Source: Isoetes taiwanensis
Taxonomy: Eukaryota; Streptophyta; Lycopodiopsida; Isoetales; Isoetaceae
Direction: 5' to 3'
Length of the DNA: 64,000 nucleotides
Assembly: GCA_021234155.1 (NCBI GenBank)
Contig: JAJEKV010000011.1
Span: forward strand, 19,486,677-19,550,676
This document shows positions 1-64,000 of this stretch, piece by piece. The notes under the pieces are model-generated. The model searched no databases. It had not been told where the DNA came from and saw nothing but the letters and a program-made list of their open reading frames with translations. Position numbers and translations under genes: made by a program. Numbering within the stretch: the first letter of the stretch is position 1; each line of letters begins with the position of its first letter.

Positions 1-1186
1 TGTACACTAATTATTTGACAATAATAACGAGGCATTCCATCATGCTCTTCATAAGTAGCCCATATTTGGCCTTTTCTATATGATTCTTCCAATCGATCTG
101 CATCAAAATCATGAAAATCTGCATCAGGAATGGACAAGTGCTCCTCTGAGGCCTCTGAGGATGTGTCATCATCATCATCATCTTCAGGGAATATGTCTTC
201 ATCTTCGGAGGATGGTCATCATCTTCACCTTCATCTTCATCGTCATCATTGTCAATGTCATCTTCCTTGCCACCTCTGGATCTCTTTGAGCCTGGTTTGG
301 ACATTATAGAACTTTCAGGCTTCTCGTTTTGCTTTTGTTTCTCTTCCCTTCTCCTCTCTTTCTTTTGAGATTCTTTCTCCTTCTTCATTTTCTCTCTATG
401 CCTTCCTTTCCCTATGTCTTTGAATGTCTTATCTGCTGGTACTTTCTTATTCATCTTATCAATAAATCCTGCACTAGAAGCTGTAGCATATCCTGTTGTG
501 CCATGGTTCTGCACTTGTCCATTAGTGTTATGCGATACACCTCCATTTACAAGCCCATTATTAAGAGGTCCTCCATTGGCCATACCCTTCTGGGAAAAGC
601 TCCAGTGAGAACCAATTTTAGCACCAACATTGTTGTCAGATTGTGTCCAGTTATGAGTACATTGTCCATGAACACCAGTGTCCGTCGCCACAAAGCCAAG
701 CCTGCATGATGGGCAATGCAACTCACTATTTTCATACTTCCTTGGAATATGATGTGCAATTTTACAACTAGGACATACAGTCCAAAAACTAATTCTTTTC
801 ATATCATGCAATGCCCTCTTGCCGTTATCTGACAGGATTTCAAAGGCTTCTTCAATAAGCTTAAAAGCAGCATCAGCTCCAACAACCTTGTTTCTGTCAG
901 GATTAAGGATAAGAGCAAGTTTGCTGTACTGTTCAGTTATTGTGTTATTGTCTGCAGAAGGATCAACCTGCAGAATTGCGTAGATGTCCATCTCATTTCC
1001 TGAAATTCTCAATTGTTCAGCCAGGTGCACATCCACTACTGCTGCCATCTGCTCCATGCCATCAAGATTGGGAACCAAGAATTTTGTTAAGCTCAAGAAT
1101 TCTTTTGCCCCTGTAAAATCATGCAAGGAAATTGCCTCATCTGCCTTCCGTTTAGCCCAAAGAGCAAAATCCTTGTTGCTTTCCAT
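1..1186 (-). CDS. DnaJ-domain protein of the plant DUF3444 class, 5' part, runs off the left edge
   Basis: The reading frame starts at the ATG at 1,186-1,184 (MESNKDFALWAKRKADEA). An N-terminal helical region is followed by a J domain at about residues 67-130, then two CPSC pairs about 20 residues apart (zinc-ribbon-like, about residues 138-163), then a Lys/Glu-rich and acidic linker. J proteins stimulate Hsp70; this plant class adds C-terminal DUF3444 repeats. The canonical HPD tripeptide reads NPD here (ILNPDRNK), which in known J proteins abolishes Hsp70 stimulation. Near 212-216, in the acidic GAT-repeat run, the frame shifts by one. The other frame continues with residues typical of a DUF3444 start (FHDFDADRLEESY, then GQIWATYEEHDGMPRYYCQI) to base 1. 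The shift is either a pseudogene lesion or a consensus error in a low-complexity run. Just upstream on the minus strand a pyrimidine tract plus CAG (about 1,200-1,212) looks like a 3' splice site, suggesting a leader intron. Confidence 0.85.
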
Positions 1187-3779
1187 AGCCACATCAGAAC
1201 TGGAGAAAACAAAAGCAATGGCAAAAAAATATAAACGATCTTTTGTAACTATAACAATCTCAAAAAAAGATTATGGTTCGTTACTTCTATTCTGTAAGCA
1301 AGTTAATAACATTTGACAGTAAAGCATTATGACCTAAATAATAAGATTTCGCTGGCCCGAAATTTTCACTGGCCCGAAATTTTTTTTTTGGTAACGTCCG
1401 AGGGCCAGGACGTTATCGCCCTTAACGCCCTGGTTCGAGGGTTTGCTTTGCAAGCGGAGGAGAGGAGCCAGAATGGGAGCAGAAGAAGCAAGCGGAATGA
1501 AGCCATCAGAAGTCGCCAGAATGGAGAGAGGCCGGAGGGAAGCAGGGCAGTCGTTCATGCATCGGAATGGAACCGTGGTTTCATGATCAGAGGTAGGGAA
1601 TTGAACCCTACTTTCAAGGCCACTTCTCTGTTGCTAAGCCCGTTTGAAGACCCCGTGATACAGTAAAGAAAAGAACAAGCTAAATAAGAACAACATGAAG
1701 AGTAAAGAAAGGGCTTTTCGGGAAGAAGAACTACTGAATCATAGTACTAGCGGCCTGATTTCGGCAAAATGAGAACAAGAACAGAAAGGATATGAGAAAT
1801 GGCTCTGCCTGCACTAGAGAAGAACTAAAAAAACAGGCATCTTACTTCCTGCAATTCACCTTTTACATCCCGATTCGACCGTGCTCTGTCTGCAGCCAAT
1901 GACGGAGCCAAACAATCAAACAAAACCAAGACTAAAGTGATAAAAATCCGTTGGAATGGAGCAAGAAACGGCTCAAACTAAACCTTAGGCGCCCTGAAAC
2001 TCAAATCTGCTCTCAGATTTGCCGGCGCAACCTGCTTCAAAGCATTAGGAAAGGTAGAAGATGGCTATGGCGACGGAGTTGCATGCTGAAAGGCGGCAAA
2101 GAAAATGACTGACAGGGAAGGACGATAAGGGAAAATGAAAGAGACAGATGGTAATATTCTAGGGTGTTACGGGACCACCATATTTCTCTAGGATGTTATG
2201 AGCCTGCGGCTATAAAATAATGCGCGAGTACGATGTTACTAGCTGGTAACATCATTCAAATGGACGGTTGAGATTTAATCTAACCCTGTAAACCTGAGAA
2301 CTAGGGCGTTAAGGATCGAAGAACTTATATCCATAGCCAACAAAACCTCGGGTTTAGGGTTTTAGAACTTCAGCAGAGGTTGAGAATGCATTATCGTTGG
2401 CATAACTGACATAGGCTGTGTTCATATGACGCTATTGTTGGCGTTTTTCAAACCTCACTTACAAACTTCTATGGGACAAGTGCATCCTCAGTATTCCCAA
2501 GTTCAAGCTGGCCATTTTGGTTTCTTCCCCAACTGCAACTTTACCAGGTTAGTTACCCATGAGGATAATGTTAACATCCAATACAATGTCAAAACATTTG
2601 ACACACAAGGGCGGCCAATAGGTACAATGGGAATTTACCTGAGCATATGCATTTCCCGCCTTGTACTCTGTCACGCCATAGTTGTATGTCAATTCCAAAA
2701 CAGCTGTTTTATCCTCTCGAAGCATTGTTATTGTATACTACATAATGGAAACCACAACATGCATTTACATGGTGCACAAACAATGTGCTGCAAGCACATT
2801 AATAAATATGGAAGTTTTAGAATTTTGCTAAGCACCTGCATCTCTCTCATATACTGACTATGAATACTCCAACAGGACTAGGCCCTGTGCAAATCTAATG
2901 ATCCAAAGCTTCCCCCTCCATCCTGTCTGAATGGATGGTTATGTGATCATCCAACTTATATGCCCATTCCCCATGGGTTGTAAGTTTACGGGTTGGAACA
3001 CTACAGGGATCTAAGAGCAGCAGGCAAGCTGAGGTACAAAGAACTGAAAATTGGAAGTAAAACAAATGGCTATCAAGTCCAGTTAAATGCATACTAATCT
3101 GGGCCATCCAAAGTATCAGGATCATTGGTTTAGCACACTAGGTTTATATTAACTTGCATGAAGTATGGACTGAGGTATATCTAGGTGCTAAAGGCTTAAC
3201 ATAAAGCAGTAGTTTAAGAGCAATGAAATAAAGACCACTCCTAGTATGTATGTTCTCTCCTTTTGTTTAAAATACTATGTCCAACATCTAAAATACGTGA
3301 ACTTGAAAATGGCATACCTTACATGATCCCCATCAAAGCGTGACCTCCATTAATGCCACTTCCTTTAAGTACCATCTTGGACTTTATTGTCCATGTATGG
3401 CCAGATAAAACAGCGGAGGGATTGACCAATGCTGATGTTTGTGCTACTTTGGGCTAGTTCAAGCCGGTTTTTTTTTTCTCAAAAACCCCTTCTCCATCCA
3501 TGCACATGTATTCTACGGAATACATGTGTGAACTCCCCTTGCAATATTCCCACCACTTTAGCACATTAGAAGTTGAGGTGGTATTGCCACCTTGGCATGC
3601 AACAAAGTTTGTAACATACATGGTCTTGTTAGGCGTGTTGCCATGTGGCATGCATGGTTTGTAAGATGTCTAGGTTGGTGTTGCCACAATTTTTTCCTTG
3701 ACTGCGCAACCAATGGACATTTTCCCCTAATCTCTCCTTTTTTTTTTCAATTTCTAAAGGCTTACTAGTCCCTTCAATT
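1187..3779. other. Upstream region of the DnaJ gene and intergenic DNA
   Basis: No gene is recognised here. The first kilobase should hold the DnaJ leader and promoter on the minus strand. A G-rich block at about 1,370-1,670 is open in both directions (117 and 74 codons), but neither translation resembles a known domain. A plus-strand open stretch at 2,426-2,640 is also unrecognised. The rest is AT-rich without detected structure apart from short homopolymer runs. Confidence 0.5.
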
Positions 3780-4049
3780 CGTAAAATCTGCTTGCTCTAC
3801 TTTCAGCCTAATCCGCCAATCATATCTCACCACCTGGCAGAGATTCCGTCCAAGAAAATCGACCAGACAGTTTTTACTCTCTTTTCTGATTTTTTTACTC
3901 AAGCATGCAGTTGTCGGAATTACATGGTCTGTGATTTTGACAATTGCATGTTTTTACCCGTCTTTCTGGAGTGTGTTCTTGCAGGATCAAATCAAGGCCA
4001 GCAGACAAGATTTGATCAGCGGCTGAAAGTAGAGTAGCCGATTTTTACG
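3780..4049. mobile_element. MITE-like element with about 29-bp terminal inverted repeats
   Basis: The left end (3,780-3,808) and the reverse complement of the right end (4,021-4,049) match over about 29 bp with few differences; both contain CTCTACTTTCAGCC next to CGTAAAA. The 270-bp body has no convincing coding capacity. No clear target-site duplication was seen, so the superfamily is undetermined. Confidence 0.6.
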
Positions 4050-4058
4050 TTAGGGAAA

Positions 4059-4151
4059 AGCCCCTCCGGGCTTGGTTCCAGAGGGTAAAGCAGGCCTCCC
4101 CGCTCCGCGCGTCGGCCAGCTTTACCGTCCGGAATCAAGCCCGGAGGGGCT
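4059..4151. repeat. GC-rich long hairpin
   Basis: Arms 4,059-4,091 and 4,119-4,151 are near-complementary over about 33 bases (AGCCCCTCCGGGCTTG pairs with CAAGCCCGGAGGGGCT) around a GC-rich loop. It directly follows the MITE-like element and stands out against AT-rich surroundings. Confidence 0.7.
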
Positions 4152-4333
4152 CTCGCTTATACATAAAGGATTACTGATCGCACAAACATTTTATGCATGA
4201 TCTTTTCCAATCCACATGCTTTGCGAAGGCATGCTTGACCCTCCCGAATCAAGCCCGGGGGGACTTTCTCTTATACATAAAGGATTAGTGATTGCACACA
4301 CATTTTATGCATGATCTTTTCCAATCCACATCC
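4132..4333. repeat. Two tandem units of about 114 bp
   Basis: The stretch beginning AATCAAGCCCGG and ending in TTTTCCAATCCACAT occurs twice, starting near 4,133 and 4,247, with about 90% identity by eye. The first unit overlaps the right arm of the hairpin, so the hairpin arm was duplicated along with its flank. Confidence 0.7.
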
Positions 4334-5512
4334 TTGCTCTAGTTTTGTAGTGCACTTAAATACTTCAATACATTGACACAACTTTGCTCATTGTACATTT
4401 GAATAATTTATAAGATCTTTGAAGATGGATCCACATGTACCAATAACCATCATTTTGGTTTTAATATTGTTTCCAATCATTTAAGTGTTAGCATATAATT
4501 TTAGGGAATTCGAAATGCTTGCTATGGCTTCGTTTATTCTAGCAATTAGAAAACAGTAAAGCAATTACGATTACATATGCCATCAAAGGCACATTCCTTT
4601 GGAATCCACCAATTCTCTAGCTTGCAAATGAGAATACTAATTAGTTTAGTTGAAGGGTTTCTTGATAACGTGTTCTCCTTTGATCCCAATGGGTTGTTGC
4701 CTGGGAAAGGAAGCGGTGGAGAGGCTTTCTCATCTTAAATATACATAAAGACGTAAAAGGGATTCTGCAGCGGTGAGAGGGACCCCACGGCTGACAGTAG
4801 TTGCAGAATCCTCGACCAATTTTGCATCCCCAACAACATGGAAGTTGGGGAGCCCGTGCATGCAGAGGAGTTTCTTGACTGGTTGTCCACGTATTGCTGA
4901 ATTTATCAACTTAGTTTCCATTCTGCTGCATATAGACTGGACATATGGCTGCATCAAGATAATCCTCTGGCAAAAGAGGCAGCCCAACTTCCATGTTGTA
5001 TACGTGTAGGATCTCTGGAGCTTAACTTGTAGATGAGACAAACCAAACAAATCTTGTGATGGTGATGATATGATCATCAAGAACTACATACACATTTGTC
5101 CATGTGTTTCATGGGTCAACATCTAGCCATTTTTTTATTTCTACATGATGCATGACTAATTGCCATCTGTTTCACAATCTCACACAAATAGTAATGTATT
5201 TGTCTATGTTTCTTGTGAGTTAAGCCTCACAATAGCTCGAAGACCAATGCATAAGATGATGATAGAACAAGAGCATTATGCAATCGTCATGATGAATCAC
5301 AACACTAGAGTAAAAGGCAAGCAAGGCCCCAACCAACGAAAAGATTAGGTAGGAATGGCTAGATGGTACAAGTTAGGTTGCTGCTTGACCAAATTTTCGC
5401 AAGCAATTAGTGGTTAGGATTGAAGTTAGCCTTTGTCTTGGGATCTAAGTTTAGAGGGTGGAAGGTTGGGTAGGACCTGGGAGAAATCGCACTTCATGAA
5501 GCAGTGATCTAA
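4334..5512. other. Intergenic DNA with an extended imperfect inverted repeat
   Basis: No gene is recognised. Between 4,832 and 4,998 two arms share the 17-base core ACAACATGGAAGTTGGG in inverted orientation. Similarity continues imperfectly inwards towards the loop (AGAGGAGTTTCTTGA versus AGAGGATTATCTTGA), giving arms of roughly 60-75 bases. Short open frames over it are probably by-products. Confidence 0.5.
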
Positions 5513-5580
5513 TGATAAGATAAGATAAGATAAGATAAAAATTTTAATATCCACGAAGACTTGGGTCATGGAACGATACA
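5513..5580 (-). mobile_element. Short 3'-end fragment of a LINE family with a (ATCTT)n tail
   Basis: On the minus strand the sequence reads CCATGACCC, a GTGGATATTAAAA motif, then a pentanucleotide tail (GATAA repeats on the plus strand, 5,513-5,540). This matches the 3' ends at 12,066-12,110 and 20,505-20,565, which read GGTCCCAT, CTCCGTGGAC, TTAAAA or ATAAAA, then a short tandem tail. It is only about 65 bp, so the assignment rests on motif order. Confidence 0.45.
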
Positions 5581-8318
<2,738 letters not shown>

Positions 8319-9810
8319 TACTTTCAAGACATTGTCCGCAGCAAAGCTGGAAAGGAGTGTACAAGTTGTATTCGATGTCATGGCTCAAAATTATATGTGA
8401 CAGGTCATTCTTTTAAGATCCATTTTCGAGTCTTGAGTCTTATGGTGGTTTCGCAAGCTTGGACAGTAGCTGTAATGTGGTTGTCAATCTTTGACAATTT
8501 AAGAACAAACAAAGTGTGACAGAAAATTAACGTGAGTGGCCGATGATCTATGTGTTAAAGGAAGTTTTTAGTTTCTTTTATGGAGATCATAGCTGCTATT
8601 ATAAGTGGTGGCAAGAAAAAGTATTTGATTTGAACTTTTGCTGCACGATCAGCTAATGTATATTTTCTCTCTTTAGAGTATTTATGTGGAATTAAGGTGG
8701 GTAGTTTTACTTTTAACGTCCTGCCTGGGGAACGATTTTCTTGTTTGATGCACTGGCCAGATTGCTTTGGAGAAGTGCGTCAATATTTAATGTCATAAAC
8801 TGCATTGTATGTGCAATTGTGACCTTGCAATGACATTATATGCACTGGTTTTTCTGACTTTTGGGCAGGTCTCTGATTTATTGTTATCGGTAACCGTTGG
8901 AAATGTTTATTTTGCACGACTAAACGTGGCACATGCATAATATAATTAATAAATATTACATTTTAAGTGGATATTCTTCATCTCCCAAGATCTCTATCCC
9001 CAGGACTATTGCCCACCCACTGTTCAAAGGATTTTTTTGGTTGATGATGTCACCATGACTACGCTGTATATGTCTAGTCTAAACAATAGCTTTTAGGGTT
9101 GACAAGAATATCTATTTGGGAGTTGACAAGAATATATGTTAGAAGACTTTAAGCATATTCAAAACTTAGAAAATGAAGGAAATGGTGGGCATGTCAAGTG
9201 TTGTGCTTTCCTTTAGAAAAGGATTGAAGCCTTGTGAAGAAAGCCAAAATCCAAGGCAACTCTAAACCCAGGAACTTTTCCATGTCGTGCGGGGAAGGTA
9301 TGGGGAAGGTAAGTGTACTATAAGCTTCAAGTGTAGCTCAAAAGCTTAGCTTCATCTATTTGTTTGTCTATCTATCAGGCTGTCAATCAATCAATCATCA
9401 TGCATGTATCATGCACGTCTTGTTTTCCTTTCAAACTTGGCATCATGCTATCTGCATATTTCCACACTACCAGGATGTTTCATGAAAGATGCTAGAGTCT
9501 TTCACGGGGTGCAAATAACCCACATTACAATCGCCAAATTCCTATAGAGATAATTCCTGACTGTTCACTTGGTCTATCTCATATGCTTAACAACCCAAAT
9601 ACTCTTAATTACATATGTAATTCTTGAACTCCATGGAATGCATAATTATGTGGAAACATCTATCTCATATGCTTAACAACTCTTAATTACATATGTAATT
9701 CTTGAACTCCATGGAATGCATACTCCTATTATGTGGAAACAACTTCTCCATGCTGTCTATTTATTGGGTGATCGCCTTGTAAGGATGCTTTAGAGATTTA
9801 ATACTACAAA
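8319..9810. other. ROP 3' flank and intergenic DNA with a short tandem duplication
   Basis: The 3' untranslated region of ROP begins here; no strong poly(A) signal was fixed. A stretch starting CTATCTCATATGCTTAACAAC is present twice (about 9,572-9,660 and 9,661-9,740) with small indels. No gene is recognised. Confidence 0.5.
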
Positions 9811-12796
9811 AATGGATGGACAGTTTAAATGTTGCATTTACCAATTAACTAAGCAATGTATGGCAAGTACAGAGGCATCATACATTGCTAAAAAGTCCAA
9901 AATATCCCGTGCATTTTATACATGACACTTACAATTTAGTAAAGAAATGGAGTCAATTTCCAAATTGACAAACATGAAATGTCCATGTGCTTTTTGGACA
10001 CACTGTATTATGTCCTTGCAAGTACGAGCATCATGCAAGTTATTAAACATTGAAGGATAGTAGCTTTCAATTCAAATCAATTTTATAAACAATTTAGAGT
10101 TGCAAGAAAACTCTAATACACATTACTTATCACAAATTGAAAAACTTGCTTTGCAAAATATCAAACATATAGTCTTTTAACTTACAATAAGTCTTTTACA
10201 ATAACTCTTTAACTTACAATATAGTTTTTAGAAACGGATACCATCATATACTTTTTTAGAAGAAAAAGATAACTAAGTTATTTGAGATGTTTTTTCTAGA
10301 TTAAATGGTCGTATATATGTATTCTGTTCGCGTGGCATAAAAATTTGCTAAGTAATAAGCGTGAATAAACCATGAAAGTACATATATGTAAAACTAAAAA
10401 TTTACATCCAAAAGACCAATTATAACCACATCGTTTCATACACTAAATTGAAGTTTGGGAATCAGGTTTGTAACAATTATATCTTTTTGGCATTTACTAT
10501 GCACTTTGTTGAGATATGTCAAGCATATCCTCACCACCCTAAGAATGTCAAGTAACAAAGCACTTTACGTTTTACACAAGTTCATTCATATTGTTATACT
10601 GCTACCCAAATTTTGTTCAATCTTAGACTCCGTTTAGGGCATGCCCAAAGAAGCCTAAGTTGCTAGAGCCAACTATGCTACTAAAATAGAGTAGTTACTT
10701 GAAGACAAATTCTACTTTGAAATTGGACTCGTTAAGTCAAGCTTAGCCAACCTCCAGAAGCCATGCAAAACCCAATAAAAACACATAGGCTAAGCTCCTT
10801 CTCATGCATGCTGGTTGTACGGCTTGTACGTTCATCAGTGTGCTTCTTATCCTTCTTATTGCTCTCATTAATGTTAAATGAAAATAGCTAGAGATGTGTG
10901 TTAACCTTCAGGCCTGGTCTACGCTTTCTATGTGTATATGTCATAGGCCCAATAAGTAGACAAGATAAGTAAAAACTTACATTCTAATGCAAGCTGCATA
11001 AATTATATCGAGTTGAATAAATTTTAACATGTGAAGGACTCCAGTCTTAGGACTAGCGCATGCGAGCTCTGACGAGGTGCTTAGCACAATGTAGAGATAT
11101 GTGACTATAATGTAGGGCTAGTTTCTTTGAGTCATGAACGCCTAGCCGACTTCCTTAGGCTTTGCGACCATGTCATGCTGATAGATTAATATGTCGTATC
11201 TTCTTCAGAGCTCTCTTAGAACCTAACGACCTCAACTCTATATCTTAAACCCTAATCAAGGGACCCTAACGTGTTAAGTTAGATGTATGTGATTAGGATA
11301 GGTCGGTTATGAGTTATTTCAAGTTATAGATGTTGTTTATGTGTTTTGCACCCTTCTGCTTAGGTGAGGGGAGTAGAGGCCTAAAAGCTACTCCTTGTCT
11401 AAGACCTTTTAATCCCCAATTGATTCACCCTATATATAAAAACCCATATGACCGAGGGTGGCAGGCAGTTGCTAGAATGAATAAAGGAGGCCGTGACAGC
11501 TACGATTAGAGCCTGATGTGTCCTAGCTATTGGGGCTTTGTAGCGGACTAGACCTGATTGTCTACCACCATGTGTAAGTAGAGTATGGATCCGGCGTCTC
11601 CTAGATGATGCATTGTCCTAGTGGAATTAAATCGGATACAGAGGTGATGCACCATGGTCCTCTAGCTCGCCTATTGTGGATGGCACTACTTGGATGAGTT
11701 GTACCTCATTCCTCCTACCTAGATGCAACCCCAGTGTAGTCCTTAGCGGTTATTGAAGATGAAAGCCATACTCTTCTGAGTTGCCCTGCTTTTGAGATAG
11801 TCCGGAATCATTTTTTGACCTTAGCATTCCATTCCACGCTTCCACAACTTCTCAGAGCACCATCTGTGCATGACTTGGCATTATACATACTTGAGGTTCT
11901 AGATAAACATCTGCAATTACTGAGCCCTCAGTAGTCATTATCTCCGCTTGTCTAGTATCATCATTACTGCAAAGGTTTTTCCCTTGAAAACCTTTCGAGG
12001 CAGGGGTTTTTTAATCCTAGTAGTAATGATTGTACTAGCCCATTGTATGGGTCCCATGACCTATTGGTCTCCGTGGACATTAGAAAATTTATTCTATTCT
12101 ATTCTATTCTGGTAGGCTACAATCATTGCTCTTCATGTTTCAGCTTATCTATCTCGAGATTCTTTACCATCAGCCACTGGGTCAGGAGCATGCATGTATG
12201 TTGCACTATATGTCTCTCTATGGTGTATTGATGGATTGATGCCACCCTTCAAGTGGCGCACACATATATATTCTGTTGTTTGCTACGTGTTTATGTATTT
12301 TATGCTTTTGAAGTTACAGGTCACCTAGAAGAGGAATGAGCAATGCTGCCTTTCCTGTCGCTGATACTTGGCCATCCAAAGGATTAAATGGAGGGCCCTG
12401 TTGGCATTGCAGTGTCAACGAGAGGAATTTTCTCCAGGTATATGGTCAGGTGCCATATTATATGGAGGGAGCATTACAATGGTATCGGGACAATAATCTC
12501 GATTGAGTGGATGAAGCACTAACCATTACATAAGTAGGAAATTTAACTAGCCTAGAAAAAAAATCGAGTTTGAAATTCCAAACATTGACCTCGGAAAGTG
12601 GGAGGAAGTTTTTTTTTTTCCGCCCTGAAGGTAGTTAACAAGTTAGCTTAGGTCATTAGCATAAGTTAATTATGACCACATGGTGTTAGAGAGATTTTTC
12701 TAGTAGATTTAATTGAAAACGATTGTTCATGGATTCCAATTTTCCAGGTAAATTGGATAAGAATTCGGTCAACACTGAAATGACCAATACTTGTTT
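9811..12796 (+). mobile_element. LTR-like unit, copy 1, with promoter, poly(A) signal and primer binding site
   Basis: This 3-kb stretch is repeated from 13,663 on. It has the order expected of an LTR: TATA box (CTATATATAAAAACC, about 11,430), AATAAA at 11,480-11,485, an end in ...CATTACA at about 12,478, then TGGTATCGGGAC at 12,480-12,491. That last motif resembles the initiator-methionine tRNA primer binding site of plant LTR retrotransposons (TGGTATCAGAGC). About 300 bp of downstream leader is also shared with copy 2. No gag or pol reading frame was found, so this is a relic or a non-autonomous element. The exact 5' end of the LTR was not fixed. Confidence 0.6.
11716..12110 (+). mobile_element. 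5'-truncated LINE 3' end inserted in the LTR copy
   Basis: This block is missing from the second LTR copy, where CTCATTCC continues almost directly to the ACCATCAGCCACTGG stretch. It encodes a short C-terminal LINE piece (EDESHTLLSCPAF, like EDEHHAL of the LINE at 15.5-20.6 kb). It ends with GGTCCCATGACC, CTCCGTGGACATTAG and an (ATTCT)n tail near 12,090-12,110. It is a typical 5'-truncated retroposed copy. Confidence 0.7.
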
Positions 12797-13662
12797 GAAA
12801 CCACATGAAAGTTGCAAAAGTAGTATAAAATATGGAAATAAAGCCTAAAATTAATGCATCTCCCCTCATAAGTATCCTTGCATTAATGAGAAAAGCCTAA
12901 TTGTGGCCAAATTAGCATCCAAAATGTCTTTTCCAGACTCTAAATTGTCAAATCTCATCTTTTTAAATCATTTCCTCATGTAAAACAATTTTTAGCCTTG
13001 CACTGTTTGACATGACGAGGATGAAGCAGACTACAAGAAAGATTGCCCATGCGCACTTGCCATAGATGTCCATCTTATTTAGAGAGGGAAGAGACCTGGC
13101 CACAAGAAGCTGGCAGCGAGGAAGCCCAAGCTTAAGCATGTGCAACAATAGCAGGAGGAAATGAGCACCAGACTGGTTCCCCATCTTACCATCATGAAGA
13201 TCTGGACACCGACACCACAAAGGAGGACCAAGAGGAGGAAAAGGCGAGATGATGAAAGGGAAGGACTAGGTTACAAACAATGAAAGTAGTTCCAAGAGGA
13301 GACATGACAAACCAATCAACCCCTGTATTACCATTAGAAAAACTGGTTATGAGGAAGAGATGTGCCGTCAAGGCGAGACCCGTGAACAATAGGTGGAGGC
13401 GGACCCGATCCCATCCAAGTAGCAGTGGGACATCTATGTTGCATGGTACAAGAGGAACTGGGTGAAGCATATCGAAGGAGAAGGAACTTAATAATTTGGC
13501 CAAGCATAAGCCGATTCGAGATATTGTCAGGCCTTATGAGAGATATCATTTCCAACAATACACACACTTGTTGAAAAGGGCACCCTTCAAGGGTGGCGTA
13601 GAAGAGTTCAAGAGCAATCTCTCCTCACCCCAACAATGCCGAGAGTTATGCAAGCGGCGGCG
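12797..13662. other. Unidentified spacer between the two LTR-like copies
   Basis: There is no recognised gene. The part 12,840-12,965 reappears inverted at about 21,310-21,440. A basic, Arg/Lys-rich open stretch on the plus strand (13,280-13,684) and hydrophobic frames on the minus strand are mirror images of each other and unconvincing. Confidence 0.4.
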
Positions 13663-16204
13663 GAGAAATGGATGTACAGTTTAAATGTTGCATTTACCAA
13701 TTAACTAAGCAATGTATGGCAAGTAAAGAGGCATCATACATTGCTAAGAAGTCCTAAATATCCCGTGCATTTTATACATGACACTTACAATTTAGTAAAG
13801 AAATGGAGTCAATTTCCAAATTGACAAACATGAAATGTCCATGTGCTTTTTGGACACACTGTATTATGTCCTTGCAAGTACGAGCATCATGCAAGTTATT
13901 AAACATTGAAGGATAAGCAGTAGCTTTCAATTCAAATCAATCCAATTCTATAAACAATTTAGAGTCGCAAGAAAACTCTAATACACATTACTTTATCACA
14001 AAATGAAAAACCTGCTTTTCAAAATTCAAACATACAAATAAGAAACCTGCTTTTCTATTCTATTCTTTTAACTTACAATAAGAAATTTAAAATATAAATG
14101 TGGAAGTTTTTAAAAACGGATACCATAATATACTTTTTTAGAAGAAAAAGATAACTAAGTTATTTGAGATGTTTTTTCTAGATTAAATGGTCATATATAT
14201 ATTTTGTTCTCGTGGCATAGAAATTGCTAAGTAATAAGCATGCAAAAACCACGAATACATGTAAAACTAAAAAGTTTACATCCAAAAGACCAATTATAAC
14301 CACATCGTTTCATACACTAAATTGAAGGTTAGGAATCAAGTTTCTAACAATTTATATCTTTTTGGCATTTACTATGCACTTTGTTGAGATATGTCAAGCA
14401 TATCCTCACCACCCCAAGAATGTCAAGTAACAAAGCACTTTACGTTTTACACAAGTTCTTTCATTATACTGCTACCGAAATCTTGTTCAATCTTAGACTC
14501 TGTTTAGGGCATGTCCAAAGAAGTCTAAGTTGCTAGAGCCAACTACGCTACTGAAATGGAGTAGTTACTTAAAGACAAATTCTACTTTGAAATTGGACCC
14601 ATTAAGTCAAGCTTAGCCAACCTTCAGAAGCCGTGCAAAACCCAATAAAAACCCTTCTCATGCATGCCGGTTGTACGGCTTGTACGTTCATCAATTTCCT
14701 TCTTATCCTTCTTATTCCTCTCATTAATATTAATGAAAATAGCTAGATGTGTGTGTTAACCTTCAGGCCTGCTCTACGCTTTCTATGTGTATATGCCATA
14801 GGTCCAATAAGTAGACAAGATAAGTAAAAACTTACATTCTAGTGCAAACTGCATAAATTATATCGAATTGAATAAATTTTAACATGTGAAGGACTCTAGT
14901 CTTAGGACTAGCATGCGAGCTTTGGCGAGTTGCTTAGCACAATGTAGAGATATGTGACCATAATGCAGGGCTAGCTTCTCTTTGAATCATGAACGCCTAG
15001 CCGACTTCTTAGGCTCTGCAACCATATCATCCTGATAGATTAATATGTCGTATCTTCTTCAGAGATCTCTTAGAACCTAAGGACCTCAACTCTATATCTT
15101 AAACCCTAACCCTAATATGTTAAGTTAGATGTATGTGATTAGGATAGGTCGGTTATGAGTTATTTTCAAGTTATAGATCTTGTGTATATGTTTTGCACCC
15201 TTCTGCTTGGGTGAGGGGAATAGAGGCCTAAAAACTACTCCGTGTCTAAGACCTTTTAATCCCCAATTGATTCGCTATATATATAAAAACCCATATGACT
15301 GAGCGTGGCAGGCAGTTGCTAGAATGAATAAAGGAGGCCGTGACAGCTACGGTTGGAGCCTGATGTGTTCTAGCTACTGGGGCTCTGTAGCGGACTAGAC
15401 CTGATTGTCTACCACCATTTGTAGGTAGAGTATGGGTCTGGCATCTCCTAGATGATGCATTGTCCTAGTGGGATTAAGTCGGGTACAGAGGTGAGCGCCA
15501 TGTGTATATATGTATATTTGTACAGCTGCCAGCAGGTTTGTTGCTGCGACGGTTTTTCTTGGAAAGCTTATCGAACGAGCTTTCCGTCGGTGTATGACTT
15601 GTATGGTGTTTTGTCTGTTTTAGCCGCCGGAATCCACCTGACAGTCCCGGCCCTCTATGGCCACCTCTGACAGCATGCATGCGTTGAAGAAAAGAGCCCG
15701 CAATTTGGACACCTCGTCCCCATCGAAAGCGGTATCTCAGTTGAGGCAATCGTGGTTGTACAGAACAGGCCGATTCCCTCCGGCTAAGGCGGCAAGCTTG
15801 AGGCATCACGAGACCATCTGCCGGAGGTCGCTGCGCTCGAAGCGGCTTCTCCAATGAAAGGAGCGAATTTCCCTTGTGGAAGTTCGGCTTGGGGATTATG
15901 ATTGCGGGGGAGCCCAAAAGGTCGAGGACCGATAAGAGGGGAGATACAAGCAACAACGCAGCTTCGTCACGGAGATGGGGCACCGCTTGGATAAGGTCCA
16001 CCAAAGGTGGATGGAAGACATGGCGCAAGCAACGGGGCTGACATGAAGGGGTTGCTCCAGCCAGATTGTACAAGTCACAAGCATGGCTGGTCGGATAGAT
16101 GCTAAGGAAAAGGATGTGGAAGCCCGGTGCGGGCAGGCTCAATTCCTTGATGAAGCAAAGGCGCATAGAGATGATGTCGAAGATGCTCACATATAGAGAA
16201 CCAT

Positions 16205-16945
16205 ATGGCCCACTTACAGCAAGAGATGCAGGACCTCCGAATGGAGGTGCAACGAGTCCGGAGTGCACCACAGTCGTCTGCACCAGCACCCCCCATACCA
16301 GAGGCCGAGGTGGCTCAGGGAATCAGGCGGGTACTTCGTGAGGAGCAAGACATCCAGGCACGCCGCCTCAACCTTATTGTGCGGGGATTGCCGGAGGAGC
16401 AAGGCGAGGATTTGCCAGGTAAGCTTACCACCCTGGTACTTGCAAAGCTCCAATTACAGTATTTGGTTATCAAGAGTCCAATCAGGGTCGGAGGACCGAG
16501 CATGAGACCTCGGCTAGTTAAGTTTGCAGTCTTGGATTGGGAGGCAAAATCTTTGTTGTTGCAACGCACCAGTCGCTTGAAAGGTACGTCCATATACCTG
16601 GATGTGGATCTCACGCCACTGCAACAACGGGAAAGAAGCCAAGAGTTGGTCAAGATAAGAGAGATTCGACAAGCTGGAGGGGCTGCTGGTTTGGTTAATG
16701 GCAAGATGAAGGTATATGTGCCTCCTCGTCAGACAGTTGCGGAGGCAGCACTCCCACGAACAGCTGCGTCGCAGGGGCAGAGCGGTCCAGGGGCATCAGG
16801 CCAGGCAGGCCAGGGAGAGGGCGGATTGAGGCCTTCCACAACTGCAGCACATCCATCAGGGTCCCGTGAGCAGGCTGCCCGAGTTATTCCAACTACAGCA
16901 GCGTCCTCAGGCACTCAGATGGATCCACAGCCGCAGTCAGCATAG
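16205..16945 (+). CDS. LINE ORF1 protein (RNA-binding), possibly 5' incomplete
   Basis: An open frame of 246 codons. The N-terminus is a heptad-rich helix (HLQQEMQDLRMEVQRV) typical of the ORF1 coiled coil. It is followed by an RRM-like core (RRLNLIVRGLPEE, then SLLLQRTSRLKGTSIYLDVD, then LTPLQQRERSQELVKIR) as in L1-type ORF1 proteins, and a Gln/Pro/Ala/Gly-rich tail. In LINEs this protein packages the element RNA. A further N-terminal part lies upstream in a shifted frame from the ATG at 15,657 (MATSDSMHALKKRARNLD), so the native ORF1 was longer and is broken here by frameshifts between about 15,780 and 16,200. The stop is at 16,943-16,945, directly before ORF2. Confidence 0.75.
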   Translation: MAHLQQEMQDLRMEVQRVRSAPQSSAPAPPIPEAEVAQGIRRVLREEQDIQARRLNLIVRGLPEEQGEDLPGKLTTLVLAKLQLQYLVIKSPIRVGGPSMRPRLVKFAVLDWEAKSLLLQRTSRLKGTSIYLDVDLTPLQQRERSQELVKIREIRQAGGAAGLVNGKMKVYVPPRQTVAEAALPRTAASQGQSGPGASGQAGQGEGGLRPSTTAAHPSGSREQAARVIPTTAASSGTQMDPQPQSA

Positions 16946-16949
16946 GGAA

Positions 16950-19900
16950 AGTGTCTTCGTATTGTTTCCTGGAATTGTAGGGGCTTCCCGTGGCAGAAGG
17001 GCAGTGGCTTGAATGGGATCGCGACAGACATGGACATCGTCTTCCTGCAGGAGACATGGGAGTATGAAGGGCATCGATTGCCAGACATTCGAGGATATCA
17101 GCATTTCTCACTTGCTAATGAGCGCCATGGCGTGCGAAGCGGCACGGTGGAGTGGCTTGCTACTTTAGGGATGCCTTAGCATGCAAGATCACACTTCAGA
17201 AGTCTGATGTGTTTAACCGCTACATGTGGGTAATGGTATTAGAGCCTGGTCATGTCCCATTGTTTCTTGCTAGCTGCTACATTCCCCATGCAGGCTCTAA
17301 GTTCTACCAGGTACATGATGCAGACACGGATGTCCAGATGCCGTATAGGGAACTGTATGATGACATAGACCGCTATAATCAGCAGGGACAAGTGTTTTTG
17401 CTTGGAGATTTCAATGCTCGTACGTCGCAGTTGCAGTCGGTGACCTTCCAAGGTGACGATAATGCTGATCCGCTTTGGCTTGAGACAGCCGCTATTCAGA
17501 ATACACGGCACTCCCAGGATATGGTGGCTAGACCATTTGGCAGGCAGCTGGTCCAGCTCTGCCAGGTTTTTGACATGGTAATTTGTAATGGTATGCAGCG
17601 ATGGCCACACTCAGGGGGTGTTACTTGCAGGAGTGATAGGCAGGATGGGGGAGCTAGTGTGTTGGATTACCTTCTCGCTCTGTAGCAGCACTTGACATGG
17701 TTACACACCTCTCCATTGGCACAAGCACAGGGGATGAGGAGGCTTTGTCAGATCACTACCCGCTTTATGTCACGCTGAATTGGGAGCACTCAATAGCGGA
17801 GACACTGCAAAGGGGGCGTGGAGGGTTACCATACATCCCACGCTATCGGGCGGGGCAAAGATGAATCTGTGTTGGTGCAGAATTACTGGGGTTTGATAGC
17901 TTCTACACACCGCAAGGCAGTGTGCATGGCTGGTGAGGGCGCCGCTGTTTCGCCGAGGCTTCCTTTGCAGTGAAGGGCCCTCCAAGGAGGGACACCGCGC
18001 ATTTTCCTGAGAACCCGTGGTTTGATGCTGATTGCAAGGCTCTAAAGAGCCAGCTGCGCTTGGTCATAGATCCACAGTTGCGGCCACAGGCCCTGCAAGA
18101 CTATAAGCTCTTCCTAAAAGCCAAGAAGGGGAGATACATGGCAGAAACCCAGGAGCGCCTGTTTGACATGCTCATGGCAGAGCCAAAAGCTTTTTGGCGT
18201 AAGGTGTTATATAAGAAGCGCCAGGTGGCTGGTAATGTAAGTGTGGAGCAATGGATGCACCGCTTGCAGGAGTTATATGACCCGCCAGGAGCTAATGCCA
18301 GGGTCCCGGATCAGGTAGGAGAGGTGCTGCAGCTCACGCGGGAGGATGTTCAGCAAGGTCTCAGGCATCTGGCGAATGGCAAGGCAAAGGATTTACAGGG
18401 GCTGCAGGCCGAGCTGTTGAAATGGGGTGGCCCATCTGTGGTAGGGCCCCTGACGGTGATCATTAACCAGGCTCTGAGCGAGGGGCTCCCCCAGGAGTGG
18501 ATGGTTAGTAAGGTTGTTCCTGTTCATAAAGCTGGTAATACGGATGAGCCGGCGAATTACCGGATGATTATGGTAAGCTCGCTGTTTGCAAAGCTCCTGG
18601 CAGGGGTGGTGGAGAAGAAACTTACTAAGTGGGCCGAGGAGGCAGGGGTGCGGGCAATTGGCCGGCAAAGGCTTTTAAGCCCGGCTCACTCCACGGCACC
18701 ATATCTTCACTTTGAGAGTGTTGATGGAGGCAAGCCGAATGAGCCGAGGACTTGTATTGCCGCTTTGTAGATTTTAAGATCGCATATGATACCGTCCCCG
18801 AGACATACTTGGGCGAGAGGTTGCAAGAATTGCGAAGTTCCACAGAGTTGCGTAATGTGGTGCACCAGCTTTTATGATGGGATTTATGCCGCTTTGCGCC
18901 TTATGAGGATCGGCGGGTAGCTAGCACTATGGGAGTTAAGCAGGGCTGCCCGTTGTCTCCAACGCTTTTTGGGTTGTATATTGATAGCTTGGAGACGTGG
19001 ATGCAGCACCATGGGGGAGCCGGGGTGCAATTATCTGATGCGACCTCTGTGAGCCAGTTACTATATGCGGATGATGTAGCTTTGCTAGCTCACACGGCCA
19101 GCAAGTTATGCAAAGAAGATTTGGATGCCCTCGGGGGTTCCCGTGGGGCAACGGAATGACGAACTTGCACAAAACTAAGCTTCTCGCGATCCTGTCCTCG
19201 CAACACCCTATCCCGAGTTCTATTACGGGGGCGAAGTGGAGATGGTGCGGAGCTTCAAGTATCACGGGAATTGATTTCACTACTAACATGCCGTGGGATG
19301 AGTGTGTGGAGAGAAGAGCCGCAAGTGGGAAGGCTTTATATGCAAAAAAAAAACGCGTGTTGCCGGGATAGGTCTCTCGTGGATCGGGCGAGGAGAGCAC
19401 ACCTGCTTAGAGCTTTGGTTGAGCCGGTGCTGTTATATATGGGGTGGAGGTTTGGGGCCCAGCCAGCTTAGCAAAAATACGTGGGATAGGTTGGAAAGGG
19501 TGCGAAAGCTTTCTTGACCTATAGCTTGGGAGTGAAGGACACCGCATCGCATCGATTTTGTTGTATGAGACGGGGTTCGCCTTTACAAAGATTCTCGCTA
19601 TCGCGAAGGCATCTTACTTGCTTCCATAAGGTGGATGGGATGGATGAGCATCGCTTGCCCCCACAGCCGTGTTGTTAACGCAGGGGGGCCCCCGGGTGAA
19701 GAGGGTATGGCACGAAAGCAATCGTAGGGATGGTTTAGGAGGTGGTCTATGGATTACCAAATGGATGGTGGCACCGCGCATTCTCGATGCGAGAATGGGC
19801 AATTGATGCGGGCTATGCTGCCACTCGGGGGATGCCTCTACTCTTGCAAAGCCCAAGACAGAGCACTATCACGCCGAGATTAATCCCAGCCTTGAGCATG

Positions 19901-20260
19901 GACCCCATCGGTACTTGAAAGCACACATCTCTCGTGAAGAAACGGAGAGCTATTGCCGCCATAAGGACGGGTTCCCATTACCTCGAGAATTGAGACAGTC
20001 GCCGGGGTGAATGGCGGCACGGATCCCCGGAGAGGAGAGGATATGTCGGTGTTGTGAGATGCACGTGATAGAGGATGAGCACCATGCCCTCCAAATGGCC
20101 AAAGATATGCCCATGTCCGAAAGCAAAGGCACACCGATCTTAGATGCTTCCGACACACCGCTACATCGCTTACTTCGCATCACTTATGGTAGCGCGACCG
20201 AGCTTACATCCCGCAGATTTCGGCGCCGACTTGCTCTTACGGGGCATGGTATTTGAGAGC
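16950..20260 (+). pseudogene. LINE ORF2: endonuclease and reverse transcriptase, frameshifted
   Basis: The AP-endonuclease part begins with SWNCRG (about 16,967) and DIVFLQETWE, then continues in another frame with LLGDFNAR (17,401-17,421) and SDHYPLYV (from 17,748). The reverse transcriptase has PVHKAGNTDEPANYR (about 18,520), GVKQGCPLSPTLF (about 18,930) and the catalytic YADD at 19,064-19,075. The C-terminal region has LVEPVLLY and a Cys/His motif (ICRCCEMHVIEDEHHAL, about 20,043-20,093). The enzyme nicks target DNA and copies the element RNA at the nick. At least five frame breaks are evident (near 17,150, 17,690, 17,830, 18,770 and 19,160), so it is inactive unless some breaks are sequencing errors. 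Confidence 0.85.
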
Positions 20261-20379
20261 CTACTGTTAGGGTTTTTCCTCCCAAGTGGGGGTTTTTTCA
20301 TCCCGGTAGTAGGGTTCTACTGTACAGTTACATTGTTTGTTTTTGGTGTTGGGGTTTTTGGCTTTTTTGCCTGTTCTGT

Positions 20380-20568
20380 GCCATCTCATAGGCCTCTGGC
20401 CTCCGTGGACGTTAAAATAAACTTCCTTCCTTCCTTCCTTCCTCCCGGGGAGGAGGGGGTTTAATCCGGGTAGCAACGGGCTTGCTGCACCCGTGTAATT
20501 TGAGTCCCATAGGCCGATTGGCCTCTGCGGACGATAAAAGAACCTTCCTCCCTTCCTTCCTTCCTCTA
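20380..20568 (+). repeat. Doubled LINE 3' end with TTCC-repeat tails
   Basis: Two successive copies of the 3' motif are present: CATAGGCCTCTGGCCTCCG plus TGGACGTTAAAA with a (CTTC)n tail, then a 125-bp unit ending in CCCATAGGCCGATTGGCCTC and GGACGATAAAAG with another (CCTT)n tail. The second could be a separate truncated copy that landed in the first tail, or a tail duplication. Confidence 0.7.
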
Positions 20569-21211
20569 GCTCGCCAATTGTGGCATGGCACTACTTGGAC
20601 GAGTCGTACCTCATTCCGCATCTCGAGGCACCATCAGCCACTGGGGCAGGAGCATGCATGTATGTTGCATTATATATCTCTCTATGGTGTATTGATGGAT
20701 TGACGCCACCCTTCAAAGTGGCGCACACATATATATTATGTTGTTTGTTATGTGTTTACGTATTTTATGCTTCTGCAGTTACAGGTCACCCAGAAGAGGA
20801 ATGAGCAATGCCGCCTTTCCTGTCCCTGATACTTGGCCATCCAAAGGGTTAAATGGAGGGCCCTGTTGGCATAGTAGTGTCAATGAGAGAATTTTTTTTT
20901 AGGTATATGGCGAGGTGTCATATTTTGTGGAGGGAGCATTACAATGGTATCGGAACAATAATCTCGATTGAGTGGTCAAGCACTGACCATTACATAAGTA
21001 GGAAATTTAACTAGCCTAGCAAAAAAATAGGGGTTGAAATTCCAAACATTGACCTCGGAAAGTGGGAGGAAGTTCTTTTTTCCGCCCTGAAGGTAGTTAG
21101 CAAGCTAGCTTAGGTCATTAGCATAAGTTAATTATGATCACATGTTGTTACATGAATTTTTCTAGTAGATTTAATTGAAAACGATTGTTCATGGATTCCA
21201 ATTTTCTAGGT

Positions 21212-21440
21212 AAATTGGATAAGAATTCGCTCAACACTGAAATGACCAATATTTGTCTCATTCCATGCCAGTATTGGTCATTTCAGTGCATCAGTGTTGA
21301 GCGAATTCTTATCCAATTTAAGTGAGATTTGACAATTTAGAGTTTGGAAGAGAAATTTTGGAGGCTAATTTGGCCACAATTAGGCTTTGCTCATTAATGC
21401 AAGGATATTTATGAGGGGAGGTGCAAACTTGTTTTGGTGC
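21212..21440. repeat. Fold-back structure at the end of LTR copy 2
   Basis: Left arm 21,212-21,253 and right arm 21,270-21,319 are inverted copies (TTGGATAAGAATTCGCTCAA pairs with the right arm). Beyond the right arm, 21,320-21,440 is the reverse complement of 12,840-12,965 in the first spacer. The array end was therefore folded back rather than simply duplicated. Confidence 0.7.
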
Positions 21441-22240
21441 AAAAGCATCAAGTTTGAGGCAAAAAAGGCCAACATACACGCACCCACGCATTTAGCCCAA
21501 GCGAGATTCTCGCCTTTTTCAAGTGTGCATCATGCATGCATTTTCCACTTTTTGAAGCTCCAGTCATCCAAATGTTATGGAACAAACATCAAAACCTTTG
21601 ACCACCTTACCTGTGACGTTCCCTAGAAATATACGCCATAAATATGTATATTTCTAGGCCTCGTCACCGTACAGCATAAATTGTCCAAATTTTGTAAGAA
21701 AAGTTGTTAGAATGCATAGAATTAGTTAAATCTTACAGTTAGCATCTTGAAATTGTAAAAAATATTCAAAAATAGTGTAGATTGACCCACTCGGGCCACA
21801 CCATGCCGAAGGGGCCTACGTTGAGAACGCAGACGCGTTTCGCGCGGTAACACGCGAACCACCATTTTTACACTTTTACATGTTAGATTGACATAAGATA
21901 AGTTGTTACATAACCTAGAATAGAGCCAAACTCGCATTTTACCATCTTACATCTCCTAAAAATGTTAAGGTTTAGTCAAATTTGACTCACTCGGGTCACA
22001 CCGCGTGACGAACGCAGACGCGCTTTGCACGTTATAATCTAAATCGAACACGTTTGACCCAAAATTGTCCAAAAAATTATCTAGTAAACTGCCCTATAGT
22101 GTTTCTTGACTTGTTTTGCTTAGATTTGCACTTCACGTACCTAGTTTGGAGATCTATAGCCTTAGAACATAGGTCTACCAGAACAAGAAGTCTTGGGCAC
22201 GGGAACCTAGGCAGCTTTAATTTATAAAAATGGCCTTATT
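21441..22240. other. Intergenic DNA with an imperfect duplication
   Basis: A segment with CACTCGGGCCACACC and AACGCAGACGCGTTT (about 21,785-21,845) recurs in altered form at about 21,985-22,035. No gene is recognised. Confidence 0.45.
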
Positions 22241-22318
22241 TGACATTTTCTTCTTCACGAAGTTTGTTGTCATCCTGTCAATCTTTCCCAACCATCTTCT
22301 ACTCCAATCCCTACTCAA

Positions 22319-22797
22319 TGGCGCCCACAAACTTTGTTGAATGGTACAATGGTGCCAACCACATCAGTGAATTCCCAACAAAGGAGGCCTTCCATGTCTT
22401 TGACCATCTCTTTGATCACCATGCAACCTTGACCAGAACACCCTATTACACGGACATTATATGCCAGTATGACCAGCAAGTCTTACGTTGGGAAGTCAGC
22501 CTTCCTCCAAGGGGAGGCAAGTGGGTGGCCTTAGTCATTAAGTCAAGTCTTAGATGGGGGATCCAAAGTCAAGAGCCAGTTGTGGGATAGAACGAAGAAC
22601 ATGCCTGATTACATGAGTTGTAAGGCTCACAGGCATCGGTATGTCTCAGCACACGCGACGTTATCTCTGTTCATGAACTTCAAGGCCATCAACAGGGTGC
22701 GCGAGCCTTCAATTCAGCCCTTGGACCTCGAACCCCTCAACATGAGGGTAGAACTTCAGGGTTTTTTTGTACCCTCGATTTGCAGCCCAAAAATTTG
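22319..22797 (+). pseudogene. Unidentified protein-coding relic
   Basis: The plus frame from ATG 22,319 (MAPTNFVEWYNGANHISEF) stays open for 90 codons. After a frameshift near 22,580 it continues sensibly in a second frame (WDRTKNMPDYMSCKAHRHRY to MRVELQGFF). Composition looks like real protein, but I do not recognise the family. Given the surroundings it is most likely part of an old mobile element. Confidence 0.4.
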
Positions 22798-23165
22798 AGT
22801 TTTTGCTGAGGAAAGATTATCAAAACATGTAAAAATTAATACCAATAGGAAGAACTTTGAGATGACTTTCCAATACAATAAATTTCAGCTGAAATGGACT
22901 TCTTGAACTCCAGATATGATCAAAAGTGTTTAGGCAGCACCACTAGTACTTCAGGGTTTTTTGGGGCCCCCAATTTGCAGCCCGAAAATCTGTGTTTCTG
23001 ATGTAAAATAACTAGTGAAACATATGCAAATCACATACCACAGAAAGAACTCTGAGATGGCTTTCCAAAGCAACAAATTTCGGCTGAAACGGACTTCCAG
23101 ATCTCTAGTTATGATTGAAGATGTGTGACTGGCTTTCAGAGCGCCTATGGTTTCAGAGCGCCTAA
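22750..23165. repeat. Diverged tandem pair of about 200 bp
   Basis: The series ACTTCAGGGTTTTTT, then ATTTGCAGCCC, then TTTCAGCTGAAATGGACTTC at about 22,752-22,930 recurs at about 22,948-23,130 with clear divergence. Confidence 0.6.
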
Positions 23166-23484
23166 GGCAAGGGGAAGCTATCTCAAGAGCAAGACCATGA
23201 CATATGTGGTTTTTTTTTTCATTTTTCTTTTGGAAGAAACTGAGCAAAAGATGTTTCTTTCTGAAATAAACCATAACTTTTACTGAAGAGCTTGGATCGA
23301 GGTGTTTTGCGCATCCAAATAGAGGACAACCAAATCCTTTAAGACCCTCAAAAACTTCTGTTAGCAGATTCTCCAGCTAAAATATTTTTAGAACACAAGA
23401 AGAAATGATGTCTAGGTACAAAATCGATCTTAGAATCTAAACTGTACTCTAATTGTACATGCCACTGTATGAAAATATGGGGTG

Positions 23485-24265
23485 CACAAACTTTTATAAA
23501 GTGTCCTTGAATGGGCCCCTCGAGGAAATAGAACCATACCTCAATGAGTTAGAAGAGAGATTCATAGCAGGCAATGCCTTGCCATACCCTGTATTCCATC
23601 TCAATACCCAAGTTCTTCACAAGCTGAATGCTAAAGGAGCAAGCTATACCCTGGCATATATGGAGGATGATACTCAAATCATTCGTAAGTATGTGCCTGA
23701 AGTTTTTGTTTGGATTAGACCCTATTGAATACATTCCGTGGAAAATAGTGAGGGTAATGGATCTTGCTAGGAAGAAAGATGCAGATGAAATTGAAAGAGC
23801 CCCACCCCTTAGTAGGGGAATGTTTACTTGGGGAATAGTGAGTTCATGGAGGCTACATCAAGGTACTAGAGTATAGCACAAACTTTTATAAAGTGTCCTT
23901 GAATGGGCCCCTCGAGGAAATAGAACCATACCTCAATGAGTTAGAAGAGAGATTCATAGCAGGCAATGCCTTGCCATACCCTGTATTCCATCTCAATACC
24001 CAAGTTCTTCACAAGCTGAATGCTAAAGGAGCAAGCTATACCCTGGCATATATGGAGGATGATACTCAAATCATTCGTAAGTATGTGCCTGAAGTTTTTG
24101 TTTGGATTAGACCCTATTGAATACACTCCGTGGAAAATAGTGAGGGTAATGGATCTTGCTAGGAAGAAAGATGCAGATGAAATTGAAAGAGCCCCACCCC
24201 TTAGTAGGGGAATGTTTACTTGGGAAATAGTGAGTTCATGGAGGCTACATCAAGGTACTAGAGTA
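23485..24265. repeat. Near-perfect 392-bp tandem duplication
   Basis: Units 23,485-23,876 and 23,877-24,265 differ at only about two positions by eye (ATT/ACT near 23,729/24,121 and GGGGAA/GGGAAA near 23,831/24,223). Each holds an open stretch of about 75 codons (NFYKVSLNGPLEEIEPYLNE to WIRPY), with coding continuing in a second frame (EYIPWKIVRVMDLARKKDAD). The unit length is not a multiple of three, so the duplication does not extend a reading frame. The protein is unrecognised. Confidence 0.85.
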
Positions 24266-25946
24266 TACATGGAATGCTGATACATATGAATTCATATGGG
24301 CTGACATCTCGGAGAACTTTCCTTAGATCCTCTATTTCTATATAGAGCACAGAACGATACACGGCTAAGAAGGAATAAGGCTTAAACAATATAAAGTTTG
24401 CACCATTGAATCAATAAAAAAGATGGAGGCAGACCAAGCAACCTGGGATGAAAGAGAAGGTTAAAAGTCTACTGTTAAGAAGTCAAAGAAGAATTACTCT
24501 TTACACTCACAGTATTAAGGAAGAAGGCTACCCATGGGCCACTGAAGGCAAGATGTAATCATATGGAAGATAGCTAACTCCTGGTAGAAGATAATCAACC
24601 TATTGAAGATGAGGAGCCAACTAAGAAAAAGAAACACATGTGGAGAACAGGGAGAGTAGTCTCTCTCGAGATCCATAAGTATAGCCCATGAACTTCTGAT
24701 TAAGAAGGTACTGTTTTAACGGCTGCTCCTGAAATTGACATAAGAATTTAAGGCTGACATGAGATTCTAAAATCATGCAATATTTGCAATAAAAGAGACC
24801 GCCAAAGACCTTTTAGTGGTATTTTTTTATGACACTAACTTCTATGCAATCCATACCAAAAGAGTCATTATTATGCCTAAGGACATAGACCTTGCCCAAA
24901 GAATCAGAGGAAAAAGGCTCTGAGATATTTTATAATTTGGAATTATTTTGGTATAACAAAAATGTGATACTCTTGTGTATGAACTAACTTAAGTGAATAA
25001 CAAAAAAATTTATTATTAGTATTGACAATGACAACATGACATCGACACTAAAATTTGAGCCTGAATAGCTTTTTATTTCAGGGCTTTACAACATTAAGCA
25101 CCTCAGGTGCCCCTCCTTTGATAATCGACTGTCCACATCCATGGATTCTCAGAAATGACTCCAAGGGTATATTGATGGAAAGCATTGAAATCTTGAGGTT
25201 CCTTTCACTCTTTTGGAACTTAATTGCTTAAGGAGGTTGATCTCTTCTATAACATGCAGGCTAAGCCAGCATATGCCGATTGGGTAGAATTCTACAGAGA
25301 CGAAACATTGTCTCAATGCTAAACTGCTGGCACACCTTGCAACTCTATTTGTCACCAGATATTGTCAAGCAAATGTTGGGGATTTCAGATCGATGATTGA
25401 CGTCATTCATGGCATCATTGTCTAGAGGTAAGGAACTACCTATTTTCATGCATGATGACAGACATATTTTAAGGCTAGCTTTGCATTAGTTATTTGATGG
25501 ATACTTATATACATGACGAGCAGATTGAGCATGGAAAAGGAAAGGTCTTACTTTGTGGTACTCCAAAGGAAGACTAAGAGATTGGGATAGATGATTATAT
25601 TTAGAAGCAACATGTCTGATCCAAGAAGAGAGGCTCAAGGAAGTTACTCGAGGGGATGGAAGTAGATAATGTTTATGAAATCAAACACAACTTTTTATAA
25701 ACTTCATCTGCTTCCTTCTCCGCGAGTAAGTCCTTGAGTTTTTCTTCTTGAAATATATATGTTGTAGCATGCATGAATAGATGGTCTATAAAAGATGAAT
25801 AGATGCTCTATAAAAAAAAATGAGTAGAACAGATGATTTGTGAAAGATAAATAGACGTTGTATCAGTTTATGTTTGAATTAAGGAATAATGAAAAAGAAA
25901 AAAATGAATCTCTGAAATTTAGTATTTTGTAGAACTACAAAATAGA
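24266..25946. other. Intergenic DNA, no recognised gene
   Basis: AT-rich sequence with short open frames only. Nothing resembling a conserved domain, RNA gene or repeat boundary was seen. Confidence 0.5.
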
Positions 25947-26213
25947 ATGTAAACACGTTTCATGTGTTTTAGGCGGGGAAAGAAAAACTTTTTTTAAGAC
26001 TTTGTTTCTACTTTTGATTTCAAAAAATTTGTCTCTAATTTTTTTCTTCTCAACATATAGGCACGCTTGGCGTGCTTTCATGCCAAGCATTTTTATGTAC
26101 CGAGGGAAAAAAAAAAAACTCAGATCAGTGAACTCTTGGAGATCCAAAGTAGAAACAAACTCTTGAAAATTCTTTTTCTTCCCTTGCCCAAAGCATGTGA
26201 AGCGTGTTTACAT
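25947..26213. mobile_element. Fold-back (MITE-like) element with about 72-bp inverted ends
   Basis: The left end ATGTAAACACGTTTCATGTG (25,947 on) matches the reverse complement of the right end (to 26,213) over about 72 bases at roughly 80%, down to TTTGTTTCTACTTTTGAT. The 120-bp centre has no coding potential. No target-site duplication was identified. Confidence 0.65.
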
Positions 26214-27543
26214 ATGTATCCAAATCGTTAGACTTTCCTCAGCATAGTACATGTAGGCATGATTTTAACCTTCATTGACCCTTTTCTTTTTCTATATAAC
26301 ATACCTGATGCGTATACTGATTAAGTACTTCTTGTTTTAGATGCCAAGCCTCATTGAACCTTCTTGGCAATCTTTATACCTTAATGTGCCACAATATATA
26401 TCATTTTGGACTGATAATTCAGTGGCAATGAGGTCAAGCAGCATAATGGCCTTCAAGTTCAAGAACCCGCAGTAGCGGAAGAACCCGCAGAACCCAACTA
26501 TACTGGAAATGCAGATAGCCCCGCTACTCAGTAGGTTTGGCCAAGTAGGAAGGAATTTAGAAACAAAATTTTTGTAAATACTATCTCCAAAATATTTTGT
26601 GAATACTATCTCTATCAATACAAACTTTTGTCTATACTTGTCTAATCTTTGGCATTTTTAATCTATTTGCTACTTACCCTTTTCAAGCGATTAACTAATG
26701 GGACAAAGCTCCCTACGCTCTCATCAATTATATCCCCACCAGGGTGTAGTCGAGGTAATTCTTCATCTCTTCGTAACAGTTAATGATGGTGACCCGAACA
26801 TACTTCTCTCCAAATGGAATACCATGACAGGATCAATGATGTCAATGTTAATAGTCCAGTTTGTCTTTTTTGGATTTGTAGTTAGCATGTAACATCCCTC
26901 TTTGACACCGCATTTCAAATTGATTGATGCTCACTACAGGAATTGTATTTCTTAGAACTGAGATGCTTATCGGAGTGTGGTAGACATTCTTAGTGGAAGA
27001 ATCGCGACTTTCATTACAAACACAGACACGACCGCTTAAGCACCATAATTCAAGTTAGTATGACGATAATTTCGGGTAAAAACTTTTAAGCGAGATAAAT
27101 GTAATTAATGAAAGAACTCCACGGACTTATTTTTTAAGAAATGAATCTGCGTCATTATTGCAATACTTTCAAGAATATTTTGAGCCATATTTTGGAGGTT
27201 AATATTCAAAAAGTTTTCATGTAGGTTGGGGCACTATTTCCTCGCAGTTCTTTCTGTTCAGTAGCTCAGGCGCTTGTTCGACCAAGGCGCAATGATTCCC
27301 AACGACCTTCTGGCTTTGTAACTTTGTGAATTTGGATAGGCGACTATGTCTACTAAATCAGTTGTAGGATCAGAGTTACAAAGATTATCAGGTAATGTGA
27401 CATTGTCTAAAATTGGACCACTGGACAAGTATAAAGTCGGTAATGATGATATCAGAAAATATGTATTTTGGTCAAAACGATTTCTAAAAAATCGGAAGGC
27501 TTAAGATCATTTTGAGAGACTGCATGCTGAGGTACTGGCTGAG
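26214..27543. other. Intergenic DNA, no recognised gene
   Basis: Short open frames at 26,337-26,618 (minus) and 26,698-26,892 (plus) have no recognisable domain. A small local duplication (AAGAACCCGCAG) is at 26,462-26,494. Nothing else is supported. Confidence 0.45.
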
Positions 27544-28672
27544 TTGCAAAGAGAATAAAATATGATTTTATCGTCCACGGAGACCAACTGGCCTATGGGA
27601 CCCAAGTACAAAGAGAGAGCAAAGAGTATTACTACCGTGATTAAAAACCCCCCAGAAGGGTTTTCGGGGAAAACCTTAGTAGCAATAAGGATGCCGACAT
27701 ACCTTTACACGCTTATATACATAATCACAAGTACAAATTGAGGTTAATGCCTGACGGGGGGCATAACCGAAGTCGCCAGATCCATTACCTCCCTCCCCGA
27801 GGTACGATCCCAACAAGCCTCCACAGAGGCCGTGGCTCAAGAGCTCATGCAAGGCCCGATGGGGCACAACTAACCGAGCATACCGAGCCCGGATATGCTC
27901 GACACGGACAGCCCCGAGGGGCATGACTTTCATCCTCAATGGCTCGCTGACAAAGATCGGCGGACTCTGGCCTCACGCTGCTCCCGAATCCATCTCCCCG
28001 CCTCAATGCGGAGGTGGTGTGCACTGTCGGGAATGGAAGCAATCACCTGCGCTTTTTCATGGGTAGGTGGGTGCGCAGTAGTGGTGTGGGCCCCCTTGTG
28101 AGCATGGGATTAACTCGCCGTCGATAATTTGCCACCTTGACATGTGATGGGCCTCTGATCCCAAAGCTTGGCCATGAAGCAAGCATCCAAGTACCGCTTC
28201 AAGGCAGCGCTTCCTTCTGTATGCACCGGTCCACATCTGTGTGCCTGCACATTCCATAGCGAGAACCACTGGGCTTGCTTGTCTTTCCAAAGAGGCTTTG
28301 AGTCATCTGCGGGGCCCATCGCCACCGCCAAAGCAAGGTTGGGCAGCCGGCTTCATCCATAGCCACCACCTTCCTGAAGTAAATAATGTGACGTTCCAAA
28401 TAGCAGCCCTCTGTAATGGAAGGAAGCCTGTCTCCTGGAGCAAGATCTGATATGGGACCGTGGATTTCACTCCCAGTGCCCGGGCCAAGAAGGCCTTCTG
28501 TACCTGCTCTAGATCGTTCCAAGTGGTGAGGGATATCACTGGCCCCCACACTTCTGCCCCATAGAGGAGGACCGGTTCAACCAAGGCCCTGAACAAGTGT
28601 GCCTGGTGACCCCATGCATACAGCTCTGGGGCTCTTGTGAAGAAGATTACTTGGGAGGATGACATTGTCAAG
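27544..28672 (-). mobile_element. 5'-truncated LINE, minus strand
   Basis: The minus-strand translation near 28,610-28,520 gives HLFRALVEPVLLYGAEVWG, the reverse-transcriptase C-terminal motif also seen (damaged) in the LINE at 19,400-19,450. The 3' end, read on the minus strand, has GGGTTTTTAATCACGGTAG, then GGGTCCCATAGGCCAG, TCTCCGTGGACGATAAAA and an A/T-rich tail ending near 27,544. The 5' end stops abruptly near 28,672. It belongs to the same family as the plus-strand LINE. Confidence 0.75.
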
Positions 28673-28989
28673 TCTTAGTCTCTATTGGGTATAACGGTCT
28701 CTTACCTGAATCAACATCCTGCCTTAAAAACATATCACTCTTTGTATTGGATAACAGAGGTGGAAAAGGACACATAAGGATGAACCACAAAGACTATAGC
28801 AACTGCTTTACTTCTGGTATAAAGCAGAGTTTCATTAAATTTGGAATATACAAGCCAAGTTGGAATAATTTCCATATAATATACCTCTGAGAGCTATGTA
28901 TACCTCTATACTTATAATAGGGTTATGTGTATTACAATATGTATATCTGTTATACTAACATAACCAGATTACAACAAGATTACAAGTAC

Positions 28990-29712
28990 TATTCTAAATC
29001 ATTGTCAACAAAAGCTCCAGAGTTTCGATCATGAGATGCTCTTGATTCCATATAAGGTGGATGATAACATCGAGGGGATTAGGATAATGGCAGGCAGGAT
29101 TGATAGCAACAGTGGTCAGCCAGTCTTCAAGTGCTATACCTCACTGGCGGCACTGCCAGAGGTCCTCATAGTTCATCTTGCAAGTAATGGAATCATGTTC
29201 AAGACCAGAATGTGCCATATCTAGACGGAGGCCAATGTTGATGGACTCCGCAATTTGATGCATAGTTATACCCACCAAAATTATTGATGGTATATACATA
29301 GAAATTATTGGACGTGATATGATAGATCATATATATACTGTGTACATAATACTCGTATATACCCAATAATGTTGCTACAACGCACATCAATAATTTTATG
29401 GGTATAAGTGCAGTGGCATTCTGTGGCGTAAGGCATTCATTTGCTATGTCTCGACTTCCTGTTAGAGTTCTTGAGAGGTCGCAATTGCCTCCTCCAGCTG
29501 AACATCTCGACTCCATTACTTGCTCTATGAGCTTCAAAGATTTGTATGCATGCAAGCAAAAAGGTATCATCCTTGATCCCTGGCTGGATAGCAGAGGGTC
29601 GAGAGAGAGATTTCCCCGATGAGTACCATGTGGTTATCCATCTTGTTTGGGTTCCAAAGCGCGACACTTATGAGGTTGATAATGTCACCAATGCCTATAA
29701 TCTATGAATCAT
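28990..29712 (+). pseudogene. Unidentified coding relic interrupted by a small inverted-repeat element
   Basis: The plus strand reads sensibly from about 29,025 (FDHEMLLIPYKVDDNIEGIR) to 29,223. After the insertion at 29,268-29,407 it resumes (PPPAEHLDSITCSMSFKDLY, then KGIILDPWLDSRGSRERFP) and, after a one-base shift, ends in DEYHVVIHLVWVPKRDTYEV and a stop near 29,707. I do not recognise the protein. Its position next to the methyltransferase-like relic suggests an origin in the same mobile element, but this is inference. Confidence 0.35.
29268..29407. mobile_element. Small MITE-like insertion, 140 bp
   Basis: The left end TTATACCCACCAAAATTATT and the reverse complement of the right end (TTATACCCATAAAATTATT) form terminal inverted repeats of about 22 bp. 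The element separates two halves of a coding relic. No target-site duplication was confirmed. Confidence 0.55.
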
Positions 29713-29715
29713 GTA

Positions 29716-29805
29716 TGCTATAAGAGTATTATGCACTTATTAAAGCGTGCTATAAGAGTAATATGCACTTATTAAAATGTGCTATACAAGTATTATGGAC
29801 ATTTT
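29716..29805. repeat. Three diverged tandem units of about 38-40 bp
   Basis: The unit GTGCTATAAGAGTATTATGC followed by ACTTATTAAAG occurs three times with substitutions. Confidence 0.6.
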
Positions 29806-29849
29806 AAAGATATAAGCATTTGTACGTGATGTAAAATATAGTAGTAGTA

Positions 29850-30360
29850 TACAAGATCTCATGTATTAAGATGAAGAATGTGCTATGTCCTTCCACATAT
29901 CTACAATATATTTTGGAATTTGCACAGTTTTTGGCCTCTTGTCATTGGCATCCCAAACATAATGAATGGCATCTAATTTTCCATACCGTGAAGGATCGGT
30001 AGGATTAGGCCATCAATGCTTAGTTAAGCAGTCTGTATAGTCCCCTCTAGTAGGCTTCCACCAGGATACATAAATATGGCCAAAATTTGTAGATTCTGGA
30101 TCAAGAACAACATTCTCCTCTGCATATCCTAACCAAGTGGCAGTGTTGTCATCTCCAGGTTTGACTAGAACAAGCATACCTTTAAAACATGTACGTGAAG
30201 ATCAAACTCTTCAAGAGACATCACTGGACGCCCATCTGAAGGGCCACAATAAGAAGGTAACGGTCGCGTGACCAAGGCAGATACATCGATCTCTGGAAAA
30301 GGGCAGTTATGAAGTGACGAGTACAAGGTATGTTCACGTCTATCTAACCATATTATATTT
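29850..30360 (-). pseudogene. Unidentified coding relic, minus strand
   Basis: Read on the minus strand, RREHTLYSSLHNCPFPEIDV is followed by SALVTRPLPSYCGPSDGRPV and MSLEEFDLHVHVLK. After a frame change near 30,180 it continues as GMLVLVKPGDDNTATWLGYA, EENVVLDPESTNFGHIYVSW and YGKLDAIHYVWDANDKRPKT, ending with DMWKDIAHSS near 29,870. Codon-level sense over about 170 residues argues for a former gene, but no family is recognised. The Trp-rich part is reminiscent of C-terminal modules in some transposon-encoded proteins. It lies head-to-head with the methyltransferase-like frame across the hairpin at 30,361-30,419. Confidence 0.35.
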
Positions 30361-30419
30361 GTAAATGACGCAGCTGTGCCATTTACACACAAATGGCGCC
30401 GCTGCGCCATTTCATTTAC
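30361..30419. repeat. Hairpin at the left of the methyltransferase-like relic
   Basis: GTAAATGACGCAGCTGTGCC on the left pairs with the right arm ending in GCCATTTCATTTAC; only a five-base bulge and two mismatches interrupt about 24 pairs. A related hairpin lies at 32,054-32,110. Confidence 0.7.
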
Positions 30420-30467
30420 CATCTTCCGCTTCTAGCATCGTGACTTTTCTTGCAACACTACCTTCAA

Positions 30468-31749
30468 ATGGCCAAGAGGATTCTGAAGGGCAAATACATG
30501 AAAGACGTCAATAGGTTCGTCTTCATGCCAGATGAAATATATGCCCTTCTTCCGTGAAATGTGGAACAAATGGAGGAAGGGTAAGCTGAAGGACAATAGA
30601 GGTCAAGCTATAGTAATCAATTGGGCCAAGGACAAAGATTACTTTAGCGACAACTATCTCAGATGCATGAGGGGCCTTGACTACGAAGATTGTCGAAAGG
30701 TCCTCAATTTGAGTGGGGATATCTACTTCAAAGTCATCTCAGATTACAAAGGTGAGAAAGCATAGAACTTGAGGATCCTTGCTTACATGAAGAAGGAGAT
30801 ACTGCACTTCATCTCATATCAAATCGGCATTAAGTACACAAAATTCGAAGACTTAAGGAAGGAAACCGACGACTTTTCTGATTCTGTAGTTTTGGTTTGG
30901 GGAGTATGTCACCATAAGTGGGTGTCGGAAGGAATACTAATACATGGTAACATGCCCTTCTCTTTGGGCAGAACAATTTGAAAGATCCTTAAGCCCAAAA
31001 CAGAAAAGGACTTGCCAAAATTTTTTGTGGAGCATGTTACAATCGGGGGGATTCTACCAAACATTACAGCTTTGCCTGCCAACATGATTTATTTAGATGT
31101 GAGGCAGATTACTCCGGTTTGGAATAACGAGACCATAACCAAGTTCTTTGATTTTTCATTACAGATGACAGATGTAGAGACATACTGGATTCTTTGTTTT
31201 GTCAGACCGGAGCATAACAGTCTGTTCGCCAGTGCTCTTGAAAGACTAGAATCTAGGTCTAAAGTGTTCGTAGAAATCTATGAAGAGGAAGCTAGAGCTT
31301 TATGTGGTACTGGAATAAAAGAACCACAGGCTCTCGTTCTTGCCACGAGGATTTCTGCACACTTGGGATATCCTGATGAAGACTTGGACCTCAGATTATA
31401 TGGTGATCATCCTCGTAAGATCCCACCAGTTCCTACTATTCCTAAGGAGGCCATTGGAAGTGAGGGAGACAATATGGCTAAAAAGCTTCTGCAAGACAGG
31501 TTTAAATACAGTTGGTAGGGTATGGAAGGAGAATATCTGGTGCATAAACAGATTGGTCCTGCAATTGCGTCCTACCTCGTTGATAAGCTCTGCCCTCCCG
31601 GTAACATCGTTCTAGATTTCTTCTCTTCTGGAGCCTTTTCTAGGGCATCACTTCATGTAGGCAGAATCAGTGTGGCGTACGAGCATGACTTCAGAAAGCT
31701 TAAATGTATAGCGGGCATTCAGGGTAGGGTCCAGAACGTCCTATCCTAG
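30468..31749 (+). pseudogene. Beta-class amino-methyltransferase-like relic
   Basis: From ATG 30,468 (MAKRILKGKYMKDVNRFVFM) a frame of 28 codons leads, after a one-base shift near 30,540, into a long frame. That frame runs to 31,749 and is interrupted by just three in-frame stops (TAG 30,763, TGA 30,979, TAG 31,516). The C-terminal part has NIVLDFFSSGAFSRASLHVG (about 31,603-31,662) followed by RISVAYEHDFRKL. This resembles motif I (the SAM-binding D-x-F-x-G-x-G type loop) and the following acidic motif II of DNA N6-adenine/N4-cytosine methyltransferases. Upstream, MIYLDVRQITPVWNNETITK and YWILCFVRP would occupy the motif IV region; a clean DPPY is absent. Motif I at the C-terminal side is the order of beta-class enzymes. 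Intronless and decayed, it is probably mobile-element cargo. RNA methyltransferase or a non-catalytic paralogue are alternatives. Confidence 0.5.
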
Positions 31750-32278
31750 CGACCATTAGCGAATGCCAATTTTTTCCTCTGAAAGATGGTGGACCTGACA
31801 CCTCATTAGCCAGGGAAGAAAATGAGACTAACGAATCAAGTTCTCATAAAGAGATAGGTGAAACATCGGCCAAGGTGGTAACTTAGGAGCTGATCATGAA
31901 GAACAAACATTTGACCACAGTAAAATTAACCCAGCAGACTATGAAAAAGTTGATGATGAACATCGATGCCTATTAAAAGGCATTGTATCTACCTTGTATA
32001 TTTATATATGACTAAATGGTCCTTTGTGTAAATGATGTTATCTTTAAGAAAGTAGCGTAGCTGCACTATTTGCTGGGTCTTTACGTGAAAGCAAATAGTG
32101 CGTCTACGCTAATTGCTCTATGGTTATATTAAAGCAAATCGGGCAGCCGCACCATTTGCGTAGCCTACCTGGTGCTTCTTTGCATTTTAATATCTTCTAT
32201 TTCATTTTTCGCGCTGGATTTCTATGTTTTTCCTTATAGTTTCTTAATAAATGGCGCCATACTTTTCTTCTAAGCAAG
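31750..32278. repeat. Right flank of the methyltransferase-like relic with hairpins
   Basis: AGCGTAGCTGCACTATTTGC (32,054-32,073) pairs with 32,091-32,110 at 18 of 20 positions, and a third related arm lies at 32,133-32,160. Against the left hairpin arm (CGCAGCTGTGCCATTT), the differences are transitions only. The rest of the stretch has no recognised gene. Confidence 0.6.
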
Positions 32279-35200
32279 TTTTTTTTTTTTGAGAGTAAGA
32301 GTTGGTTTTATCATTAATTATCAAAATTAAAATACCAGGCAACATCCATGCTTATTGAAGTCAAAGCATGAAGAAATAAAGTATAGTGTAAAATCACTAT
32401 AAAGTATCAAGCCTAAATAAATACTGTATTCCAGCAATATCCAAAAATAGAGTGGAATGATGAGTAAATTGTGTAGCAAAGAGGTCCTCAACATTCGGAG
32501 CAGCATCCTAGCATTATCTCACTAGCTTACAGAGACATATAATGTCGGTAGCAAATTGTCACCCGTTGTTGTCAATTCCTGTTCACAGTACAATCCAACC
32601 AAAATAGTGAAACAAGATAGATATTTAGATTAGAGCACACCACTAAGGGAAAGATCCGGAGTGTAAAGAGATATCTCAGGTCGTTTAAAGGAGGTTCCAT
32701 GGTCAAATCAGAGGTCTATGGCTCACCAATAAAGATATAATTGAAGTAAGCATTAAAAGGATTTGTTGTCCCAAAAGTATAGGATTTGGCAGGCCAATTG
32801 TTATTGTAAAAGAGACGACTCCCAAGAATAAGAGTAGTGACCCAATACATCTACAAGTTGCTTATGATTATAGTACATCGATCTGTATCTTGATAGTTGC
32901 CTTTCTGTTAGGCTGAAATGATTGTTGAACAAAAACCACCACAAAACATGAGTCCGAATAACCTCTCTGCAGAAGATGGCAGCCCATAAGTCTTTACTAT
33001 CCTTATCATAAGGAGCCAAGCCAACCCTCATCATATTTGATTCCATTGACGTCGCCAAATTGTTCTCAAACAGACCATCAATAGTAGATTCACAAAAAGG
33101 AGACTGCTTATCAAACTTGCTTTTCCCTTCTCCTCGCAAGAACTCAAGATATTCTAGGATCATCAGAGAAGAAAATATTAGAATCCACCACATTCAGATT
33201 TGAAGCAAACATATCAAGGGCAAATTGAAAATGCAGCTTAATCCAAAATATAGAAAGATTTTTATTCCCATACAAAACATGATTTCTTGACTTCCAAATA
33301 TTCCAAAGAGCAGAATGAATAATAGTGTTAATGAATTTGTCATTGGATTGAATAATCTTGATTATTATATATGCCAAACTTATCACTTAACCAAGATCAG
33401 AACCCATTTAGCTTATTGCAGAAGAAGATATGATTCATAGTTTCATCATTACCACAGAGCAAAGGGCAACCAGCATGAATATTAGGATTCCTCCTTGATA
33501 AGGAATAAAGATTATTCAAACTACCATTAGCAATAAGCCAGATGAAATAAGAGATCTTGGGAGGACAATAAGAATTCCAGACATTAGATAATAAAGCCTT
33601 GAGCTGATAAGCATTGATTGGCCACTTAGTTAGAGCTTTACAAGGAGCATCATTACAAGAAAGGGCATTATACAGAGTCCTATCCCACCTTACCATCAAT
33701 AGTCCAATCAAGATTCCCTGGAATAGTAGAGAGGTTACACACCAGATGCTTAATATGGAAGAAGATTTTTTTATCCGAAGAAGTGCCCCTTATGACCTCT
33801 TTTAGCTTAGTCTAAGAGATGATCTCGTTGCTAGAGAAAAGATCTTTAATATAAATAAAACCTACATCAGACCATTTTTTGCAAATCCTTGGATGCCGAA
33901 TAGCAAGCATAGTAGTGTCATGATCTGCAAGAATGGGATTTCAAAAAATAGGCATTTCACCATGAAATTTGTCTTTTAAAACAAAAGCATAATTTGGGAA
34001 ATAGAGTTCCATGCTTTAATTAAATTGCACATCAGGGGAGAGATATTAGGGTAGGCTTGAGATTAACAAAGGCAGAGTGAGGTAGCAGATGTTGAATAGT
34101 AGACCATATGGATGACTTTCACGAATCCAGTATCTAATGAACTTAGAGGCAGGGGATTGGTTACCATGAATGGCCTTCCAGTCGAACTTACTTGCTAAGG
34201 ATTGAGCTTGAAGAAATATATTCTTGCAACCAAGCCCCCCCAAAGCCTTAGATCTGCAAATAGAGTCCCAGTTCACAAGATGTTTACCATTCCAGATGAA
34301 GCCTCTTATAACTTTCTCAAGATCACGATAAATTAGTTTAGGGACCACCAAGGCAGCAGTGGAAAAAATTCTAGATAAGATAGGATCCCAAAAGCCTTTG
34401 ATACTATGATTCAGAGATAGAGGCATACCCAACAATTTAGTAGCTTGAAGAGTGGAGAGAACTTTAATACCAGCCAGACTTAGATGGGTAGTGTCTCCAA
34501 CTATCAAACTTTTGTGAATATTTAATTGGATACCAGGAGCAGCTGAAAATTACTTTAGAATTTTAAAGAAGAACTCAATATTTGATATCTCAGCAAGAAA
34601 GGAGAAAGAGTCATCAGCATATTGAAGAATACTAAGAGATTCATTGGAATCTAGAAGCTGAAGACCTTTAATTGAACCAAGATTTTGGTAATGAGAAATA
34701 GCTTTAGTAAGCAACTCAGTTGCAACTAGGAAAAGATAAGGAGCAAGGGGGCAACCTTGCCTAACACCTCGAATAAGGGGAAAAAATCCAGAAGGTGAAC
34801 CATTGATAAGAACAGCTGAATTAGATCGAGAGTTTAAACCAAAAATAAGATTTCTCAATTTAGGAAGGAATCCAAGCTTAGACATTGCAAAATCAAGAAA
34901 ATGCCATCTCGCTGAATCAAAAGCATGCTTAAAAGTCCAATTCAAGAAGAACACAATTTTGTTTAGAAATCCTGTTCCAGTGGAGACCCTCCATAGCAGC
35001 CACATAATTATCCAGAATATATCTCTTGGAAAGAAAGGCAGATTGATTTAGGCTGATATTTCTCTGCAGAAAATTCTTAAGTCTGGAAGCAATGATCTTA
35101 GCACAAAGCTTATAGGTAATATTGGTTAAAGAGATAGGCCTTTAGTCATGAAGATTGGTAGGATGATCAACCTTTGGGATCAAAGAGATGAATCCACTAG

Positions 35201-35396
35201 AAATAGAAGGATGCAAATGCTCAGCCTTCCAGAAGCCATGTACAAGAGAAGTAAGGTCATTTTTCAGAACATCCCAGAATTTAACAAAGAATTCAGCAGG
35301 AAGCCCATCTGAACCAGGGGATTTTTCATTACTGAAACTGTACAGCTTTGCCCAAGATTTTAGAATATAAAATACGAGGGTTTGAACCTCTACCAC
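32279..35396 (-). mobile_element. L1-type LINE, 5' truncated, minus strand
   Basis: On the minus strand, reverse transcriptase motifs appear in order: NEKSPGSDGLPAEFFVKFW (about 35,335-35,280), FISLIPKVDHPTNLHD, LDFKHAFDSARWHFLDFAMS, GVRQGCPLAPYLF (about 34,775-34,737) and LQYADDS (about 34,627-34,608). Then comes the thumb region, a RWDRTLYNALS stretch and a zinc-knuckle-like CPLLCGNDETMNHIFFC (about 33,465-33,415). The element ends with a poly(A) tail seen as a T run at 32,279-32,291 on the plus strand. ORF1 and the endonuclease are missing, as expected for 5' truncation. Stops and frameshifts break the frame at several points. This lineage differs from the LINE with GGACGATAAAA ends. Confidence 0.85.
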
Positions 35397-35889
35397 AATA
35401 ACTCAATGTCCTAATAAGACTACTTTAACCAATGTACCCAGTGAGCTAATGTGATTATTTTTTATCTTGAATTTATGTTTTTTTTATAACAACTTTTTCA
35501 ATTGTTTTAGGGATATATAGTCTATGGTTTCAGGAATTGTTATTTTTACATCCATATCAAATCCCCCTGGAACCCCTTGTTATTTTGCTACATATATAGT
35601 GTAGCAAATTTTGTATATCAGGAACTTTGTGTACGGTGCAGATTAAGGAATAAAGGGTGAATATGCCTTCGATGCCCGGAGTTACCCCACGCGTGAATAT
35701 GCACCCAAACCAAAGGGGGTTTAAGGGGGAATTTAATTTCAACGTGTGTAATGTCATGGTTTGTGTAAACGAAGGAATGGCTAGCAAAATATCTTTGACA
35801 ACTTGCAGAATGGTACGATCTTTGACGAATTATTTTGTGGCAGCTCTAGCACTGTGATAAGATCTTGCATGTTTGATACAAAGACCAGG
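35397..35889. other. Spacer between LINE and tandem array
   Basis: No gene is recognised. Short open frames near 35,557-35,857 overlap on opposite strands and look incidental. Confidence 0.4.
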
Positions 35890-38046
35890 AACCCTAGAAT
35901 AGATACGGGTAAATTATATAAAAATGTTTTAACGCAACATGCAAATCCTTTTTCAAACAACTCCAGCATTAAAATACATTCAAAGAATTACATCTTTAGA
36001 GCATGTTGCTTAAAAAGTTCAATGGGTAAATGTTGCATCATTTTATCTGAAGAAGAAAATCTACTTAGGCTTTTGATCAGAAAGTTTGCATATGAAATTA
36101 TGAATAGAACACAATCAAAAGTAATCTGGAAATAATTAGCAGCGAGAATTGCGTATAGCAGCTCATTTGCAGTGCAAAAATCAATGCTGCTTTCCAAGTC
36201 TCCAAAATTTCCTCCCAATTTCAAATGCCAATACCAAGAAAAAACCATTGGATGAAATAAATGACACTCTCAGATGTCATCAAACCATATTTACTTTGGG
36301 TTTTGCAATTTCTTATGTTTTTTATGGATTTGGCTGTTTAGGATGTCGGACTTGCCTACATCGGCCAATTTTTTATGGTTCGGAAATAAGGGAGCCCAAG
36401 AAGAAGACTCAGCTATGGCTTGGTTTTAGCCCACGAACTCACCATTAACTTCTCCGGCTGGCGTCTTCTCTGTCGATGTCGCCTTTGGTTTTGATCCCGC
36501 TCATCCCAAATGTCTGGTATGATCCAGGAGCTGTTGCTTCTATCTGGTGAGGCCGATCTGGCTTGGAGGTTCCAATCCTCCAGTCTAGAATAGACCAAAT
36601 TCGTTGCTTGTTGTTGGAACATGGTTCATGCAGAGTTTGTTTTTGCAGCATTAGTTTGTATTTATTTTATTCATGATTTTAAAGTAATGTAGGCTTCGCT
36701 TAAACCATCCTGAACCATTTGCTTTGGAATCGATAGAAAATTCAGTTGGGATTGAACCATTTGCCAATTCTTCCTCCCTGTAGACAGATCGGCCCAGAGC
36801 GGTTTATATTTTCTTCCAATCTAGCCCAGCCTGCTTGTTTTTGCAAGCAAACGTAAGCTATGTTAAGTCTTTTGGAGTGGCTCGCATCATTTAATGTGTT
36901 ATGAACACAGAAATGGTTGAATCCAGATGGGTCTCTAGCTCACCATAGCCAAAGTCGTCGAAAAGGTTATTCCGTAAAATACAATTACATGGGGCGATTC
37001 ATTCACGAGGAATATAGTACGTGGTGATTCCACCAGGTAGAATATTACGATATGTGATTCCATTAGGCGGGATCAATTCCATGTGATCCTGTCACGTGGA
37101 ATAAAATAGTGGTGATTCCCTCCGACAGGATTTTGCAAACTGCCACTATGAACCCTGCCGACGGACGACTAGGATCCATCTGAACATATATCCACCGGGT
37201 AGAATATTACGATATGTGATTCCATTAGACGGGATCAATGCCATGTGATTCCGTCACGTGGAATAAAAGGGTGGTGATTTCATCCGACAGGATTTTGCAA
37301 ACAGCCACTATGAACCCTGCCAACGCATGACTAGGATCCATCAGTGTTCTGGTGTCAAGTACCCAAAACGGGGCCTCCGAACGGATCTTGTTCCTGAAGG
37401 TTTAGTGATTCTGCGAAAGGTCGTCACCGTGATGGAATCACAAAACTAGGGTAAAGGTATTTTCACCCATCCACAAATGACACAGATTATAATGACATGA
37501 CACAGATTGTAACGAAATGTTTAATTTGCATAGGAATACATCTGGAGAGCATCATTAGTCTGGAGATAAAAGATCTCCCCGAGGATGTAATATAACTTGG
37601 ACTTCAGCAATTTTTAGAAACCGCATTTTTGGGCTGCCTTATATATTGCCTCGTGGGCACCTGGCACCCAACATTATATTCATATTCTAAATATGGTGAA
37701 AAGGCAGAGCTCATGCAATTCTAAATGTTCAAGAGAACGCTAAAGAAAAAAGTATCAGACAAAACTATCAAATTGGCATGCTGGATCTTAACTTAATCAA
37801 TTATCTTTCCCAACCTTTCTTTCAATTTTTATATAATGCATAATTATTGGCTTGTGAAAGCAATGAAAAAACAGCATTTGATGACCTTTTGAATTAATGA
37901 ACATGAAGATGATCGTCCTGATAAATTGTATAGCAAGGTGCAAGGTGAAACATGATCAATGCTGAAGAAAAAAGTAAAAATGCTAAAATGTTTGGCATGC
38001 TGGTGATCTTAACTTAATCAATTATCTTTCCCAACCTTTCTTTCAA
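35890..38046. repeat. Array unit 0, left part (partial segmental copy)
   Basis: 35,890-36,945 matches 49,557-50,510 and 56,940-57,905. 36,946-38,046 matches 59,210-60,309. The block between these (50,520-51,290 plus 58,718-59,210 in other units) is absent here, so unit 0 carries an internal deletion. No gene is convincing inside; open frames such as 35,988-36,248 (minus) are conserved between copies only because the DNA is. Confidence 0.8.
37028..37345. repeat. Tandem pair of about 164 bp in unit 0
   Basis: The stretch GGTAGAATATTACGATATGT to GACTAGGATCCATC occurs at about 37,037-37,182 and 37,197-37,343, but only once in the matching part of unit 2 (about 59,298-59,442). It contains several GTGATTCC copies. 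Confidence 0.75.
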
Positions 38047-39744
38047 TTCTATTGTTTAAGTTTGGTTTTTCCGGGGTCCCGAAAACTTTTTGGATTTTTT
38101 TTTTAATTTGATTTCGTAAGGTTTGGAGGGTTTTGGTGGCCGGGAAAAGATTCAGGTTCGCCAAAAATCGGGCATTTCATTGTACTATGATTTCGAAATT
38201 GGCAATTTTGGAGTCTCGATGGGTTATCCCCAGTTTTCGTGGATTCTTATCTGGGATGATCATCGGCATGCCTGCCACGGTTGCGGATGGAGGTGTGGAG
38301 ATACAAACTATCATTAGGTACAATCTATTCTCTTGCGAAACCTAAAAAATGCCATTCGGTGTGGTATTGGAGCTGCAAAATCTACATGCTCTTTGGTTGC
38401 ATGCAGAGTCTCGATTCTTCCTGTCATGCCTGGGTTGCATGCTTTCCATTTTGCCAGATGGAAAAATATCCCAGTATTCCAAAAGCTATGATGTTGAAAT
38501 TTAGATCTTGGGGCAGTATTCGTCCATTTTTTGGCTGCGTGAAAGCCATCTTTTGCAACAACCCTGCTGTGGGTGTTTTTTGGGACATTTATTCTTGATC
38601 GTCCAGGTGATCCAGTTGTGGAGGTAGAGCTATTAATTTTGTTGTGATGAAAATCGTGTGTGGCCTTCACTATGATTTTGAGATTTAGATTTTTGAGCAG
38701 TATCAGACCCAATTTTCGGTGGCATGAAAGCCACGTTTTTCAACAAGCCTACTGCTGATGTTCTTTGGATTTTGCAACCAACTGTTGTAGCTTCAGGCAA
38801 CTAGCTTGCTTTGCAGGTGTTCCTCATGGGTACGTATCTCTCTCCCATCTTCTCATTAGCAGATGTTTCTGACAGCATTCATATATGGCAGCATCCATTT
38901 GCCTATTTTATACATATTTTTCTAATGATAATATTCTATTTTCTGTGTAGTACAATGATGGCTATGGCCGTTTTTTAGTTAGCATTTCTTATGTGGAAAT
39001 GCAACATATAATATCTGGTCACGAATTTGAGTGAGGCAGGTGATTTAGAGCAGATACCATGCATGCTATTGTTCCTGTGTTTAGATTTATTATTAGTTAA
39101 TGATTGTTACTTTTGATGTTTCAGTTGTGGCCATATTCATGTGCTACCACCAAGTAGCATTTGTCCAGAAGCAGATTCGAAATGTGATTTACGGTGCAGG
39201 CTTATGGAGGTTGGAAGCTTATGAGGACCCCTTTCCAGTTCGCTCATTTGCATTCTTATGATTTTCTATCTAGCTATCTGCAGCACCAAATTAATGTTCT
39301 CACTGATTTTATCTCCTATTCAAGGATTATAGAGTAGAATGTGATCATTTGATACCCTTTCATGTAAGATGTTGATTTGGGAAGTTGATCAGAGCTGATT
39401 TGATACATAAGAGTCCAATTGGTAGGCGCATTCTTCTTTTCACAGCACTCCCATCTTGCAAACATATTTGCTCGGGTAAAATTTTGGAAATGGTGAGTTC
39501 TTTTCATTATGACAAAATATGCGGAAGAAAAGGTCTCTTTAACAAGTTTGCCTGTTTCCTTGATGCAGTTTTACAGGACAAATGGAGAGCTGCCAAATGT
39601 ATTTTCTGTTTAATCCAGCCACCTCCTCATCCCTTGATAGATTTCTCAGAGAAAGCCCCTCACATATACTCTTCCTCCGTCAAGTCGATGTTAAACTACT
39701 ATTGTAGTCTATTCTCTTAATCATAATATTTTACAGTTTTAAAT
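38047..39744. other. Helitron interior, 5' part, without recognised gene
   Basis: It holds short open frames (for example 38,123-38,317 and 39,385-39,720) without recognised domains. A diverged duplication around GAAAGCCATCTTTTGCAACA (38,540) and GAAAGCCACGTTTTTCAACA (38,726) is visible. It may be captured gene fragments, but I cannot identify them. Confidence 0.4.
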
Positions 39745-40606
39745 GTTTAAGTTCCATCTGTCTCCAGCCCCAAGGTTGTGCCCACTTCCCAAATGGTCAG
39801 CACAACATTGCCTTTGCTTTTCCCAAGCTCCCAAGTTCCTGCTCATTATCTCTATCTTCATAGTCTCCTCATGCATGCCAGCATTGCTGTAGATATTTAC
39901 CATCAATGCATAAGCTGAAGGGTCTTTATCATCCAATCTTAGTAAAGATTCAAAAGCAATCCTGCCAACCTTGACATTTTTCCACTTGCAACAAGCACCC
40001 AATAATGTTCATATAACTGAAGTAGCAAGGAAGGGAATATTCTTTGTTAATGCAAGGGCCTCATCCAGACGATTAGACCTGCCAAGAAGGTCAATCATGC
40101 ACGCGTAATGTTCTAAGCTTGGAGAAATCATATGATGTAGCTGCATTTTGTCAAAGTACTCCTTACCCTTGCTGACCAGACCAGAACGAGGATAGAGAGA
40201 AATGTAATGCCATCTGCTTGGACACATTCTTCTTGCATCCTTTGAAACAAATCAAAGACCTGTTTGGCATCTCCTTGGTGGGCACTCTGCCAATAGTGCA
40301 TTCCATGCTACTAAGTCCCTTTTCTTCATTGAAGCAAAGACATTATGAACATCAACCATACTACCACATTTACCATAAAATCCAACCAGGCAATTTGCTA
40401 CAACTGCATTATTCTGATGCTACTGCATTATTCTGAAGCCCAGCATCACAAATTCGAACATGAAGTTGCTTTCCACTTTCCAAGGAGCCCAAACTGCCAC
40501 AAGCCTTCAATGCAGCAACATAAGTACGAGCATTTGGTGTGAAACCTTCATTTTGAATATGTGTAAACAGTTGTAAAGCCACTTCGCACTCACTATGCCA
40601 GATCAT
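39745..40606 (-). pseudogene. PPR protein fragment (PLS class) captured in the Helitron
   Basis: On the minus strand, ALQLFTHIQNEGFTPNARTY is followed by VAALKACGSLGSLESGKQLH, then GLVSKGKEYFDKMQLHHMIS, PSLEHYACMIDLLGRSNRLD and KVGRIAFESLLRLDDKDPSA with YALMVNIYSNAGMHEE. These are pentatricopeptide repeats of the L/S/P type and the E-like end typical of plant organelle RNA-editing and processing factors. Frames change near 40,430, 40,300 and 40,010, there are internal stops, and a 16-bp stretch (CTACTGCATTATTCTG) is partly duplicated near 40,410-40,435. No start or transit peptide is present. It is a broken fragment, not a working PPR gene. Confidence 0.85.
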
Positions 40607-43560
40607 ATATCCTCACTGAATTATTATTTGAGTTTTCATCCACATTATTCATTCTAGCACATGTCTAATTGAAAGACGGTTCTATATGAATGAATGCCAT
40701 ATTATGCTTGAGATTGAGTACTATATAGCATTGAGCAAAGGGGTATAGAGGATAATGCTGTGAATCGTCTTTAAATGCATGTCTCTAATTTCTGTTAAAA
40801 TAACATGTAGAGATCTAAGTCATTCTTATTTGGCATGATTCTCTGAAATTGCATTGCTTTTGAATGATTACAGCAGTATCATTGTGCGAACTGATGATGC
40901 AAGGTGGGACAACATTTGTAGGATCCACAAATCCCAGAAAATCACGACGTTCCTTTTAATATTTCTTTCTTAAGAGATTCTATTGAGGTTGTTCTTGCAA
41001 TTCCTCATTTCAATTACCCTCTCTCCCTGTTTCAAAAATTGCTCCTGCACTCTAATTTGAAGCATGGTTTAATTTTCTGTTGCTGCTACAGAACAGGGCC
41101 ATAACATAGTTCATACTGCCCATAGTAATTTTTAATGCTCCCCATTTATGCTATTGATTTGAATCTGTTTGGTGAGATGAGAATGTGGCTTATTGAGCAG
41201 GGAATCTATGTTGATAATGGGTTAATTTTCGCATTTTTTTGGCAGATTATTACATCCAAAAATATTTCCGTGGATTCTTCCATTGTATATAAGGAACAAC
41301 CAAACATCATGATTGTGATGTGTTTTACTTCTATGGTAAACCTCCTTGGTTTTGCCTTCCCAATTTTATGATTCGATTCTGGCATTGATTATGTGCTTTA
41401 ACAGTGCCTTCCCAGTTGCTTCAGAAGGGTTTGCACTACAGCCACTGTGGCTTTCATAGTCATTCTCCAAGTATTTTAGAGCCAAAGGTTCAAGTACATC
41501 ATTCAGCGCTTTAACTAATCAAAGGCAAGATGCAGTTACATGTTTGCAAATAGTGTTGTGAGAAGTTTTTGTGCATGTGAAAGTACTGCAAGTTCCTTTT
41601 TATCCCCAATTCTTTGCAAAGTAAAGCTAAAATTGCACATCAGATGTGAATGCAGGATACAACATATGTTCAGACTCAATTCTTTATAGCATACTTATGC
41701 CTGCTGGCATGGTCCTGCAAGCTTTTTGTTTTCCACTTAAATGACAACCTGTTTCCTTCATAAGAACATTCCTTTCCTGTTCAATAAGAACATTCCTTTC
41801 CTGTTCACTGATGGCAATGGCATGTGTGCCTATCATAAAAGTCATTGAATAAGTTTCAGACAATGAAACATACCGCCGGTCATCTCAAGCTTCATCAGTC
41901 TATTTATTTTGGTCACATTGTAGATATATTTTGGTCACATTGTAGAGCTGCACCACTATTCAAGATATATTTTGGTCACATTGTAGAGTTGCACCACTGG
42001 CTATAAATGGACTAGAGATGCATGACTCAAAGTAAGGAGTACAATAATACTTTTAACACTGCTAAAATGGCTTAGTAAAAAAAAGGCTTAGTCGAAACTA
42101 GCTAAAATGGCTTAGTAAAAAAAAGCTCAGTCAAAACTATAGTGTAATTTGCAATTCATATATATTGACCACTTGGAATACACTTCATGTTTTTAATGCT
42201 TTTCTAATGATAATTTTCTACCAAATCCCCTTGAAATGGTCCACTACAAGTAATAATGCATAATCATGAAGTTTCATATTATGCTTATGTGGAAACCTCC
42301 TCAAAATGTATGTTAGTTTTGCAAAAACCTCGCTGAAGCATCGCCAAGATTTGAAAATGTTGTGTTACCATGTTAAAAGGCATAGAATGTGCATATAAAT
42401 GAGAACATCACAATAATTGGTGCTTATGCTTTATGGTGGTTATGCTCTATGCGAAAATATCCTCAATTAAAGCCATGCTGAAACATTGCCAAGATTTATA
42501 AAAGAAGGGAATAGCAATGGCCTATAAAAGAAGGAAATAGCAATGGCCTACAACCTTATGGTCCCAACTTTTGTTTACCACGTGTTTCAGTGTAAAGGCA
42601 TAGTCAAATGCTGGTGGGTCAAATCAAAATTTAATATAAGAATTTTGCTCCTTAAAGGGGTTCATTTCTTGCAATGACAAATGGTTGTTTATCTTTTTCT
42701 TCGCATACAAATGCTCTACTCAACAAATGACTTTCACATGTTACATTAACTACTTTCCTTATCAAGCAGAAACATCTTTCATTAGACAATCCCAGGTACA
42801 TAAAATTCAACCTCCGTATATTTTGACACTTGCTTTTCAAATCTTGCTTCATTTTACAGCATCTCCAAATTAGACCGATTACCAAGTCTACATTTAGTTT
42901 CATGGGCTATAATAACTACTGAGTCTATTGAGCATCGTAAATACATCCTTGCCATACAGTTCCTTCTTAAGATGGAAGAACATCTTCACATCGCCAATCT
43001 ACAAATCATTCAGAACACACATTACATTACACAAGAAAAAAAGCAATTGACATTCCCAATGTTGCATTATCCCATTGCACTTCAAGTACTGATATTATCC
43101 AATAGCTTCACATCATCAACTTCACCTCTACATGCTAGCATATCAAAATGTTCAAATAAAGAATACAATGCAACTTCATCTTAAATCAACCAACTTCTAT
43201 ATACTTCTTTCTCTCTCAAAACATTGTCAATACCAACCACTCCAACAACATAGTCCTTTATAATATACGCCCATCTTCTTACAAACATGAGACTTCAGCA
43301 ACGACTACATACAACGTCAATAACCTTCATATCATTTATATCATCAGGCTAATATCCTAAATACCTACCACTCCTCATGCCTAACACACATTATCCTGAT
43401 GTTATACATTGCATTGCTTTTTAAACTATTGCTTAACCACACATCAACAAATCCCATCCTCACAAACTCGAATTCTAATTCATCTCGACTACTTGCATAT
43501 CAAAACACAACAAAATACACGTATTCGTAGATAACCATGACACGACCATCTCTTCAAATC
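40607..43560. other. Helitron interior, 3' part, without recognised gene
   Basis: AT-rich. Visible structure consists of local direct duplications: AAGAACATTCCTTTCCTGTTC twice near 41,762-41,806; TATTTTGGTCACATTGTAGA three times at 41,905-41,990; CTAAAATGGCTTAGTAAAAA twice near 42,062-42,122; and GAAATAGCAATGGCCTA twice near 42,506-42,551. No conserved domain was seen. Confidence 0.5.
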
Positions 43561-43794
43561 TGGAAAAGCCCGGCAACGCCGGGCACCATAACTAGTTTTT
43601 ATATAAAGCATAGTTATTGGCTTATGAAAACAATGAAACAAGGTGCTCGCACAAAGGGTTGCCCTTAAATGTTTGTAAATCTCATTCATTCCATTTATGC
43701 TGGAGATTGTAGCTCCGGCTAAGAACAATGTAGTTTGAACCATGGCATCTACTGCAAGACTATGTATCAGAATGCACAAGCTAAAATAAGACAA

Positions 43795-45185
43795 TGTATG
43801 AAGCAATAGTTTTGCAACTCTGGAGCAGCCGATGCATGTCAGAGAAACCCATGAACAATTTTACAATGAACTGTGTGACTGAACCAGAAGAGTGCAAGCC
43901 ACACAAAGCTGCCAAAATCCGCCCTATTCAAACCCTAGAACATGCAAATCAAACCCTAGAACATGCTTTACAGACAACTAAACAAAGATAATGAAGAAAT
44001 AAGATGGAAAGACCTCATCTCCTGCATCCAGGAGATGAGTTCTTGTTTCCATTTCTGCAAGCAAGACGTCTATAATTAGATGGTACAACAATAAATAATG
44101 CCAAGCACCCCATGTAAACAACATGGCACATGCCTAAGAATAAAGTTTGCTTGGTAATGCTGTGTGGCTTCTTGCTGCTCTAGTTTATATGGCATTTTCA
44201 ACATGCAAACAAGCAATGTCCATGCTAAGCTTGAGAAAGTAAAGCTCTACAACAGTGCTTGTCTGCAAAAGAGAGAGAGAATTAGATGCAAGAGTCATAC
44301 CATTGCATAAACTGATATCAACGACTCCAAAATTTACAGCCTATTTCTTTATTTATAGAGCTCAGAGATTTGTCATAAGTTATAACCATCTTGAAAAAGC
44401 ATTGTTGGTCATTGATGTATGCTTGTAGAAGTTACAAACTCGTTCAAAAGCATATTTACCTTCACATGACTTCACGGAGGAAGCTTCGAGAAGATACACG
44501 GGCACCAAATAACGAAAATGCAATAATTCCAATGTCAACTCCACTTTTCCCCAGATAGATTAAAGCCTTTGAAGTTGTCCATTGCCATAACCTCGGATGT
44601 GAATATGTAACTTGTACGAATATGTAAGAGCTCCTTTCTATGTCATGGACCCGAATGCAAGAAAACACATTGAAGCTCTCAAAGCCTTGCTGGTACAAAA
44701 CAACTTAAGAAATATACCATTGTAATTAAAGCTAATGGTAAGCACAAGATTACCATTCTCCATCTTCTTGGGGTTGTGGAACTGGAATAGATTATATGCT
44801 TATACCACCCTTATCCCCGCATGAAGCAACATGTTAATTGTGGCCAAGCCGAATAGAACTTGAACGTCGAAAAAACAGGATGAGAGCCGGATGGCATCTC
44901 ATTCTGAAATAAACAAAAACATATATCATTCCCTTGGGAAAATAATACAAGATATGACTCTGAAAGAAAATAATGGCGACATTTGCTCACCTCGGTGATG
45001 ACAAAGTGTAGTCTTGATCCGACAAGGATTCTCGACTAACGAATACTTGTAGAAATCACCATAGAAATCCATGGTATAACTACAAAAAAAAAAAAAAAAG
45101 ATATAGCTACTTGCCGACATCAATGGCGGCAACATCTCCACTAACGACTCTTCCTAACACACTCCACTAACGACTCTGCCGCCAT
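43795..45185 (-). pseudogene. Divergent multi-exon relic, copy 1
   Basis: Minus-strand sequence has gene-like parts. A telo-box leader (AAACCCTAATC) lies before ATG 45,185-45,183 (MAAESLVE). Next is a pyrimidine tract plus TTTTTGTAG acceptor, MDFYGDFYKYSLVENPCRIK, then a GTGAGC donor. Further in are VHDIERSSYIF, TYSHPRLWQWTTSKALIYLG and KSGVDIGIIAFSLFGARVSS. The last block corresponds to AEMETRTHLLDAGDEVFPSY in copy 2. I do not recognise the protein. A 16-bp repeat (AGAGTCGTTAGTGGAG, 26 bases apart) just after the start shifts the frame into a stop. It is divergent to the peptide gene, with start codons about 550 bases apart. Confidence 0.4.
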
Positions 45186-45582
45186 AACCGAGATTAGGGT
45201 TTGACATATTCAGAAGCCAACGCAAATCCTATCCATATAACATCACAAATCCATTCATCCATTCATATCCAGAAAAAAACATATCCATTCATCCATTCAA
45301 CATGCTGCGATGCCAAAGTGAAGTCACGATTTGATATTGCCACCTCTAAAAGTGACGCCATGGACAGGAAATTAAAACATCTCTAACTTGACTTACATGC
45401 AGCATTTTTTCTGAATCACGTGTTTAGAAGTTTTTCAGTCTAAAGCATCGACGTTGCCTACTAAGGCAAGGGAGCACTAACATGCATCCGCTGAAAATGT
45501 CTCCTTCCTAGATATGGATATGGAGGCCTCCACTTCTTACTTCTTACTGCCAATCAAATATTGCCATGTGGCCTGGCCTACT

Positions 45583-45645
45583 AAGGAAGGAAGGAAGGAA
45601 GGTTCTTTTATCGTCCGCGGAGGCCAATCGGCCTATGGGACCCAA
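45583..45645 (-). mobile_element. LINE 3'-end fragment abutting the peptide-gene promoter, copy 1
   Basis: Read on the minus strand: CTTGGGTCCCATAGGCCGAT, then TGGCCTCCGCGGACGATAAAAG, then AACC and a (TTCC)n tail. This equals the 3' end of the LINE at 20,505-20,565. It ends 22 bases before the TATA box at 45,668. Units 2 and 3 have the same fragment with a shared 9-base deletion. Confidence 0.85.
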
Positions 45646-45667
45646 GACAAGGTCGCCATTTTTTTGC

Positions 45668-45676
45668 TATATATAT
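45668..45676 (+). promoter_or_regulatory. TATA box of peptide gene 1
   Basis: TATATATAT lies 58 bases before the start codon at 45,734. A transcription start about 30 bases downstream (near 45,700) would leave a short leader. The same box at the same spacing is found in the other two units. Confidence 0.7.
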
Positions 45677-45733
45677 CCATGATATGCCTTGATGCAGCAC
45701 ACAACACACTCGAAGCGAGCACAAGCAAGCAAA

Positions 45734-46161
45734 ATGGTACGCAAATTTGGATGTTTTATTATCGTGGATGTTAAATTAATATCTATCACCTGCTTACATA
45801 TGTATCTATCTTTGAATTCTCACACTCACAAGTTCCCTTTTTTTTCAAGGCATCCTGTAAAGTTCTTCTTTTTGCTGCTGTGGCAATCTTTCTAGTCTTT
45901 CATGCATCCATTGCAAGCGCCGGTTCTAGCAAGGCGATAATTTATAAAGATCCAAACTGCTATGATGAACTTAAAACCATTAAGTGTGCCGATGGATGTG
46001 TCAACTTTGACAAGAATGACGTTGCCTATAGGTTCAAGTTCAAGGGGAAGCCATTCAAGCTCTACTATGGTCCCAATTGTGGTGGCACGCCACAAATCAA
46101 TTGGAACGATATCGATTGCACCCAGGTTTCCAATGCCAAGTCATACAAAGTGAAATGCTAG
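45734..46161 (+). CDS. Secreted six-cysteine antimicrobial peptide, MiAMP1-like, copy 1
   Basis: Proposed structure: start ATG 45,734-45,736, intron 45,737-45,849 (GT...TTTTTTTTCAAG), exon 2 45,850-46,161. The product is a 104-residue precursor. Residues 1-25 (MASCKVLLFAAVAIFLVFHA, then SIASA) form a clear signal peptide. The mature 79 residues have six cysteines at mature positions 13, 22, 26, 53, 66 and 79. Pattern PNC, then KC-x2-GC, then F-x-F-x-G-K-x-F-x-LYYG-x-NCGG, C, and a terminal KC fits the MiAMP1 (beta-crystallin-like Greek-key) antimicrobial family in cysteine order, length and terminal Cys. Such proteins are secreted to the apoplast and damage fungal membranes. Net charge is positive (12 Lys, 1 Arg, about 8 acidic). 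Poly(A) signal AATAAA at 46,180-46,185. Family assignment rests on pattern, not on a search. Confidence 0.82.
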
Positions 46162-48583
46162 ATCTACCAAGATGTCATGAATAAAACTTGAGGGTCTAAG
46201 CTATACATACATATAATATAATTATATGTGTTTCATATTATGTTTGTATGAATAAATAAATTATGAGTGAGTTTATCTCATCTCATATACAATGGAATTT
46301 ATATTGCTTGACATGATGAGAGCAACACAATCTACCTCGACCCCCCCCCCTTGTAGGGCTCTAGATGACATGTTGGTAGTATTTCTCATCATGTAGCAAG
46401 TACAAATATTGTCTTTTTTATGTCTGCAAGTTAAATGTCACATACGGCTATGAAGATCATCCTATCCTATCAATATAAAGATCGTTCTAACAATATTTGT
46501 GTCATAATAGGAACCAAGCCTAGCATTGTTGATCTATAAGAGATTTGTGCCAATCTGCCTTTGCATGCAACAATAATCATATGTTTTACCTTCTTGCTAT
46601 GGAGGATTATTTAATCTTTGTAAAAATGTAATTCATATTTTGTTAACTGTGATTCAATTTAGATTTTACAAAGTAAATTTAGGTAGATCTCCTATTCTAT
46701 ATTGCACATTCACACGTAGAGCATGTGTTATTATTGTTACGCCCTTATGGCTTTTCAGCCCTTGGATTACGTCACAATGCTCAACATATACCTCCAGACA
46801 TAATCTGGGCTCTCTATAGAAGCATTTGACGAGGCCAAATGCTTATGTGGCTTTATTTTTTAGGGTCCACTGAACCGTAAAAATTGCATTTGACGTAGTT
46901 TCTGTACAAGCATACAAGTACAAGTACGCTGGCTACATTTGGAAATCCAGATTTAAAATTCCAGATGCCTCACCTGCAAGGATTTGAATCCCCTGTCAAA
47001 TTGGCAGCACCAGTGAACAAAACAGACTTAGCAGCCCTGCATAAGCATTCATAATTAGAAACTGTTTTTGTATGAGCATGCCAAGCAAGGATCTGGCCTC
47101 GTTACATTTACAGTTCCTTTTTGAAGTCAAGAACACCAGAGCCTGTCACTTCTCAACCTTTAAGAAAAACCTATGCCCACAATGCCATGGCCAAATTACA
47201 ACATATGCTTAAAGAAGACAAAGTAAAGCATCTACGTTACCTTCCATTTGTTTGACTAAAGAGCTTGAAATGAGAGGGAAAAAAAAAACTGACCAATCTA
47301 GTCCAGATCAACCATCCTACTAGCTCTCCAGGCTATCTCAGTCAATCCCTTGATAGTCTTATCATTTCACAATATAACTGAGATACATTATATGTGAAAC
47401 ATCTAACCCGTAGTATTAACGTCACATATAGTTATTTTTTTGAAAGTACAAAAGTCAAACAAACATACTAGAACGTGAGACTTTTGACTTAACTCTAATC
47501 TCGCCTTCTGCATGCTTATTCCCTGCATGTGATATGCATGTGCACCATGTAAACCACCTTTGATCAACCGTTTTAAACTTTCCCCTTTTATTTAAAAAAA
47601 CCACCTTTCAAATGACATGCAATTCAATATGGTTTCTATTACATGCAAACCGCACTTAAGCATAAGAATCCATATGGGCCGTTAGAGATTAAGCCATTAT
47701 AGCAACATATATCTTTCAGATTCATATTCCAGTTTTATTCTTTTTCAAAAATGCATCAAATTACTTCCAACTCACAACATGTTTTATGTTGCCATTTGAG
47801 CAGGATTTTTAGGCCTACCTCTTACTTTGCAGGTCAATAATCCCATCGATCCGAGACATCGGATCGCCATTCTAGAATGGGGCGAGCATGCATGTCTTGC
47901 ATGCATGCATGCGGCGCATGCCCTTTCTGGTTGGGAGTTCGCTATTTTAGGCGCGGTTCTGCATCAACGTCTCATCGGCACTTCCTCTTCTCTCTCAGCA
48001 GTACCTTATTCTCTTAATGAGAAGCCTAGTCTAGTCGGGCGGTTTGTTGGTTTCATGCGAGCCCCATTCTAGAATTCCCTGTTATGCAATTGAGCCTACA
48101 TTATAAATCCAACAAGTGCAATATGACACTCCAAATGGCACTTAAAAACTGTATATTTTCCTTCAAAAAACCAGATATATGTTTCATGAAACCGCAATAT
48201 TAGGTAGATGTAGACATACTTGTAGTGGTCCTTGTGCAGACTAACTAACTTTTTAATAAGAAACTGCACAGTACCTTCAAGACCACTAATATTTCTACCC
48301 TAGAGTCTTTAAACTTAGAATAGAATAGAATAGAATATGATTTTATACCAAGTTATCTAACATGTACCATACATCATGATCCAGCCAGGTCATGTTGTCT
48401 TTGCACGTATTTCCCTTGACCCTTGATTCACATTCACATTTGAAATATAGACACATGGTCTTTTACATTCTTTTCAAATAGTATGCATCCCTAGGAATGG
48501 TTGAACATGCCATATGCCCTTTTTGCGTGATGTAGATATATTCATCCTTGTTACATTTTTTTTTAAAAACATGTGATCTATGC
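46162..48583. other. Spacer of unit 1
   Basis: Downstream of the peptide gene: a second AATAAATAAA near 46,251-46,260, a poly-C run at about 46,341-46,351 that differs in every unit, then AT-rich sequence. About 755 bases (near 46,415-47,175) are missing from unit 2. An (AATAG)n run lies near 48,320. No gene is recognised. Confidence 0.6.
47838..48073. mobile_element. Unit-1-specific MITE-like insertion of about 235 bp
   Basis: Unit 2 reads GTCAATAATTCCCTG at about 55,752 where unit 1 has this block between GTCAATAAT and (AAT)TCCCTG, suggesting a 3-base AAT duplication. Inside, TCTAGAATGGGGCGAGCATG near 47,870 is inverted at the right end (CATGCGAGCCCCATTCTAGA, to about 48,072). The left edge has a hairpin CGATCCGAGACATCGGATCG. 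It is GC-rich compared with its surroundings. Confidence 0.65.
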
Positions 48584-49362
48584 TCAGCTTATCTTTTCCT
48601 TGTGCACAATCTTAACCATGTTTTCAGCTGACACCTTGGCAGATTTCTTTTGTTTTGGAGTAATATCCCCTAACATTACCCATGACTTCCTGCTAATTGG
48701 TGCCAGGGCACCAATATTCTTTGTATGCCATATTCCCTGATTACGAAACATGGCATGTCCCTCAACGAGCCTTTCAAGAATAAGGGAGAATGTGAGACAA
48801 TTATGCAGGGTAAAGCTGAACTCCTTCTCCCCATCCTTCTTGTTTGCTGCTTGCCCAACAATCATTGAGACTTTTTCTTCCTTTGTTAAGGGAGATTCCC
48901 CAAACAGGTCCTCATCATTTATCTGTTCCTTTTATACTCACACTTTCCAATTGCAACATTGGCCAAGCACGAGTTCTTGATCTTATTTGCTTTTTCCAGG
49001 ACGGTACACCATAAAAGTACTGCTCTTTTACTTTATCCTCATCCATAGTCCATTTATACACCTTATCTGGGAGGGTATCATATACATACTCTATGATCTT
49101 TGTTGCTTCCTCCCATTCATCACCAATCTTGTTCATTCTCGATGCTAGATCTAGCCAATCATTGAAACCCAAATGTGATACTGCAGACAAACAAATCTTC
49201 AGGTTTTTGAAGTGCTTCTTTCTCCAGAATTAGTATTTGAATCTTGGGATCCTTGATGCATGTTATCAAGGTCTGCACTGCATAGCTTGGACATTGGATC
49301 TTGCTATTGCCATAACTTATAGGTCCCAACTCCTTGTTCCATACAGTTGGTACAAATTTCAT
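48584..49362 (-). pseudogene. Unidentified minus-strand coding relic, unit 1
   Basis: On the minus strand the text runs MKFVPTVWNKELGPISYGNS, then ALQKPEDLFV, then a frame change near 49,180. It continues with SHLGFNDWLDLASRMNKIGD, EWEEATKIIEYVYDTLPDKV and YKWTMDEDKVKEQYFYGVPS, changes frame again near 48,950, and ends with VSMIVGQAANKKDGEKEFSF, LERLVEGHAMFRNQGIWHTK and SWVMLGDITPKQKKSAKVSA before a stop at 48,584. It looks like about 250 residues of a soluble, charged protein. I do not recognise the family. Frames differ, so it is not intact. Unit 2 keeps both ends but lacks about 310 bases of the middle. Confidence 0.45.
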
Positions 49363-51334
49363 TTCTTCTGTTGCATCATCTGCTTCCCATTTTCACCATA
49401 AATCTTAGTATTTCTGCAGCGTGAAGATATGATCTATAGTTGAGTGCCTCGGCCTGAATCCTGCCTGTGTGAGTGCCAGCACTCCTGCTGCCTCTGCCCA
49501 TCCTGTCAACTGCCGCTCGAGGATCCCGGCGAGGAGCTCGAGGATCCCGGCGAGGAACCCTAGAATAGATATGGTAGAGCATGTTTCTTAAAAAGCGATG
49601 GGTAAATGTTGCATCATTTTATCTGAAGAAGAAAATCTACTTAGGCTTTTGATCAGAAAGTTTGCACCTGAAATTATGAACAGAACACAGTCAAAAGTAA
49701 TCTGGAAATAATGAGCAGCGAGAATTGCATATAACATCTCATTTGCAGTGCAAAAATCAACCCTGCTTTTCAAATCTCCAAAATTTCCTCCTAATTTCAA
49801 ATGCCAATACCAAGAAAAACCATTGGATGAAATAAATGAAACTCTCAATGTCACCAAACCATATTTACTTTAGGTTTTGCAATTTCTTATGTTTTTTACG
49901 GATTTGGCTGCATAGGATGTCGGATTTGCCTACATCGGCCAATTTTTTATGGTTTGGAAATAAGGGAGCCCAAGAAGAAGACTCAGCTATGGCTTGGTTT
50001 TAGCCTACAAACTTACATTAACTTCTCTGTCGCCTTTGGTTTTGATCCCGCTCATCCCAAATGTTTGGTATGATCAAGGAGCTGTTGCTCCTATTTTTAG
50101 AGATTTACCCAGGGCTCTGATGAGGCTGATCTGGCTTGGAGGTTCCAATCCTCCAGTCTAGAATCGACCAAATTCGTTGCTTGTTGTTGGAACATGGTTC
50201 ATGCAGAGTTTGTTTTTGCAGCATTGGTTTGTATCTATTTTATTCATGATCTTAAAGCAATGGGTTTCGCTTAAACCATCCTGAACCATTTTCTATGGAA
50301 TCAGCAGAAAATTCTGTTGGGATTGAACCATCTGCCAATATTTCCTCCCTGTAGACAGGTCGCCCCAAAATGGTTTATATTTTCTTCCAATCTAGCCCAA
50401 CCTGCTTGTTTTTGCAAGCAAACGTAAGCTACGTTAAGTCCTTTGGAGTGGCTCACATCAGTTAATGTGTTATGATCCCAGAAATGGTTGAATCCAGATG
50501 GGTCTCTAGCTCACCGTAAACCACTAGGCCAGTGTTTTGCTTGTATTTTTGGTGTAAGTTTTTGTTTGGTAACCTTGGTTACGCCACAAGTCTATAACTA
50601 GCTTTTTAAAAATCTGGCCCAAAACTCTGCATGGCCACTCTTTTCTGGCCAATGATAGAAGAACCAACGCAGAATTTCAGTGGAACCTTCTAAAAACAAA
50701 ATGATCATGGAAGAAATTATGTGCAATCTGTGGACCATCTAGATTCAAATATGGATTAAGCATCCAGCAACTTAGAGGATGAAGAACAGAAGTCTTGGAA
50801 ATAAGCAACATCTATAAGAGCTTCCCTCCGCCTTGAAAAATAATGCATCGATCAACCAGCATGAGAGAAGACATGAACCTGTGAAAACGCCAAGACAGAC
50901 ATTATGTCTATTTCTCTCCTTAACTCCACTATTTTGAAAACTCGCCAGAACCAGTGGAATCCAACCATTATTTACAAAGTACTTTCACCTTGTTGTTGAA
51001 CTACGGAAGCTATGGCAAACAGGGTCGTAAGCTTCTTTCTAACAATCAGATATGTGCTTCTTCGTGCCACATGCAAACAAACCAGTTAAGCTCTCTTCCC
51101 TGCTTCAGAACCTCTATCTGGCCAGACCTCTACTATAGAGCGTTCTAGTTGCTGATCTCCCAAAATGGTTACAAGAAGCTCGAAAAACCTCTGCGCCTGT
51201 CAACTACGTTGCATCTCGCCTTTGTTCTACTGTCGGAAAGGTCATAAAGCAACCACAGTCTACCGAAACCTACAAAACACAAGCATATTAGTCGCATCTA
51301 TTGCAAGACTATGTATGAGAATGCACAAGCTAAA
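49363..51334. other. Right part of unit 1, shared with units 0 and 2
   Basis: No convincing gene. It matches 35,890-36,945 up to about 50,510; the remainder (50,520-51,290) is shared only with unit 2. The start holds a small GAGCTCGAGGATCCCGGCGA repetition near 49,528-49,556. Confidence 0.55.
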
Positions 51335-52646
51335 ATAAGACAATGTATGAAGCAATAGTTTTGCAACTCTGGAGCAGCCGATGCATGTCACCCATGAACA
51401 ATTTTACAATGAACTGTTTGACTGAACCAGACGAGTGCAAGCCACACAAAGCTGCCAAAATCCGCCAATAAGATGGAAAGACCTCATCTCCTGCATCCAG
51501 GAGATGAGTTCTTGTTTCCATTTCTGCAAGCAAGACGTCTATAATTAGATGGTACAACAATAAATAATGCCAAGTACCCCATGTAAACAACATGGCACAT
51601 GCCTAAGAATAAAGTTTTTGCTTGGTAATGCTGTATGGCTTCTTGCAGCTCTAGTTTATATGGTATTTTCAGCATGCAAACAAGCAATGTACCATGCTAT
51701 GCTTGAGAAAGTAAAGCTCCACAACAGTGCTTGTCTGCAAAAGAGAGAGAGAATTAGATGCAAGAGTCATACCATTGCATAAACTGATATCAAGGACTCC
51801 AAAATTTGCAGCCTATTTCTTTATTTATAGAGCTCAGAGATTTGTCATAAGTCATAACCATCTTGAAAAAGCATTGTTGGTCATTGATGTATGCTTGTAG
51901 AAGTTACAAACTCGTTCAAAAGCATATTTACCTTCACATGACTTCACGGAGGAAGCTTCGAGAAGATACACGGGGCACCAAATAACGAAAATGCAATAAT
52001 TCCAATGTCAACTCCACTTTTCCTGTATAGATTAAAGCCTTTGAAGTTGTCCATTGCCATAACCTCAGATGTGAATATGTAACAGCGAATATGTAAGAGC
52101 TCCTTTCTATGTCATGGACCTGAATGCAGTAAAAACACATTGAAGCTCTCAAAGCCTTGCTGGTACAGCTTAAGAAATATACCATTGTAATTAAAGCTAA
52201 TGGTAAGCACAGTATTACCATTCTCCATCTTACTGGGGTTGTGGAACTGGAATAGATTATATGCTTATACCACCCTTATCCCTGCATGAAGCAACATGTT
52301 AATTGTGGCCAAGCTGGAATAGAACTTGAACGTCAGAAAACAGATGAGAGCCCAGATGGCATCTCATTCTGAAATAAACAAAAACATATATCATTCCCTT
52401 GGGAAAATAATACAGTATATGACTCTGAAAGAAAATAATGGCGACATTTGCTCACCTCAGCTGACAGTGTAGTCTTGATCTGACAAGGATTCTCAGCTAA
52501 CGAATACTTGTAGAAATCACCATAGAAATCCATGGTATAACTACAAAAAAAAATAAAAAAGATATAGCTACTGCCAGACATCAATGGCGGCAACATCTCC
52601 ACTAACGACTCTTCCTAACACACTCCACTAACGACTCTGCCGCCAT
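51335..52646 (-). pseudogene. Divergent multi-exon relic, copy 2
   Basis: This is the same gene as at 43,795-45,185 and the clearest copy. Minus strand: ATG 52,646-52,644; exon with MDFYGDFYKYSLAENPCQIK and TTLSAE followed by a GTGAGC donor (about 52,455); NEMPSG after a TTTCAG acceptor; VHDIERSSYIFAVTYSHLRL after GCAG; and a last block after CTTGCTTGCAG (about 51,531) reading AEMETRTHLLDAGDEVFPSY, WRILAALCGLHSSGSVKQFI and MGDMHRLLQSCKTIASYIVL, with a stop at 51,330. The 26-base offset repeat after the start codon breaks the frame here too. The family is unrecognised. Exon borders are inferred. Confidence 0.42.
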
Positions 52647-53101
52647 AACCGAGATTAGGGTTTGACATATTCAGAAGCCAACGCAAATCCTATCCATATA
52701 ACATCACAAATCCATTCATCCATTCATATCCAAAAAAAAAGTTCATCTGCAGTCATATCCATTCATACATTCAACATGCTGCGATGCCAAAGTGAAGTCA
52801 CGATTGATGGCTCAATCTGATATTGCCACCTCTAAAAGTGACGCCATGGACAGGAAATTAAAACATCTCTAACTTGACTTACATGCAGCATTTTTTCTGA
52901 ATCACGTGTTTAGAAGTTTCTCAGTCTAAAGCATCGACGTTGCCTACTAAGGCAAGGGAGCACTAACATGCATCCGCTGAAAATGTCTCCTTCCTAGATA
53001 TGGATATGGAGGCCTCCACTTCTTACTTCTTACTGCCAATCAAATATTGCCATGTGGCCTGGCCTACTAAGGAAGAAAGGAAGGAAGGAAGGAAGGTTCT
53101 T

Positions 53102-54140
53102 CCACGGTTGCCTTAAAATATGGCTGTCTTATAATTATAAGACAGCATTTTAGGTGCCACGTCATTCTTGTGGCATGTCTTATAAAAATTAGTTTTCCAT
53201 GGCTTCATTATAAGAGGTGTCTTATAATATAAGACATGTCTCATAAATTTGGTTTTCCACTACTCTAGTTTTCCTGATCCACTGCTTCTGAAAATAGTCT
53301 ATGCGCAACAGGAACTGTGCAAACTGCGCAAGAGGAACTGTGTGAAAACTTGGGTAAACAATTTCTTCTCTCAGGAGGTAGCATACTGGAAACCTGCAAC
53401 CTCCTATTTTCAGATAGTAGAGAGATTGTCTTATATACATAATAGTAACAGTCTATCCAGTTGTTTTTGCTGTTATCTGATTGCTATTGCGGGTTGATTT
53501 CTTAGTGGTGGAAGGGATTTAAGTGGGAACAAGCGGACTGCGGCTTCTGAAAATAGTCTGATCCACGGCTTCTCCGAGCTGCAAAGCCACTTGCAAGAGC
53601 TTCAACCTGCAAAAAACAAGCCAGTTGAATGATTTTTAAAAAAGAAATCCTACAAGCCTAGAAATCCTAGAAGCTTGAATGATTACCGGAACAGGAAGCC
53701 TAGAAGCAAGAATCGAAGCTTCACGTCTCTGTTTCGAAGCTTCATGCAAGAATCGAAGCTTCACGGAAGTCTCAAAAATGCCAAACCGTGAAGTCTCAAA
53801 AAAGCTTCACGGAAGTCTCAAAAAACGCCCAGCACGCCCAGAGCAACCCAGCACGCCCAGAGCAAGAATCGAAGCTTTCCATTCCGGCGATTCCATGACT
53901 TGAGTTTTTTTTTATGGATACCCTAAATTTTCGGGGAAGAAACCCTCCCATTGGATAAAATTACACGTCTTATTTTGTGGCGGGGGATTTCCCCCGGAAG
54001 AAAATAAGACACGTTAGTTGTACGGAATGCTTATAAGACATGTCTTATAAGTTGCAGTGGAAAAACCAGCATGTCTTAAATGCTTACGTGGCCCAATAAT
54101 ATCTTTAAAAATATGAGACACTAGTGCTGTGGAAAAAGGG
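53102..54140. mobile_element. Insertion specific to unit 2, bounded by a 155-bp duplication
   Basis: Units 1 and 3 lack this 1.04-kb block. The 155-bp sequence before it (about 52,947-53,101) is repeated right after it (54,141-54,296). Its ends are loosely inverted: TTCCACGGTTGCC at the left against TTTTTCCACAGCAC read from the right. It is rich in GTCTTATAA palindromes: an 18-base perfect one at 53,128-53,145 and a 22-base one at about 54,031-54,052. A GAATCGAAGCTTCACG cluster lies at 53,715-53,880. No gene is recognised. Confidence 0.6.
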
Positions 54141-54262
54141 CCTAAGGCAAGGGAGCACTAACATGCATCCGCTGAAAATGTCTCCTTCCTAGATATGGAT
54201 ATGGAGGCCTCCACTTCTTACTTCTTACTGCCAATCAAATATTGCCATGTGGCCTGGCCTAC

Positions 54263-54325
54263 TAAGGAAGAAAGGAAGGAAGGAAGGAAGGTTCTTTTAT
54301 CGTCAATCGGCCTATGGGACCCAAG
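54263..54325 (-). mobile_element. LINE 3'-end fragment abutting the peptide-gene promoter, copy 2
   Basis: Same fragment as at 45,583-45,645, but CGTCAATCGG replaces the longer CGTCCGCGGAGGCCAATCGG. The 9-base loss is shared with unit 3, which groups units 2 and 3. Confidence 0.8.
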
Positions 54326-54346
54326 ACAAGGTCGCCATTTTTTTGC

Positions 54347-54355
54347 TATATATAT
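54347..54355 (+). promoter_or_regulatory. TATA box of peptide gene 2
   Basis: TATATATAT, 58 bases before ATG 54,413, the same spacing as in units 1 and 3. Confidence 0.65.
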
Positions 54356-54412
54356 CCATGATATGCCTTGATGCAGCACACAACACACTCGAAGCGAGCA
54401 CAAGCAAGCAAA

Positions 54413-54846
54413 ATGGTACGCAAATTTGGATGTTTTATTATCGTGGATGTTAAATTAATATCTATCACCTGCTTACATATGTATCTATCTTTGAATTCTC
54501 ACACTCACAAGTTCCCTTTTTTTTTTTTTCAGGCATCCTGCAAAAAGTTCTTCTTTTTTTCTTTGTGGCAATCTTTCTAGTCTTTCATGCATCCATTGCA
54601 AGCGCCGGTTCTAGCAAGGCGATAATTTATAAAGATCCAAACTGCTATGATGAACTTAAAACCATTAAGTGTGCCGATGGATGTGTCAACTTTGACAAGA
54701 ATGACGTTGCCTATAGGTTCAAGTTCAAGGGGAAGCCATTCAAGCTCTACTATGGTCCCAATTGTGGTGGCACGCCACAAATCAATTGGAACGATATCGA
54801 TTGCACCCAGGTTTCCAATGCCAAGTCATACAAAGTGAAATGCTAG
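54413..54846 (+). pseudogene. MiAMP1-like peptide gene, copy 2, frameshifted in the signal-peptide exon
   Basis: The layout matches copy 1 (ATG 54,413-54,415, intron 54,416-54,532, exon 2 from 54,533), and the sequence encoding the 79-residue mature peptide is identical to copies 1 and 3. In the first 38 bases of exon 2, however, the runs of A and T are longer (CAAAAAGTTC, CTTTTTTTCTTTG) and the net change against copy 1 is +2 bases. Spliced as in the other copies, translation stops early, within about 16 codons. The intron's pyrimidine tract is also longer. Either the gene is dead through replication slippage, or homopolymer lengths were miscalled. The untouched downstream coding part means the lesion is recent or false. 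Poly(A) signal AATAAA at 54,865-54,870. Confidence 0.75.
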
Positions 54847-56268
54847 ATCTACCAAGATGTCATGAATAAAACTTGAGGAAGCTATACATACATATAATAT
54901 AATTATATGTGTTTCATATTATGTTTGTATGAATAAATAAATTATGAGTGAGTTTATCTCATCTCATATACAATGGAATTTATATTGCTTGACATGATGA
55001 GAGCAACACAATCTACCTCGACCTCCCCAGGAAGTCTAGATGACATGTTGGTAGTATTTCTCATCATGTAGCAAGTACAAATATCGTCTTTTACAATGCC
55101 ATGGCCAAATTACAACATATGCTTAAAGAAGACAAAGTAAAGCATCTACGTTACCTTCCATTTGTTTGACTAAAGAGGCTTCTTGAAATGAGAGGGAAAA
55201 AAAAAAACTGACCAATCTAGTCCAGATCAACCATCCTACTAGCTCTCCAGGCTATCTCAATCAATCCCTTGATAGTCTTATCATTTCACAATATAACTGA
55301 GATACATTATATGTGAAACATCTAACCCGTAGTATTAACGTCACATATAGTTATTTTTTTGAAAGTACAAAAGTCAAACAAACATACTAGAACATGAGAC
55401 TTTTGACTTAACTCTAATCTCGCCTTCTGCATGCTTATTCCCTGCATGTGATATGCATGTGCACCATGTAAACCACCTTTGATCAACCGTTTTAAACTTT
55501 CCCCTTTTATTTAAAAAAACCACCTTTCAAATGACATGCAATTCAATATGGTTTCTATTACATGCAAACCGCACTTAAGCATAAGAATCCATATGGGCCG
55601 TTAGAGATTAAGCCATTATAGCAACATATATCTTTCAGATTCATATTCCAGTTTTATTCTTTTTCAAAAATGCATCAAATTACTTCCAACTCACAACATG
55701 TTTTATGTCACCATTGGAGCAGGATTTTTAGGCCTACCTCTTACTTTGCATGTCAATAATTCCCTGTTATGCAATTGAGCCTGCATTATAAATCCAGTGC
55801 AATATGACACTCCAAATGGCACTTAAAAACTGTATATTTTCCTTCAAAAAACCAGATATATGTTTCATGAAACCGCAATATTAGGTAGATGTAGACATAC
55901 TTGTAGTGGTCCTTGTGCAGACTAACTAACTTTTTAACAAGAAACTGCACAGTACCTTCAAGACCACTAATATTTCTACCCTAGAGTCTTTAAACTTAGA
56001 ATAGAATAGAATAAAATATGATTTTATACCAAGTTATTTAACATGTACCATACATCATGATCCAGCCAGGTCATGTTGTCTTTGCACGTATTTCCCTTGA
56101 CCCTTGATTCACATTCACATTTGAAATATAGACACATGGTCTTTTACATTCTTTTCAAATAGTATGCATCCCTAGGAATGGTTGAACATGCCATATGCCC
56201 TTTTTGCGTGATGTAGAATATATTCATCCTTGTTACATTTTTTTTTTTTTAAAACCTGTGATCTATGC
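54847..56268. other. Spacer of unit 2
   Basis: It matches the unit 1 spacer except for the loss of about 755 bases near 55,090 and the absence of the insertion at 47,838-48,073. No gene is recognised. Confidence 0.6.
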
Positions 56269-56770
56269 TCAGCTTATCTTTTCCTTGTGCACAATCTTAA
56301 CCATGTTTTCAGCTGACACCTTGGCAGATTTCTTTTGTTTTGGAGTAATATCCCCTAACATTACCCATGACTTCCTGCTAATTGGTGCCAGGGCACCAAT
56401 ATTCTTTGTATGCCATATTCCCTGATTACGAAACATGGCATGTCCCTCAACGAGCCTTTCAAGAATAAGGGAGAATGTGAGACAATTATGCAGGGTAAAG
56501 CTGAACTCCTTCTCCCCATCCTCCTTGTTTGCTGCTTGCCCAACAATCATTGAGACTTTTTCTTCCTTTGTTAAGGGAGATTCCCCAAACAGGTCCTCAT
56601 CATTTATCTGTTCGTTTTATACTCACACTTTCCAATCACAACATTGGCTTGGACTGCACTGCATAGCTTGGACATTGGATCTTGCTATTGCCATAACTTA
56701 TAGGTCCCAACTCCTTGTTCCATACAGTTGGTACAAATTTCATTTCTTCTATTGCATCATCTGCTTCCCA
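56269..56770 (-). pseudogene. Unidentified minus-strand coding relic, unit 2, internally deleted
   Basis: It carries the C-terminal part (SMIVGQAANKEDGEKEFSFT to VKIVHKEKIS) and a short N-terminal piece around MKFVPTVWNKELG. The middle section present at about 48,965-49,275 is missing; ACATTGG joins directly to CTTGGACTGC near 56,650. Only one residue differs from unit 1 in the shared C-terminal 93 codons (KKDGEK versus KEDGEK). Confidence 0.45.

Positions 56771-64000: not shown

Follow-up and report, generated by a model that had tools for sequence, protein, structure and literature searches.

The segment 30361-32166 of the window, by which we mean the whole 64,000-nucleotide stretch of Isoetes taiwanensis DNA that was analysed, is the 3' part of an internally deleted and decayed copy of a multi-copy DNA transposon with terminal inverted repeats. 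We lean modestly towards reading it as the 3' half of a decayed transposon whose fused ParB-like and methyltransferase-like protein would recognise its own element through palindromes, likely with an anti-silencing effect.

Searching the 1.66-Gb assembly with the 1806 bases of this segment, we found at least 71 matches at E <= 0.001, the best 40 of 414 candidates being scored. For end mapping, 20 loci were taken with 1.5-kb flanks; homology continued beyond both hairpins that flank the frame, and 13 of the 20 shared an identical sharp right end. The reverse complement of this right end matched exactly at 28822-28846 of the window, giving a terminal inverted repeat of 23 nt and a left end of the window copy at 28822, 1.5 kb to the left of the left hairpin. 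With up to two mismatches, the 23-mer occurred at 357 + 319 = 676 genomic sites, as against none for the reversed control. Ten facing end pairs of the family of the window copy (family 1) were chosen among 100 listed terminal-repeat sites, and nine of them had a perfect 4-bp target duplication; the tenth, at C1080, had none and was rejected as a true end pair. C1055, of which one end (L046) was retrieved, and the pair C457 stand outside the end-pair tests. Complete copies of family 1 are about 11 kb long (n = 2 read).

Terminal inverted repeats together with 4-bp duplications make the element a TIR DNA transposon, and by the inverted repeats and the fixed-length duplication, in family 1 and in the sister family described below (family 2), it has the end structure of a cut-and-paste DNA transposon. 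The same two features ruled out a LINE-like element with 5' truncation, which had been suspected because the right end is constant and the left ends vary, as well as a Helitron with hairpin ends. The preliminary description had taken the segment for the relic of a mobile element, which is borne out by its repetition in the genome, its terminal inverted repeats and its 4-bp target duplications. It had also taken the two hairpins for the element ends, and here the other copies, the kind of evidence to which it had itself pointed, gave a different answer: they run past both hairpins to the 23-nt terminal repeats, so that a hairpin-ended cassette was rejected.

The window copy is heavily damaged (Table 1). 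Taken in order, four of its segments can be aligned with residues 19-426 of a 449-residue frame that is open elsewhere in the family. What had been described as a single long frame is broken by three in-frame stops between 30502 and 31749, and the start of the methylase-like exon (30456 on) lies in a different frame, indicating a frameshift upstream of the stops. The SAM-loop-like LDFFSSGAF (31612-31638) and the following VAYEHD (31672-31689), also noticed before, are both present in one common reading frame. The splice acceptor reads AA in place of AG. Compared with the copy C191, about 6.1 kb is missing, comprising the N-terminal part of the transposase, the intergenic region and most of the ParB-like part. 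Homology ends short of the right end seen in the other copies, and the right terminal repeat was absent from the window at up to three mismatches. Transitions outnumbered transversions in all six comparisons made with the window copy; a CpG-loss signature of decay was rejected, CG-to-TG/CA changes being about equally frequent in both directions. An Rfam scan of the window at gathering thresholds gave no match.

Table 1. Features of the window copy and the evidence on which each is placed
Feature	Position	Strand	Evidence
Left terminal inverted repeat AAGCAGAGTTTCATTAAATTTGGAA, the true left terminus	28822-28846	+	Exact match; 0 expected in 100 shuffles
Transposase gene, reduced to its C-terminal part	29869-30297	-	tblastn with the L047 C-terminal frame: 72% identity over 143 aa, E 1e-65
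Internal deletion junction with 6-bp overlap	30293-30298	.	29637-30298 = E22 8290-8887; 30293-32159 = E22 15039-16935
ParB-like exon, last codons (..SDEYK) to splice donor ACAAG/GTATGT	30293-30327	+	Alignment with other copies
Predicted intron from the ParB-like exon to the methylase-like exon	30328-30455	+	Splice-site comparison of 22 sequences
Left hairpin of the preliminary description: two intronic 22-bp palindromes, 30363-30384 and 30391-30412	30363-30412	.	
Methyltransferase-like exon, frameshifted close to the start and interrupted by three in-frame stops	30456-31749	+	
LDVRQ, at the putative place of DPPY in the methyltransferase-like exon	31093-31107	+	Motif IV equivalence from order
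Right hairpin of the preliminary description: degenerate hairpin 32052-32114 (approximate) and palindrome 32136-32157	32052-32157	.	
Final stretch alignable to other copies; homology ends at about 32271	32158-32271	+	

The fuller copies revealed the gene plan of family 1. On the left, on the minus strand, lies a transposase-like gene, open over 667 residues in one copy, which matched DUF7869 (1.9e-40) and gave weak helix-turn-helix matches; HTH_29 was matched at 1.9e-6 by a transposase fragment from another copy. DUF7869 is classed by Pfam as a domain of unknown function, and no paper on it was found in the literature. On the right, on the plus strand and thus opposite to the transposase, lies a gene made up of a ParB-like part, which has the motif NGNHS, and a methylase-like part. 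In a comparison of 22 sequences, the splice donor ACAAG/GT was kept in 16 of 18 sites (a spurious pattern match in L003 was dropped, and three sequences had no match) and the acceptor TTGCAG/C in 13 of 15, and the predicted intron joins the two parts in phase 0. Since the splice sites are conserved and the join is in phase, one fused ParB-like and methylase-like protein is the most likely product. Long open frames persist in several copies, and many others are broken, the window copy included. The dN/dS ratio was 0.18-0.56 in 21 pairs among seven close copies, taken from a set of nine copies and 36 pairs that were picked for long frames; where a pair included L047 or L061 (15 pairs), dS exceeded 2 in two cases and was undefined in the other 13. 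The gene of this family thus appears to be under purifying selection, with a possible bias from the choice of long frames.

To the beta-class amino-methyltransferases, the frame is probably a remote relative, with its SAM motif near the C-terminal end. The HMM search of N6/N4 methyltransferase families that had been proposed as a check gave a weak match of the window segment to PF01555 (E 0.019), below the curated cut-off. The copy L011 matched the phrog_3008 DNA methyltransferase at 0.021, and the top PDB match of the profile was the beta-class adenine-N6 methyltransferase RsrI (1eg2; E 0.037), over the SAM motif region. An hhalign comparison of the SAM motif region with the SAM exon of the sister family gave P 0.0018 (probability 15%), and that of the LD-x-R region with the sister's DLPYG exon was not significant (P 0.18, probability 0.3%). 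No methylase match was found in Pfam for the methylase frames L021, L023 and L061, nor in NCBIfam for L011 and L061, and none of 50,697 phage records matched L011. By blastp, families 1 and 2 showed no significant match to each other in either the ParB-like or the methylase part. The convergence of weak signals and the shared position make the methylase kinship probable. The methyltransferase claim of the preliminary description therefore stands as a probable remote beta-class kinship, drawn from PF01555 and RsrI, and falls short of the curated cut-off.

Kinship of the ParB-like part with ParB is likely, judging from several weak matches. Between the ParB-like parts of family 1 and the sister family, hhalign gave P 7e-5 (probability 63%). 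Among three sister-family segments, one weakly matched TIGR03764 ParB (0.0072), and the same segment matched the ParB-like phrog_723 (0.019), second to a family of unknown function at 0.01; DUF6551 was matched at 0.016 by one of the three sister-family ParB-like segments. Pfam ParB_N had no match in the genome and none in the ParB-like proteins scanned. AlphaFold models were of poor quality, with a mean pLDDT of 37.6 for the methylase-like frame and 43.5 for the ParB-like part, so that both folds stay putative, and a fold search with the latter model gave no usable match.

We then compared the catalytic and SAM motifs among copies. After a predicted strand, family 1 reads LDARQ, LDTRQ or LHARQ, the window copy having LDVRQ, and in most rows xTP[VI]W comes next (15 covering rows of A1), and a third family has LDTRG or PDTRG at the corresponding place. 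From order only, we infer that the LD-x-R place is the equivalent of motif IV. In the 17 covering rows of families 1 and 3, DPPY, SPPY or DLPY never occurred, D-x-R was present in 16, and no motif IV of the (D/N/S)PP(Y/F/W) type was found at this putative site. The SAM loop of family 1 is FSxGA[FL], mostly FSxGAF, with YSDGAF in L015, and that of family 3 is FS[VC]GSF (FSVGSF or FSCGSF); an F-x-G-x-G-type SAM motif near the C-terminus was not found in families 1 and 3, and family 2 has FSGSG. The preliminary description had suggested looking for copies with an intact DPPY-type motif: these exist in the sister family only, with none among the copies read of the family of the window copy. With LD[A/T/V]R for DPPY, the protein of family 1 is probably non-catalytic.

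The sister family came to light in a genome search with PF01555, which gave at least 150 matches above the cut-off, the best 150 of 1444 candidates being scored; the preliminary description had called such a cargo rare in plants, and here it is not rare. Six family-2 loci were cut (L051-L056), five of which cover the motif site, and D[LI]PYG was present in all five distinct copies covering it. The SAM exon of this family reads VLDAFSGSGTT, with NFFGSGTT in L052. The SAM exon of L057, which is one copy with L053, matched PF01555 (5.7e-19), phrog_67 (1.5e-19) and CcrM in NCBIfam (1.5e-11), as well as 131 of the 50,697 phage records at 1e-5. By these sequences, the sister family has the canonical N6/N4-methylase motifs, DLPYG and FSGSGTT. 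L058, which is one copy with L056, has a minus-strand DUF7869 gene (1.4e-24) that matched the family-1 transposase by blastp at 2e-12, and its plan is like that of family 1: transposase, ParB-like part (LGGNHSFKA) and methylase exons. Its ends are AACAAG..TTGC..ATTAAACGGGAG, with the target duplication AAGC. The family-2 end pattern occurred at 848 + 836 genomic sites and at none in the control, and a perfect 4-bp duplication was found in eight of nine end pairs, in addition to L058; in the pair at C668, three of the four bases agreed. Seven of the nine pairs were only about 2.8-4.3 kb apart, and from this short spacing non-autonomous copies are common. Adjoining one family-2 methylase copy is a PPR-repeat frame (PPR_2 1e-19; L051:135-761, minus strand). 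The third family has transposase relatives in L059 and L060, a ParB-like part in all three loci and a methylase-like part in L059 and L061. In the ParB-methylase gene, families 1 and 3 share 26-52% protein identity, and a counterpart occupies the equivalent position in family 2.

The hairpins reported at both sides of the frame are real, and the window copies fold as strong hairpins. The match of their arms at 13 of 20 positions with transitions only exists as well (inverted, with 13 matches, seven transitions and no transversions), but it is at chance level: when 297 pairs of regions were drawn at random from the window, the best 20-mer identity was 11-15 in 296 of them. At their best, the two hairpin regions match at 16 of 20 positions, a value that one of the 297 random pairs reached. 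These hairpins belong, in partly degenerate form, to a 22-bp palindrome, AAATGGCGC-N4-GCGCCATTT, with conserved 9-bp arms and a variable 4-bp centre. Allowing two mismatches, AAATGGCGC-N4-GCGCCATTT occurred at 6256 genomic sites, compared with five for the reversed control. At up to four mismatches the window has only three palindrome sites, all within the element; the degenerate right hairpin (about 32052-32114) was not matched by the pattern at this setting, and where the window has its right hairpin, palindromes of this family can be recognised in other copies. Fuller copies carry about a dozen palindromes each. Nine long stretches held 108 palindromes, 105 of which lay outside the coding blocks recognised by tblastn, with queries that covered the transposase gene in part and with L058 counted for the family-2 type of palindrome; the remaining three lay past the splice donor, in match blocks of a query that itself extends beyond the donor. 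In a blind test, three clusters (C26, C17 and C28) were chosen by the palindrome alone, and all three proved to be elements of the third family.

Family 2 has a palindrome of its own, AAGTGTATTCCGGAATACACTT, in 42-bp arrays, with 5772 genomic sites and none in the control. It was found in six of the eight family-2 loci read (L051 and L052 are without it), and it was absent from five family-1 stretches and from the window. The family-1 palindrome, in turn, was absent from six family-2 loci and from the rest of the window. In L058, palindromes lie in the interval between the transposase and the ParB-like part and between the predicted ParB-like and methylase exons, in an intron that differs from that of family 1. 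Within the stretches read, the palindromes are thus family-specific, which suggests an element-encoded system of self-recognition, perhaps of anti-silencing.

On the model towards which we lean, the fused protein would act on its own element through the family-specific palindrome arrays in the intergenic region and introns, its ParB-like part serving as a DNA clamp loaded at the palindromes or as a binder of them. The DLPYG/FSGSGTT protein of the sister family would, in addition, mark the element with N6-methyladenine or N4-methylcytosine. In family 1, with LD-x-R for DPPY, catalysis has probably been lost and the protein would act by binding. The bound protein would mark its own copies and most likely counter host silencing, as VANC does for VANDAL elements. 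The model draws on the proposal made in the available text of a report on the alga Ectocarpus (PMC12477816) and on the VANC system as outlined in an excerpt of its description (PMC10398659). Binding of the protein to the palindromes, methylation in family 2, its lack in family 1 and the purpose of self-recognition and relief of silencing are all parts of this proposal. A more specific version, offered tentatively, is that the ParB-methylase became a catalytically dead, NTP-driven clamp at parS-like palindromes, which might recognise its own copies and protect their open state from host methylation; two stages of an arms race might then be seen in the sister families, one with an active and one with a dead methylase and each with its own palindrome.

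Several other explanations bear on the same evidence. The palindromes could be binding sites of the transposase, like subterminal repeats, and unrelated to the ParB-methylase protein; a helix-turn-helix region is present in the transposase, which should likewise read the sites of its own family. In CACTA elements, the transposase sites are subterminal. The palindrome arrays in the stretches read occupy intergenic DNA, the predicted intron and sequence 3' of the gene and do not adjoin the terminal repeats, which argues against such a role and makes it rather unlikely in our judgement. Alternatively, the palindromes might work as DNA or RNA structures, such as cruciforms, hairpin small RNAs, or replication or recombination sites. 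The strong folding of the window palindromes fits this explanation, but conserved 9-bp arms around a variable 4-bp centre would resemble the sites of dimeric proteins more, and we think it distinctly improbable.

The remaining alternatives concern the gene. That the protein is a DNA methyltransferase active on N6-adenine or N4-cytosine, its catalytic motif being unusual, would agree with the weak matches to N6_N4_Mtase and RsrI, with the canonical motifs kept in the sister family and with the purifying selection. Against it stand the complete lack of DPPY, SPPY and DLPY in the 17 rows of families 1 and 3, where D-x-R prevails (16 of 17), and SAM loops that read mostly FSxGAF in family 1 and FSVGSF or FSCGSF in family 3 instead of FSGSGTT; activity of this kind is improbable. 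That the gene is captured cargo, passive and functionless for the element, would account for the many broken copies, that of the window among them. Its retention in families 1 and 3, diverged to 26-52% protein identity, with a counterpart in the corresponding place of family 2, its dN/dS well below 1 (in copies picked for long frames) and its several long open frames leave this explanation very improbable. A fused protein that recognises its own element through the palindromes is the reading that we retain.

VANDALs are Mutator-like elements. For the VANC anti-silencing proteins of Arabidopsis VANDAL transposons, the available text reports binding and loss of silent marks, with rapidly diverging repeats in non-coding DNA as target regions (PMC10398659). 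Family-specific repeats in non-coding regions, as in VANDAL and VANC, are present here too, and the families described here resemble these elements in having their own non-coding repeats and a proposed self-specific action; the binding and the loss of silent marks are reports on the VANC proteins.

Sola1 elements have a 4-bp target site duplication, as does the element studied here. For Sola2, a duplication of 4 bp is documented in the text available (PMC3627910). In the brown alga Ectocarpus, the transposon Sola1-1_Ec32 is described as having an accessory gene, on the strand opposite to the transposase, for a protein with ParB-like and N4/N6 DNA methyltransferase parts, and transposons of green and red algae are cited beside it for ParB-methylase accessory genes; the authors propose that the protein binds and modifies its own transposon (PMC12477816, as far as the excerpt goes). 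The element studied here is likewise a DNA transposon with a ParB-like and methylase-like gene on the strand opposite to the transposase, a comparison with Sola1 that rests on the 4-bp duplication and the gene layout, the transposase here being known by its DUF7869 match. It differs in that three families and at least 150 methylase matches occur in one 1.66-Gb genome, in that DPPY is replaced in families 1 and 3, and in its family-specific palindrome arrays, of which the excerpt has no mention for algal transposons (PMC12477816). In phages and bacteria, a ParB-CTPase fold is fused to an N6_N4 methyltransferase, according to the available part of the source (PMC12704722). The present gene shares with these fusions the combination of a ParB-like part with an N6/N4-type methylase part; unlike them, it is eukaryotic, contains an intron and is borne by a TIR transposon, and its ParB motifs are too weak for Pfam ParB_N. 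The likeness to RsrI over the SAM motif region is set against the lack of the catalytic DPPY motif in family 1.

What is already known, as far as the excerpts of these sources go, is thus the occurrence of ParB-methylase accessory genes in algal transposons (PMC12477816) and of ParB-N6_N4 fusions in phages (PMC12704722). Among titles and abstract openings in the literature, the Ectocarpus paper (PMC12477816) was the only one found to describe ParB-methylase genes of transposons; no such gene was reported there for land plants, nor a family with an altered catalytic motif, nor palindromes tied to ParB-methylase genes. In its available text, the algal work supposes that the protein binds and marks its own element, with the candidate site left unnamed (PMC12477816). 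The present genome supplies candidates: its two palindromes together have about 12,000 sites, and in the stretches read each palindrome goes with one of two related groups of elements, one group with canonical and the other with altered methylase motifs. Whether transposons carry their own epigenetic self-recognition system becomes directly testable by binding assays and by native long-read detection of base modifications.

Other features were noted around the element and in its copies. Near the left end, at 28964-29622 on the plus strand, two short open stretches have 75-78% protein identity to L026 and less elsewhere, and may be a further short gene belonging to the element and running convergently to the transposase; one of them matches itself in reverse. 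The part 27600-28628 of the window belongs to a very abundant repeat that ends about 190 bases before the left end of the transposon; a query that contains it gave 8843 first-look candidates, and the matches scored were mostly 87-95% identical. Another very abundant repeat (88-98% identical) abuts family-1 sequence inside the C191 copy (L024, E22 4346-7547), and its frames resemble, by eye, a different transposase. Farther off, the GC-rich part 15474-18770 has one frame that weakly matches Exo_endo_phos (0.00094), two neighbouring frames giving no match, and is perhaps a non-LTR retrotransposon. At 14-1270, on the minus strand, lies an open frame of 419 residues, in which a zinc ribbon accompanies a DnaJ domain (1.3e-16).
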